From contig WFZC01000042.1 in assembly GCA_015489765.1 (NCBI GenBank), positions 1 through 45,657 of the forward strand: a DNA stretch of 45,657 nucleotides, given 5' to 3'. Shown in pieces: positions 1 through 45,657 of this stretch (within the stretch, counting starts at the first letter, position 1; the number at the start of each line of letters is the position of its first letter). The DNA comes from Desulfobulbaceae bacterium (GTDB taxonomy: Bacteria; Desulfobacterota; Desulfobulbia; Desulfobulbales; Desulfobulbaceae). The position numbers and the translations under genes are program-made. The notes under the pieces were generated by a model. The model saw nothing but the letters and a program-made list of their open reading frames with translations. It was not told the DNA's origin and did not search any database.

Positions 1-585
1 AAACACCATGGCCTGGTGGGTCTGCATGACACCCTTGGGATGCCCGGTGCTGCCGGAGGTATAAATGAGGGCGGCCAGGTCATTGGGGATAATAAAGCAG
101 GGTTCGACCAAGGGGTCGCTTTCCCGCAGCACGCTGTCAAAGGATTCCAGGCGGACAGAACACTGTTTCACATCCGGAAGAACGCCCGAGGAGATGATGC
201 CCCGCAGTTTGGGCAAACCGACTGCCGCCTTGACATACTGCCCGGCCAGGTGGCCGTCCGTCATCAGCAAAACCGCCCCGCTGTCCTGGAGAATATAGTG
301 CAACTTGTCCGCCTTGGTCTGCGGATTGATCATCAAAAAAACGCCGCCGGCCAGCAGAATGCCATAAATCGAGGTGATACAGGGCCAGGTATTGTCCATG
401 TAGACGCCGACGCGGTCGCCGCGTTTCAATCCCCTGTTCAGCAAGGCCCGGGCAAGCCTTTGTGAGGTATCGAGCAACTGCCCGTAGGTATACTCCTCCC
501 CTTCAATCACCAGGGCAATTTTTTCAGGATATCGGGATGCGGACTCTATCAATCCTTCCCGCAGTAATCGTTGGGGTCTGATCAT
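1..585 (-). CDS. AMP-dependent acyl-CoA ligase/synthetase (partial, C-terminus outside window); possibly exosortase A-system-associated type
   Basis: Reverse-strand translation from ATG at 585: MIRPQRLLREGLIESASRYPEKIALVIEGEEYTYGQLLDT...DLAALIYTSGSTGHPKGVMQTHQAMVF, with the AMP-binding motif YTSGSTGxPKGV. It runs off the window edge, so it is absent from the ORF track. Confidence 0.9.
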   Translation of the reverse strand, partial: MIRPQRLLREGLIESASRYPEKIALVIEGEEYTYGQLLDTSQRLARALLNRGLKRGDRVGVYMDNTWPCITSIYGILLAGGVFLMINPQTKADKLHYILQDSGAVLLMTDGHLAGQYVKAAVGLPKLRGIISSGVLPDVKQCSVRLESFDSVLRESDPLVEPCFIIPNDLAALIYTSGSTGHPKGVMQTHQAMVF

Positions 586-597
586 GGGGCTGTCAGG

Positions 598-855
598 TCA
601 TGCTTTTCCGGCAATGAAGTCTGCCAGTTGATTGACACTGTCGAGATTTTCCGGAATCAATTCATCATCATCAACGGTAATATCAAAGGTGTCCTCAAGC
701 CATTCCACCAGTTCAAGAACGCCGGTGGAATCAATGATCCCCTGGTCCAGAAAAGAATCGTCATTGGAGAGATCCTCCTCGGATGCATCGAATAAAAAAT
801 TATCAAATATGAATGAACGTATTGTTGCTATTGTGTCCGGCATATCAGCTCCCAT
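598..855 (-). CDS. Acyl carrier protein (start may be the internal Met at 843)
   Basis: 85-aa acidic protein with phosphopantetheine attachment context GIIDSTGVLELVEWLEDTFDI, directly upstream of the AMP ligase. Confidence 0.88.
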   Translation of the reverse strand: MGADMPDTIATIRSFIFDNFLFDASEEDLSNDDSFLDQGIIDSTGVLELVEWLEDTFDITVDDDELIPENLDSVNQLADFIAGKA

Positions 856-919
856 ACCTGGTGTTATTTTCTGATATCATCATAAAAAATCTTCAAATCC
901 GAAATAGTGCATCTTGACC

Positions 920-1540
920 ACTTCGGAATCCCGCAGCCTGCCAGCATGCCGTTTATTCCCGCGGTCTGTCCAGACCCCGTCATTCCCAAGTCCTGCCCAT
1001 TTCGTTATACCATCGGTCTGCGCACTCCGTCATTCCCTCGGTCTGCCTCTCATTCGTCATTCCCGCAGTCTGTCCATATTCTGTCATTCCCGCGGTTTGT
1101 GGGGCGGGAATCCAATAAACACCCCGTGGCCTGGTACCTACCTGGATCCCCGTCCCCGACTACTAACTTCGGGGATGACGTACAACCTCGGGGATGACCA
1201 CCCGTCCCCGACTAACTACCCTCGGAAATGACGGATTTAAGTGATTCTCGTAGTCCTTCGCCTCCGTCATTCCCACGGCCTGCCCATTTCGTTATACCAT
1301 CGGTCTGCTCTATTCCGTCATTCCCACGGTCTGCCCACTCCGTCATTCCCTCGGTCTGCCTCTCATTCGTCATTCCCGCGGTCTGTTGGGCGGGAATCCA
1401 GTAAACATCCCGTGGCCTGGCATATATCTGGATCCCCGTTCCCGACTAACTACCCTCGGGAATGACGCATTACCTCGGGGATGACCACCCGTCCCCGACT
1501 ACTAATCTCGGGGATGACGTACTACACTCGGGTTTGACGA
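920..1540. repeat. Family A palindromic intergenic repeat array; about 287-bp unit in tandem duplicate with internal 26-30 bp sub-repeats
   Basis: Repeated CGTCATTCCC(G/T/A)CGGTCTG, GGGCGGGAATCCA, TCTGGATCCCCG and CTCGGGGATGACG. 'cccatttcgttataccatcggtctg' occurs at 996 and 1283; 'gggcgggaatcca' at 1102 and 1388. Confidence 0.9.
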
Positions 1541-1605
1541 AGCATCCTTGATGAACTCAGCCAGACTGATCTTTAACGGCAGTCAATACTATTTTTCCGG
1601 CCATC

Positions 1606-2991
1606 CTATCTGGCTCCCTTGCGAAAGAGGATCGTTTTAACAGTCCTGAAAACAATCAGGATATCGATGAAAACAGACATGTTTTTTATGTAGTACAGAT
1701 CATATTCAAGTTTGCGCAAAGCGTCCTCCTCGGTCGCGCCGTAGGGGTAACAGACCTGGGCCCAGCCGGTTATTCCAGGCTTTACCGCATGACGCAGGGA
1801 GTAATAAGGAATCTTTTTTGTCAACTGCTCCACAAAGACAGGCCGCTCCGGCCGGGGGCCGACAAAACTCATTTCTCCCTTGAGTACATTCCACATCTGG
1901 GGGATCTCATCAATCCTGGTTTTACGGATAAAAGCGCCCACCCGTGTCACCCGGGGATCATTTTCCATGGCCCAGACTGCTCCGTTTTTTTCCGCATCCT
2001 TACGCATGGAACGAAATTTAATGACCTTAAAAATTTTTCCCTTTTCGCCAACCCGCTCCTGGCAGTAAAAAATCGGGCCGGGTGATTCCAGCCTGATCAA
2101 CAGCGCAGTCGGCAGGGTAACCGGCAGAGAGACCAGCAGGCCGGAGATGGAAAACAAAAAGTCCATGATTCGCTTCACAACAGCCCGAATTTTCCCTGCC
2201 TTGAATCCCTCGGAAAAAATAAGCCATCCAGGCTTGACCTTCTCTACCAGGATCTTCCCGGTGACTGCCTCATAAAACGTAATGCCCTCATCTATTTCTA
2301 TTCCCTGCAATTTACACTGCAACAGGTCTCTGACCGGCATGGTTCCACGCCGGTCATCCAGGGCAATAATGATACGTCCCACATCATGCATGCGGCACTG
2401 CTCCAGCAGCTCTGAAGGGTCGGCAAAAAGGGGCGCATTATTGGGATTATATTCCGGCGCTGTTGTGCCGACAAATGCGGCAATCTTATAGCCCGAATCC
2501 TTTTTTTCTTCGATTTCCCGGGCAATATCAACGGCAAGGTTTCCGGTTCCTACCACAACAACGGGCAACGAAAACAACCGTTCATTCAGGATTCTGAAAT
2601 ACAGCAGCCGCCACAGGATGATGGCCAGACAGATGATAAAATAGCTGGTCCAGAAAATTCGAGTAGATATTACCAACTGCGGCACAAGATAATATATGAC
2701 GGCAAGAATAATACAACCTATGCCGAATGCCTGAATAATTTGGCTGAGCCAGTCAATAAGCTCAGTGTTTATAACACTGAGATCATACAGATCAAAAAAA
2801 TACAGACAAATCTGAAAAACCACCGTGACAATCAGGGCCCGCACCGCATCGGGAAAACTGTCGATACAATAAATGCCCCACCCGGAGAACAACAGATACA
2901 CAAGGTTGATTGTCAAAAAAATAAGAAGACCTTCGCCGAAGACAAAAAGGACGTTTCGGACTGGGTAATATTTTTTTAGTAAATTCAGCAT
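1606..2991 (-). CDS. Undecaprenyl-phosphate sugar transferase (polyprenyl glycosylphosphotransferase; TIGR03013-like)
   Basis: 461 aa; N-terminal TM segments, CoA-binding-like domain (VVVVGTGNLAVDIAREI), C-terminal bacterial sugar transferase domain (KRIMDFLFS...IKFRSMRKDAEKNGAVWA...KTRIDEIPQMWNVLKGEMSFVGPRPERP). Confidence 0.92.
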   Translation of the reverse strand: MLNLLKKYYPVRNVLFVFGEGLLIFLTINLVYLLFSGWGIYCIDSFPDAVRALIVTVVFQICLYFFDLYDLSVINTELIDWLSQIIQAFGIGCIILAVIYYLVPQLVISTRIFWTSYFIICLAIILWRLLYFRILNERLFSLPVVVVGTGNLAVDIAREIEEKKDSGYKIAAFVGTTAPEYNPNNAPLFADPSELLEQCRMHDVGRIIIALDDRRGTMPVRDLLQCKLQGIEIDEGITFYEAVTGKILVEKVKPGWLIFSEGFKAGKIRAVVKRIMDFLFSISGLLVSLPVTLPTALLIRLESPGPIFYCQERVGEKGKIFKVIKFRSMRKDAEKNGAVWAMENDPRVTRVGAFIRKTRIDEIPQMWNVLKGEMSFVGPRPERPVFVEQLTKKIPYYSLRHAVKPGITGWAQVCYPYGATEEDALRKLEYDLYYIKNMSVFIDILIVFRTVKTILFRKGAR

Positions 2992-3001
2992 ATTGACCTT
3001 C

Positions 3002-4969
3002 TCACCTGACCATCACCCGCGTGTTTGCCAGCTGCAGGGGAACATCTGTTTTGAAACAACGGACATAGGCATCAAACAAAATCATTGTCGACAGCATGCC
3101 GACAAAGGCCATATTTTCACGAAATCCCTGCCGGGCTTTCTTCCGGCACTTCATCAGCAACCGCTGCACGGCCTTTGGGTTAAAAAGGCCGGCCTCTGCA
3201 AGCATTTTTTCCGAAAGATAATATTCCAGATATTCGGGTTCCTTTTCTCCAAAAAAACTCGGGATATCCGGGGCCATGTAGGGCTGTTTCTTGCGCCAGA
3301 CTATTCCGTCCGGCAGAAGACCAACCATGGCCTTTTTGAGAATATTTTTTTCATTCAACGCCTTCATCCGCAGGTTTGGCGGAATTGTGCAGGCAAACTC
3401 CACCAACCGGTGGTCAAGGAATGGATAACGGCCTTCAACGGAATGGGCCATGGCCATACGATCACCCTGGGAGCAGAGCAGGTAATTGCCAAGCAGCAGG
3501 CGGCTTTCAAGGAACTGGGTCCGAGTGAAAATATCCAGCCCCTCTAACTGATCCTGCCACAAAGATTTCAGCTTTACAAACGGCTTTTGCCCAACGGATG
3601 CGGCAAGATCATCGCTGAAGAAAAGATGGGTGCCCGACGTGGTCTTCCAGCGGGGTCGATGACCATAAAAGATATCATCCAGGGGGGCATCGGTATTGAA
3701 AAATTTCTGCGCGTACTCCGCTGATCTGGAAGGCGACAGGGCAAGATAGGGATACAGACGTTTCAAAAGATAGGGCCGACAGGTAGAAGCTGGCCGGGCA
3801 CCAATAAAGGCCCGGACCTTTGCCTCTTTGAATATATCATAGCCGCCAAGGACCTCATCGGCGCCTTCACCGGTGAGGACGACTTTGTACTTGTTTTGTC
3901 TGACCAGAGAGGAGAGAAGAAAAAGAGGTACGGGTGCTGTTCGTAAAATGGGTGTTTCCGTGTGACGAATGACATCAGGAAAGGCCTCGCCTATGGATGC
4001 ATAGGAGCAACGGATGCTGTGGTGATCGGTGTGCAGGAAATCAACCATTTCCTGCTGCTGCTCCTGTTCATCATAGACCTTATCGTTAAAAGTAACTGAA
4101 AAGGTCTTCAGTTCATTGTCGGTAAAATGGGTAATCAGGGAGGTAATGGTTGAAGAATCAAGGCCGCCGCTCAGATAGGCGCCGACAGGAACATCGGCCC
4201 GTAATCTGATCCTGGTGGCGTCAATCAGCAGTTCCCGCAACTGTTCGGCAAGGTCCTGTTCCGATGCGGTTGACCAGGAAGAGTCGGCAAAAGGAATCTG
4301 CCAATAACATTTTTGGGTGATTTTTCCCTGGTGATCAATTTTCAGTAGGCAACCGGGATTCAGTTGCCGTATTTCCTGAAAAACCGTCTCCTCTCCAGCC
4401 GGACTCCAGAAGGTGAAAATTTCACCGAGAATTTCCGGATTCAATGCCCGGGGAAGGGCAGTATCTGCCGAAAAGATGGCCTTTATTTCCGAGCCGAAAT
4501 ACAACCGTCCATCATGGAAGGTGTAAAAAAGCGGTCGGATGCCCATCCGGTCCCGGGCAAGAAAGAGCCCTTGGTTCTGTTGGTCATAGATGGCAAAGGC
4601 AAACTGCCCGTTCAAATCCTGCAGGCAGTCTTCACCCTTTTCCTCATACAGGTGGATAATGACCTCGGTATCGGATTCGGTGCGAAAATGATGGCCGCAT
4701 CTGATGAGTTGCCGGCGCAGTTCCGGATAATTGAAGATTTCACCGTTAAAGATAATCCACAGGGTCTTATCTTCATTGGTAATGGGCTGCCAACCACCCT
4801 CAAGGTCAATAATGGAGAGCCGGGCATGGGCAAGACCTGCCCGTTTGTCCTGAAAAAAACCAAATCCATCGGGTCCGCGGTGCCGAAGCGGCCAGATCAT
4901 CCGTTCAAGAAGACGGTTCCCTGCCTCTGGGGCATGATTGATATTGAAGTAGCCGGCAATTCCGCACAT
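3002..4969 (-). CDS. asnB: Asparagine synthase (glutamine-hydrolyzing) family amidotransferase
   Basis: 655 aa starting MCGIAGYFN (Ntn Cys), with RHRGPDG, FNGEIFNY and PP-loop VPVGAYLSGGLDSSTI. Confidence 0.93.
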   Translation of the reverse strand: MCGIAGYFNINHAPEAGNRLLERMIWPLRHRGPDGFGFFQDKRAGLAHARLSIIDLEGGWQPITNEDKTLWIIFNGEIFNYPELRRQLIRCGHHFRTESDTEVIIHLYEEKGEDCLQDLNGQFAFAIYDQQNQGLFLARDRMGIRPLFYTFHDGRLYFGSEIKAIFSADTALPRALNPEILGEIFTFWSPAGEETVFQEIRQLNPGCLLKIDHQGKITQKCYWQIPFADSSWSTASEQDLAEQLRELLIDATRIRLRADVPVGAYLSGGLDSSTITSLITHFTDNELKTFSVTFNDKVYDEQEQQQEMVDFLHTDHHSIRCSYASIGEAFPDVIRHTETPILRTAPVPLFLLSSLVRQNKYKVVLTGEGADEVLGGYDIFKEAKVRAFIGARPASTCRPYLLKRLYPYLALSPSRSAEYAQKFFNTDAPLDDIFYGHRPRWKTTSGTHLFFSDDLAASVGQKPFVKLKSLWQDQLEGLDIFTRTQFLESRLLLGNYLLCSQGDRMAMAHSVEGRYPFLDHRLVEFACTIPPNLRMKALNEKNILKKAMVGLLPDGIVWRKKQPYMAPDIPSFFGEKEPEYLEYYLSEKMLAEAGLFNPKAVQRLLMKCRKKARQGFRENMAFVGMLSTMILFDAYVRCFKTDVPLQLANTRVMVR

Positions 4970-5026
4970 ATCTTTTTATTGTCAAGGAGTGAAAGGATAT
5001 AAGTCGATCCCGTAGTCTTCTCTTTT

Positions 5027-5285
5027 TGTCATTCCCGCGGTCTGTTGGGCGGGAATCCAGTAATCATCCCGCGGCCTGGCATCTCTCTGGATCCCCGACA
5101 AAAAAATCTCGGGGATGACGTTTTTCTATCATTCCCGCGGTCTGCCCCCACTCCGTCATTCCCGCGGTCTGTTAGGCGGGAATCCAGTAATCATCCCGCG
5201 GCCTGGCATATATCTGGATCCCCGATAAAAAAACCTCGGGGATGACGACCCGTCCCCGAATATCGGTGGGCGGGAATCCAGGATA
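5027..5285. repeat. Family A palindromic repeat, two near-identical copies
   Basis: 'gtcattcccgcggtctgttgggcgggaatccagtaatcatcccgcggcctggcat...tctggatccccga...ctcggggatgacg' present twice. Confidence 0.9.
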
Positions 5286-5313
5286 CAACCTTTGACAACA
5301 TTCCATCCTAAAA

Positions 5314-6903
5314 TTACCAGCGAAACAACTCCTTGTTGACCGCCAGCTCGATATAGGCGCGATGTTCATGATAGGAATCCGCGCCATTGGCATTCAGGTC
5401 TGAATCGTGATTATAGTACCGGTAGCCGCCGGTAAGGGTGTACCAGCGAAGAAAGGTATAGGTCAACGAAACCCCGGCATCATAGTCCTTCTCCGTATAC
5501 TCGAACTGTCCCGGCTCCGTTGGTGCCGGTTGTTCCTGGTCCACGATGATAACTGTCTGCGAAAGGGGAAGCTGTTTACGTTGGTCATGACTGTAATTTG
5601 CGGACATTGTCGCCGTCAGGTCACGGGTCAACTGATAATCCAGAGCAACACCGGTATCCCAGGAATCCGTTAAGCCGCTGCCCCGGCCGTCAAAATTATC
5701 CTGGGTATAACTCTTGTCCGCAAAAAGCGTTGCCGTTCCATGCAGAAAATCCCAGGTGATTCCCCCGTAGGCATTATAATCGGTTTCCGTGGAACTGTTA
5801 TCACGCGTCACCCAGGTAGGACCGCCGGATATGGTGGCATGCAGGTGTTGACTGATATCATAGTTGAATCCCAGAGCAAGGTTATGGATATCGGAGTCCT
5901 GCCGCAAGGATGAATCATAATCGGTGCCAAGGTAACTGTATTCGGTAAACAGGTGATAATGTGATGAGGTATCGTATGTACCCCTGAGCCTGAAATTATA
6001 TTCCTTCAGGTCTTCGGAATCAATGACACCGGTTTCTCCCTCCGGTTGTGTAATAACAAGCACATTCGGCTCATCAAACAGGCCCCGGGTATAACCGGCC
6101 TCACTTTCGGCGCTCCATGTGCGGTTAAAACGGTGATGGAGTTGAAGGTCGCCGGTATGGCGGTCATAGTCGGTGTAACCGCCAATATCACCATCATTGT
6201 TACGCAGAACATCAAAGGTGTAGCCGATGCTGACAAGCCGGTCCTCTCCATAGGTATACTCGCTGATCGCGTCCATGGTATTGGTCCAGTAACGCCTGCG
6301 ACCGAACCGTTCCGTCAGCGTCTGGTCAGGTTCTGCAGGCGGAGAACCAACCGCAGGTTCAGGAGGAGGCGATTCTCCGGCCGCTGGCGCGCTGTCGGCT
6401 GTTCGCAGCTCTTCGTCGCGAAGGGGATCTTCACCAAGGAAAAAATGATTGTTAAGGGTAACAAGCCAGTTCCGGGTCAGGTTTTTCTCCAGTCGCAGGC
6501 CGAAATCATGGTCTATGTCTGTTGTCTCATCAAGATGATCATAATGTACTGCCGGAGAATAGGTGAACTCAACCACATCACTGATACCCGTGGACGAAAA
6601 GGTAAGCCGGGGGCTGAGAAGATAGTCCCGGCGGTCACCGTTGCGATCTTCAAGAACAAGAATTTCCGGCCTGTTGCCAGCGGTGGCATTGCCGACACCC
6701 TGGGCGACAACATCTCCGTCTGGTGCGTCCGTAACAGTCATGGCAGACCCATTATTATCGTAGGTCCGGTCCTGGTGATCATAACGGACGGAAACCGCAC
6801 CAATCACGATATTCTGCCGGGCCCGGACAGTCTTCGCTGTCATGGCGCTCAAGATGACGACTGCAGCAAGCAGTATAATCTGTTTCCCGCCTTGATTCTG
6901 CAT
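5314..6903 (-). CDS. Outer-membrane beta-barrel protein, exopolysaccharide locus
   Basis: 529 aa, signal peptide, many alternating amphipathic strands (YTFDVLRNNDGDIGGYTDYDRHTGDLQLHHRF...), C-terminal aromatic residue (ELFRW). Confidence 0.8.
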   Translation of the reverse strand: MQNQGGKQIILLAAVVILSAMTAKTVRARQNIVIGAVSVRYDHQDRTYDNNGSAMTVTDAPDGDVVAQGVGNATAGNRPEILVLEDRNGDRRDYLLSPRLTFSSTGISDVVEFTYSPAVHYDHLDETTDIDHDFGLRLEKNLTRNWLVTLNNHFFLGEDPLRDEELRTADSAPAAGESPPPEPAVGSPPAEPDQTLTERFGRRRYWTNTMDAISEYTYGEDRLVSIGYTFDVLRNNDGDIGGYTDYDRHTGDLQLHHRFNRTWSAESEAGYTRGLFDEPNVLVITQPEGETGVIDSEDLKEYNFRLRGTYDTSSHYHLFTEYSYLGTDYDSSLRQDSDIHNLALGFNYDISQHLHATISGGPTWVTRDNSSTETDYNAYGGITWDFLHGTATLFADKSYTQDNFDGRGSGLTDSWDTGVALDYQLTRDLTATMSANYSHDQRKQLPLSQTVIIVDQEQPAPTEPGQFEYTEKDYDAGVSLTYTFLRWYTLTGGYRYYNHDSDLNANGADSYHEHRAYIELAVNKELFRW

Positions 6904-6915
6904 AATCCCTCTCCG

Positions 6916-7668
6916 TTAATGCACGATCATGACATCATTTGGCTGCAGATAAATGTTTTTCTCCAGATCCCTGCCTTTCATGAAGTCATCATAATCAAAG
7001 GTAAGTGTCTTTTTTTCCTTTTTTCTCTTTGCCATCGGACCGCTGCCCTGACGGATGATGGTCACATCGTGGTTTGCCCACTCGGTAAAACCGCCGCTAC
7101 GGGCAATGGCCTGAATAATGGTGACCGGAAAATCGAGATAAAAGATACCAGGGCTTCTCACTTGTCCCATGACCGTGTAACGGCGGCTGTTGCTCTGCAC
7201 CAGGACCACGGTGACAATGGGATCATCATAAACCGTTTTATAAAGCTTTTTCAGATAATCGGCCGCCTGGGTAAGGGTCATGCCGGCCACCTCGATATCT
7301 CCGATATGCTTTAATGAAATACGGCCATCCAACCGTACTTCCCCACCCGAGCCGGGTTGGCGAAGAACATCGCCGCCACCGCCCGCGGCCTCACCACCAC
7401 CTGCGGCAGCAGGACGATTAGCCCCGGACGCGGATGATGCCGTCATCTCTCCTTCTCCGTAAATCTTGACGGAAAGCACATCACCAAGACCTATAATATA
7501 TTCCTGCTGCTCCCCTGGGAGTATCAAATCACCGACAATTTCTTTCCGCAGTTTTTCCTTCTGTGCATTACTGACAACAACATCTGCCGTTGACTCGGCC
7601 GCCAGGACCGGCTGCAGGCTGCAGACCACCATCAAAAGTACCAGAACGCAGGACAACCATTTATTCAT
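6916..7668 (-). CDS. Polysaccharide biosynthesis/export protein (Wza/GumB-like, SLBB)
   Basis: Start placed at MNKWLSCVLVLLMVV (signal peptide, SD GGAGGGAG upstream). YIIGLGDVLSVKIYGEGE...VRLDGRISLKHIGDIEVAGMTLTQAADYLKK...YTVMGQVRSPGIFYLD. Confidence 0.9.
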   Translation of the reverse strand: MNKWLSCVLVLLMVVCSLQPVLAAESTADVVVSNAQKEKLRKEIVGDLILPGEQQEYIIGLGDVLSVKIYGEGEMTASSASGANRPAAAGGGEAAGGGGDVLRQPGSGGEVRLDGRISLKHIGDIEVAGMTLTQAADYLKKLYKTVYDDPIVTVVLVQSNSRRYTVMGQVRSPGIFYLDFPVTIIQAIARSGGFTEWANHDVTIIRQGSGPMAKRKKEKKTLTFDYDDFMKGRDLEKNIYLQPNDVMIVH

Positions 7669-8364
7669 AACTCCCTCCTCCCTTTCCCTTTTCGCATTGC
7701 AGGGCAATGAAACACATAAAATCAAATCCATAATCCACGAAAAACACTCAAGGATTATTGATCAATGTATCATATTTTACGTTCCTGTTAAAACTATTTT
7801 CTCCACGATGCACTGTTTGTCCCCCTTGAGTGCCTCTTTTTTTCCATGGAAAAGAAAGGAAGCACGAGATTCCGCAAATCCGGAAAATCAACCACCCCTC
7901 ACTGCTCCCACCGAACCAGGCCGCCATTTCAATAACGACGGTTTCCCACACAGTGCACCAGGGGTCTTTTGATAATAGGCACAATGAGGAGGATAGGGTC
8001 GCTCCTGAAGATCAATCCGATCCGGGTGGGCGTCAAGACGATACTGATCGCTAAGTGCTAGCCATAATACACCTATCGTTATCTGAAATTTTACCTGCTT
8101 TGGTTCCCAGCTATTTCAGAACCACAGGTCATAATCCTATTGAATCCAAGAGAACAAATAATGTTCAAAAGGACACGCATAATGTACAAAAAGGCTCAAA
8201 AAAGGACAGACAATCCATCTATTACGGGAATAATGGACAAACACTTGCAGTGCATTCTCCGGGGAAGGTGGTGCAAAAACACCAGTTGCTGGTTGTTATG
8301 CACCAGGGATGAAAAAACAGAAAATTTGGTAACCATCTGTATAAATTCGAATTCCGCAAACAAA

Positions 8365-8398
8365 ACAGGCCCGATCAGATTGTTCTGATCGGGCCTGT
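8365..8398 (-). terminator. Rho-independent terminator downstream of tRNA-Arg
   Basis: Perfect 15-bp stem ACAGGCCCGATCAGA / TCTGATCGGGCCTGT with 4-nt loop; U-rich TTTTGTTTG follows on the minus strand. Confidence 0.9.
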
Positions 8399-8407
8399 GT
8401 CAATCTC

Positions 8408-8484
8408 TGGCGCGCCTGGCAGGATTCGAACCTGCTACCCTCGGATTCGTAGTCCGATACTCTATCCAGATGAGCTACAGGCGC
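8408..8484 (-). tRNA. tRNA-Arg(ACG), CCA encoded
   Basis: Minus-strand GCGCCTGTAGCTCATCTGGATAGAGTATCGGACTACGAATCCGAGGGTAGCAGGTTCGAATCCTGCCAGGCGCGCCA. Acceptor GCGCCTG/CAGGCGC, anticodon loop CTACGAA, T-loop TTCGAAT. Confidence 0.96.
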
Positions 8485-8498
8485 TGATAACGGCAGCG

Positions 8499-8527
8499 AG
8501 CATACCGTATCCCGCATCGGGACGCAA
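8499..8527 (-). promoter_or_regulatory. Sigma70-like promoter of tRNA-Arg
   Basis: Minus strand TTGCGT-17 bp-TATGCT, with -10 ending 15 nt upstream of the mature tRNA 5' end. Confidence 0.65.
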
Positions 8528-8555
8528 GTGTTTTCTCCGGATATTGCCTCTTCTG

Positions 8556-10475
8556 CTATCCGGCCGGGGCCTGGAGGAAATCGATCCGGTTTTCACCGGG
8601 TTTCATCTCCGGCCGGGGTATAACATCGATGGTCGCCTCGTGCCGAGCCTCAAGATCGGCAAGTTCCCTCCTCTTTTTGTTGAGCAGATAATTGGCCACC
8701 TCAAGCGGCAGCCGGCATTCAACCCGGTGGACTTTCTTGCGTAAAATTCCGGTCTGGATCCGGCGGAGAAAATAGAGCGCCTGGGACTCCACGGACTTGA
8801 CAACCCCGCGCCCCTGGCAATGTTCACAGGTCAGATAACTGCCCTTTTCAATGGGAGCCCCCATCTTCTGCCGGGAGATCTGCATCAGGCCAAACCGGGA
8901 AATCCGGCTGATATCCACCTTGGCCTTGTCCCTTTTCATACTGGCCTTAACCTGTTTTTCGACCTCACGGATATGTTTTTTATTACGCATATCGATGAAG
9001 TCAACCACGATCAGGCCACCAAGGTCGCGAAGCCGCAGCTGCCGTGCCAATTCAACGGCAGCCTCCATGTTGGCAAGGAATATGGTCTCTTCAAAATCGC
9101 CGTTTTTCGATGTCCTGCCCGAATTTACATCTATGGCAACCAGGGCCTCGGTCGGATTGATAACAATGGAGCCACCCGAAGGCAACGGCACCTGGGGCTT
9201 GTAGATCGACTCGATCTGTTCTTCCACATTGTTCTGGTTGAAGATGGGTTTTGCGCCCCGATGCAGCCTTACCCGCACCTTGCGTTGTTTGGCGGGCAAC
9301 AGTTCGACAAACTGCTGCACCTGTTCAAGGGATTCCTTGGTATCAACCAGGATTTCAGTGATATCCGGGGTAAAATGATCGCGCAGGAACCGAACCACGG
9401 TTTCCTGCTCCTGGTAAATCAGGGCCGGGGCCTTCACGGTCTGGCCCCGTTTTTTGATCTCTTTCCAGAGCCTGAGCAGGTAGCGCAGGTCCTTCTGCAG
9501 GGCGGTTTTGGTAATATCGGCACTGGCGGTACGGATAATATAGCCGATCCCTTCCGGAATGGAAAAACTGCTCATGATATCACGCAGGGCCGCCCGCCGT
9601 TCCTCGCCAACTATTTTCCTGGAAATACCGGCACTGTCACTGCCGGGCATCAGCACCAGGCAACGACCGGGCAGGGAGAGATATGTGGTCATATTGGCGC
9701 CTTTATTACCGGTCACCTCCTTAACAACCTGCACCAGTACCTCCTGTCCTTTTTTGACCACATCCTCGATCTTGAGCTTTTTCCACTGGTGCTGGCTGAT
9801 ATACTTTCGATCCCGTTCGCTTAAGTCTTCACGAAAATACTCGGGATGGATTTCATTAAAAGGCAGAAAACCGTTACGACCGGTTCCTATATCAACAAAG
9901 GCTGCCTGCAGATTGGCCTCAACCGCGACAATACGTCCCTTGTAGATATTGTTCTTGGTCCGCTCCCGCACCACGGTTGTCACATGATAGGAATCCAAAC
10001 GACCGTTTTCCACCTGGGCAATGCGGCATTCCTCCGGCTCCTCCGCATTGATCAACAGCTTAACAACCCCTTTTTTCTTCCCGGATTCCTGTCTGTCGGA
10101 TTGCGACTGTTTTCCTTTTGTTTTAGCGGCAGGCTTCTTCTTGCCTGCACTTTGTTTTTTCTTCCGCCCGGTTTTTCGTCCACCAGACGATGTCTCTTTT
10201 TGTGACTGCCCTGTTGTCGAGGATTTTTGCCGTTCTTTTTTTTCATCGGCGGCAGTATTTTCTACTGAACCGTCATTGTCCGTTGACTCCGGCTCCTGTT
10301 TTGCCCTGGACTCCTCGATTCCGCCCTGATCTTCGGACCGATCTGCCGTATCCTCTTCCCGGCTTTTCTTGGCCAGCAGACTGGAGACCCCTTTCCACCA
10401 AGCCCCGGTACTCGCCTTTTGTACCTTGGGTTTTTTGCCTTTTCCAGACGATTTTTCGTTTTTTGTTTCCGTCAT
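8556..10475 (-). CDS. rne/rng: Ribonuclease E/G family protein
   Basis: 639 aa; S1 region (NIYKGRIVAVEANLQAAFVDIGTGRNGFLPFNEI), catalytic core (VAIDVNSGR, GGLIVVDFIDM), Zn-link CEHCQGRG; charged low-complexity N-terminus. Confidence 0.95.
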   Translation of the reverse strand: MTETKNEKSSGKGKKPKVQKASTGAWWKGVSSLLAKKSREEDTADRSEDQGGIEESRAKQEPESTDNDGSVENTAADEKKERQKSSTTGQSQKETSSGGRKTGRKKKQSAGKKKPAAKTKGKQSQSDRQESGKKKGVVKLLINAEEPEECRIAQVENGRLDSYHVTTVVRERTKNNIYKGRIVAVEANLQAAFVDIGTGRNGFLPFNEIHPEYFREDLSERDRKYISQHQWKKLKIEDVVKKGQEVLVQVVKEVTGNKGANMTTYLSLPGRCLVLMPGSDSAGISRKIVGEERRAALRDIMSSFSIPEGIGYIIRTASADITKTALQKDLRYLLRLWKEIKKRGQTVKAPALIYQEQETVVRFLRDHFTPDITEILVDTKESLEQVQQFVELLPAKQRKVRVRLHRGAKPIFNQNNVEEQIESIYKPQVPLPSGGSIVINPTEALVAIDVNSGRTSKNGDFEETIFLANMEAAVELARQLRLRDLGGLIVVDFIDMRNKKHIREVEKQVKASMKRDKAKVDISRISRFGLMQISRQKMGAPIEKGSYLTCEHCQGRGVVKSVESQALYFLRRIQTGILRKKVHRVECRLPLEVANYLLNKKRRELADLEARHEATIDVIPRPEMKPGENRIDFLQAPAG

Positions 10476-10689
10476 TAATTATCCTGCATGTTCTGTTGCA
10501 AGCAGCATGTTTGCCAATGCGGTTTCACCCATTGACGACAGTCAGGATGGTTCCTTTTTTCCTGGGCTGACACCGATATTCGTCTGCAGGCCCACCTTGG
10601 AGACAATCTGCGGAATGAAAAGGACCATCCGAAATGATTTTTCGGCCCTGTCTACAATCCACAATTATCCGGATCCGACGGCGATGGGA

Positions 10690-11661
10690 TTACAGCAGAT
10701 AGTAGATCCTGTCACCATGGACACGGGTGCGCACCTGCCCTGAATGAACCAACGGCGTTAGATACTGCTCAACTTTCTCCGGTCCACCACAGGGGAAGAC
10801 CGCATCTATATCGGCAGCCGTACAGGGCCGCCGCTTTAACATCTGTAAAATCTCTGCCAATATCTCATCCCGGCTACGACCACAACCGGTTATGGATTCA
10901 GCATCCTGAATGTTGGTATCGCTGCCCCGGGCAAGCAGGTCAACGGGGATGCCTGGATTGTTCGTCTCCAGCGTTGTGACGATTTGCCGCATCCGCTCTC
11001 CGCCGACCGGCCGGGCAAAGGACTCAAGCGGAGGCCGGGCCACGGTATTAAGCTGGATGCGATCAAGACGCATCCTGGTAATCACGTCCTGCAGAGCCTG
11101 AATATCGCCTTCATCGTCATTGATGCCCCGGACAAACAAAATTTCCAGCCAGATCTCTCCGGCATACTCATGGGAAAATACAACCAGTCCTTCAATCACC
11201 GAAGGCAAATCAACGCAGGTGGCCGGCCGGTCAATTTTCCTGAAACTTGTCTCACGGGCGGCATCAAGGGAGGGGATAACCACATCGGCCACGGCAAGTT
11301 CTTGGCGAACCTGCGCGTCCATAAGGGTTGTGCCGTTGGTCAACACGGCAATTTTTTTTGCGGTTTTATCCCTGAGATGGGCGAGGATACGGCCAAATCC
11401 GGTATGCAGGGTCGGTTCCCCACTGGCAGTGACCGTGACAACATCGATCTCCTGCTCCCGACCGGGCTCTGCAAAATAGCGATCGATTTCCCCGAGAATT
11501 TTTTCCGTTGGCACATACTCCGCCCGCTCACAGGTCAACCGGTCGGTCTTACCGACTTCGCAATAAATACAGTTTAAATTACATACTTTATCTGAAAAAA
11601 GGTCGATGCCCAGTGATCGGCCAAGCCGTCTTGAATTGACAGGGCCAAAAATATGATCCAT
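10690..11661 (-). CDS. Radical SAM protein with C-terminal winged-helix-like segment
   Basis: Start at MDHIFGPVNSRRLGRSLGIDL; radical SAM motif CNLNCIYCEVG; C-terminus AADIDAVFPCGGPEKVEQYLTPLVHSGQVRTRVHGDRIYY. Confidence 0.9.
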   Translation of the reverse strand: MDHIFGPVNSRRLGRSLGIDLFSDKVCNLNCIYCEVGKTDRLTCERAEYVPTEKILGEIDRYFAEPGREQEIDVVTVTASGEPTLHTGFGRILAHLRDKTAKKIAVLTNGTTLMDAQVRQELAVADVVIPSLDAARETSFRKIDRPATCVDLPSVIEGLVVFSHEYAGEIWLEILFVRGINDDEGDIQALQDVITRMRLDRIQLNTVARPPLESFARPVGGERMRQIVTTLETNNPGIPVDLLARGSDTNIQDAESITGCGRSRDEILAEILQMLKRRPCTAADIDAVFPCGGPEKVEQYLTPLVHSGQVRTRVHGDRIYYLL

Positions 11662-11908
11662 ATAAGGTGAAATTTCAGTGTACTGCCGATGAGGAGAGAA
11701 GGGCCAGTTGCCCAAACAGTTTATATATCCTTCCACGACCGTTAGATAAACTAATTTCCGCGGGCATGCAAGCCTATTCTCCGCCTTTTTTCTTGACACA
11801 ACTTATTGGTACGCGTACATTTCCTCAAATCAGACTTTAGTATTCCGATGGCGCTTGTTACCGGAATGGGCGCAGATTGTTATAGGCGGAATTTTCCCCA
11901 TACCTTTA

Positions 11909-14245
11909 ATGCAGGAGCAGGTCGAGGTGCAACAGAACATCCAATCCACTCCGATTTTTCTTTTCACCCTTCTTTTGTGCGCAGGATTTCTCCTCTTTCC
12001 CCATCGGGGAATTTCAGGATCTATCCAGGCAAAGGAATGGACCATTACGGCCGACAAAATAACCCGCTATGAGGACCCGCCCAGTGTCATCGCCGAGGGC
12101 AATGTCATTTTGAAAAAGATCGAGTCGGTTACGAGAAAGATTAAGAAGGAGCCAACCGACTGGAGCGGCCTGCTCGGTGAAGAAGATAATACGGGTAAAG
12201 AAGCAGAAAAAGAGAAAACAGTCACCGAACGAAAAACCCTGACCACAATCAAGGCAGACTGGATTGCCTATGATGTAGACCTTGGCAAGATAAAGGCCCG
12301 GGGGCATCTCTTTATCGATATCGGGCCGGACCAACTGACGGCGGAATCGGGCAAGGTCGATCTCAACCGGGAAACCGGCACCTTCAACAATGCCACTATT
12401 ATCCGTCAATACAAAGACATGCATCTTGAGGGCAGGGTCATAGAAAAGACCGGGGATTTGACCTATCATATCGAGGACGGCTGGATCATCACCTGTAAGG
12501 TCAAAGAAGGGGAAACGCCACCGTGGAGCTTTGCCGCCTCGGATGCCAAAATTACCGAAAATGGCTATGCCTTTTTGAAAAATGCGACCTTTCGGATAAA
12601 GGATGTGCCTGTCCTCTACATGCCACTTATTTTCCTGCCGGCAAAGACCTCGCGCCAAACCGGCTTTCTCTTTCCCTCCGTCGGCCTCTCCGACCGGGAC
12701 GGATTTGATTTTACCGCTCCTTTTTTCATAAATCTTTCTCCCTCAAGCGATATTACCCTCTATCCCGAGTATATCAGCAAACGCGGGTTCATGGCGGGAA
12801 TTGAAGCCCGTTATACCACCAACCCGACGTCCATGGGATTCTTCATGGCCAATTACCTCGATGATGACCTCAGTGATCCCGATGATCCCGGTAACGCCGA
12901 TTATTATGCCGACGGCGGCTTTACTCACACCAATCAGGAACGATACTGGGTGCGGGGCAAGGCCAACCAGGATTTTGGTCTGTGGACAACACGTCTGGAC
13001 CTGGACATTGCCTCTGATCTTGATTACCTGACCGAGTTCAACAGCGGTCTGACCGGATTTATTACCAGCCAGAGGAGGTTCCTGGAGACCTTTGGCCGGG
13101 GTTTTCAAAACAAAACCGCACTCACCAGAGAAAATACCCTGAAGATTCTCCGCTCCTGGGACAATGGTTCTGCCCTGCAGATCAACCTTCTCGGGATCAA
13201 CGACCTGCGGGAACCGCAGACCAGCCCGGATCCACTCTGGAATCTGCCTGCGATCAACTACTCCGGTCTGTTACCGCTCTATGATACCGGAATCGACTTT
13301 TCCTGGAACAGCAACTATACCAATTTCTGGCGCGACAAGGGTGTTCGGGCCCAGCGGGTGGATATTCCCTTGAAACTGCTTGCCGGTATCCCGCTGTCAC
13401 CCTATCTTGAAACCACCGTTGATGTCGGTATCCGTGAAACCGGATATTTCATCGATGATAATGGTGACGATACCTGGAAGGATTCCGACACGGAAAATCG
13501 CTTTCTGGTCGACTTTGGCGGCAAGATCGGGACAAATATTGCCCGTGATTTCGGCATCAATGTTGGTGAAATTTATCGCTGGACCCATACCTTCAGGCCC
13601 TCCATATCGTATAGGTATGTATCCGATGATGACCAGGACAACCTCCCCGAATTTGACGATATCGACCGGATTGCCGATCAAAACATTATCTACTATAATC
13701 TGGATAACTTCTTTACCGTCTCCGGCCTGCACAATGGTTCGGAATATGACAGGCAGTACGGCTACCTGAAAATTCGTCAGGGATATGACCTCCGCAGTGA
13801 AAAAAGCGATACCCCCCTGACGCCCGTGGAGGTGAAAGCGGCCCTGTTTCCGCTCAAGGATTTCCGTATTGTCTATCGCTCTGATATTGATGTCTATGGG
13901 GCCGGCGTATTGCGCAATGCCCTGGAAACCAACTATACAAACGGCAGGGGCGACACCTTCTACTTTGATTACTTTTCCAGCAACAACGAGGATGAAGAAG
14001 ATACGGAATCCATCAAGGGCGGGGCAAGAGTTTCCCTGCTTTACTCGTTGATTGCCTCCTACGACATTGAACGTTCACTCGAGGACAGCCAGACCATCCA
14101 GGAAAACTTCAGCCTTATCTACCAGCCCTCCTGCTGGTCGGTTGAATTTGCCACCAATTACACCCCCGGTAACCAGAAATACATGCTCATGTTCCGACTG
14201 GCGAACATTGGCAACCCCTTTGGAATTGACCTGCCCGGTCTTTAG
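11909..14245 (+). CDS. lptD: LPS-assembly protein LptD
   Basis: OstA-like N-terminus (ITADKITRYEDPPSVIAEGNVILKK) and LptD beta-barrel (VPVLYMPLIFLPAKTSRQTGFLFPSVGLSDRDGF...). Confidence 0.92.
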   Translation: MQEQVEVQQNIQSTPIFLFTLLLCAGFLLFPHRGISGSIQAKEWTITADKITRYEDPPSVIAEGNVILKKIESVTRKIKKEPTDWSGLLGEEDNTGKEAEKEKTVTERKTLTTIKADWIAYDVDLGKIKARGHLFIDIGPDQLTAESGKVDLNRETGTFNNATIIRQYKDMHLEGRVIEKTGDLTYHIEDGWIITCKVKEGETPPWSFAASDAKITENGYAFLKNATFRIKDVPVLYMPLIFLPAKTSRQTGFLFPSVGLSDRDGFDFTAPFFINLSPSSDITLYPEYISKRGFMAGIEARYTTNPTSMGFFMANYLDDDLSDPDDPGNADYYADGGFTHTNQERYWVRGKANQDFGLWTTRLDLDIASDLDYLTEFNSGLTGFITSQRRFLETFGRGFQNKTALTRENTLKILRSWDNGSALQINLLGINDLREPQTSPDPLWNLPAINYSGLLPLYDTGIDFSWNSNYTNFWRDKGVRAQRVDIPLKLLAGIPLSPYLETTVDVGIRETGYFIDDNGDDTWKDSDTENRFLVDFGGKIGTNIARDFGINVGEIYRWTHTFRPSISYRYVSDDDQDNLPEFDDIDRIADQNIIYYNLDNFFTVSGLHNGSEYDRQYGYLKIRQGYDLRSEKSDTPLTPVEVKAALFPLKDFRIVYRSDIDVYGAGVLRNALETNYTNGRGDTFYFDYFSSNNEDEEDTESIKGGARVSLLYSLIASYDIERSLEDSQTIQENFSLIYQPSCWSVEFATNYTPGNQKYMLMFRLANIGNPFGIDLPGL

Positions 14246-14353
14246 AAGACCAATGCAAGGGACGGGAGGCGGCCCCAACCGCCGCCTCCTAATGAACACA
14301 CCCTTTCCCATGGCCCAAAGACGAAAAAAACAGTCCTGTACACATGCCCCAAC

Positions 14354-15316
14354 ATGACCGCCTATGACGTTTTCAACGGTGATGCCGATGGAATATGCGC
14401 CCTCCATCAGCTTCGCCTCCATGATCCTCTCCCCGATGCACAGCTTGTCACCGGGGTGAAACGCGACATCCGCCTGTTAAAAAAAATAGAGCCTGTCAAA
14501 AACGCGCACATCACCGTTGTTGACATCTCCATGGACAGGAACCGCGGACCATTGCTTACCCTGCTTGCCCATGGAAATTCCATTGTCTACATTGATCATC
14601 ACTTCAGCGGCGACATCCCCGAAAGCAAGGCCCTGCAGGCGCATATTGATCCAACCCCACTGACCTGCACATCAATGATTGTTGATAATCTCCTGGCCGG
14701 CGCCCACCGCAAATGGGCTGTTGTCGGCGCCTTTGGCGATAATCTTGACGAAACCGCTCTCCGGGCCGCCCGGACCATGGACCTGTCACATGAAGAGACG
14801 GACCAACTTCGGGAAACAGGTATTCTGCTGAACTATAATGGATACGGCGCCACCGTGGATGACCTGTTTTTTCCGCCGGATGAACTCTTTCTCCATGTTC
14901 ATGCGTTCACCGATCCCCTGGATTTCCATGCATCGTCCCCCATGCTTCAGACCCTGCGCCAGGGTTACCGTGATGATATGAACCGGGCAGGCAAGATGGA
15001 TCCCGTGCAACAGGATGATTGCGGCAGAATCTTTGAACTGCCGAATGCCCCCTGGGCCCGCAGGGTGGCCGGTGTCTTCTCCAATACCCTGGCAAGACAG
15101 GAACCTGAACTGGCACACGCCCTGATTATTGCCAATGCGGACGGGTCCCTGCGCGTCAGCGTACGTGCCCCCGTTAACAGGCGCCAGGGGGCGGATAAGC
15201 TCTGCCGCCGGTTTCCGACCGGAGGAGGCCGGGCCGCAGCCGCCGGCATAAATCAACTGCCCCCTGAACAGAAAGAAGAATTTATAAGCGCGTTTTCCCG
15301 TCAATTCTCCACTTGA
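14354..15316 (+). CDS. DHH-family phosphoesterase-like protein
   Basis: DVFNGDADGICALHQLRL, VYIDHHFSG, C-terminal GRAAAAGINQLP (DHHA1-like GGGR..AAG). Confidence 0.8.
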   Translation: MTAYDVFNGDADGICALHQLRLHDPLPDAQLVTGVKRDIRLLKKIEPVKNAHITVVDISMDRNRGPLLTLLAHGNSIVYIDHHFSGDIPESKALQAHIDPTPLTCTSMIVDNLLAGAHRKWAVVGAFGDNLDETALRAARTMDLSHEETDQLRETGILLNYNGYGATVDDLFFPPDELFLHVHAFTDPLDFHASSPMLQTLRQGYRDDMNRAGKMDPVQQDDCGRIFELPNAPWARRVAGVFSNTLARQEPELAHALIIANADGSLRVSVRAPVNRRQGADKLCRRFPTGGGRAAAAGINQLPPEQKEEFISAFSRQFST

Positions 15317-15326
15317 GATATATTTC

Positions 15327-16421
15327 ATGCACCGGCCAATCCTCCCCTGCTCTTTTCTCTCTTCCCAAAAAACTGTTGCGGCAATAATCCTTGGAATCCT
15401 TGCCCTGACTCTGCCGTTTATCGGTAGTGATGCGATGGCCGGGGAAAAAATCAAGGCCGCCGACCTGGTGCAGGATGGTCAGCCCATAGACCTGAAACAG
15501 AAAAAATATCAACTCCTCTTTCATGAACTGAAGAGCAAATATCACTTCTCCGACCAGGAACTCCATTCCATCTTCAAGGGCCAACGCATATCACGCCGGG
15601 TACTCGAACTGATGGACAGACAATGGGAGGCCAGGCCCTATTACAAATACGCGCCCCTGTTTCTCACCAAGGGAAAAATAGCCACCGGCAAAAAGAAACT
15701 CGTCCAATATAAGGAACTCCTTGACCGGATAGAAAAAGAGATCGGGGTTGACCGGGAAGTAGTCATCGCCATTTGGGGTATTGAAACCAGGTATGGCAGC
15801 CGTCAGGGCAGGTATAATGTCCTGCAAACACTCAACACCCTGTTTGACGCCTATCCAAGACGAGCGCAGTTCTTTCGAAAACAGCTCATCGCCTTTCTGC
15901 TGCTCTGCCGGGAAAACAGGGTTGATCCAAAAACCGTTCTCGGCTCCTATGCCGGGGCCTTTGGCCAGACCCAGTTCATTCCCACCTCCTTTCGTGCCTA
16001 TGCTGTCAGCTTTGATGGTGATGACAAACGTGATGTCTGGCATTCGGTTCCCGATATTCTGGCATCAATAGCCAACTATCTCAAGCAGTTCCACTGGACC
16101 CTTGATGCCCCGGTGTATGCTGAACTGGGCCACAGCCTCAACAATCAGCAGTTGATTGCCGCCAAACTCAAGGGACGAAAGGGCCGGGTGCCCTGGTCGG
16201 TTGTACGGGCTGCACAACAGGTTGATCTTCCGCCATCACCAGGTAACAAACCCCTCTCCATCATAGCGCTTGAGCTTCCGCCCGGTTCCAAATACGCCTT
16301 TCGATACGTTGCCGGGTATCCGAATTTTCAGGCCATTACCGAATGGAACCACTCAAATCGCTATGCCATGGCTGTTGCCGAGTTGGCTGAGGCCATCAGG
16401 GGAAAGAGCCAAAACAGGTAG
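15327..16421 (+). CDS. Lytic murein transglycosylase (MltB/SLT_2 family)
   Basis: VIAIWGIETRYGSRQGRYNVLQTLNTLFDAYPRRAQFFRKQL...SYAGAFGQTQFIPTSFRAYAVSFDGDDKRDVWHSVPDILASIANYL. Confidence 0.93.
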   Translation: MHRPILPCSFLSSQKTVAAIILGILALTLPFIGSDAMAGEKIKAADLVQDGQPIDLKQKKYQLLFHELKSKYHFSDQELHSIFKGQRISRRVLELMDRQWEARPYYKYAPLFLTKGKIATGKKKLVQYKELLDRIEKEIGVDREVVIAIWGIETRYGSRQGRYNVLQTLNTLFDAYPRRAQFFRKQLIAFLLLCRENRVDPKTVLGSYAGAFGQTQFIPTSFRAYAVSFDGDDKRDVWHSVPDILASIANYLKQFHWTLDAPVYAELGHSLNNQQLIAAKLKGRKGRVPWSVVRAAQQVDLPPSPGNKPLSIIALELPPGSKYAFRYVAGYPNFQAITEWNHSNRYAMAVAELAEAIRGKSQNR

Positions 16422-16436
16422 CATATCGACGATTCG

Positions 16437-17615
16437 ATGGCGACAATAAGGAGAGGTCTCTTTTTCCTGCTCATTCTCATCTTTCCGTTCCCGGTTGTTG
16501 CGGTTAATCCTCAGGCAGCGACCGCGCCGATGGCGTTGAAATGTGATATCCACTTTACCGACGATCTTGACTACCATCTTCTCCACGAGGCCATCCAGGA
16601 AAGCCTCCACTATCTCCGACAACGGCCGGCAACCGCTGAATTCCCTCTGGGCGCCCGTTCCTGCACCACCAGACATCTGATCCGTTCCCTTCTCTTCTTT
16701 GATCATCTCATTGCAAGCCGTCCTTCGCCACAACTGTTATCCCTGGAACTTGCTACCTTTTTCGACATCTACCAGGCGGCGGGCAGGGAACATACCGCCT
16801 CAGCTGGCACAATGCTGGTTACCGGGTATTATCAACCGGTTTTTCAGGGAAGTCTAGTCCAGACGCCCCCGTTTCTCTATCCCCTGTATGGAATTCCGAA
16901 CAACCTTGTTCTTCGCCGCAATCACAGAAATGGCTCTGTCCAGCCCGGTCGTTTCCAGGGGAACCGTTTCACTTCATACTGGACCAGAGAAGAAATAGAA
17001 CGTAACGGATATGCAAAGGGAAGCGAACTTGTCTGGCTCAAGGACCCTTTTGATGCCTATCTTCTCCATATTCAAGGGTCAGGTCTTATCAGGCTGCGGA
17101 ACGGATCTCTCAGGGGCATCCACTATGCCATGAAAAACGGTCGCCCTTACACCAGTATCGGTAAATACATGATCCATACCGGCAAAATCACCCGTAAAGG
17201 GGTGGGGATCGATACCATCCGACAATACCTTGCTGACCATCCGGCAGAACTCCAGGAAATCCTGTACACCAATCAATCCTTTATCTTTTTCCAGTGGACA
17301 CGGGGCCACGATGCCATCGGTAATCTCGACCGCCCCCTGACGGCTGGACGATCCATCGCCGTTGACCAACGTTGCTTTCCTGCCGGAGCTCTTGCCTTCC
17401 TGCAAAGCAAAAAACCTGTTTTTGACCGCAACAATCAGCAACAGTGGACAGCGCTCAATCGTTTCGTGCTGGTTCAGGACACAGGTTCAGCCATTCGGGG
17501 CCCAGGCAGAGTGGATCTCTTCTGGGGAACCGGAGAACAGGCAGGAACGGCAGCCGGAAAAATGAAAGAAAATGGCATGCTCTTTTTTCTTCTTCTGAAA
17601 AAGCGGTTTCTTTAA
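16437..17615 (+). CDS. mltA: Membrane-bound lytic murein transglycosylase A
   Basis: GTMLVTGYYQPVFQGS, LHIQGSG, 3D-like domain FVLVQDTGSAIRGPGRVDLFWGTGEQAG. Confidence 0.93.
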   Translation: MATIRRGLFFLLILIFPFPVVAVNPQAATAPMALKCDIHFTDDLDYHLLHEAIQESLHYLRQRPATAEFPLGARSCTTRHLIRSLLFFDHLIASRPSPQLLSLELATFFDIYQAAGREHTASAGTMLVTGYYQPVFQGSLVQTPPFLYPLYGIPNNLVLRRNHRNGSVQPGRFQGNRFTSYWTREEIERNGYAKGSELVWLKDPFDAYLLHIQGSGLIRLRNGSLRGIHYAMKNGRPYTSIGKYMIHTGKITRKGVGIDTIRQYLADHPAELQEILYTNQSFIFFQWTRGHDAIGNLDRPLTAGRSIAVDQRCFPAGALAFLQSKKPVFDRNNQQQWTALNRFVLVQDTGSAIRGPGRVDLFWGTGEQAGTAAGKMKENGMLFFLLLKKRFL

Positions 17616-17622
17616 GCCGTTC

Positions 17623-17652
17623 TTGTACATTTCTTTTTTCCTCTGCTATAAT
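17623..17652 (+). promoter_or_regulatory. Candidate sigma70 promoter upstream of the SAM hydrolase gene
   Basis: TTGTAC-18 bp-TATAAT just after the mltA stop. Confidence 0.45.
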
Positions 17653-17769
17653 TCCACTTGATGGTGACAGGAATTTCCGATCCACCCGGCACCACATGCC
17701 CCGTCGCCAGGTTTTCAATGTAACAAGATGAAATTATACAAAATAAACAGCAAGACAGCTGGTACATCT

Positions 17770-17925
17770 GTAACTTCTCAATAACTGAGGGTAAGTTGCT
17801 GCTAATTATATGGATTCCGGCCAACAACCTGCCGGAATGACCCAGTTGCAGGCAATTCAGAGCGTCATCCCCGCAGTCTGTTGGGCGGGGATCCAGACTT
17901 ATATCACCACTTATTGAGAAGTTAC
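17770..17925. mobile_element. MITE-like non-autonomous element, 156 bp
   Basis: Perfect 15-bp TIRs GTAACTTCTCAATAA (17770-17784) / TTATTGAGAAGTTAC (17911-17925), flanked by exact 8-bp direct repeats GTACATCT (17762-17769 and 17926-17933). No ORF. Confidence 0.85.
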
Positions 17926-17962
17926 GTACATCTTAATGCCCGCATACAAGGAATTATCTGTT

Positions 17963-18766
17963 ATGAGCTATACAAATATTATAACATTGACAACGGATTT
18001 TGGTCTAAAAGACCCTTACGTGGGCCAGATGAAGGGGGCTATTCTTAAACGAAACATCTCCAGCCGCATCTTTGACCTGACCCATGCCATCAACCCCCAT
18101 GACATTCTTGCCGGAGCCGTCACAATCCGTACAAGTTACCGCTATTTCCCCGATGGCACCATTCACCTGGTCGTTGTTGATCCGGAGGTGGGCAGTCAGC
18201 GCGGTATCCTTGCCGCAAAGGGAGACAATCATCTCTTTATTGCCCCTGACAACGGACTGCTCTCGCTGCTGGTTAAGGATGAAAAGATACAGAGAATTCA
18301 TCGGGTGGAGAACAGCTCTCTTTTCCCCGCTGAAGTAAGCGGCACCTTTCACGGCAGAGATATCATGGCGCCTGTGGCCGCAGCCCTGGCCGCAGGACTG
18401 CCCATTGACCGGGTAGGGCCTGAAGTCTCATTTTCTGACTGCGTACAGCTTGACATTCCAGAACCGGAAATCGACAATAATCGTATCAGCGGCCAAATGC
18501 TTCATATCGACCATTTCGGCAATATCAAAACCAACATTACCACCAGACATCTGAGCAGATTCCAACCGGCAACTTTTACAGGAATCACTATTTCAAATTA
18601 TACAATCAATGCTATCTCAAGCACATATAACGACCAGCCCCCAGGTGAACTCGTTGCCCTTATCGACTCTTCCGGATACCTGGAAATTGCCGTCAACAGG
18701 GGCAATGCCGCAGAACTTACGGGTTGCTCTGCCGGTGATCCCATTATCGTTCAATACGGTTCCTGA
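17963..18766 (+). CDS. SAM hydroxide adenosyltransferase / SAM hydrolase (DUF62 family)
   Basis: MSYTNIITLTTDFGLKDPYVGQMKGAI...VVVDPEVGSQRGILA...FIAPDNGLL...FHGRDIMAPVAAALAAG...IDHFGNIKTNI. Confidence 0.92.
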   Translation: MSYTNIITLTTDFGLKDPYVGQMKGAILKRNISSRIFDLTHAINPHDILAGAVTIRTSYRYFPDGTIHLVVVDPEVGSQRGILAAKGDNHLFIAPDNGLLSLLVKDEKIQRIHRVENSSLFPAEVSGTFHGRDIMAPVAAALAAGLPIDRVGPEVSFSDCVQLDIPEPEIDNNRISGQMLHIDHFGNIKTNITTRHLSRFQPATFTGITISNYTINAISSTYNDQPPGELVALIDSSGYLEIAVNRGNAAELTGCSAGDPIIVQYGS

Positions 18767-18935
18767 TCATTACACCTTTTGCGTCATTGCTGCTGGAAAA
18801 TGTCCGTCCATAAATGGCCGTTTCGCCCAATCTCCCAGGGTCCCGCATATTCGCGTTCCCCGTCATGCTCAATAAATAATGGATGGGATGGCAATCACCT
18901 GTATGGCATTCTCTGACCTGGAATTAAATTCATGG

Positions 18936-19141
18936 TTTCCGGACAGACCAGCAGGCTGGACCATAATTTTCCGCCCCAGCCACAACACATGATGAAAATA
19001 GTCCGAAAGAAACAGCTACGCGGGCTATTTTCGGATAAACCAGCATGGCTGGACCAGATTGGCCGGCCACAACAAACAATGAAAATCTTCGACTCCGGCA
19101 TGGGCAGCCATGTCCTCCGTGGGTAATTTTCTGATAAACCA
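18936..19141 (+). repeat. Family B modular intergenic repeat; three head motifs about 92-99 bp apart
   Basis: Heads TTTCCGGACAGACCAGCAGGCTGGACCA (18936), TTTTCGGATAAACCAGCATGGCTGGACCA (19028), TTTTCTGATAAACCAG (19127); shared CCACAACA...ATGAAAAT core. Confidence 0.75.
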
Positions 19142-19277
19142 GTTGAGGATAGAATCCTGCCAAAATGAAATGTCGGCGGACAGCTTCCGTATTTTTTTGT
19201 TTATTTTCCTCAAATAAAGGGTAAAAATAATTCGGTTAATCTTTGTGCAAAAAATCTTTTTTATGGAGAGAGTATCT

Positions 19278-20081
19278 ATGAAAAATCATCTTGTTATTGC
19301 CATCGCCATCCTCGTTCTCAGCGGATGCAGTCAGGTACACATGGGAAGTGAACGCTCCAAAACCGTTGCCACCGGCAGTGCCGGCGGGGAATACAGCGAA
19401 AATGTCAATTCGCAGCTTGAACGTTGCGCGGAACCCCTCGGGACCCTGGCCGTCAACGAGGACCATACCGCCAACTGGTATTCCTGGCTGGGTCGCTACG
19501 GTATCCAGTCAACCATCCCTGTCCTGCGTCTGCTATCACAGCAGAGCAATTGTTTCGTGATTGTAGAGCGGGGTGCAGGGTTCAACAGTCTGGAACGGGA
19601 AAGACGCCTGCAACGATCGGGTGAACTCCGAAAGTACAGTAACTTCGGCAAGGGCCAGCTTGTTGCCGCCGATTATACCGTAACCCCGACCCTGATCTTT
19701 TCCTCCCCTGATACCAGTGGTATAGGTGGCGCCATCGGCGGATTATTCGGCAGTGTCGGCGCCATGATCGGCAGCTCCCTGAAGACCAGCGAAGCCCAGA
19801 GCATATTGACCCTGGTCGATAACAGGTCTGGTGTGCAGGTGGCGGTGGCTGAAGGAAGCGCGGACGCCATGGATATTGGAGGTCTGGCTGGACTCTTTGA
19901 AACCGGACTCGGCGTCGGCACTGGTGTCCGCGCCTACAGCAGGACCCCGGAGGGCAAGGTCATCGCGGCATCCCTTACTGATGCCTTTAATAACCTGGTC
20001 AGGGCGACAAAACACTACCGGCCGCAGAAGGCGACCGGTCCTCATGGATTGGGCACGGGCGGCAAGCTGAAGGTCAATTGA
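19278..20081 (+). CDS. CsgG/HfaB-like lipoprotein
   Basis: Lipobox VLSGC; IPVLRLLSQQSNCFVIVERGAGFNSLERERRLQRSGELRK...GQLVAADYTVTPTLIFSSPDTSGIGGAIGGLFG...LVDNRSGVQVAVAEGSADAMDIGG. Confidence 0.75.
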   Translation: MKNHLVIAIAILVLSGCSQVHMGSERSKTVATGSAGGEYSENVNSQLERCAEPLGTLAVNEDHTANWYSWLGRYGIQSTIPVLRLLSQQSNCFVIVERGAGFNSLERERRLQRSGELRKYSNFGKGQLVAADYTVTPTLIFSSPDTSGIGGAIGGLFGSVGAMIGSSLKTSEAQSILTLVDNRSGVQVAVAEGSADAMDIGGLAGLFETGLGVGTGVRAYSRTPEGKVIAASLTDAFNNLVRATKHYRPQKATGPHGLGTGGKLKVN

Positions 20082-20090
20082 TCAGGCTGG

Positions 20091-20129
20091 ATAAGGACCT
20101 CGTGAAAAAAATTTTCCCGTGGTCCTTAT
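20091..20129. terminator. Candidate bidirectional terminator between the convergent CsgG-like gene and aroA
   Basis: ATAAGGACC-T-CG...CG-T-GGTCCTTAT inverted repeat, followed by TTTTC; overlaps the aroA stop codon. Confidence 0.6.
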
Positions 20130-21406
20130 TTTCCCAGCATGGCAAAACGTTCCCAGAAATCGGGAAATGATTTGGCCACGCATTGCTCACCGGTGATAAT
20201 CACCCCAGGTACTCGCAGACCGGCAACAGCAAAACACATGGCTATCCGATGATCCTCATAGGTGGTGATTTCAGCTCCATGTAGATTACTGCCACCGGCC
20301 CGGCCATGGATAAGCATGGCGTCCTGCCGCTCTTCCACCGCCGCACCCATTCTGCCAAGTTCCGTGACCATGGCGGTCAACCGATCGCACTCCTTGATTC
20401 TCAAGTGGGCGATATTTTTGATTATTGTAGTCCCCTCGGCAAAGGCGGCGACAATGGCCAGGGTCGGGGCCACATCCGGCATGTCGCCCATGTCAACCTC
20501 AATGGCCTTCAACTTTTCAGGTCCCTGCACGGTCAGGCCCCGCACCCCGGCCCTTGTCACCTCACACCCCATTCTTGCCAGCAAAGGAACCAGCTGGGCA
20601 TCCCCCTGCAATGAGGGAACCGGCACGTTGGCAACCGTAACCCGGCCGCCGGTTATCGCCGCTGCTGCCCAGAAATAGGAGGCGCCAGAGGCGTCCCCCT
20701 CGATATCATATTTTCTGCCCTGGTAGGGAAGCTGCGGGATGCGAAAAAAATCCAGGGTAGGGGTGGCTTCCACCTGAACGCCAAAGGAAGACATGACCCG
20801 CAAAGTCATCTCCACATAGGGCTTGGAGTAGACCTCGCCCCGTACCTCAAGCTCGGCTGGTTGAGCAGCATACGGGGCTACCAGCAGCAGGGACGAGAGA
20901 TATTGGCTGGATTTACCCTCGGGCAGAACGGTCGGCCCTCCGGTCAGGCCATTGGCCCTGATGGTGAGCGGAGGACAGCCGTTTTTGGCATCACTTGCAA
21001 TATCCACCCCCCAGCCCTGCAAGGCTTCAATTAGCGGCGCAATGGGACGTTTGGCCATCCGCCGGCTGCCGACGATATGAAAGATGCCCTGTCCAAGGGC
21101 GGCCACCGAGGTAAGAAAGCGGGTGGCGGTGCCGTTGTTGCCGAGATAAATATCTTCCTCTGGCGGCAGGATATTGCCGGCGGTCCCATGGACCTGCCAG
21201 CATGCTGGATCATCGTCGTTGATCTGGCCCCCCATTGCCCGCAGCGCCGCCATGGTATAGGCCGTATCCTCACTGGCCAACGGCCCGGACAAAAAAGAGG
21301 TCCCCTCAGCCAGGGCTGCGGCGATCAGGGCCCGCTGGGTCAGGCTTTTGGAGCCGGGGACTTCAACGGTTGCATCGATCAGTTGTACTGGTGTAATTTC
21401 TTTCAT
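20126..21406 (-). CDS. aroA: 3-phosphoshikimate 1-carboxyvinyltransferase
   Basis: 426 aa; VPGSKSLTQRALIAAALAEG, LGNNGTATRFLTS, IKECDRLTAMVTELGRMGA, YEDHRIAMCFAVAGLR. Confidence 0.97.
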   Translation of the reverse strand: MKEITPVQLIDATVEVPGSKSLTQRALIAAALAEGTSFLSGPLASEDTAYTMAALRAMGGQINDDDPACWQVHGTAGNILPPEEDIYLGNNGTATRFLTSVAALGQGIFHIVGSRRMAKRPIAPLIEALQGWGVDIASDAKNGCPPLTIRANGLTGGPTVLPEGKSSQYLSSLLLVAPYAAQPAELEVRGEVYSKPYVEMTLRVMSSFGVQVEATPTLDFFRIPQLPYQGRKYDIEGDASGASYFWAAAAITGGRVTVANVPVPSLQGDAQLVPLLARMGCEVTRAGVRGLTVQGPEKLKAIEVDMGDMPDVAPTLAIVAAFAEGTTIIKNIAHLRIKECDRLTAMVTELGRMGAAVEERQDAMLIHGRAGGSNLHGAEITTYEDHRIAMCFAVAGLRVPGVIITGEQCVAKSFPDFWERFAMLGK

Positions 21407-22281
21407 ATATCCTTGGGGGCAGAGATATTCCCGCCCGATTTTCTTCTTGCAAGTTCGTCTTCAAGCGCCCGGCGCATAATATCGAGGGGCGGCCTCTTGC
21501 CCGTCCATATCTTCAACTGCACCGCTGCCTGGTTCAACAGCATGGACAGACCGTCTATGGTCTGGCAGCCTGCCCTTTCCGCTTCCTGCAGAAGGCGCGT
21601 TTGCAGGGGTGCATAGACAATATCCATGACCACGGAAAAATGGTCAAGCAGGTTCGGATTCACGGCAATATCAGCACTGTTGGGTTCCATGCCGACCGAG
21701 GTGGTGTTTACCAGGGCATCAGCCCGCACCTTGCCAAGCTGATCACTGGGGATAAAATCACATCCCAGCCATGCGGCCAGACCACGTCCCTTTTCTTCGG
21801 TGCGGTTGGTGATGATCACCTCGGCCCCTGCTTCAACAAGACCAAAACAGACGCCCTTGGCCGCACCACCGGCGCCGAGAACCAAGACCCGGCTGCCGGC
21901 AAGCTGGATCCTGTCGGCCAGGGCCAGGTTGGAACCGAGCCAGTCGGTATTAAATCCGCGCACAACAACCTCTTCCTCACCCGGTTTCCGCCTGAACAGC
22001 AGGGTGTTGACCGCTCCGATCTTCCTGGCCACCGGGTCAATTTCATCCAGATGTTCCATGACCGCCACCTTATGGGGCACAGTCACCGAAATACCAACAA
22101 AACCAAGGGTGCGCAGACCTGCAACTCCGGTGGCCGGGTCAGTGGTATCCATGGGCACATAGACACCGTTGATTCCCATGGCCATAAGGGCGGCATTGTG
22201 CATGGCCGGGCTCAGGGAATGGGTGACCGGATGGCCGATAATTCCAAAAAGTTGTGTTTTTCCGTTAATATTCATCAGCAA
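21403..22281 (-). CDS. aroE: Shikimate dehydrogenase
   Basis: GIIGHPVTHSLSPAMHNAAL, SVTVPHKVAVMEHLD, VLGAGGAAKGVCFGL, DIVYAPLQTRLL. Confidence 0.97.
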   Translation of the reverse strand: MLMNINGKTQLFGIIGHPVTHSLSPAMHNAALMAMGINGVYVPMDTTDPATGVAGLRTLGFVGISVTVPHKVAVMEHLDEIDPVARKIGAVNTLLFRRKPGEEEVVVRGFNTDWLGSNLALADRIQLAGSRVLVLGAGGAAKGVCFGLVEAGAEVIITNRTEEKGRGLAAWLGCDFIPSDQLGKVRADALVNTTSVGMEPNSADIAVNPNLLDHFSVVMDIVYAPLQTRLLQEAERAGCQTIDGLSMLLNQAAVQLKIWTGKRPPLDIMRRALEDELARRKSGGNISAPKDI

Positions 22282-22957
22282 ACAGAGAACATAATTGATT
22301 CATCCTGGCAGCCGACAGCTGGCCCGGCGCAGTGGCCTGATCTTCCGAGGCAGCGACATAGGTCATTGCCCCGCCAAGATAGATGGTGGCGACACGGCTG
22401 ATTCGTCCTTTCTTGCCCATGCAGAAGGCGCTGAGCGGAAAACCGATCCGGTCCGCCTCCTCCAGAAGAGCCAGCACCCGCAGTACATCGCCCGTGGTCC
22501 GGGCAGTGGTGACTATTTTGCCGATATCGGCGCCGGCTGTCCGCATCCGCCGGAGAAGGTTCCTCAGCTCTTCCGCGGTCGGGGTGGAGCTGAAATCATG
22601 CCAGGAGAGGATCAACCGGGTCGGGGATGATCGTTTCATCACAAGCAGCTGTTGCCGCAAGGCCTTATCAGCTCGGAGCTCCAGATCCACATAGGCCGCC
22701 TGCAACTCCACTGCCCTCAGCAGCGATTGCAGCCGTTCTTCCTCGGGGCCGGAAAAAGCGCCGCCTTCCCAGCTCGGCCGATTGGTAAACAGCAAGGGCA
22801 GATGAACCAGCCGCATACACCCATCCACCTCCGGCCTGGCCATGGCATCAAGCCGAACCTCGGCCAGATCAACAAGGCCGTTGTTGGCCTGCACGATCCG
22901 AGCAACCATTTCGGCATTCGGAGCGCTCACCGACACACAGATCTTTCCCCTGGCCAT
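22265..22957 (-). CDS. aroD: 3-dehydroquinate dehydratase, type I
   Basis: MARGKICVSVSAPNAEMVARIVQANNGLVDLAEVRLDAM...LILSWHDFSSTPTAEELRNLLRRM...GADIGKIVTTARTTGDVLRVL. Confidence 0.92.
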   Translation of the reverse strand: MARGKICVSVSAPNAEMVARIVQANNGLVDLAEVRLDAMARPEVDGCMRLVHLPLLFTNRPSWEGGAFSGPEEERLQSLLRAVELQAAYVDLELRADKALRQQLLVMKRSSPTRLILSWHDFSSTPTAEELRNLLRRMRTAGADIGKIVTTARTTGDVLRVLALLEEADRIGFPLSAFCMGKKGRISRVATIYLGGAMTYVAASEDQATAPGQLSAARMNQLCSLFADEY

Positions 22958-22961
22958 GAAA

Positions 22962-23903
22962 TCAGTCCCCTTCCGTCTGCAAGGTACCGATAATTGAACG
23001 TATGGAATCCTCGCCCTGAGTTTTAAGATAGGCGGCAAGACCATCGATAATTGATTCAGCGGAACGAGGTTGATAAAAATTGGCGGTTCCCACCTGGATG
23101 GCGGTGGCACCGGCAATCAAAAACTCGAGCGCATCCTCCGGGGTGGCAATGCCGCCGATACCGATCACCGGGATCGAAACTGCCCGGGCCGCCTGCCACA
23201 CCATGCGCAGAGCAACGGGCTTGATGGCCGGTCCTGACAGACCGCCGATTATATTGGCCAGTCTCGGCCGACGGCTGGCCGGATCTATTGCCATGCCGAT
23301 CAGGGTATTGATCAGGGAAACCGCGTCTGCCCCGGCCTCTTCCACGGCCCTGGCCATAACTGTGATATCGGTGACATTGGGAGAGAGCTTGACGATAACC
23401 GGCAGGTCGGTCCCCTCCTTGACGACTCTTGTCACCTCGGCTGCCATGGCAGGGTCGGTACCAAATGCCACCCCGCCTTTTTTCACATTGGGACAGGAGA
23501 TGTTCACCTCCAGGGCATCTACCCCCTTGACCCCGGTGAGTTTTTCGGCCAAAAGGCCATATTCCCGGACCGAATCACCAAGGATATTGACAATTACCCG
23601 GCTGTTGATTTCGCGAAGAAACTCCATTTTTTCCGCCAGAAATCCCTCCAGGCCGACATTTTCAAGCCCGATGGCATTGAGCATGCCGCAGGCGGTTTCC
23701 ACGACCCTTGGTGGAGGATTGCCGGGCCGGGGGGCAAGAGATATTCCCTTGACCACAACAGCACCCAGTCTCTGCAGATCCACAAGGTGAGAAAACTCCC
23801 CGGCATAGCCAAAGGTTCCGGATGCGGTCATGACCGGGTTGCGCAGGGAAAGCCCTCCCAACCGTACCCGCAGGTCAATATCCTTTCCATTTATCCTGTC
23901 CAT
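22962..23903 (-). CDS. pyrD: Dihydroorotate dehydrogenase B, catalytic subunit
   Basis: [91 protein letters not shown]. Confidence 0.97.
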
Positions 23904-24676
23904 TTGACCTCGCCTGCATCAAATACCGGCCCCTGCCGACATACATGAAGATACCCGCCATCCGCATTCCTCACCGCGCATCCCAGACATGCCCCCAGAC
24001 CGCAGGCCATGTGGGTTTCTAAAGAAACCTGGCAGGCAACATCGGCGGCGCCTGCCTTGTCGGCGCAGATCTTCATCATGGCAAGGGGACCGCAGGTACA
24101 GACCCGTTCCATGGCCGGCAGTATCGGATCCAGCAATTCGGTAACAAAACCATGATGTCCCAGGGAGCCATCATCCGTTGCCGTTTGTACCCTGTACCCA
24201 AGTTCATAAAATTCATCGGCAACGATATGTAATTCTTGATGGTTTCTTGCCCCAAGCAGCACAAAATCCCTGTCAACCCTTTTCCCGTTCTGCAACAAGC
24301 GGCTGGCAAGAAAATAGAGCGGGGCAATACCCATACCGCCGCCGACCAGGCACAACCTTCCCTTTTTTTCCAGGGAAAAACCGTTTCCAAGAGGTCCTAT
24401 GCAATCAATGCTGCTTCCGGGTGATACACCTGCCAGGGCGGCCGTTCCCCGGCCAATGACCTTGAACAGAATTTTCATATTCCCGGACGCATCTATCTGA
24501 TGGATTGAAAACGGCCTGCGCAGCAGGGGATCCATGCCCGCACCCACCCGCAACATGACAAACTGCCCCGGACGGGCGGCAGCGGCAATCTTCGGCGCAT
24601 GCAGGGTCAGGCGAAAGATATCGTCTGCAATGACTTCCCGGTCAAGAAGAGGAGCTTTTTCCTGGAATTCGGGCAT
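23891..24676 (-). CDS. pyrK: Dihydroorotate dehydrogenase electron-transfer subunit
   Basis: [40 protein letters not shown], Fe-S Cys cluster [16 protein letters not shown]...VCRQGPVFD. Confidence 0.95.
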
Positions 24677-24827
24677 GGAAAACGATACAACAAAGGAAGA
24701 AAATTATTCTTTTCCTGCGCTACACCTCGCTGAGGCAACAGGTTTACAACTCATATATGAAGGGGCCCTGGAAAAACGATTATCCCATCGCCCTGATAGC
24801 ACAACAAACATACCAGAGAATATTCCA

Positions 24828-25619
24828 GTGGACACTCTTTTTTCAATTTTTGCCTTTCTCTTTGGTGCCGTTGTCGGCTCTTTTCTTAACGTGGTTATTC
24901 TCAGACTGCCGGACAAAAAACAATCTATTGTTTTTCCGGCTTCCCATTGCCCGCAATGCAAAACCCCCCTGCATTGGTATGAAAACATTCCAATAATCAG
25001 CTATCTCGCCCTGCGGGGAAAATGCAGGACCTGCAAAAAAAAGATTTCCATCCAGTATCCTTTGGTGGAATTAAGTATGGGGCTACTGGCCGCGGCCCTG
25101 TTCCAACTCTTTGGTCCGGGTACCGGGTTCTTCCTGTATTTTGTCTTCTGTGCAGCTCTCCTGGTCATAATTTTTATTGATATCCAGCACCAGATAATTC
25201 CCGATGTTATTACCCTGCCCGGAATTGTCATCGGTTTTATCGGCTCCTTTTTCCAGCCCTTTGTCAGCTGGCAACAATCAGCGCTCGGTATTCTGCTAGG
25301 CGGCGGGATATTGTACGGTATAGCCCTTGCCTACTATCTTCTGGCCAAACGAGACGGAATGGGCGGAGGAGATATCAAACTGCTGGCCATGATAGGCGCC
25401 TTTCTCGGCTGGCAAAGCCTGCTCTTTATCATCTTTGCCAGCTCACTTCTCGGCTCAATTATCGGGGTTGCTGCCATGCTCAAACAGAAAAAAGGGGGGC
25501 GTATCCGGATACCCTTTGGTCCCTTTCTCTCCCTTGCCGCCCTCTGCTGGCTCTTCTTCCAGCCATATATCCTTAAACTCTGGCAACTTTACCTGCAACT
25601 GGCGCTGCCGGCAGGATGA
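24828..25619 (+). CDS. pilD: Prepilin peptidase (GTG start proposed; the upstream ATG at 24675 in the same frame is possible)
   Basis: FGAVVGSFLNVVILRLP, CPQCKTPLHWYENIPIISYLALRGKCRTCKKKISIQYPLVEL, GMGGGDIKLLAMIGAFLGW. The sequence between 24675 and 24828 lacks family similarity by eye. Confidence 0.93.
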   Translation: MDTLFSIFAFLFGAVVGSFLNVVILRLPDKKQSIVFPASHCPQCKTPLHWYENIPIISYLALRGKCRTCKKKISIQYPLVELSMGLLAAALFQLFGPGTGFFLYFVFCAALLVIIFIDIQHQIIPDVITLPGIVIGFIGSFFQPFVSWQQSALGILLGGGILYGIALAYYLLAKRDGMGGGDIKLLAMIGAFLGWQSLLFIIFASSLLGSIIGVAAMLKQKKGGRIRIPFGPFLSLAALCWLFFQPYILKLWQLYLQLALPAG

Positions 25620-25667
25620 TATCCCCAAATCATTACTGCATGGTACTCTGATTGCTTTTTTCTTAAA

Positions 25668-26053
25668 AAACAAGCATGGATGGACCAAATTTTTCCGTCC
25701 CAGCCACAACGAATGATGAAAATAGTCCGAAAGGACACAGCTACGCGGGATATTATCGGCTAAACGACACTGGATCCCCGATAACAGCCCCCGGGGATGA
25801 CGGGTAAAGGGGACGGGTCCTTTTATTTCATTGCCGGACTGAAAAATGGACATCTTCTCTGTCATCCCCGCGAAGACGGGGATCCAGGCCCACAGGCAGT
25901 ACGTTCCAGGCAGAACACCAATTCATGAGGGCACCGGATCGGCGTCTCTTCGTGGGCGATTTTCAGATAAGCCAACATGCCTTGGCGATACAACAAACCA
26001 TGAAAATCAACAGGTTACGTTAAAAAACTTGCGTAACCTTATTTTCGGATAAA
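25668..26053 (+). repeat. Composite family B / family A repeat block
   Basis: B: 'tggaccaaatttttccgtcccagccacaacgaatgatgaaaatagtccgaaaggacacagctacgcggga'. A: 'gtcatccccgcgaagacggggatccaggcc'. B: 'attttcagataagccaacatgcc...tgaaaatcaacaggttacg...attttcggataaa'. Confidence 0.75.
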
Positions 26054-26084
26054 TATTCTCCAGAGAGCGTGCCAGGCCACTTGA

Positions 26085-26516
26085 TCAATATTGGCCCTGT
26101 TCCAGCTTCTTCACTCCGACCCGCTGTCCTCTGATATTCTGCACCACATAACGGTTGTTGCCAAGGAGACAGGGACTCCAGGAGCAATAAATCTGCACCT
26201 GATCACCTATTTTTATGGCCCGTGAACGCATCGCCCGAATGGACATCTCAAAACCTATACCCTTGGACGAAACATCAGTAAGATCGATTTCAACATCCTT
26301 TCCGGAGCCCGTAATCAACACCGCCTTGCCGCTCTGCGACTCACGCAAAGTAGCTCTGCGGTTAAAGGAACAGTTAACGATTTCACCGCATTTATGACAA
26401 CGAACACTTCGCCTTCGCAAGCGGAGAGGCACTGCCATGTATCGTTTTGCCCCGCATTTGTCACACTTGAATTGAAATCTCTGGTTGATTACGCGAAATG
26501 TTTTTGTCCTCCCCAT
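26085..26516 (-). CDS. PilZ-domain protein with N-terminal zinc ribbon
   Basis: CxxC pairs CDKCGAKR...CHKCGE; PilZ motifs NRRATLR (RxxxR) and DVSSKGIGF (DxSxxG). Confidence 0.85.
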   Translation of the reverse strand: MGRTKTFRVINQRFQFKCDKCGAKRYMAVPLRLRRRSVRCHKCGEIVNCSFNRRATLRESQSGKAVLITGSGKDVEIDLTDVSSKGIGFEMSIRAMRSRAIKIGDQVQIYCSWSPCLLGNNRYVVQNIRGQRVGVKKLEQGQY

Positions 26517-26635
26517 AGCGCCCCCTCTGCTGTTGAATCGTCGTTATCAACTTATATTTCCTACATTCAGTGATTCACTGATTGACAAAATAAAGAGTTA
26601 CAATGCACCTTGCAAGAAGGTCTTGGAGACGGGAT

Positions 26636-26670
26636 TAAAAAAAGCCTCCGATCGCGCTGGACCGGAGGCT
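26636..26670 (-). terminator. Rho-independent terminator of the dsrMKJOP operon
   Basis: AGCCTCCG (26643-26650) / CGGAGGCT (26663-26670), followed by a T-run on the minus strand. Confidence 0.85.
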
Positions 26671-26697
26671 TGTCTGTTGCAAATGGGCTGTACTCGA

Positions 26698-27867
26698 TCA
26701 GGCTTCTATCTCGTGTTCGACCCCGATAGCTATCTTATAGAGGATGGTAAGGACAAAAAATCCCATCGCCCAGATGCCAAGAGCGATAAAAATCTCATTG
26801 GCAGTCGGATAATATTCGGTAATCTCACCAAGAGGATTTGGGACAAAACCACCAAGAACAAAGCCGATGCCCTTATCCAGCCAGAGAGAGATAAACAGGG
26901 CCGTACATCCTACCCCGAGCCAGAAATCACTCTGTCTGCGAGTATAGGGAATGGAGAGCAATGCCACCCCGACCACAAACAGGAGAACAAACATCCGCAT
27001 AAACGGGACCAGATTGTTGTAGACATGGCCGTCATGCTCCAGACCAAAGAACAGGTACTCAATGGTATGGATATGGCCAGGAATATTTGAATAGTAGGCA
27101 ACAAAAAACTCCAGGCCGACAAAAAACATGTTGGTCAGGGCCGCATAAAGGATAATGGTGGCCAGCTTGTCCAGAGCCTTTTTGCCGACATCAAAATTGG
27201 CGACCCGTTTCAGGATCAGGGCGACAACAACGATCAGGGCCGGACCGGCGGCAAAGGCTGAGGCCAGAAACCGGGGAGCGACAATGGCGGACAGCCAGAA
27301 ATGCCTGCCCGGAAGACCACAGTAGAGCATGGCTGTTACCGTATGGATGGAAACGGCAAAGGGAATGGAAAGATAGACGAAAAAATAGATCCACTTCGGC
27401 GGTTTGACCTCCTTGCGCTCGGCCGTCAAAATGACCCAGCCGCAGAGAATATTGAGGAAAAGATAGCCGTTGAGGACAATCATATCATAAAAGAGCATGG
27501 ATCTCGGCTGGGCATGCAGGATAACATTCAACATCCGCATCGGCTGCCCGAGATCAACGACAATAAAGCTCAGACACATGAGCAATGCCGAGATGGCAAG
27601 GAATTCCCCCAGGATGGTAATCCTGCCGAACGTCTTGTAATTATGAACATAATAGGGCAGCACCAGCATGACCCCTCCAGCGGCCACACCGACCAGAAAG
27701 GTGAACTGGGAGATATAGAGTCCCCAGGAAACATCACGGCTCATTCCGGTCAGTCCCAGACCATAATTAAACTGCCTGACATAACAGAAAGCAGCAATTG
27801 CCATAAAGATGCCGAGAAAGGCCAGCCACATCCAGTAGTATTTATTCCCTTTTAGCGCTTTTTCAAA
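26698..27867 (-). CDS. dsrP: DsrMKJOP complex membrane subunit DsrP (NrfD/PsrC family)
   Basis: MFEKALKGNKYYWMWLAFLGIFMAIAAFCYVRQFNYGLGLTGMSRDVSWGLYISQFTFLVGVAAGGVM; multi-TM; last gene of the operon. Confidence 0.95.
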   Translation of the reverse strand, partial: FEKALKGNKYYWMWLAFLGIFMAIAAFCYVRQFNYGLGLTGMSRDVSWGLYISQFTFLVGVAAGGVMLVLPYYVHNYKTFGRITILGEFLAISALLMCLSFIVVDLGQPMRMLNVILHAQPRSMLFYDMIVLNGYLFLNILCGWVILTAERKEVKPPKWIYFFVYLSIPFAVSIHTVTAMLYCGLPGRHFWLSAIVAPRFLASAFAAGPALIVVVALILKRVANFDVGKKALDKLATIILYAALTNMFFVGLEFFVAYYSNIPGHIHTIEYLFFGLEHDGHVYNNLVPFMRMFVLLFVVGVALLSIPYTRRQSDFWLGVGCTALFISLWLDKGIGFVLGGFVPNPLGEITEYYPTANEIFIALGIWAMGFFVLTILYKIAIGVEHEIEA

Positions 27868-27877
27868 CATGGCGACC

Positions 27878-28729
27878 TCATACAATATAAAAGACTGATG
27901 GATGGGTACCCGCGGAGGGTTTACGCTGAATGGTAAAATTGTCTCTCAGCACCTTTCTGATCTCAGAATCGGGATCATTCAAGTCCCCGAATATCATGGC
28001 CCTGGTCGAACCACAGACCTCAACACATTTCGGCGGCTTGCCAAGCCCGACGCGTTCGGCACAAAAGTTGCACTTCTCGACCACACCACGCATCCGGGTC
28101 GGGAAATGACGATTGATATGGTTCATATCCAGCCCGGCCCTGGGATCGCGCCAGTTGAAACTTCGTGAACCGTATGGGCAGGCGGCCATACAGAAACGGC
28201 AGCCGATACAGCGATGATAATCCATGGCCACGATACCGTCCTTGGTCTTGAAGGTCGCTCTGGTTGGGCATGCCTTGACACAGGGAGGTTCATCACAGTG
28301 ATTACAGAAGACAAGGACGTCACCAGCTTTTGTCATCCTGTCCTTGTAATAATCACTGTGTTCGGCAAAGGCCTTGTCGAATTCCGTCCGCCAGATCCAC
28401 TTGATCTCATCTTTTTTATTGGGGAAGTGAGGCACGTTGTGTTCCGCGTGACAGGCATGAACAATCTTTTCCATGAGCTCCGGCTGCTTTCTCAACTTTC
28501 GCAGGTCAACAACCATACCCAGACGCCTGCCTGTTGGAGCATTCTTTTCTTCATGTCCTGATGCGGCAGAATGCGTTTTGGCTCCAGGCGAAGCTGGGTG
28601 CTCACCATGGGCGGCCCTTGCCTGGGCCGGACTTGTACCCGAAACCAGCCGTTCAACAACGGCCGGTCCGCCAAGTCCGGCCAGGGTTGTTGCCCCGGCA
28701 ATTTTGAGGAAATTTCTTCTTTTGGTATC
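27878..28729 (-). CDS. dsrO: DsrMKJOP complex ferredoxin-like subunit DsrO
   Basis: TAT-like N-terminus MDTKRRNFLKIAGATTLAG; Fe-S motifs CNHCDEPPCVKACP, CIGCRFCMAACPYG, CNFCAERVGLGKPPKCVEVC. Confidence 0.95.
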   Translation of the reverse strand, partial: DTKRRNFLKIAGATTLAGLGGPAVVERLVSGTSPAQARAAHGEHPASPGAKTHSAASGHEEKNAPTGRRLGMVVDLRKLRKQPELMEKIVHACHAEHNVPHFPNKKDEIKWIWRTEFDKAFAEHSDYYKDRMTKAGDVLVFCNHCDEPPCVKACPTRATFKTKDGIVAMDYHRCIGCRFCMAACPYGSRSFNWRDPRAGLDMNHINRHFPTRMRGVVEKCNFCAERVGLGKPPKCVEVCGSTRAMIFGDLNDPDSEIRKVLRDNFTIQRKPSAGTHPSVFYIV

Positions 28730-28755
28730 CATCTGTATATATCCTCCTTCGCGGC

Positions 28756-29130
28756 TCACTCAACAGGGGCGACGTGACAATCCCAGCAATATGGTTTGAC
28801 CGATGCGTAGGTATGGCAGCGGTCACAGAATTTCTTTTTACTGGTATGGCACTGCATACAGGTGTTCATCAGGCTCTTCTGATACTTCATATCACCGATT
28901 TTAACATCAAATCCCCAATCTCCGTCACGAAGCACCTGATCACGCCACCTGTTCAACAACTGCATATGTTCAGCCCGCATATCTGCATCGGGCAACACAC
29001 ATTGCTTGTATTTTTTCGGCAGTTCCGGCTGCGGCACGGTCCCGGCATTGCCCCGGTTGTACCAGATGGGAAATGTGATAAACAGGACAAAAATAATCAG
29101 TCCCGGAATGATTTTACCACCATCATACAT
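28756..29130 (-). CDS. dsrJ: DsrMKJOP complex triheme cytochrome c DsrJ
   Basis: 124 aa, N-terminal TM, three CxxCH motifs (CMQCH, CDRCH, CWDCH). Confidence 0.96.
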   Translation of the reverse strand: MYDGGKIIPGLIIFVLFITFPIWYNRGNAGTVPQPELPKKYKQCVLPDADMRAEHMQLLNRWRDQVLRDGDWGFDVKIGDMKYQKSLMNTCMQCHTSKKKFCDRCHTYASVKPYCWDCHVAPVE

Positions 29131-29157
29131 TGTCTTTCCTCCACTGCTGGCAGGGAA

Positions 29158-30792
29158 TTAAAAAACCATGGTCCGAAGACCTTCGGTAAGATCCGCTCTC
29201 TTTTCACCTTCAATCACAAGGGCATTGCCGACCAGCTCACTGACCCCGCATACCTCGACATCGGGATTCCAATATTGCATAAGTGTCGTCAGGGTTGCCC
29301 GGTCAATGGCGCAGACACAGGCCAGCATGTTAACCGCATGCTTATCGGCAACATAACGAACGGCATTGGCGCGCGGCAGACCGGAACGCATTCTCAACTC
29401 CATGATTTCATCGGTGTTAAGCGCGGTTCCCGACCCACAGCAAAAGGTCTGCTCGCGGATGGTATTTTCCGGCATCTCCACCCAGTTATCAACGACATGG
29501 TCAAGGATATACCGCGGTTCTTCAAGCAGTCCCATGGCCCTGGCCGGGTTACAGGAATCATGAAAGGTTGCCTTGACATGGCTGTTCCTTGACTTGTCAA
29601 GTTTAATTTTGTTGTGATAAATCAAATCAGCCGTGAACTCGGAGATATGCACCATTTTCGTCGATCTGGCATTCTCGAAGACCGTACCGGTTATCGGTGA
29701 TTTGGGAACCTCAAGAAAATCGGCCGGCCCGTTCATGGTATCCATGTACTGATGTACCACCCGCCACATGTGACCGCATTCACCGCCGAGAATCCACTTG
29801 ACCCCCAGTCTTTTCGCCTCGGCATACATCTTGCCGTTAAGCTTCTTCATCATCTCGTTGGAGGTGAAAAGACCGAAGTTCCCGCCTTCGGAGGCGTAGG
29901 TCGACCATGTATAATCAAGACCGATGGCCTCGAACAGGAGGAGATAGCCCATACAGGTAAACAAACCCGGTTCAGCAAAGACATCGGCGGAAGGGGTGAT
30001 GAACAGGACCTCGGCCCCTTTCCGGTTGAAACTTGGTTCGATGTGAATTCCGGTCAGGTTTTCTATATCCTCGCAGAGAAAATCAATGTTTCCCTTAAAG
30101 GCCTGGGGGGTCAACCCCATATGGTTTCCTGTTCTGTTGGAATTGGCGACCGGCTCCAGGGCCCAGTTGATACCGCAGCCCACCAGGTGCAGCAGCTCGC
30201 GCAGCATCATGGTGATCTCGGCTGTGTCGATACCATAGGGACAGAACACCGAACAGCGTCGACACTCAGTACACTGATAGGCGTACATGAACCATTCTTT
30301 GAGGACGCCGACTGTCATTTCCCTTGCTCCGGCCATCCTGCCCAGGATCTTGCCCGCCTTGGTAAACTCCTGCCGATACACGGAACGGAGCAGCTCCGCC
30401 CTGAGGACCGGCATATTTTTCGGATCACCGGTACCAAGGAAAAAATGACACTTGTCAGCGCAGGCGCCGCAACGGACACAGCAATCCATAAAGATTTTCA
30501 GAGAACGGAACTTCCCCAGCCGTTCGGCAAGGCCGTTGATGATAATCTCCTTCCAGTTCTCCGGCAGCTTCCAGTCATCGTCTTCAGGGTTCCACTCACG
30601 AGCATTGGGAAAACTGACCCCGGCCTGACTGTCAAGATACTCCAGAATATTGGGTTTGGTTGGATAGGCGTAGTTACCGGGTTTGAAGACAACCGGTATA
30701 TCCATCCAGTCACGGGTCGGTATGGAACCGGTCATCAGGGAAGGCCCTTCAACCACACTTCGCGCCAACTTGTCTACCTTTACAACAGCCAT
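29158..30792 (-). CDS. dsrK: DsrMKJOP complex Fe-S (HdrD-like) subunit DsrK
   Basis: 544 aa; CVRCGACADKCHFF, CTECRRCSVFCPYG, CCG-type motif HDSCNPAR...TFCCGSG. Confidence 0.96.
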   Translation of the reverse strand: MAVVKVDKLARSVVEGPSLMTGSIPTRDWMDIPVVFKPGNYAYPTKPNILEYLDSQAGVSFPNAREWNPEDDDWKLPENWKEIIINGLAERLGKFRSLKIFMDCCVRCGACADKCHFFLGTGDPKNMPVLRAELLRSVYRQEFTKAGKILGRMAGAREMTVGVLKEWFMYAYQCTECRRCSVFCPYGIDTAEITMMLRELLHLVGCGINWALEPVANSNRTGNHMGLTPQAFKGNIDFLCEDIENLTGIHIEPSFNRKGAEVLFITPSADVFAEPGLFTCMGYLLLFEAIGLDYTWSTYASEGGNFGLFTSNEMMKKLNGKMYAEAKRLGVKWILGGECGHMWRVVHQYMDTMNGPADFLEVPKSPITGTVFENARSTKMVHISEFTADLIYHNKIKLDKSRNSHVKATFHDSCNPARAMGLLEEPRYILDHVVDNWVEMPENTIREQTFCCGSGTALNTDEIMELRMRSGLPRANAVRYVADKHAVNMLACVCAIDRATLTTLMQYWNPDVEVCGVSELVGNALVIEGEKRADLTEGLRTMVF

Positions 30793-30873
30793 TGCTTGTT
30801 CCTTATCCTCTTGGTGGTATGCACTCGATTAGTTATCAATCATCCCCGGGACGTCCGGAATGGAAGGCCCGAA

Positions 30874-31905
30874 TCAATCTTCCGCTGCCGCGCTTTCCTC
30901 AGCCGTCAATGGTTTTTCCACCGGAATCCCCTGCTCGACCATATCCTTTCTGAACTCATCTTCATAGGCGGCATAGGAATGTGGCTTGATGTCCGGGTTC
31001 CAGGGATTTATATGCCTGCGCATTCTGGTGTCATTGGCCATGTTTCTGGTGGGGCTGAGGAAAACACCCCCCATATGCATCAGTTTGGAAAACGGAAAAT
31101 AGACAAGAAGCGCGGAGACAAGAAACACATGAATATAAAAAATGGACCCGATATCAGCGCTGATAGTGGGATGAAACGTCACCCACCCCACGGCCAGACG
31201 CTTGATGGCGATGATATCAATACCGGAACGCAGGAAAAAGCGCATCAAAATGCCGGTCAAGACAATGGCGATAATCAGATAGAGGGGGAAATAATCATTG
31301 GGCTGGGAAATATAGCGGACATGCCGGTTGAAAAAACGGCGGCCGAGCAGCAGGAAGAGCCCGAGCAGAATGGTCACTTCCGTCAGATACATGGTCGGAG
31401 CGCCTATCTGCAGAATACCATCAAAAAATTCAATCCCTGTGATAACACCCGGCACCGGGTCCAGAAACAGCCGCATATGGCGCAGGACAATGACCAGAAA
31501 GCTGTAATGAAAGAGAATAGCAAAAAGCCATAACCACTTGCTGGATTCATAGGTCAGCTTGGGGCCCTTATAGATCATTGCCTTGGTATTGCGCCAGAGT
31601 GAACGAAAAAGCACTACTTCAAGGAACATACGGGCCATGACCTGGGGGGTGGTCAGGGGCGCCTCGAGTTTGTCATATTTGATCCAGGGCAGAGAAAAGC
31701 CCTGGCCGCAGGTTGTCGGGATTTTGAACGGCACCGGCGATCTTGCCCAGACAATCACCCGATAACAGAATCCGCCCAGAAAAACGACCATGGCCAGATA
31801 CGGGACGGCAATCCCGAAGATATACTGCATACCCGGAATACTTGCCCCAATCCATGAGAACAACACCAGGGCAACGACCGCCGCCAACGGGAAGGTGTAC
31901 TTCAT
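30874..31905 (-). CDS. dsrM: DsrMKJOP complex cytochrome b (NarI-like) subunit DsrM
   Basis: 343 aa multi-TM protein with conserved His in TM segments (HYSFLVIVLRHMRLFLDPVP); first subunit gene of the operon. Confidence 0.95.
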   Translation of the reverse strand: MKYTFPLAAVVALVLFSWIGASIPGMQYIFGIAVPYLAMVVFLGGFCYRVIVWARSPVPFKIPTTCGQGFSLPWIKYDKLEAPLTTPQVMARMFLEVVLFRSLWRNTKAMIYKGPKLTYESSKWLWLFAILFHYSFLVIVLRHMRLFLDPVPGVITGIEFFDGILQIGAPTMYLTEVTILLGLFLLLGRRFFNRHVRYISQPNDYFPLYLIIAIVLTGILMRFFLRSGIDIIAIKRLAVGWVTFHPTISADIGSIFYIHVFLVSALLVYFPFSKLMHMGGVFLSPTRNMANDTRMRRHINPWNPDIKPHSYAAYEDEFRKDMVEQGIPVEKPLTAEESAAAED

Positions 31906-31977
31906 TGATCACTCCCTCGCTTTAAATGAAAACGATAACATTATGCATTATGATTCAACCCGCAACCAGGTCTGCCG

Positions 31978-32523
31978 TCAGCTGGTTTCAACCCCGGCAC
32001 AACCGGTTTTTTTATTGCCTGCCAGTGCAGAGGCGCAGGCGGAGTCGGTCAGAATATAGCGACCGCTTTTTATCTCATGAACCCGGTTCTTATATAACAG
32101 TTCCCGGCATTCCGAATAGAGATCAAAGGCCAGCAGGGCCAGCCTGTCGACATCGCAGTCGAAATTATCCAACTCTTCAGCAGACGGCCTCTTGTTCCTT
32201 CCGCTCCCCAGTACCTGCCTGATCACCCACTTCAGTTCCAGAATCGGCGCAACTGCCTGTGAAGGTGAGAATTCCTGCACAGCCCGAATACGAATGACCT
32301 GGTCCAGCGGTGCCAGCATCTCCTTTGGATCCGCCTTGTCCAACAACAGATCAAAGAGCCGGGTCAGTCCTTCACGAATATTGACGCCAACCGGATTGGC
32401 AAACCTGTCGCCCGAGCTTTTGAAAAAACCGGAGGCAATATAACTGTTAAGCGTCCGGTCGATCCAGAGAGACAGAATCTTCTTTTTGTTACTCTGTAAT
32501 GTCTCTTTCAGGCCGGTCACCAC
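31978..32523 (-). CDS. RsbRD N-terminal domain-containing protein (dsr operon-associated)
   Basis: 181 aa; KKILSLWIDRTLNSYIASGFFKSSGDRFANPVGVNIREGLTRLFDLLL...; GTG start; directly upstream of dsrM. Confidence 0.82.
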   Translation of the reverse strand: MVTGLKETLQSNKKKILSLWIDRTLNSYIASGFFKSSGDRFANPVGVNIREGLTRLFDLLLDKADPKEMLAPLDQVIRIRAVQEFSPSQAVAPILELKWVIRQVLGSGRNKRPSAEELDNFDCDVDRLALLAFDLYSECRELLYKNRVHEIKSGRYILTDSACASALAGNKKTGCAGVETS

Positions 32524-32569
32524 AGTTCAATAATTTTGCTGATTATCTTCAAAGAAAAATGAATGGCGA

Positions 32570-32598
32570 TTCATATCATGTTCAACGGCTGATTTCAA
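32570..32598 (-). promoter_or_regulatory. Candidate sigma70 promoter of the RsbRD-dsrMKJOP operon
   Basis: Minus strand TTGAAA-17 bp-TATGAA between the prc stop (32608) and the RsbRD-N start (32523). Confidence 0.4.
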
Positions 32599-32607
32599 GG
32601 GAAAAAA

Positions 32608-34740
32608 TTATTCGTCCCTATCCCTTGCTCGGCGCAGCCCAGAGGCATGGTCCATCAAAAGAAGGCCTACACCGACAAAGGGATCATCCTTTACCTGTTC
32701 AAGAAGACTTTTTTTCTCTTTTTTCCCGTTAAGATCATCATCCAGGCCCGCTCCCATCAGACCGGCAGCTTTTGCCTCTTCCCTTGCCTTTTTGGCTTCG
32801 GCCCGTTCCTTTTCCAAACCGGCAAGAAAATCCGCAACCTTTGTTTTCTCCCGGCGCTGCCTTGCCTTTTCAGACAACTCTTTAATCTCCTGAAATTTTT
32901 TATTGGCGGCAATCCACCTTTCCGCCAAATTGCGGGCCTTGTCCACAGCAAAGGAAAATCCCGGCCATGGCTCATAGGCAACAGCCTGAACGGTATCCCA
33001 AGGCAGTGAATAATCCATGTATTTTTCCCCGGTTTTCAGGTAATCGAGCATACTCGGTGCAACAATATCCGGTTCTACCCCCTTGTACTGGGTCGAACCG
33101 CCGGTGATCCGGTAAAATTTCTGAATGGTCACCTTGAGCGCGCCAAGATCATCATATTTTTTCAAATGAAATAAAGGCAGATTGCGATTTAAATCAATAA
33201 GCGCCTGGACCGTGCCCTTGCCATGGGTATGTTCACCGCCAATTATGATTGCCCGGCCGTAGTCCTGGAGTGCCGCGGCAAGAATTTCCGATGCCGAAGC
33301 GGAAAACTGATTGACCAGAACAACAAGGGGACCGTCATAGACAACATTTGGATCCCGATCTTCCAGGATACGGATCATCCCCCGGGAATTTTTCACCTGG
33401 ACGACCGGCCCGCCGGGAAGAAACAAACCGGAAATATCGACCGCATCCGTCAGGGCCCCGCCCCCATCATTACGCAGATCCAGGATCAAGCCGCTGATAC
33501 CCTTCTTCTTCATCCCGACCAAGGCATGCCGGGTATCATCGGTCACATTTCTGCCGGAGCCGGCGGCATCTCTTGGCGCATTAAAATCCCTATAAAAACT
33601 TGGAATCTTGATATAGCCGACCTTTCTCCCCCCATGGCCGGTAACAACTGCTGATTTTACATAGGTTTCCTCGATTTTAACCACATCCCGGACGATGGGG
33701 ATAACCTGCTTGACCCCATCGGGTTTACGTACGGTCAGAATGACCTCGGTTCCCTTGGGTCCACGAATATAGCTGACCGCCTCCCGAATCCGCATATCAT
33801 TGATATCAACGGGCTTACCGCCCTTTTCCGCCACGGACAGGATAATATCTTCTGCCTGCAGCTGCCCCTGCCGTTCGGCGGCGCTTCCGGGAATGATACG
33901 CACCACCTTGATATGACCGTCATCTTCCCTGAGCAGGGCGCCGATACCCTCGAGTGATCCGGACATATGGATATCAAAGTCCTCTTTGGAGGTCGGCGGC
34001 AGGTAATTGGTATGCGGATCAAAGGCCCGGGCCACGGCATCAAAGTAGCGGTTATAATGCTCCTGGCGGGTTTCCTTGAGTAACCTGTCGAAATAGTGAA
34101 GATTGCGTTCGCGCACTGTTGCAAGTGCGGTTTTCCAGACCGGACTGTCGATGATGGAGATCTTTTTCTTTGCTTTCTTTACCGAGATGTCTTTCTTTTT
34201 CTTTTCCTTGTCGAGATCATTGAGATATTCGTCAAGGACCTGAAATTTCAAAACCCGGCGCCACCTGTCTGCAAGTTCTTTTTTACCAGTGGTCCAACTG
34301 ATTTTTTTGGGATCCGATTCAAGATACTCTTTGCGTTCCGGATCAAAGCCCTTGTCCATAATCGGACCAAGCATGGCCTTCACCTGACGGATCCGGTCGT
34401 TTAAAATCTGCATACCGGCATCCGGCAAAACCATCCTGCCCCGCAGCAGTTCATCATCTATATGGTCGGCAAAGGCCTCCAGCTCATCCACGTCCGATTG
34501 CAACAGAAAACGTTTACGGGGATCGAGCTGACGCAGGTAGAGGGTAAAGGCCCTTTCCGAAAGCGCATCATCAAAGGGAATATGGCTGAAATGCTGGGCC
34601 GGCAACTGATGGCTCAACATGTAGGCGATAAGCCGATTGCGGGCGGGATCAAACTTGATCGGCTTCACATTTGCCCATGCCATTGTCGATGACAGGGTCA
34701 TAAGTATCAGCCAGCCTGTAAAATAACGCATGATGCGCAT
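32608..34740 (-). CDS. prc: Carboxy-terminal (tail-specific) processing protease, S41 family
   Basis: 710 aa; PDZ region (GSLEGIGALLREDDGHIKVVRIIPGSAAERQGQLQAEDIIL), catalytic region NQFSASASEILAAALQDYGRAIIIGGEHTHGKGTVQ. Confidence 0.95.
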   Translation of the reverse strand: MRIMRYFTGWLILMTLSSTMAWANVKPIKFDPARNRLIAYMLSHQLPAQHFSHIPFDDALSERAFTLYLRQLDPRKRFLLQSDVDELEAFADHIDDELLRGRMVLPDAGMQILNDRIRQVKAMLGPIMDKGFDPERKEYLESDPKKISWTTGKKELADRWRRVLKFQVLDEYLNDLDKEKKKKDISVKKAKKKISIIDSPVWKTALATVRERNLHYFDRLLKETRQEHYNRYFDAVARAFDPHTNYLPPTSKEDFDIHMSGSLEGIGALLREDDGHIKVVRIIPGSAAERQGQLQAEDIILSVAEKGGKPVDINDMRIREAVSYIRGPKGTEVILTVRKPDGVKQVIPIVRDVVKIEETYVKSAVVTGHGGRKVGYIKIPSFYRDFNAPRDAAGSGRNVTDDTRHALVGMKKKGISGLILDLRNDGGGALTDAVDISGLFLPGGPVVQVKNSRGMIRILEDRDPNVVYDGPLVVLVNQFSASASEILAAALQDYGRAIIIGGEHTHGKGTVQALIDLNRNLPLFHLKKYDDLGALKVTIQKFYRITGGSTQYKGVEPDIVAPSMLDYLKTGEKYMDYSLPWDTVQAVAYEPWPGFSFAVDKARNLAERWIAANKKFQEIKELSEKARQRREKTKVADFLAGLEKERAEAKKAREEAKAAGLMGAGLDDDLNGKKEKKSLLEQVKDDPFVGVGLLLMDHASGLRRARDRDE

Positions 34741-34788
34741 GGTGGACTCCGGGTAAAAGAGACGGGGATGTATACTGATCAGGGCCTG

Positions 34789-35415
34789 TTACAAGGGACT
34801 CACCAGCTTGCCGGCTTCACTCATAGCGGTCATAATCTCATGCATGTTGGAGATATGCCCGACCCTGATTTTGGATTTCAACTGAAAAAAATCGAGACAG
34901 GTGCCGCAGGCGAGGATCTCAACCCCTTTTTTCTGCAGGGCGGCCAGGGCCTCCAATGCCCCTGATTTCTCGGCGACCAGCTTGACCCCTGAATTATAAA
35001 AGATGATTTTGGACGGCAGGGGATCGACCTGTTCAATGGTCTGGATATATGTCTGCAACAGGGCCCATCCCAGCTCATCACTACCGCGACCCATTGAATT
35101 GGAAGAGATCACATATACCAGCCCACCTGCAGCGGGTACTGTACAACCATAATCAGCCGGCTGAAAATCTTGGTCAACTACGTTGTGTCCTGCCTGAATC
35201 GTTATCTGAAAACACTCGTTTTCAGAGGGGTCAACCAGGACTTCACAACCGCGGCTGCGGGCAAAACGGGTTACATTGTCCCGCGATGCTTCATTATCAA
35301 CAATAACCCGCAAATAGTCGGCGCCCTGTTCAAGGGCATCTTTTGTTTTAATAACCGGTTGCGGGCAAGTAAGACCCGTGCAGTCAAGTGTTTGTATTTT
35401 TTTGTCTTTGCTCAT
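34789..35415 (-). CDS. yedF: Sulfurtransferase-like selenium metabolism protein YedF
   Basis: TusA-like N-terminus LDCTGLTCPQPVIKTKDAL followed by DsrE-like domain (YVISSNSMGRGSDELGWALLQTYIQTIEQVDPLPSKIIFYNSGVKL...GVEILACGTCLDFFQL). Confidence 0.92.
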   Translation of the reverse strand: MSKDKKIQTLDCTGLTCPQPVIKTKDALEQGADYLRVIVDNEASRDNVTRFARSRGCEVLVDPSENECFQITIQAGHNVVDQDFQPADYGCTVPAAGGLVYVISSNSMGRGSDELGWALLQTYIQTIEQVDPLPSKIIFYNSGVKLVAEKSGALEALAALQKKGVEILACGTCLDFFQLKSKIRVGHISNMHEIMTAMSEAGKLVSPL

Positions 35416-35462
35416 AATTTCTTCCATTTCCGAAAAGAAATGATCCGGTTCTTATGATCTGA

Positions 35463-36386
35463 TTACAGATCAATCTTCATTCCTTCACGGGCAAAAAATA
35501 TCGTGGTATCGTCCGGGCTTCCATCGGTACAGTAGAGAGTCGTCAACTCGTCCAGATGCGTATCCGTACGTTCAGGATCATGATGGAACAGGGCCAGCCT
35601 TTTCACACCCGCCCGTTTGGCCGCACTGATGGCATGCTCTATGGAGGAATGGCCCCATCCTATTTTGCCGTCGTTATATTCCTGTTCCGTATACTGCGCA
35701 TCATGCACCAGCAAATCGGCGCCGGCGAAAAAATCTTCCAGCACCTGGTTCTGTTCCCGGGCCGCCAGCTCCCCCTCATGGGCCATCAGTTCATCATAGG
35801 AGGGATCGGCGGGATCGGTGACAAAGAGGTTACGAAACGGCTCGGTATCATAGGCGGTGCAGAATACCGCCCCCCGGAAGGAGAAACGATAGCCAAGGGC
35901 CGTTATCGGATGGTTGATGATGGCGGTCGAGAGAACAATACCATCACCAAGATCAATATTCGGTTCTTCCCGCAACCGCTTATACTCAATGGAAGCGGCA
36001 AGTTCGCCCATGTTGACAGGAAAATAGCGGTATTTCATCTGGCCGCCGACCACCTCTTCAAGGGGATCGTCCTCATAGGTTACCGGCCCGTATACCTTGA
36101 TTGTTGTTCCGGGAATATAGGCAGGAACAAAAAAAGGAAATCCCATGATATGGTCCCAGTGGGTATGGGAGAGATAGATTTCGGTGGAGATGGGACCGCG
36201 GGGAAGATCATGGGCCATCATATGCCCCGCAAGCTCCCGGATTCCCGAACCGGCATCAATAATGATATGGCGGCCCACCTCGGGAAAGCGCAACTCTATA
36301 CAGGCTGTATTGCCCCCGTATTTCATGGTTTGGGGACCTGGGCACGGTATTGACCCGCGCACCCCCCAGAACCTGACCTGAATCAT
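35463..36386 (-). CDS. MBL-fold metallohydrolase
   Basis: MIQVRFWGVRGSIPCPGPQTMKYGGNTACIEL...IIDAGSGIREL...HTHWDHIMGFPFF. Confidence 0.9.
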   Translation of the reverse strand: MIQVRFWGVRGSIPCPGPQTMKYGGNTACIELRFPEVGRHIIIDAGSGIRELAGHMMAHDLPRGPISTEIYLSHTHWDHIMGFPFFVPAYIPGTTIKVYGPVTYEDDPLEEVVGGQMKYRYFPVNMGELAASIEYKRLREEPNIDLGDGIVLSTAIINHPITALGYRFSFRGAVFCTAYDTEPFRNLFVTDPADPSYDELMAHEGELAAREQNQVLEDFFAGADLLVHDAQYTEQEYNDGKIGWGHSSIEHAISAAKRAGVKRLALFHHDPERTDTHLDELTTLYCTDGSPDDTTIFFAREGMKIDL

Positions 36387-36488
36387 TGACCAGCCCTCCC
36401 GCAAACAGGCCGGCCAACAACCGACAAGACTCTATTTAGACGTCCGGCACATGCCGGCCGGCCACTCCTGCTCATGTCACACATAATA

Positions 36489-37433
36489 TTATACCTGCAG
36501 AAAAATCTCCGCCTTGAATATCTCCTCTTCCACAACATCGGACAGCCCGGAAATCGTGTCCCAGGAAAGACCGGTCAATTCAAGTGACCGGGTAAACTGT
36601 TCTTCGTCCGGAAAGGAATTGCCCGCATAACCGATATCAAACAGACAGACATAACTGTCGGCCAGGGTAATGGCGGCGACCAGTAATCGATGGGCCTCAT
36701 CGGCAAGATCAGGGGTATGATGATAACAGATTGCCTGGGTAATGGCCGTGTTCAACTTCCATTTTTCGGCAATCAGCTTACCGGCCACCTGATGGTCGAG
36801 GCCAAGAAGCTCCTGTTCAACATGCACCAGCGGCGCCATGCGTTCCCGGGCTGCGGCCAGCACCTGTGCGTATTCGTCACCAAAGGGAATCTTACCAAGG
36901 TCATGCAGCAACCCGGCGACAAAAAATTCTTCCCGTTCCCCCATGGGTACACCAAGCTCGGCGGCAAATATCTTGGCCGTCACTCCCACCCCGATGGAAT
37001 GGGCCCAGAATTTTTGGATGGGCAGCACCCTGGATTTCTTGGTCTGGCCGACAGTGCGAATAATTGCCGTTGACAGAGCAAGATTTTTAACCGTGTTCAA
37101 CCCCAGCATGATAATGGCCCGGGTAAGGGAGGTTACCTTGTTGACCAGGGAATAGTAGGCGGAGTTGATGAGTTTCAGTACCTGTCCGGTAAGGACAGGG
37201 TCCAGCGAGATGACCTTGTTGAGATCATTGGGGGAGGTGTCTGGACGACTGCAAATCTCCAGCACCTTGCTCACCGTTGTGGAAAGCGGCGGCATTTTCT
37301 TGACAAAATTTCGTATTTTCCGTAGTCGAACTTCCTGATCGTCCATACAGTCGTTGGCAGTGACGGCCTGACAGGCCTTGCATAGTATTTTAATTACCAC
37401 AAATCCCAGGGAAGACCGAATAACATCGGGCAA
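36489..37433 (-). CDS. HDOD-domain signalling protein
   Basis: MPPLSTTVSKVLEICSRPDTSPNDLNKVISLDPVLTGQVLKLINSAYYS...IIMLGLNTVKNLALSTAI...FVAGLLHDLGKIPFG. Confidence 0.92.
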   Translation of the reverse strand: MPDVIRSSLGFVVIKILCKACQAVTANDCMDDQEVRLRKIRNFVKKMPPLSTTVSKVLEICSRPDTSPNDLNKVISLDPVLTGQVLKLINSAYYSLVNKVTSLTRAIIMLGLNTVKNLALSTAIIRTVGQTKKSRVLPIQKFWAHSIGVGVTAKIFAAELGVPMGEREEFFVAGLLHDLGKIPFGDEYAQVLAAARERMAPLVHVEQELLGLDHQVAGKLIAEKWKLNTAITQAICYHHTPDLADEAHRLLVAAITLADSYVCLFDIGYAGNSFPDEEQFTRSLELTGLSWDTISGLSDVVEEEIFKAEIFLQV

Positions 37434-37817
37434 TACGCTCTAAACATCCTGCGCCACGCCTGTCCCTGATTTCATCTGGCCCCAATGGTAATCAGACGGT
37501 ATTTAAGCCGGAAACAGCCTGTTGTAATTTTTCTCTATAAAGGCGCTATAGTAAAGGAAGGACCGGCGCTGGTCAAGCACGGTTGAAAAATTCTTTGGAA
37601 ATATGAATAGTATTGTCACCAAAACCGCCGGGGAGAATAACAGTAAGTGATCAGGAGCATCGCATGAAGTCGCTTTCCTCGTTCACCCACGGAGCGGGCA
37701 TGAAGCGTCATGGAACAACAGAATATCATCCTGTCCACCGCCGAGCGATGGAACGATAAAAAGATATCACATCAATATGTTACCGTAAAAAGCAATAATC
37801 CTGTTTTCGAAAAAAAC

Positions 37818-37994
37818 CTAACACTCATGCTTGACCAGGAAATCATGGATGACCTCCCGCATGATATCAAGCCTGTCTCTGCCTGTTTCATGGACCAATA
37901 TCCAGACACAACGCTGAAAGGCACGATACAGATCGTCGCTGACCAGGAGTTTGATTTCGGCAAGTTCTATTGATGATTTTTTCTGCTCAGACAT
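37818..37994 (-). CDS. Small 58-aa protein, possibly ribbon-helix-helix-like, overlapping the hisA stop
   Basis: MSEQKKSSIELAEIKLLVSDDLYRAFQRCVWILVHETGRDRLDIMREVIHDFLVKHEC; its ATGTCTGA overlaps the hisA terminal codons. Confidence 0.65.
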   Translation of the reverse strand: MSEQKKSSIELAEIKLLVSDDLYRAFQRCVWILVHETGRDRLDIMREVIHDFLVKHEC

Positions 37995-38772
37995 TGCCGG
38001 AATTCTGTGTGTTCCCTTGACAAAATGCAACCACATCCGCGTAACGCAGACCACTGCCACCGAAAATGTCCAGGGCCGAGCCCACGGTAACATCAAGCTT
38101 ACCGCCACCGGCCTTGGCAATCAACTCCAGATCAGCCATGCTTGCCACCCCGCCGGCATAGGTGACCGGCACCCGGGTCGAAGAGGCAAGGAGTTCGATC
38201 AATCGTGCGTCAACCCCCATGCATTTTCCCTCCACATCAACGGCATGGACTAAAAATTCATCACAGTAGGCGGCAAGCTCGTCCAGGACCTGACGGGTAA
38301 TGGCCAGCCTGGTAAATTTCTGCCAGCGGTCGGTGACCACAAAATATTGATCCCCTTTATACCTGCAGCTCAGATCCAGCACCAGGTGGCGCCGACCGAT
38401 CTGTTTACAGAGATCTTGCAGCCGTTGTTCATCAAGGATACCGTCATGGAAGACATAGGAGGTGACAATAACATGGGAGGCGCCGCGCTCAAGCCAAAGC
38501 CGGGCGTTGTCACCGTTGATGCCGCCACCGATCTGCAGACCTCCCGGCCAGGCGGCAAGGGCCTCCACGGCAGCCTCTTCATTGTCTGGACCAAGCATGA
38601 TAACATGGCCGCCTGTGAGACCATCCTGCCGATACATTCGGCTGTAGTGGGAGGGAGGGAAACTGGAGGAAAAATTGGTGAGGGGTGCGGCTAAACCGCC
38701 GGCACCCAGAGTTGACCCGACAATCTGTTTGACCCTGCCGTCATGCAGGTCTATACAGGGACGAAATTTCAT
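37987..38772 (-). CDS. hisA: Eukaryotic-type HisA (phosphoribosylformimino-AICAR ribotide isomerase)
   Basis: MKFRPCIDLHDGRVKQIVGSTL...LTNF...GGHVIMLGPDNEEAAVEAL...LQIGGGIN...VLDLSCR...HAVDVEGKCMGVD...TYAGGVASMADLELI...GSALDIFGGSGLRYADVV; motif order resembles yeast HIS6. Confidence 0.9.
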   Translation of the reverse strand: MKFRPCIDLHDGRVKQIVGSTLGAGGLAAPLTNFSSSFPPSHYSRMYRQDGLTGGHVIMLGPDNEEAAVEALAAWPGGLQIGGGINGDNARLWLERGASHVIVTSYVFHDGILDEQRLQDLCKQIGRRHLVLDLSCRYKGDQYFVVTDRWQKFTRLAITRQVLDELAAYCDEFLVHAVDVEGKCMGVDARLIELLASSTRVPVTYAGGVASMADLELIAKAGGGKLDVTVGSALDIFGGSGLRYADVVAFCQGNTQNSGNV

Positions 38773-38845
38773 GGGTCAGGAAACCTTGCTGGCGGCAGGT
38801 ATCGGACTTTGTAACCGACCGATACCCGCCTTTCCATTCGGGCAA

Positions 38846-39547
38846 TTATCCCTCTTTGATCATCATGGTCGAGGGATCCAGCTTGAGTCCGGCGCCTGCT
38901 TCGGCATCGGCGGCCACCCCGTTGTTTCTGATAATCTCAAGCTCAATGGTCGCATCTTTTTCAGGCTTGATAAGAATAACCGTATCAAAAAGATCATCCA
39001 CCTCATGGCAGGGGGCAGGGACACCTGCCGGAGATACCCGGTCATCATTACGGTGCCTTGTTGCCGAAAACCATGCCTGCAGGCTCATGCTTTCAAGAAA
39101 TTCCTTAATATCTTCAACAGTGGCCCGATCAGCGCTTTCAAAGTCAAACCCATCCACGACCAGACAATTGGGCCTGAAGATATCCTGCAGGATGAGATCA
39201 TTTAAACGTTCTTCCAGGCGCGGCCTACTGAAGGCATCCTCTTTAAAGGTCATAATCATCCGATGCCTGGCAACCATGTCGATCAGTTCATGGGGCCGGG
39301 AAACGGAATGATCCTGCAAAATAAACTGCAAAATATCATCATACCAAGCCCTGGTCTTGTCAATGGATTCACCGATACTGACATGGATCACCCGGTTACC
39401 GCGCAGAATCGAATCCAGCGCGATCTGAACCAGCAAAGCGGTTTTCCCCAGGCCGGCGCGGGCCATTACCAATCCTAACTGTTTGTTTCCTCTACCAAGA
39501 TTCAATACCCGCAAGGGGTTCTGATTAACCAGCGGTTCGTATCCCAT
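38846..39547 (-). CDS. RecA/KaiC-like P-loop ATPase, uncharacterised
   Basis: Walker A MARAGLGKTALLVQIALDS; Walker B-like NCLVVDGFDFE; 233 aa. Confidence 0.8.
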   Translation of the reverse strand: MGYEPLVNQNPLRVLNLGRGNKQLGLVMARAGLGKTALLVQIALDSILRGNRVIHVSIGESIDKTRAWYDDILQFILQDHSVSRPHELIDMVARHRMIMTFKEDAFSRPRLEERLNDLILQDIFRPNCLVVDGFDFESADRATVEDIKEFLESMSLQAWFSATRHRNDDRVSPAGVPAPCHEVDDLFDTVILIKPEKDATIELEIIRNNGVAADAEAGAGLKLDPSTMMIKEG

Positions 39548-39576
39548 TACCTTGCCTCTTTTCTTGTCCTCATGCT

Positions 39577-39668
39577 TTTATCCGAACATAGAATTACGCG
39601 TGTTTTTAACGTAACCTATTAATTTTCAATAGTTATTGTGCCGTTAAGGCATGCTGGTTTATCTGACC
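39577..39668 (-). repeat. Family B repeat copy, inverted relative to the others
   Basis: Reverse complement GGTCAGATAAACCAGCATGCC...TATTGAAAATTAATAGGTTACGTTAAAAACACGCGTAATTCTATGTTCGGATAAA matches the 25960-26053 copy. Confidence 0.75.
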
Positions 39669-39691
39669 GTCACGATGAGCGGACCCACTGG

Positions 39692-41776
39692 TCATCCTTC
39701 ACTCTTTTCCGCCTGATAGGCCTTGATCAACTCGTCGGCCACACTCTTGGGCACCTGTTTATAGGACGAAAATTCCATGGTAAATTCCGCCTTTCCCTGG
39801 GTCAGCGAACGCAGGGTTGTTGAATATCCAAACATTTCCGACAAGGGCATCTCTGCCTCAACCACGGTATAGTTTCCCTCTTCAAAGGTGCCGACAATCA
39901 TGCCCCGCCGCTGGTTCAGACTTCCCATGACCGCACCCTGAAACTCGGATGGCCCTTCAACGGCAACCTTCATGATCGGCTCCATAATAACGGGACTGGC
40001 CTTGGCGTACCCTTCACGGAAGGCGCCCTTTGCCGCCTGCTGGAAGGCCATGTCCGAGGAGTCGACTGCATGAAAGCTACCGTCATTGATCACCACCCTG
40101 ACCCCGGTGATCGGGGCACCGATCAGGGTCCCTTTCTTCATGCTCGCCTGAAAGCCCTTGTCACAGGAGGGTATATATTCCCGGGGGATAACACCACCGA
40201 CAATTTCATCGACAAATTCATATTCGCCCTCTTCCAATGGTTCCATATAGCCGCCGACCCGGCCGAACTGACCGGAACCACCGGTCTGTTTCTTGTGGGT
40301 ATAGTTGAACTCCGCCCGGTTGGTGATGGTTTCCCGATAGGCTACCTGGGGGGCGCCTATTTCCACTTCGGCGTTATACTCCCGCTTCATGCGCTCGATA
40401 TAGACCTCAAGATGCAACTCACCCATGCCGGAGATAATCGTTTCGTTGGTCTCGTGATCGACATAGGTCTTGAAAGTCGGGTCCTCCTTGGTAAACCTGT
40501 TCAAGGCCTTGGACATATTGCCCTGGGCCTTGTTGTCGACCGGCCTGATGGCCAGGGAGATAACTGGGGCCGGCACGTGCATGGAGCTCATGGACCAGTT
40601 CAGACCGTCTCCACAGAAGGTGTCTCCGGAGGCACAGTCAACCCCGAACAGGGCGACAATATCACCGGAACCGGCCTCTTCTATCTCTTCCATTTCATCG
40701 GCATGGAGCCGCACCAGCCGACCGACTTTCAGTTTTTTGCCTGTCCGGGTATTGACAATGGTGTCACCCTTTCTGATAACACCCTGATAGGTCCGTATGT
40801 AGGTCAACTGTCCGTATCTGCCGTCCTCGAGCTTGAAGGCAAGCGCCACCAGTTTATCATTGGGATCATTGGACACCTTTACCTCGGCCTCGTCATTGTC
40901 GAGATCAAGGGCGATATTTTCCACATCCAGGGGACAGGGGAGATAGGCATTGACCGCGTCGAGAAGCGGCTGCACACCTTTATTCTTGTACGCCGACCCC
41001 AGCATGACCGGGGCAAGTTCCAGCGACAGGGTGCCCTTGCGGATGGCGGCATGAATCATCTCCTCGGGGATTTCCTGTTCCTCGAGCATGGCCTCCATCA
41101 ACTCGTCGGAAAACATGGAAACCGCGTCGAGCAATTCTTCCCGCTTCTCCTCCGCCTCATCCTTGAGATGATCCGGAATTTCTTCATAGCGAACCTTGTC
41201 CCCCTGTTCACCATCAAAATAGACCGCCTTCATGGTAACAAGGTCAACCACGCCTTCCATATCATTTTCCAGGCCGATGGGAATCTGCAGCATGACTGCG
41301 TTCAGATTCAGCTTGTCACGCAACTGCTGGGTAACGCGGTAGGGATTGGCGCCGGTCCGGTCACACTTGTTGATAAAGGCGATTCGGGGGACGTTGTAGC
41401 GGGTCATCTGTCGATCAACGGTGATCGACTGAGATTGCACCCCACCGACCGAACAGAGAATCAGGATAGCGCCGTCAAGCACCCGCAGGGCCCGCTCGAC
41501 CTCAACGGTGAAGTCAACGTGGCCGGGTGTATCAATGATATTTATGTCATGACCCTTCCAGTTACAGAAGGTGGCAGCGGACTGAATGGTGATACCGCGT
41601 TCCTTTTCCAGCTCCATGGAATCCATGGTCGCGCCGACGCCATCTTTTCCGCGTACTTCATGAATGGCATGAATACGTTGGGTGTAATAGAGAATACGCT
41701 CGGTAAGCGTGGTCTTGCCCGAATCTATATGGGCGCTTATTCCAATATTACGTACCTTTTCAAGATCTCGTTTCAT
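39692..41776 (-). CDS. fusA: Elongation factor G, mitochondrial/spdEFG1-like subtype (start moved to [12 protein letters not shown])
   Basis: [65 protein letters not shown]; 694 aa. Confidence 0.96.
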
Positions 41777-41877
41777 CTCGCGTTCCTCAACCTCTGCACA
41801 CAGATCGCTGCTCTTTGCTGTTAACGTGTAATCCTTGGTGCCATAATCCCCTGCCAACGGCAGTTTATCAGGCAAAT

Positions 41878-41909
41878 AAAAAAGGAGTTGCAGAATGCAC
41901 TGTAACTCC
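41878..41909 (-). terminator. Intrinsic terminator/attenuator in the fusA leader
   Basis: Minus strand GGAGTTACAG-TGCATT-CTGCAACTCC-TTTTTT, about 100 nt upstream of the fusA ATG. Confidence 0.75.
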
Positions 41910-41914
41910 CGTAT

Positions 41915-41968
41915 TCTGTTTGAGACGGCAACCTCACGTAGTACAGTTGCAAGGCACCTCAAACCAGA
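41915..41968 (-). promoter_or_regulatory. Structured 5' leader domain upstream of the fusA attenuator
   Basis: Minus strand TCTGGTTTGAG...CTCAAACAGA long-range stem enclosing GCAAC...GTTGC. Confidence 0.55.
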
Positions 41969-41972
41969 CACT

Positions 41973-42000
41973 CTAATATAAACAATTCAGTTTACTTCAA
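41973..42000 (-). promoter_or_regulatory. Candidate promoter of the fusA leader transcript
   Basis: Minus strand TTGAAG-16 bp-TATTAG immediately upstream of the structured leader. Confidence 0.4.
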
Positions 42001-42294
42001 CTGATAATTCAAAACAACAAAAAAATATCTTTATCGCGGACAAAAATTGAAAATGAGGGGACAACAACCCGCCCAACAGCCATTGCATCAAACCATCCAT
42101 CAATCATCCTACGCCCCAGCTGATAACAAAAAAAATCAGCTTATTATCGCATTATTCCGTTTGCCGACAGTTCCAGTATCGGCCGGGACAGTGACAATGA
42201 CCTTGTTTCACACCCTTAAAAAAAATTCGGCAGATTGAAGCATATTTTACCGTACCCAGCCGCAACAAACCACACACAGGCGGCCTCCAGGCAC

Positions 42295-42329
42295 AAAAAA
42301 GGGCCGCAACACATAAAGTGCTGCGGCCC
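42295..42329 (-). terminator. Rho-independent terminator of the coiled-coil membrane protein gene
   Basis: Minus strand GGGCCGCAGCAC-TTTAT-GTGTTGCGGCCC-TTTTTT (one G-U pair). Confidence 0.9.
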
Positions 42330-42360
42330 TTTCGAATTGTGTACTGCTTTCCCTGTATTA

Positions 42361-43479
42361 TCAGCCCTTGCGTCGACACTGGCGGATATAATCCTTGGCC
42401 AGGGAGGGATGTTCACTGATAATCTTTCCGCCTTCCTTGCCCATTTTCTTGACCAGGAATTTGGTGACCTGGGCATAGGTCATGTCTTTTTTCAGGGTCT
42501 GGCCAACCAGATCTTCCAATTTCTTTTTGTCAGCGGGGTTGGTGAAATAACTCAACAGCCGGTGCTCGCTCTGGTCAGCTTTGGGAGCATCCTTTGTCTC
42601 CTCCTTTTTTGCGGCTTTCTTTACCGTCACCTCGGCTTTTGGGGTTGACTTTTTCTCAGCCAAAGCGGCTTTCAGCTCGGTAATTTCAATGGTAAGAGAG
42701 GCAATTTTTTCCTCCAGCGGTTGCGTTACCCTAGTTATTTCAGCCTGCAGGGCGTTTATTTTTTCTTCTATCGGCTGCAAATCAACTGTTGCTGGCTCTC
42801 CTTTCTGTTCAAGGGCTTCCAGACGGTTGGGAAGATCACCGAGAATCTGTGCCGGATCCGGGGCGCCCACCTGTTCCACCTTGGCGGCCAGCGTTTTTAC
42901 ACTGGCCTCGGTTCCACTGAGGGTCTCGCTTACCGCCGCCACCTCTGCACTGACTGTTTCCACCTGTTCGACTGATGCCTTATCGGCCACGCACTCTTCG
43001 ACCTTGTTCAATTTACCACGCAAAGCCGACACCTTACCCTCCAGGTTTCCCTGCACCTCGGCCAGTTCTTTTTTAAGCGGCGCCACCATCCGGGAAAAAT
43101 CGCTTTTCAAGGTTGCGCCAAAGGCAGCCAGCTCGTCCTTGAGTTTCTCACCCTTATCAGACTTGAACAGACCGGCAAGGGGTATCAGCCAGCTGCGGAT
43201 GGTCTGTCGCAGCCCCTCGTACATCTTTGATGAGGCTGAAGGATTGACCAGCGCCACTGCTCCGAGAAATATCCCTATCAAAACGGCAAGAGAGACTATC
43301 AGGGCCAGTCCAAGTCCTATGGCAAGCTGAATAGTGCGTAATATGAGGACAATAATGGAACCAAACGAGTTAAACACCGACCCTTCCGGAGAGGTCAGGG
43401 TGAAGTAAACAATCAGAGAAAAAACAGCAAGGAGAATGGCCGAGCTGATCAGTGGTGATCGCAGTTGATTGGATTTCAT
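42361..43479 (-). CDS. Membrane-anchored coiled-coil protein, unknown function
   Basis: Two N-terminal TM segments, long coiled coil, Lys/Glu/Ala linker, compact basic C-terminal domain LLSYFTNPADKKKLEDLVGQTLKKDMTYAQVTKFLVKKMGKEGGKIISEHPSLAKDYIRQCRRKG. Confidence 0.75.
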   Translation of the reverse strand: MKSNQLRSPLISSAILLAVFSLIVYFTLTSPEGSVFNSFGSIIVLILRTIQLAIGLGLALIVSLAVLIGIFLGAVALVNPSASSKMYEGLRQTIRSWLIPLAGLFKSDKGEKLKDELAAFGATLKSDFSRMVAPLKKELAEVQGNLEGKVSALRGKLNKVEECVADKASVEQVETVSAEVAAVSETLSGTEASVKTLAAKVEQVGAPDPAQILGDLPNRLEALEQKGEPATVDLQPIEEKINALQAEITRVTQPLEEKIASLTIEITELKAALAEKKSTPKAEVTVKKAAKKEETKDAPKADQSEHRLLSYFTNPADKKKLEDLVGQTLKKDMTYAQVTKFLVKKMGKEGGKIISEHPSLAKDYIRQCRRKG

Positions 43480-43775
43480 TGGTCGTCCCTCCATGAGACC
43501 GAATTATTAAATGGAAAACAGGTCACAGGCCAGGAAATCCGTGCCTGTACATCAATTTCACTGTATAAGATTATACTGAAAGCCCCATTCCCTGGATTCC
43601 ATGAAAGAATCCTGCCGGAAAGGAACGTCCGCACAGTATAATGCATGCTTCTTTATTGGTTGAAAAACCCCAGCCCCAGCAGGACACAACAGACGTTTTT
43701 CAACCCATGGTAAAAAGTGTATAATACGTAGTGTATTTCTGCACATACGGCAAGGAAAATCAAACTGCCCCTGCA

Positions 43776-44315
43776 ATGCAACCCTATTTTTCCAATATTT
43801 TTTTCAATATTATCCTCATCGGCATGGCTGGTGTGGGGAAATCAACGGCAGGTCATGTGCTTGCCCGAATCTGCGACAAAAAATTCATTGATACCGACGA
43901 GTTGATAGCAAAACAGGTCGGCATGGGTTTGCAGAAGTACCTGGACCAGGTCGGAATCGATGCATTTCAACAACTGGAAGAAAACACACTTCTCACCATC
44001 AGGCCACAGGGACTGGTCGTGGCAACAGGAGGAAGCGCAATCTACAGCGAGACGGGCATGGCGCACCTGCAGACAACCGGGGTAATCGTTCTCCTTGAGG
44101 CCCGGATTGCCACCCTCGAAACACGGGTCAACAACCAGGACACGCGGGGGCTGATCAACCCCGAAGGTGGCAGCTTCCGGGATCTTTACCTGGCCCGCAG
44201 GCCCCTTTATCGGAAATGGGCGGGATTGCGAATAGCTGCCGATACCGGCAGCCCGGAGGCCATTGCCCGGAAAATTTTTGATCGCCTGCCCGATACCGTC
44301 CTTCCATCAACCTGA
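43776..44315 (+). CDS. aroK: Shikimate kinase
   Basis: IILIGMAGVGKSTAGHVLARICDKKFIDTDELI...GLVVATGGSAIYS...RRPLYRKWAGLRI. Confidence 0.9.
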   Translation: MQPYFSNIFFNIILIGMAGVGKSTAGHVLARICDKKFIDTDELIAKQVGMGLQKYLDQVGIDAFQQLEENTLLTIRPQGLVVATGGSAIYSETGMAHLQTTGVIVLLEARIATLETRVNNQDTRGLINPEGGSFRDLYLARRPLYRKWAGLRIAADTGSPEAIARKIFDRLPDTVLPST

Positions 44316-45440
44316 CCCCAGCAGTCCGCCCCCTTGGGAGACATCCGCTACAACCCGATGCAGCACAAGTGATCGGCCGGTTGCCTTTGCCTGCCGATAG
44401 GCATCACCATGCAGACGCATTGTCCGGCCCCCTCTGCTGTGAAGACGGGGAAAGACGGATCGGACAAAGATATCCAGGCCGGGGTCCGGGAAAACAATCA
44501 GCTCCGTTGACCCGCTTTTGCGGTCACCGGATGTTTTCCTTTGCTCCGGCTCGGGCGCCGATGATTGTAATTTTTCCCGAAAACCTGCCAACAGGCCCTG
44601 GAAATAGCTGTTTCTTGCCCGCAGGCCGCCGCCCCTGAACCGTTTTCTGTTCTCCTGCCAGAGGACTTCCATCTTCCTGGTCAGAAAAAGATAACAATGC
44701 TCGGCCACGGCCACATTTTCCGGCCGGCCCAGGAGTTCAACGGTGCGTACCCGTTTGTCAGTTAAAGGATCATAGGTTGAACTGCAGATCACCCGTACCT
44801 GGAAAAAATCCTGCAACAGGGCGCAGATTGCGCGTATATGACCCGGCATTCTCCGCCTGCCGGTGTTAAGAGTGCGATGTTCATAGTCCTGCCGCGGTGA
44901 TGGCGGCGCCTGCAGATTATGACGCCGCAAAAGCTCCTGGGCCCGCTGCATGGCCAGGGCCGCTTCATGTTCATTTTCAGAAGCGGCCAGGGCCAGTAGT
45001 TTCTCCACCCGGGCAAGCACCTTCCTGCCCTGTGCGGTATGTGGCCGGACGCACATCGTTTCTTGCGGCGACGGTCCCGAGCAATCCGCACTTGCCCGGC
45101 AAAAGCCCCCTCTCAATCCGACCATGGCACAGGCCCGTTGAAAAGATTTTCCGTGACTGCCATCATCGACTAAAAAATATTCCCGGCAGATCTGATGAGC
45201 CATTTCATGTTTCAGGACCTGAATGGTAACCGCCCAGGGAGAGTCGGCAATAAGACGGGTGGAGAGAGAAATCAGACGATAGTTGCCGTTCCAGGAACCG
45301 AGAATGGAAGCGGAATTGGTCAGTTCAAAAACCGGAGTCTGCAGGGTGAGCCGGTACTGAAAGCAGATATTGTCATATTCCCATTGTAGCTGCTTCAGCC
45401 AGGCCAACCTGAGGCGGTCATCAATTGCTGATGTATTCAT
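44307..45440 (-). CDS. SprT-like/DUF2786 domain protein
   Basis: HEMAHQ zinc motif (VLKHEMAHQICREYFLVDDGSHGKSFQRAC) plus DUF2786 region KVLARVEKLLALAASENEHEAALAMQRAQELLRRHNL. Confidence 0.82.
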   Translation of the reverse strand: MNTSAIDDRLRLAWLKQLQWEYDNICFQYRLTLQTPVFELTNSASILGSWNGNYRLISLSTRLIADSPWAVTIQVLKHEMAHQICREYFLVDDGSHGKSFQRACAMVGLRGGFCRASADCSGPSPQETMCVRPHTAQGRKVLARVEKLLALAASENEHEAALAMQRAQELLRRHNLQAPPSPRQDYEHRTLNTGRRRMPGHIRAICALLQDFFQVRVICSSTYDPLTDKRVRTVELLGRPENVAVAEHCYLFLTRKMEVLWQENRKRFRGGGLRARNSYFQGLLAGFREKLQSSAPEPEQRKTSGDRKSGSTELIVFPDPGLDIFVRSVFPRLHSRGGRTMRLHGDAYRQAKATGRSLVLHRVVADVSQGGGLLGSG

Positions 45441-45657
45441 CGCCGCATGGACCTGATGGCCCGGATACGTTCTAAAACAGGAGGATGCGAATACCCAAGA
45501 ACCACCTGCAGTGGATGGGGCGTCAAATTGGCCATATTGGCCCGGCAGAGTTTCTTCAGGCCCATAATCAACTCTTCGCCCAGGCCGGTCGAACCAACCG
45601 CGTATGCATCCGCCTCATATTCATGCCTGCGGGAGATGCTGTTGGTCAGAATGGAGA
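45437..45657 (-). CDS. M48 (Ste24-like) metallopeptidase, C-terminal fragment
   Basis: Reverse translation SILTNSISRRHEYEADAYAVGSTGLGEELIMGLKKLCRANMANLTPHPLQVVLGYSHPPVLERIRAIRSMRR*; N-terminus lies beyond the window. Confidence 0.88.
   Translation of the reverse strand, partial: SILTNSISRRHEYEADAYAVGSTGLGEELIMGLKKLCRANMANLTPHPLQVVLGYSHPPVLERIRAIRSMRR

Follow-up and report, generated by a model that had tools for sequence, protein, structure and literature searches.

A 156-bp MITE with IS66-type ends and an inverted REP pair upstream of a SAM hydrolase gene in a Desulfobulbaceae genome

The DNA analyzed here, hereafter the window, is a stretch of 45,657 nucleotides from a Desulfobulbaceae bacterium (assembly GCA_015489765.1, contig WFZC01000042.1, forward strand). 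Between a promoter-like site and a gene for SAM hydrolase (SAM hydroxide adenosyltransferase, DUF62), it contains a short sequence bounded by inverted repeats and direct repeats, raising the question of what this sequence is, how it came to this site, and why its interior is palindromic. The feature is very probably a single member of a MITE family that amplified recently and has ISBst12-like IS66 ends, which would be moved in trans and which carries a REP pair as cargo.

The element, its insertion site and its copies in the host

The perfect 15-bp terminal inverted repeats (TIRs) and exact 8-bp flanking repeats claimed in a preliminary description of this DNA, made from the sequence alone, were both confirmed (Table 1): the left TIR reads GTAACTTCTCAATAA, the right is its exact reverse complement, and complementarity between the ends of the element is 94% across 18 bp. 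When up to two mismatches are allowed, the TIR has only 2 matches in the window, versus 0.02 expected from dinucleotide shuffles. No ORF of at least 80 aa lies within the 156-bp element, and the two internal hairpins that had been reported are located at 17814–17838 and 17867–17892.

Table 1. Features of the SAM hydrolase locus and of the inserted element (window positions)
Feature	Position	Strand	Remarks
MltA-type lytic transglycosylase gene	16437..17615	+	upstream
TTGTAC-18-TATAAT promoter-like site	17624..17653	+	upstream of insertion
Target-site duplication, left copy, GTACATCT	17762..17769	.	
156-bp MITE, non-autonomous IS66/ISBst12-type element	17770..17925	+	
Left terminal inverted repeat	17770..17784	+	IS-end homology to ~25 bp, consensus GTAACTTCTCAATAACTGATGGTAA
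Left subterminal arm	17785..17810	+	total left arm 41 bp
REP palindrome 1, TGGATTCCGGC...GCCGGAATGAC	17811..17841	+	
REP palindrome 2, CGTC-tagged	17864..17895	-	head-to-head with palindrome 1, opposite orientation
Right subterminal arm	17896..17910	+	total right arm 30 bp
Right terminal inverted repeat	17911..17925	-	
Target-site duplication, right copy, GTACATCT	17926..17933	.	
SAM hydrolase (DUF62) gene	17936..18766	+	PF01887, PF20257

The insertion had also been placed between a TTGTAC-18-TATAAT promoter and the DUF62 gene, which is correct as geometry: the promoter-like site is present, is conserved in three congeners, and is near-identical across all four genomes. Because the site is kept in all four, the insertion adds 164 nt to the leader between this site and the gene (the element plus one copy of the target-site duplication). 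The true start of the SAM hydrolase gene is likely the ATG at ~17963, behind AAGGA. The congener G005 (97% identity in the SAM hydrolase gene) has an unoccupied homologous site that reads GACAG-GTAAATTT-TAACGCC, against GCTG-GTACATCT-element-GTACATCT-TAATGCC in the window; this empty site argues against a sequence conserved at the locus. The element is also absent from the SAM hydrolase locus of two further congeners, G002 and G007.

Searching the host genome (3.89 Mb, 387 contigs) returned 40 alignments to the MITE at E < 1e-35, or 49 if nine contig-edge ends are included, and 74 TIR ends with at most one mismatch, as compared with none for the reversed control. These ~40 copies, which share the TIR pair and mostly carry 8-bp duplications, bear out the earlier reading of the element as a MITE, as does the unoccupied congener site; the objection that the TIR pair might have no other copies thereby fails. 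Ten TIR ends outside the full copies were read; each lies no more than ~85 bp from a contig end and continues as the same MITE, so the element breaks the assembly. Among 27 complete copies, the 8-bp duplication is perfect in 16 and has one mismatch in 7, the remainder being worse or shifted. The copies diverge from their consensus at 1–6 of 156 positions (~2%, one mis-oriented copy left out), indicating that the amplification in this host is young. Insertions are mostly intergenic or immediately upstream of a gene, and among copies whose flanks allowed joining, no long gene clearly interrupted by the MITE was found.

Target motif and the family-B palindrome

Insertion sites collected from all loci number 85 distinct sites with no more than one mismatch in the duplication. 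Those outside the hotspot described below share a weak symmetric motif, GTTA-N4-[8 bp]-N4-TAAC, with GTTA occupying positions −8 to −5 relative to the duplication and its mirror TAAC positions +5 to +8; the most conserved-looking T, at −6, is present in 64% of them, and none of 500 random site sets attains the observed information content. A matrix built from 63 sites in other genomes places 13 of the 16 non-hotspot host sites within the top 5% of window positions, while the SAM hydrolase site itself ranks as mediocre (top 12%).

The hotspot is a repeat, here called family B, that consists of GGTTACGCA-TGTTTTTT-AGCGTAACC plus flanks and contains the motif as a palindrome. Its loop is where 16 of the 33 distinct right ends lie, along with 12 of the 31 distinct left ends, or up to about half of the MITE ends (copies with one extra T were added to these counts by eye). 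Hairpin geometry was considered as a general target cue and rejected, as only the hotspot sites stand out by it and the base motif explains more. The window itself holds an unoccupied family-B copy at 26001–26053 on the minus strand (GGTTACGC-AAGTTTTTTA-ACGTAACC), and the repeat occurs on many host contigs. In other family-B copies (L356–L365; G005, G000, and G002), the loop holds a GTAGGAGCGG REPIN of ~120 bp and not the MITE, so that this palindrome hosts two mobile units unrelated to each other. A congener copy of the MITE (L083, G002:C435:1121-1276), 98% identical to the window element, likewise occupies a family-B loop and is flanked by a perfect TGTTTTTT duplication; it may have been transferred recently, may be inherited from a common ancestor, or may come from mixed bins.

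The accumulation in family B could alternatively reflect one or a few insertions that were multiplied as passengers whenever the repeat itself was copied. The hotspot insertions all have one orientation relative to the repeat (12 left and 16 right ends, none reversed), so that some copies could have spread with the host repeat and not by their own transposition; additionally, three copies have the mismatched duplication GGTTTTTT/TGTTTTTT in common, exactly or in closely similar form. However, copy C374 is flanked at both ends by its own local variant, TGTTTTTC, and copy C247 lies between arms that have diverged strongly (6/26 and 4/26 mismatches). Outer flanks vary among copies, hotspot and non-hotspot MITEs form no separate groups, and the matrix learned elsewhere selects, within the top 0.06% of positions, exactly the position in family B that is actually used. 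On this evidence, the passenger explanation seems unlikely to account for the hotspot, although it retains appreciable weight: the C374 and C247 copies are clearly separate insertion events, and other hotspot copies may have spread with the repeat.

A putative parent in the ISBst12 group of IS66

A TIR search across the order located paired ends, separated by ~1.78 kb, in two genomes of the same family that each consist of a single contig. Both pairs bound complete insertion sequences, of 1784 bp (G098) and 1777 bp (G099), with the same TIRs and 8-bp duplications (ATTCATCC and CTTTCTTC, respectively), each filled by one ORF encoding a transposase of 531–533 aa and lacking tnpA and tnpB. The transposases score 67.9 and 68.2 bits against PF03050 (DDE_Tnp_IS66; cut-off 23.1); the 124 bits obtained against the NCBIfam IS66 model fall below its cut-off of 180 and count against the assignment. 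A search of PDB sequences with the parent transposase returned no match. The GTAA-starting ends and 8-bp target duplication are as in the IS66 family, and the complete elements share 15 to ~25 bp of their ends with the MITE. Homology between MITE and IS stops beyond the ends and thus gives no support to a descent by internal deletion.

More distant relatives extend this pattern. Those in G099 (31%–32% identity) have the ends GTATCCTCTCCAAAA, with perfect 8-bp duplications in seven of the copies read. In G027, an element of 2576 bp shares the start of the TIR and has intact ends, an 8-bp duplication, and a transposase 54% identical; it additionally contains, beside the transposase, a DruA-like gene (PF14236, Druantia defence family; L306:505-1380). 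In a cyanobacterial relative (L250), the same TIRs lie ~1.8 kb apart around a transposase that is 42%–48% identical and in two pieces, with no matching target duplication. A further ISBst12-like element (L153, G099:C1:870658-878462) is split by ~6 kb of inserted DNA, with the first 57 codons on one side and the remainder on the other. Because related insertion sequences share ends and duplications, and because the TIR of ISDge4 (GTAACTGCTCAGCA), an ISBst12-group element with an 8-bp repeat, a single ORF, and observed transposition (PMC12898284), is nearly the same, the assignment of the parent to IS66, and within it to the ISBst12 group, is well supported at the sequence level. The preliminary description had assigned the element to IS66 only tentatively; complete IS66-family elements in related genera, with the same ends and 8-bp duplications, now strengthen that assignment.

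No transposase with MITE-type ends was found in the searched contigs of the host's fragmented assembly, which apparently include none below ~3 kb, so that a collapsed 1.8-kb insertion sequence would escape detection. Nor was an autonomous copy found among these contigs: the TIRs read outside full copies are contig-edge pieces of the MITE, and different ends (GTAAGCGC..., GTAACCGTTCAC..., GTAATTGGTCAC...) bound the IS66 elements that the host does have. With no such transposase found in these contigs, mobilization in trans is what we infer. The lack of a matching IS66 transposase in the assembly would also fit movement by another 8-bp-duplicating family (e.g., IS256-like), the IS66-like ends being convergent. 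This appears very improbable, as complete IS66-family elements share both the 15 to ~25 bp ends and the duplication length, and as ISDge4 has nearly the same end (PMC12898284).

REP pairs as cargo, and comparison with known systems

Inside the element, two REPs of the same kind form an inverted pair that spans 85 bp, between arms of 41 and 30 bp. Palindrome 2 (CGTCATCCCCGC...GCGGGGATCCA) carries a CGTC tag, which in palindrome 1 reads GGTC, a degenerate form. The CGTC tag, a stem of 8–9 bp with terminal AT, and a CCA tail agree with CGTC REPs; the loops of 9–10 nt depart from the 4–5 nt of that class, and the palindromes are therefore called CGTC-type and are not assigned to any of the four published families. 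The host contains 115 such palindromes; of the 92 that were listed, 50 are MITE-borne and 42 lie outside MITEs; G004 and G007, congeners in which no full MITE was found, contain 50 and 8, respectively. The palindrome family therefore is independent of the MITE. The earlier suggestion that the element had spread these palindromes (there termed family A) stands for the 50 MITE-borne ones, by which the MITE has about doubled their number in this host; it does not hold for the other 42, nor for the congeners that have the palindrome without the MITE. Free-standing CGTC-type REP pairs in opposite orientation, without MITE ends, also occur in the window at 1083–1466, 5028–5246, and 25771–25886.

The same TIRs enclose other interiors elsewhere. 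In G027, which belongs to a related genus, they bound an 81-bp GTAG REPIN, with arms of 34 and 41 bp, and some other copies of this REPIN in that genome lack the TIRs; in the CSMAG_1163 genome they bound elements of 64–68 bp that contain no such palindrome and show duplications. Subtracting the REP pair leaves 71 bp for the window element and 75 bp for the G027 element, near the naked 64–68-bp forms. Read most simply, minimal MITEs would first have acquired REP pairs and afterwards been amplified together with this cargo, an order of events suggested by these sizes and interiors. Same-ended MITEs with still other palindromic interiors (L179–L267; CCTCCCCCTT/AAAGGGGGA, GTAGGTTGGGTT, and CCCTCACCC types) occur in other genomes, mostly of Desulfobulbaceae and relatives.

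An interior made of an inverted REP pair is also what would be expected if the unit were a REPIN moved through its palindromes by a RAYT tyrosine transposase, the outer inverted repeats being incidental. We consider this highly unlikely: complete copies are bounded by TIRs and 8-bp duplications and not by palindromes, elements with the same TIRs and other or no palindromes carry 8-bp duplications as well, and CGTC-tagged REPs, a class that includes the Neisseria dRS3 repeat, apparently have no dedicated transposase (PMC3733652). The notion that the element originated as a regulatory structure conserved in the 5′ leader of the SAM hydrolase gene, and merely resembles a transposon, can draw on its location between promoter-like site and gene and on a strong predicted RNA fold (−61.9 kcal/mol, z −5.8), but is refuted, with a negligible residual probability, by congeners that lack the element here, by its presence at many unrelated loci, and by an Rfam search that matched no family; a secondary effect on SAM hydrolase expression is nevertheless possible.

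In the preferred reading, that of a MITE with ISBst12-like ends and a REP pair as cargo, an ISBst12-like transposase supplied in trans would bind the ~25-bp ends and move the 156-bp unit, inserting it by an 8-bp staggered cut at sites resembling GTTA-N4-[8]-N4-TAAC and so generating the 8-bp duplications; the transposase itself would read the target motif. The head-to-head CGTC-type pair would be cargo that a minimal MITE, ~70 bp long, acquired and carried along as it multiplied. More broadly, ISBst12-like MITEs may act as general REP vehicles, with ~70-bp MITEs repeatedly taking up unrelated inverted REP pairs (CGTC-type, GTAG, and likely others), an IS66-type transposase spreading them, and the palindromic target motif steering copies into other palindromic repeats. 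This generalization is tentative, and we rate it as somewhat less than evenly balanced; if true, it would provide a transposase route for CGTC REPs, for which no dedicated one is known. CGTC-type palindromes are widespread, and a MITE with DDE-transposase ends that carries a pair of them in ~40 copies is in any case a concrete route of spread for such REPs. The symmetric target motif amounts to a testable statement on a transposase family that has been little studied, and offers a straightforward explanation, at the level of sequence, for why such elements collect in palindromic repeats.

In the open literature searched, with subscription papers and ISfinder outside its scope, no IS66-derived MITE was found, nor were papers that link Electrothrix or Desulfobulbaceae to MITEs; IS66 goes unmentioned in a review of prokaryotic MITEs from 2024 (PMC10969869). 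The novelty of an IS66-derived MITE is not certain. As a MITE the element is ordinary; its REP cargo, target motif, and palindrome hotspot are new and unusual. With the ISBst12 group (e.g., ISDge4; PMC12898284) it shares the GTAACT-N-CTCA start of its ends and the 8-bp duplication, but whereas its complete relatives are ~1.8 kb long with one PF03050 transposase, the window element has 156 bp, no transposase, and an unrelated interior. Like MITEPsy1, MITEAba12, Chunjie, and the QMITEs (PMC10969869), it is short, ORF-less, TIR-bounded, mostly intergenic, and multicopy with duplications; unlike them, it has IS66-type ends, a REP-pair interior, and a symmetric target motif. The CGTCATYCCSGC stem, CCA tail, and head-to-head pairing resemble CGTC-tagged REPs and dRS3-like repeats (PMC3733652), from which it differs in its longer loops and in its carriage within a MITE with DDE-transposase ends. 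Finally, IS1397 and other REP-targeting insertion sequences, known from the IS3, IS110, IS4, IS256, and IS5 families with IS66 not listed (PMC1525189), are likewise mobile elements that land in palindromic repeats; here, however, the GTTA...TAAC motif, and not REP identity, explains the target.
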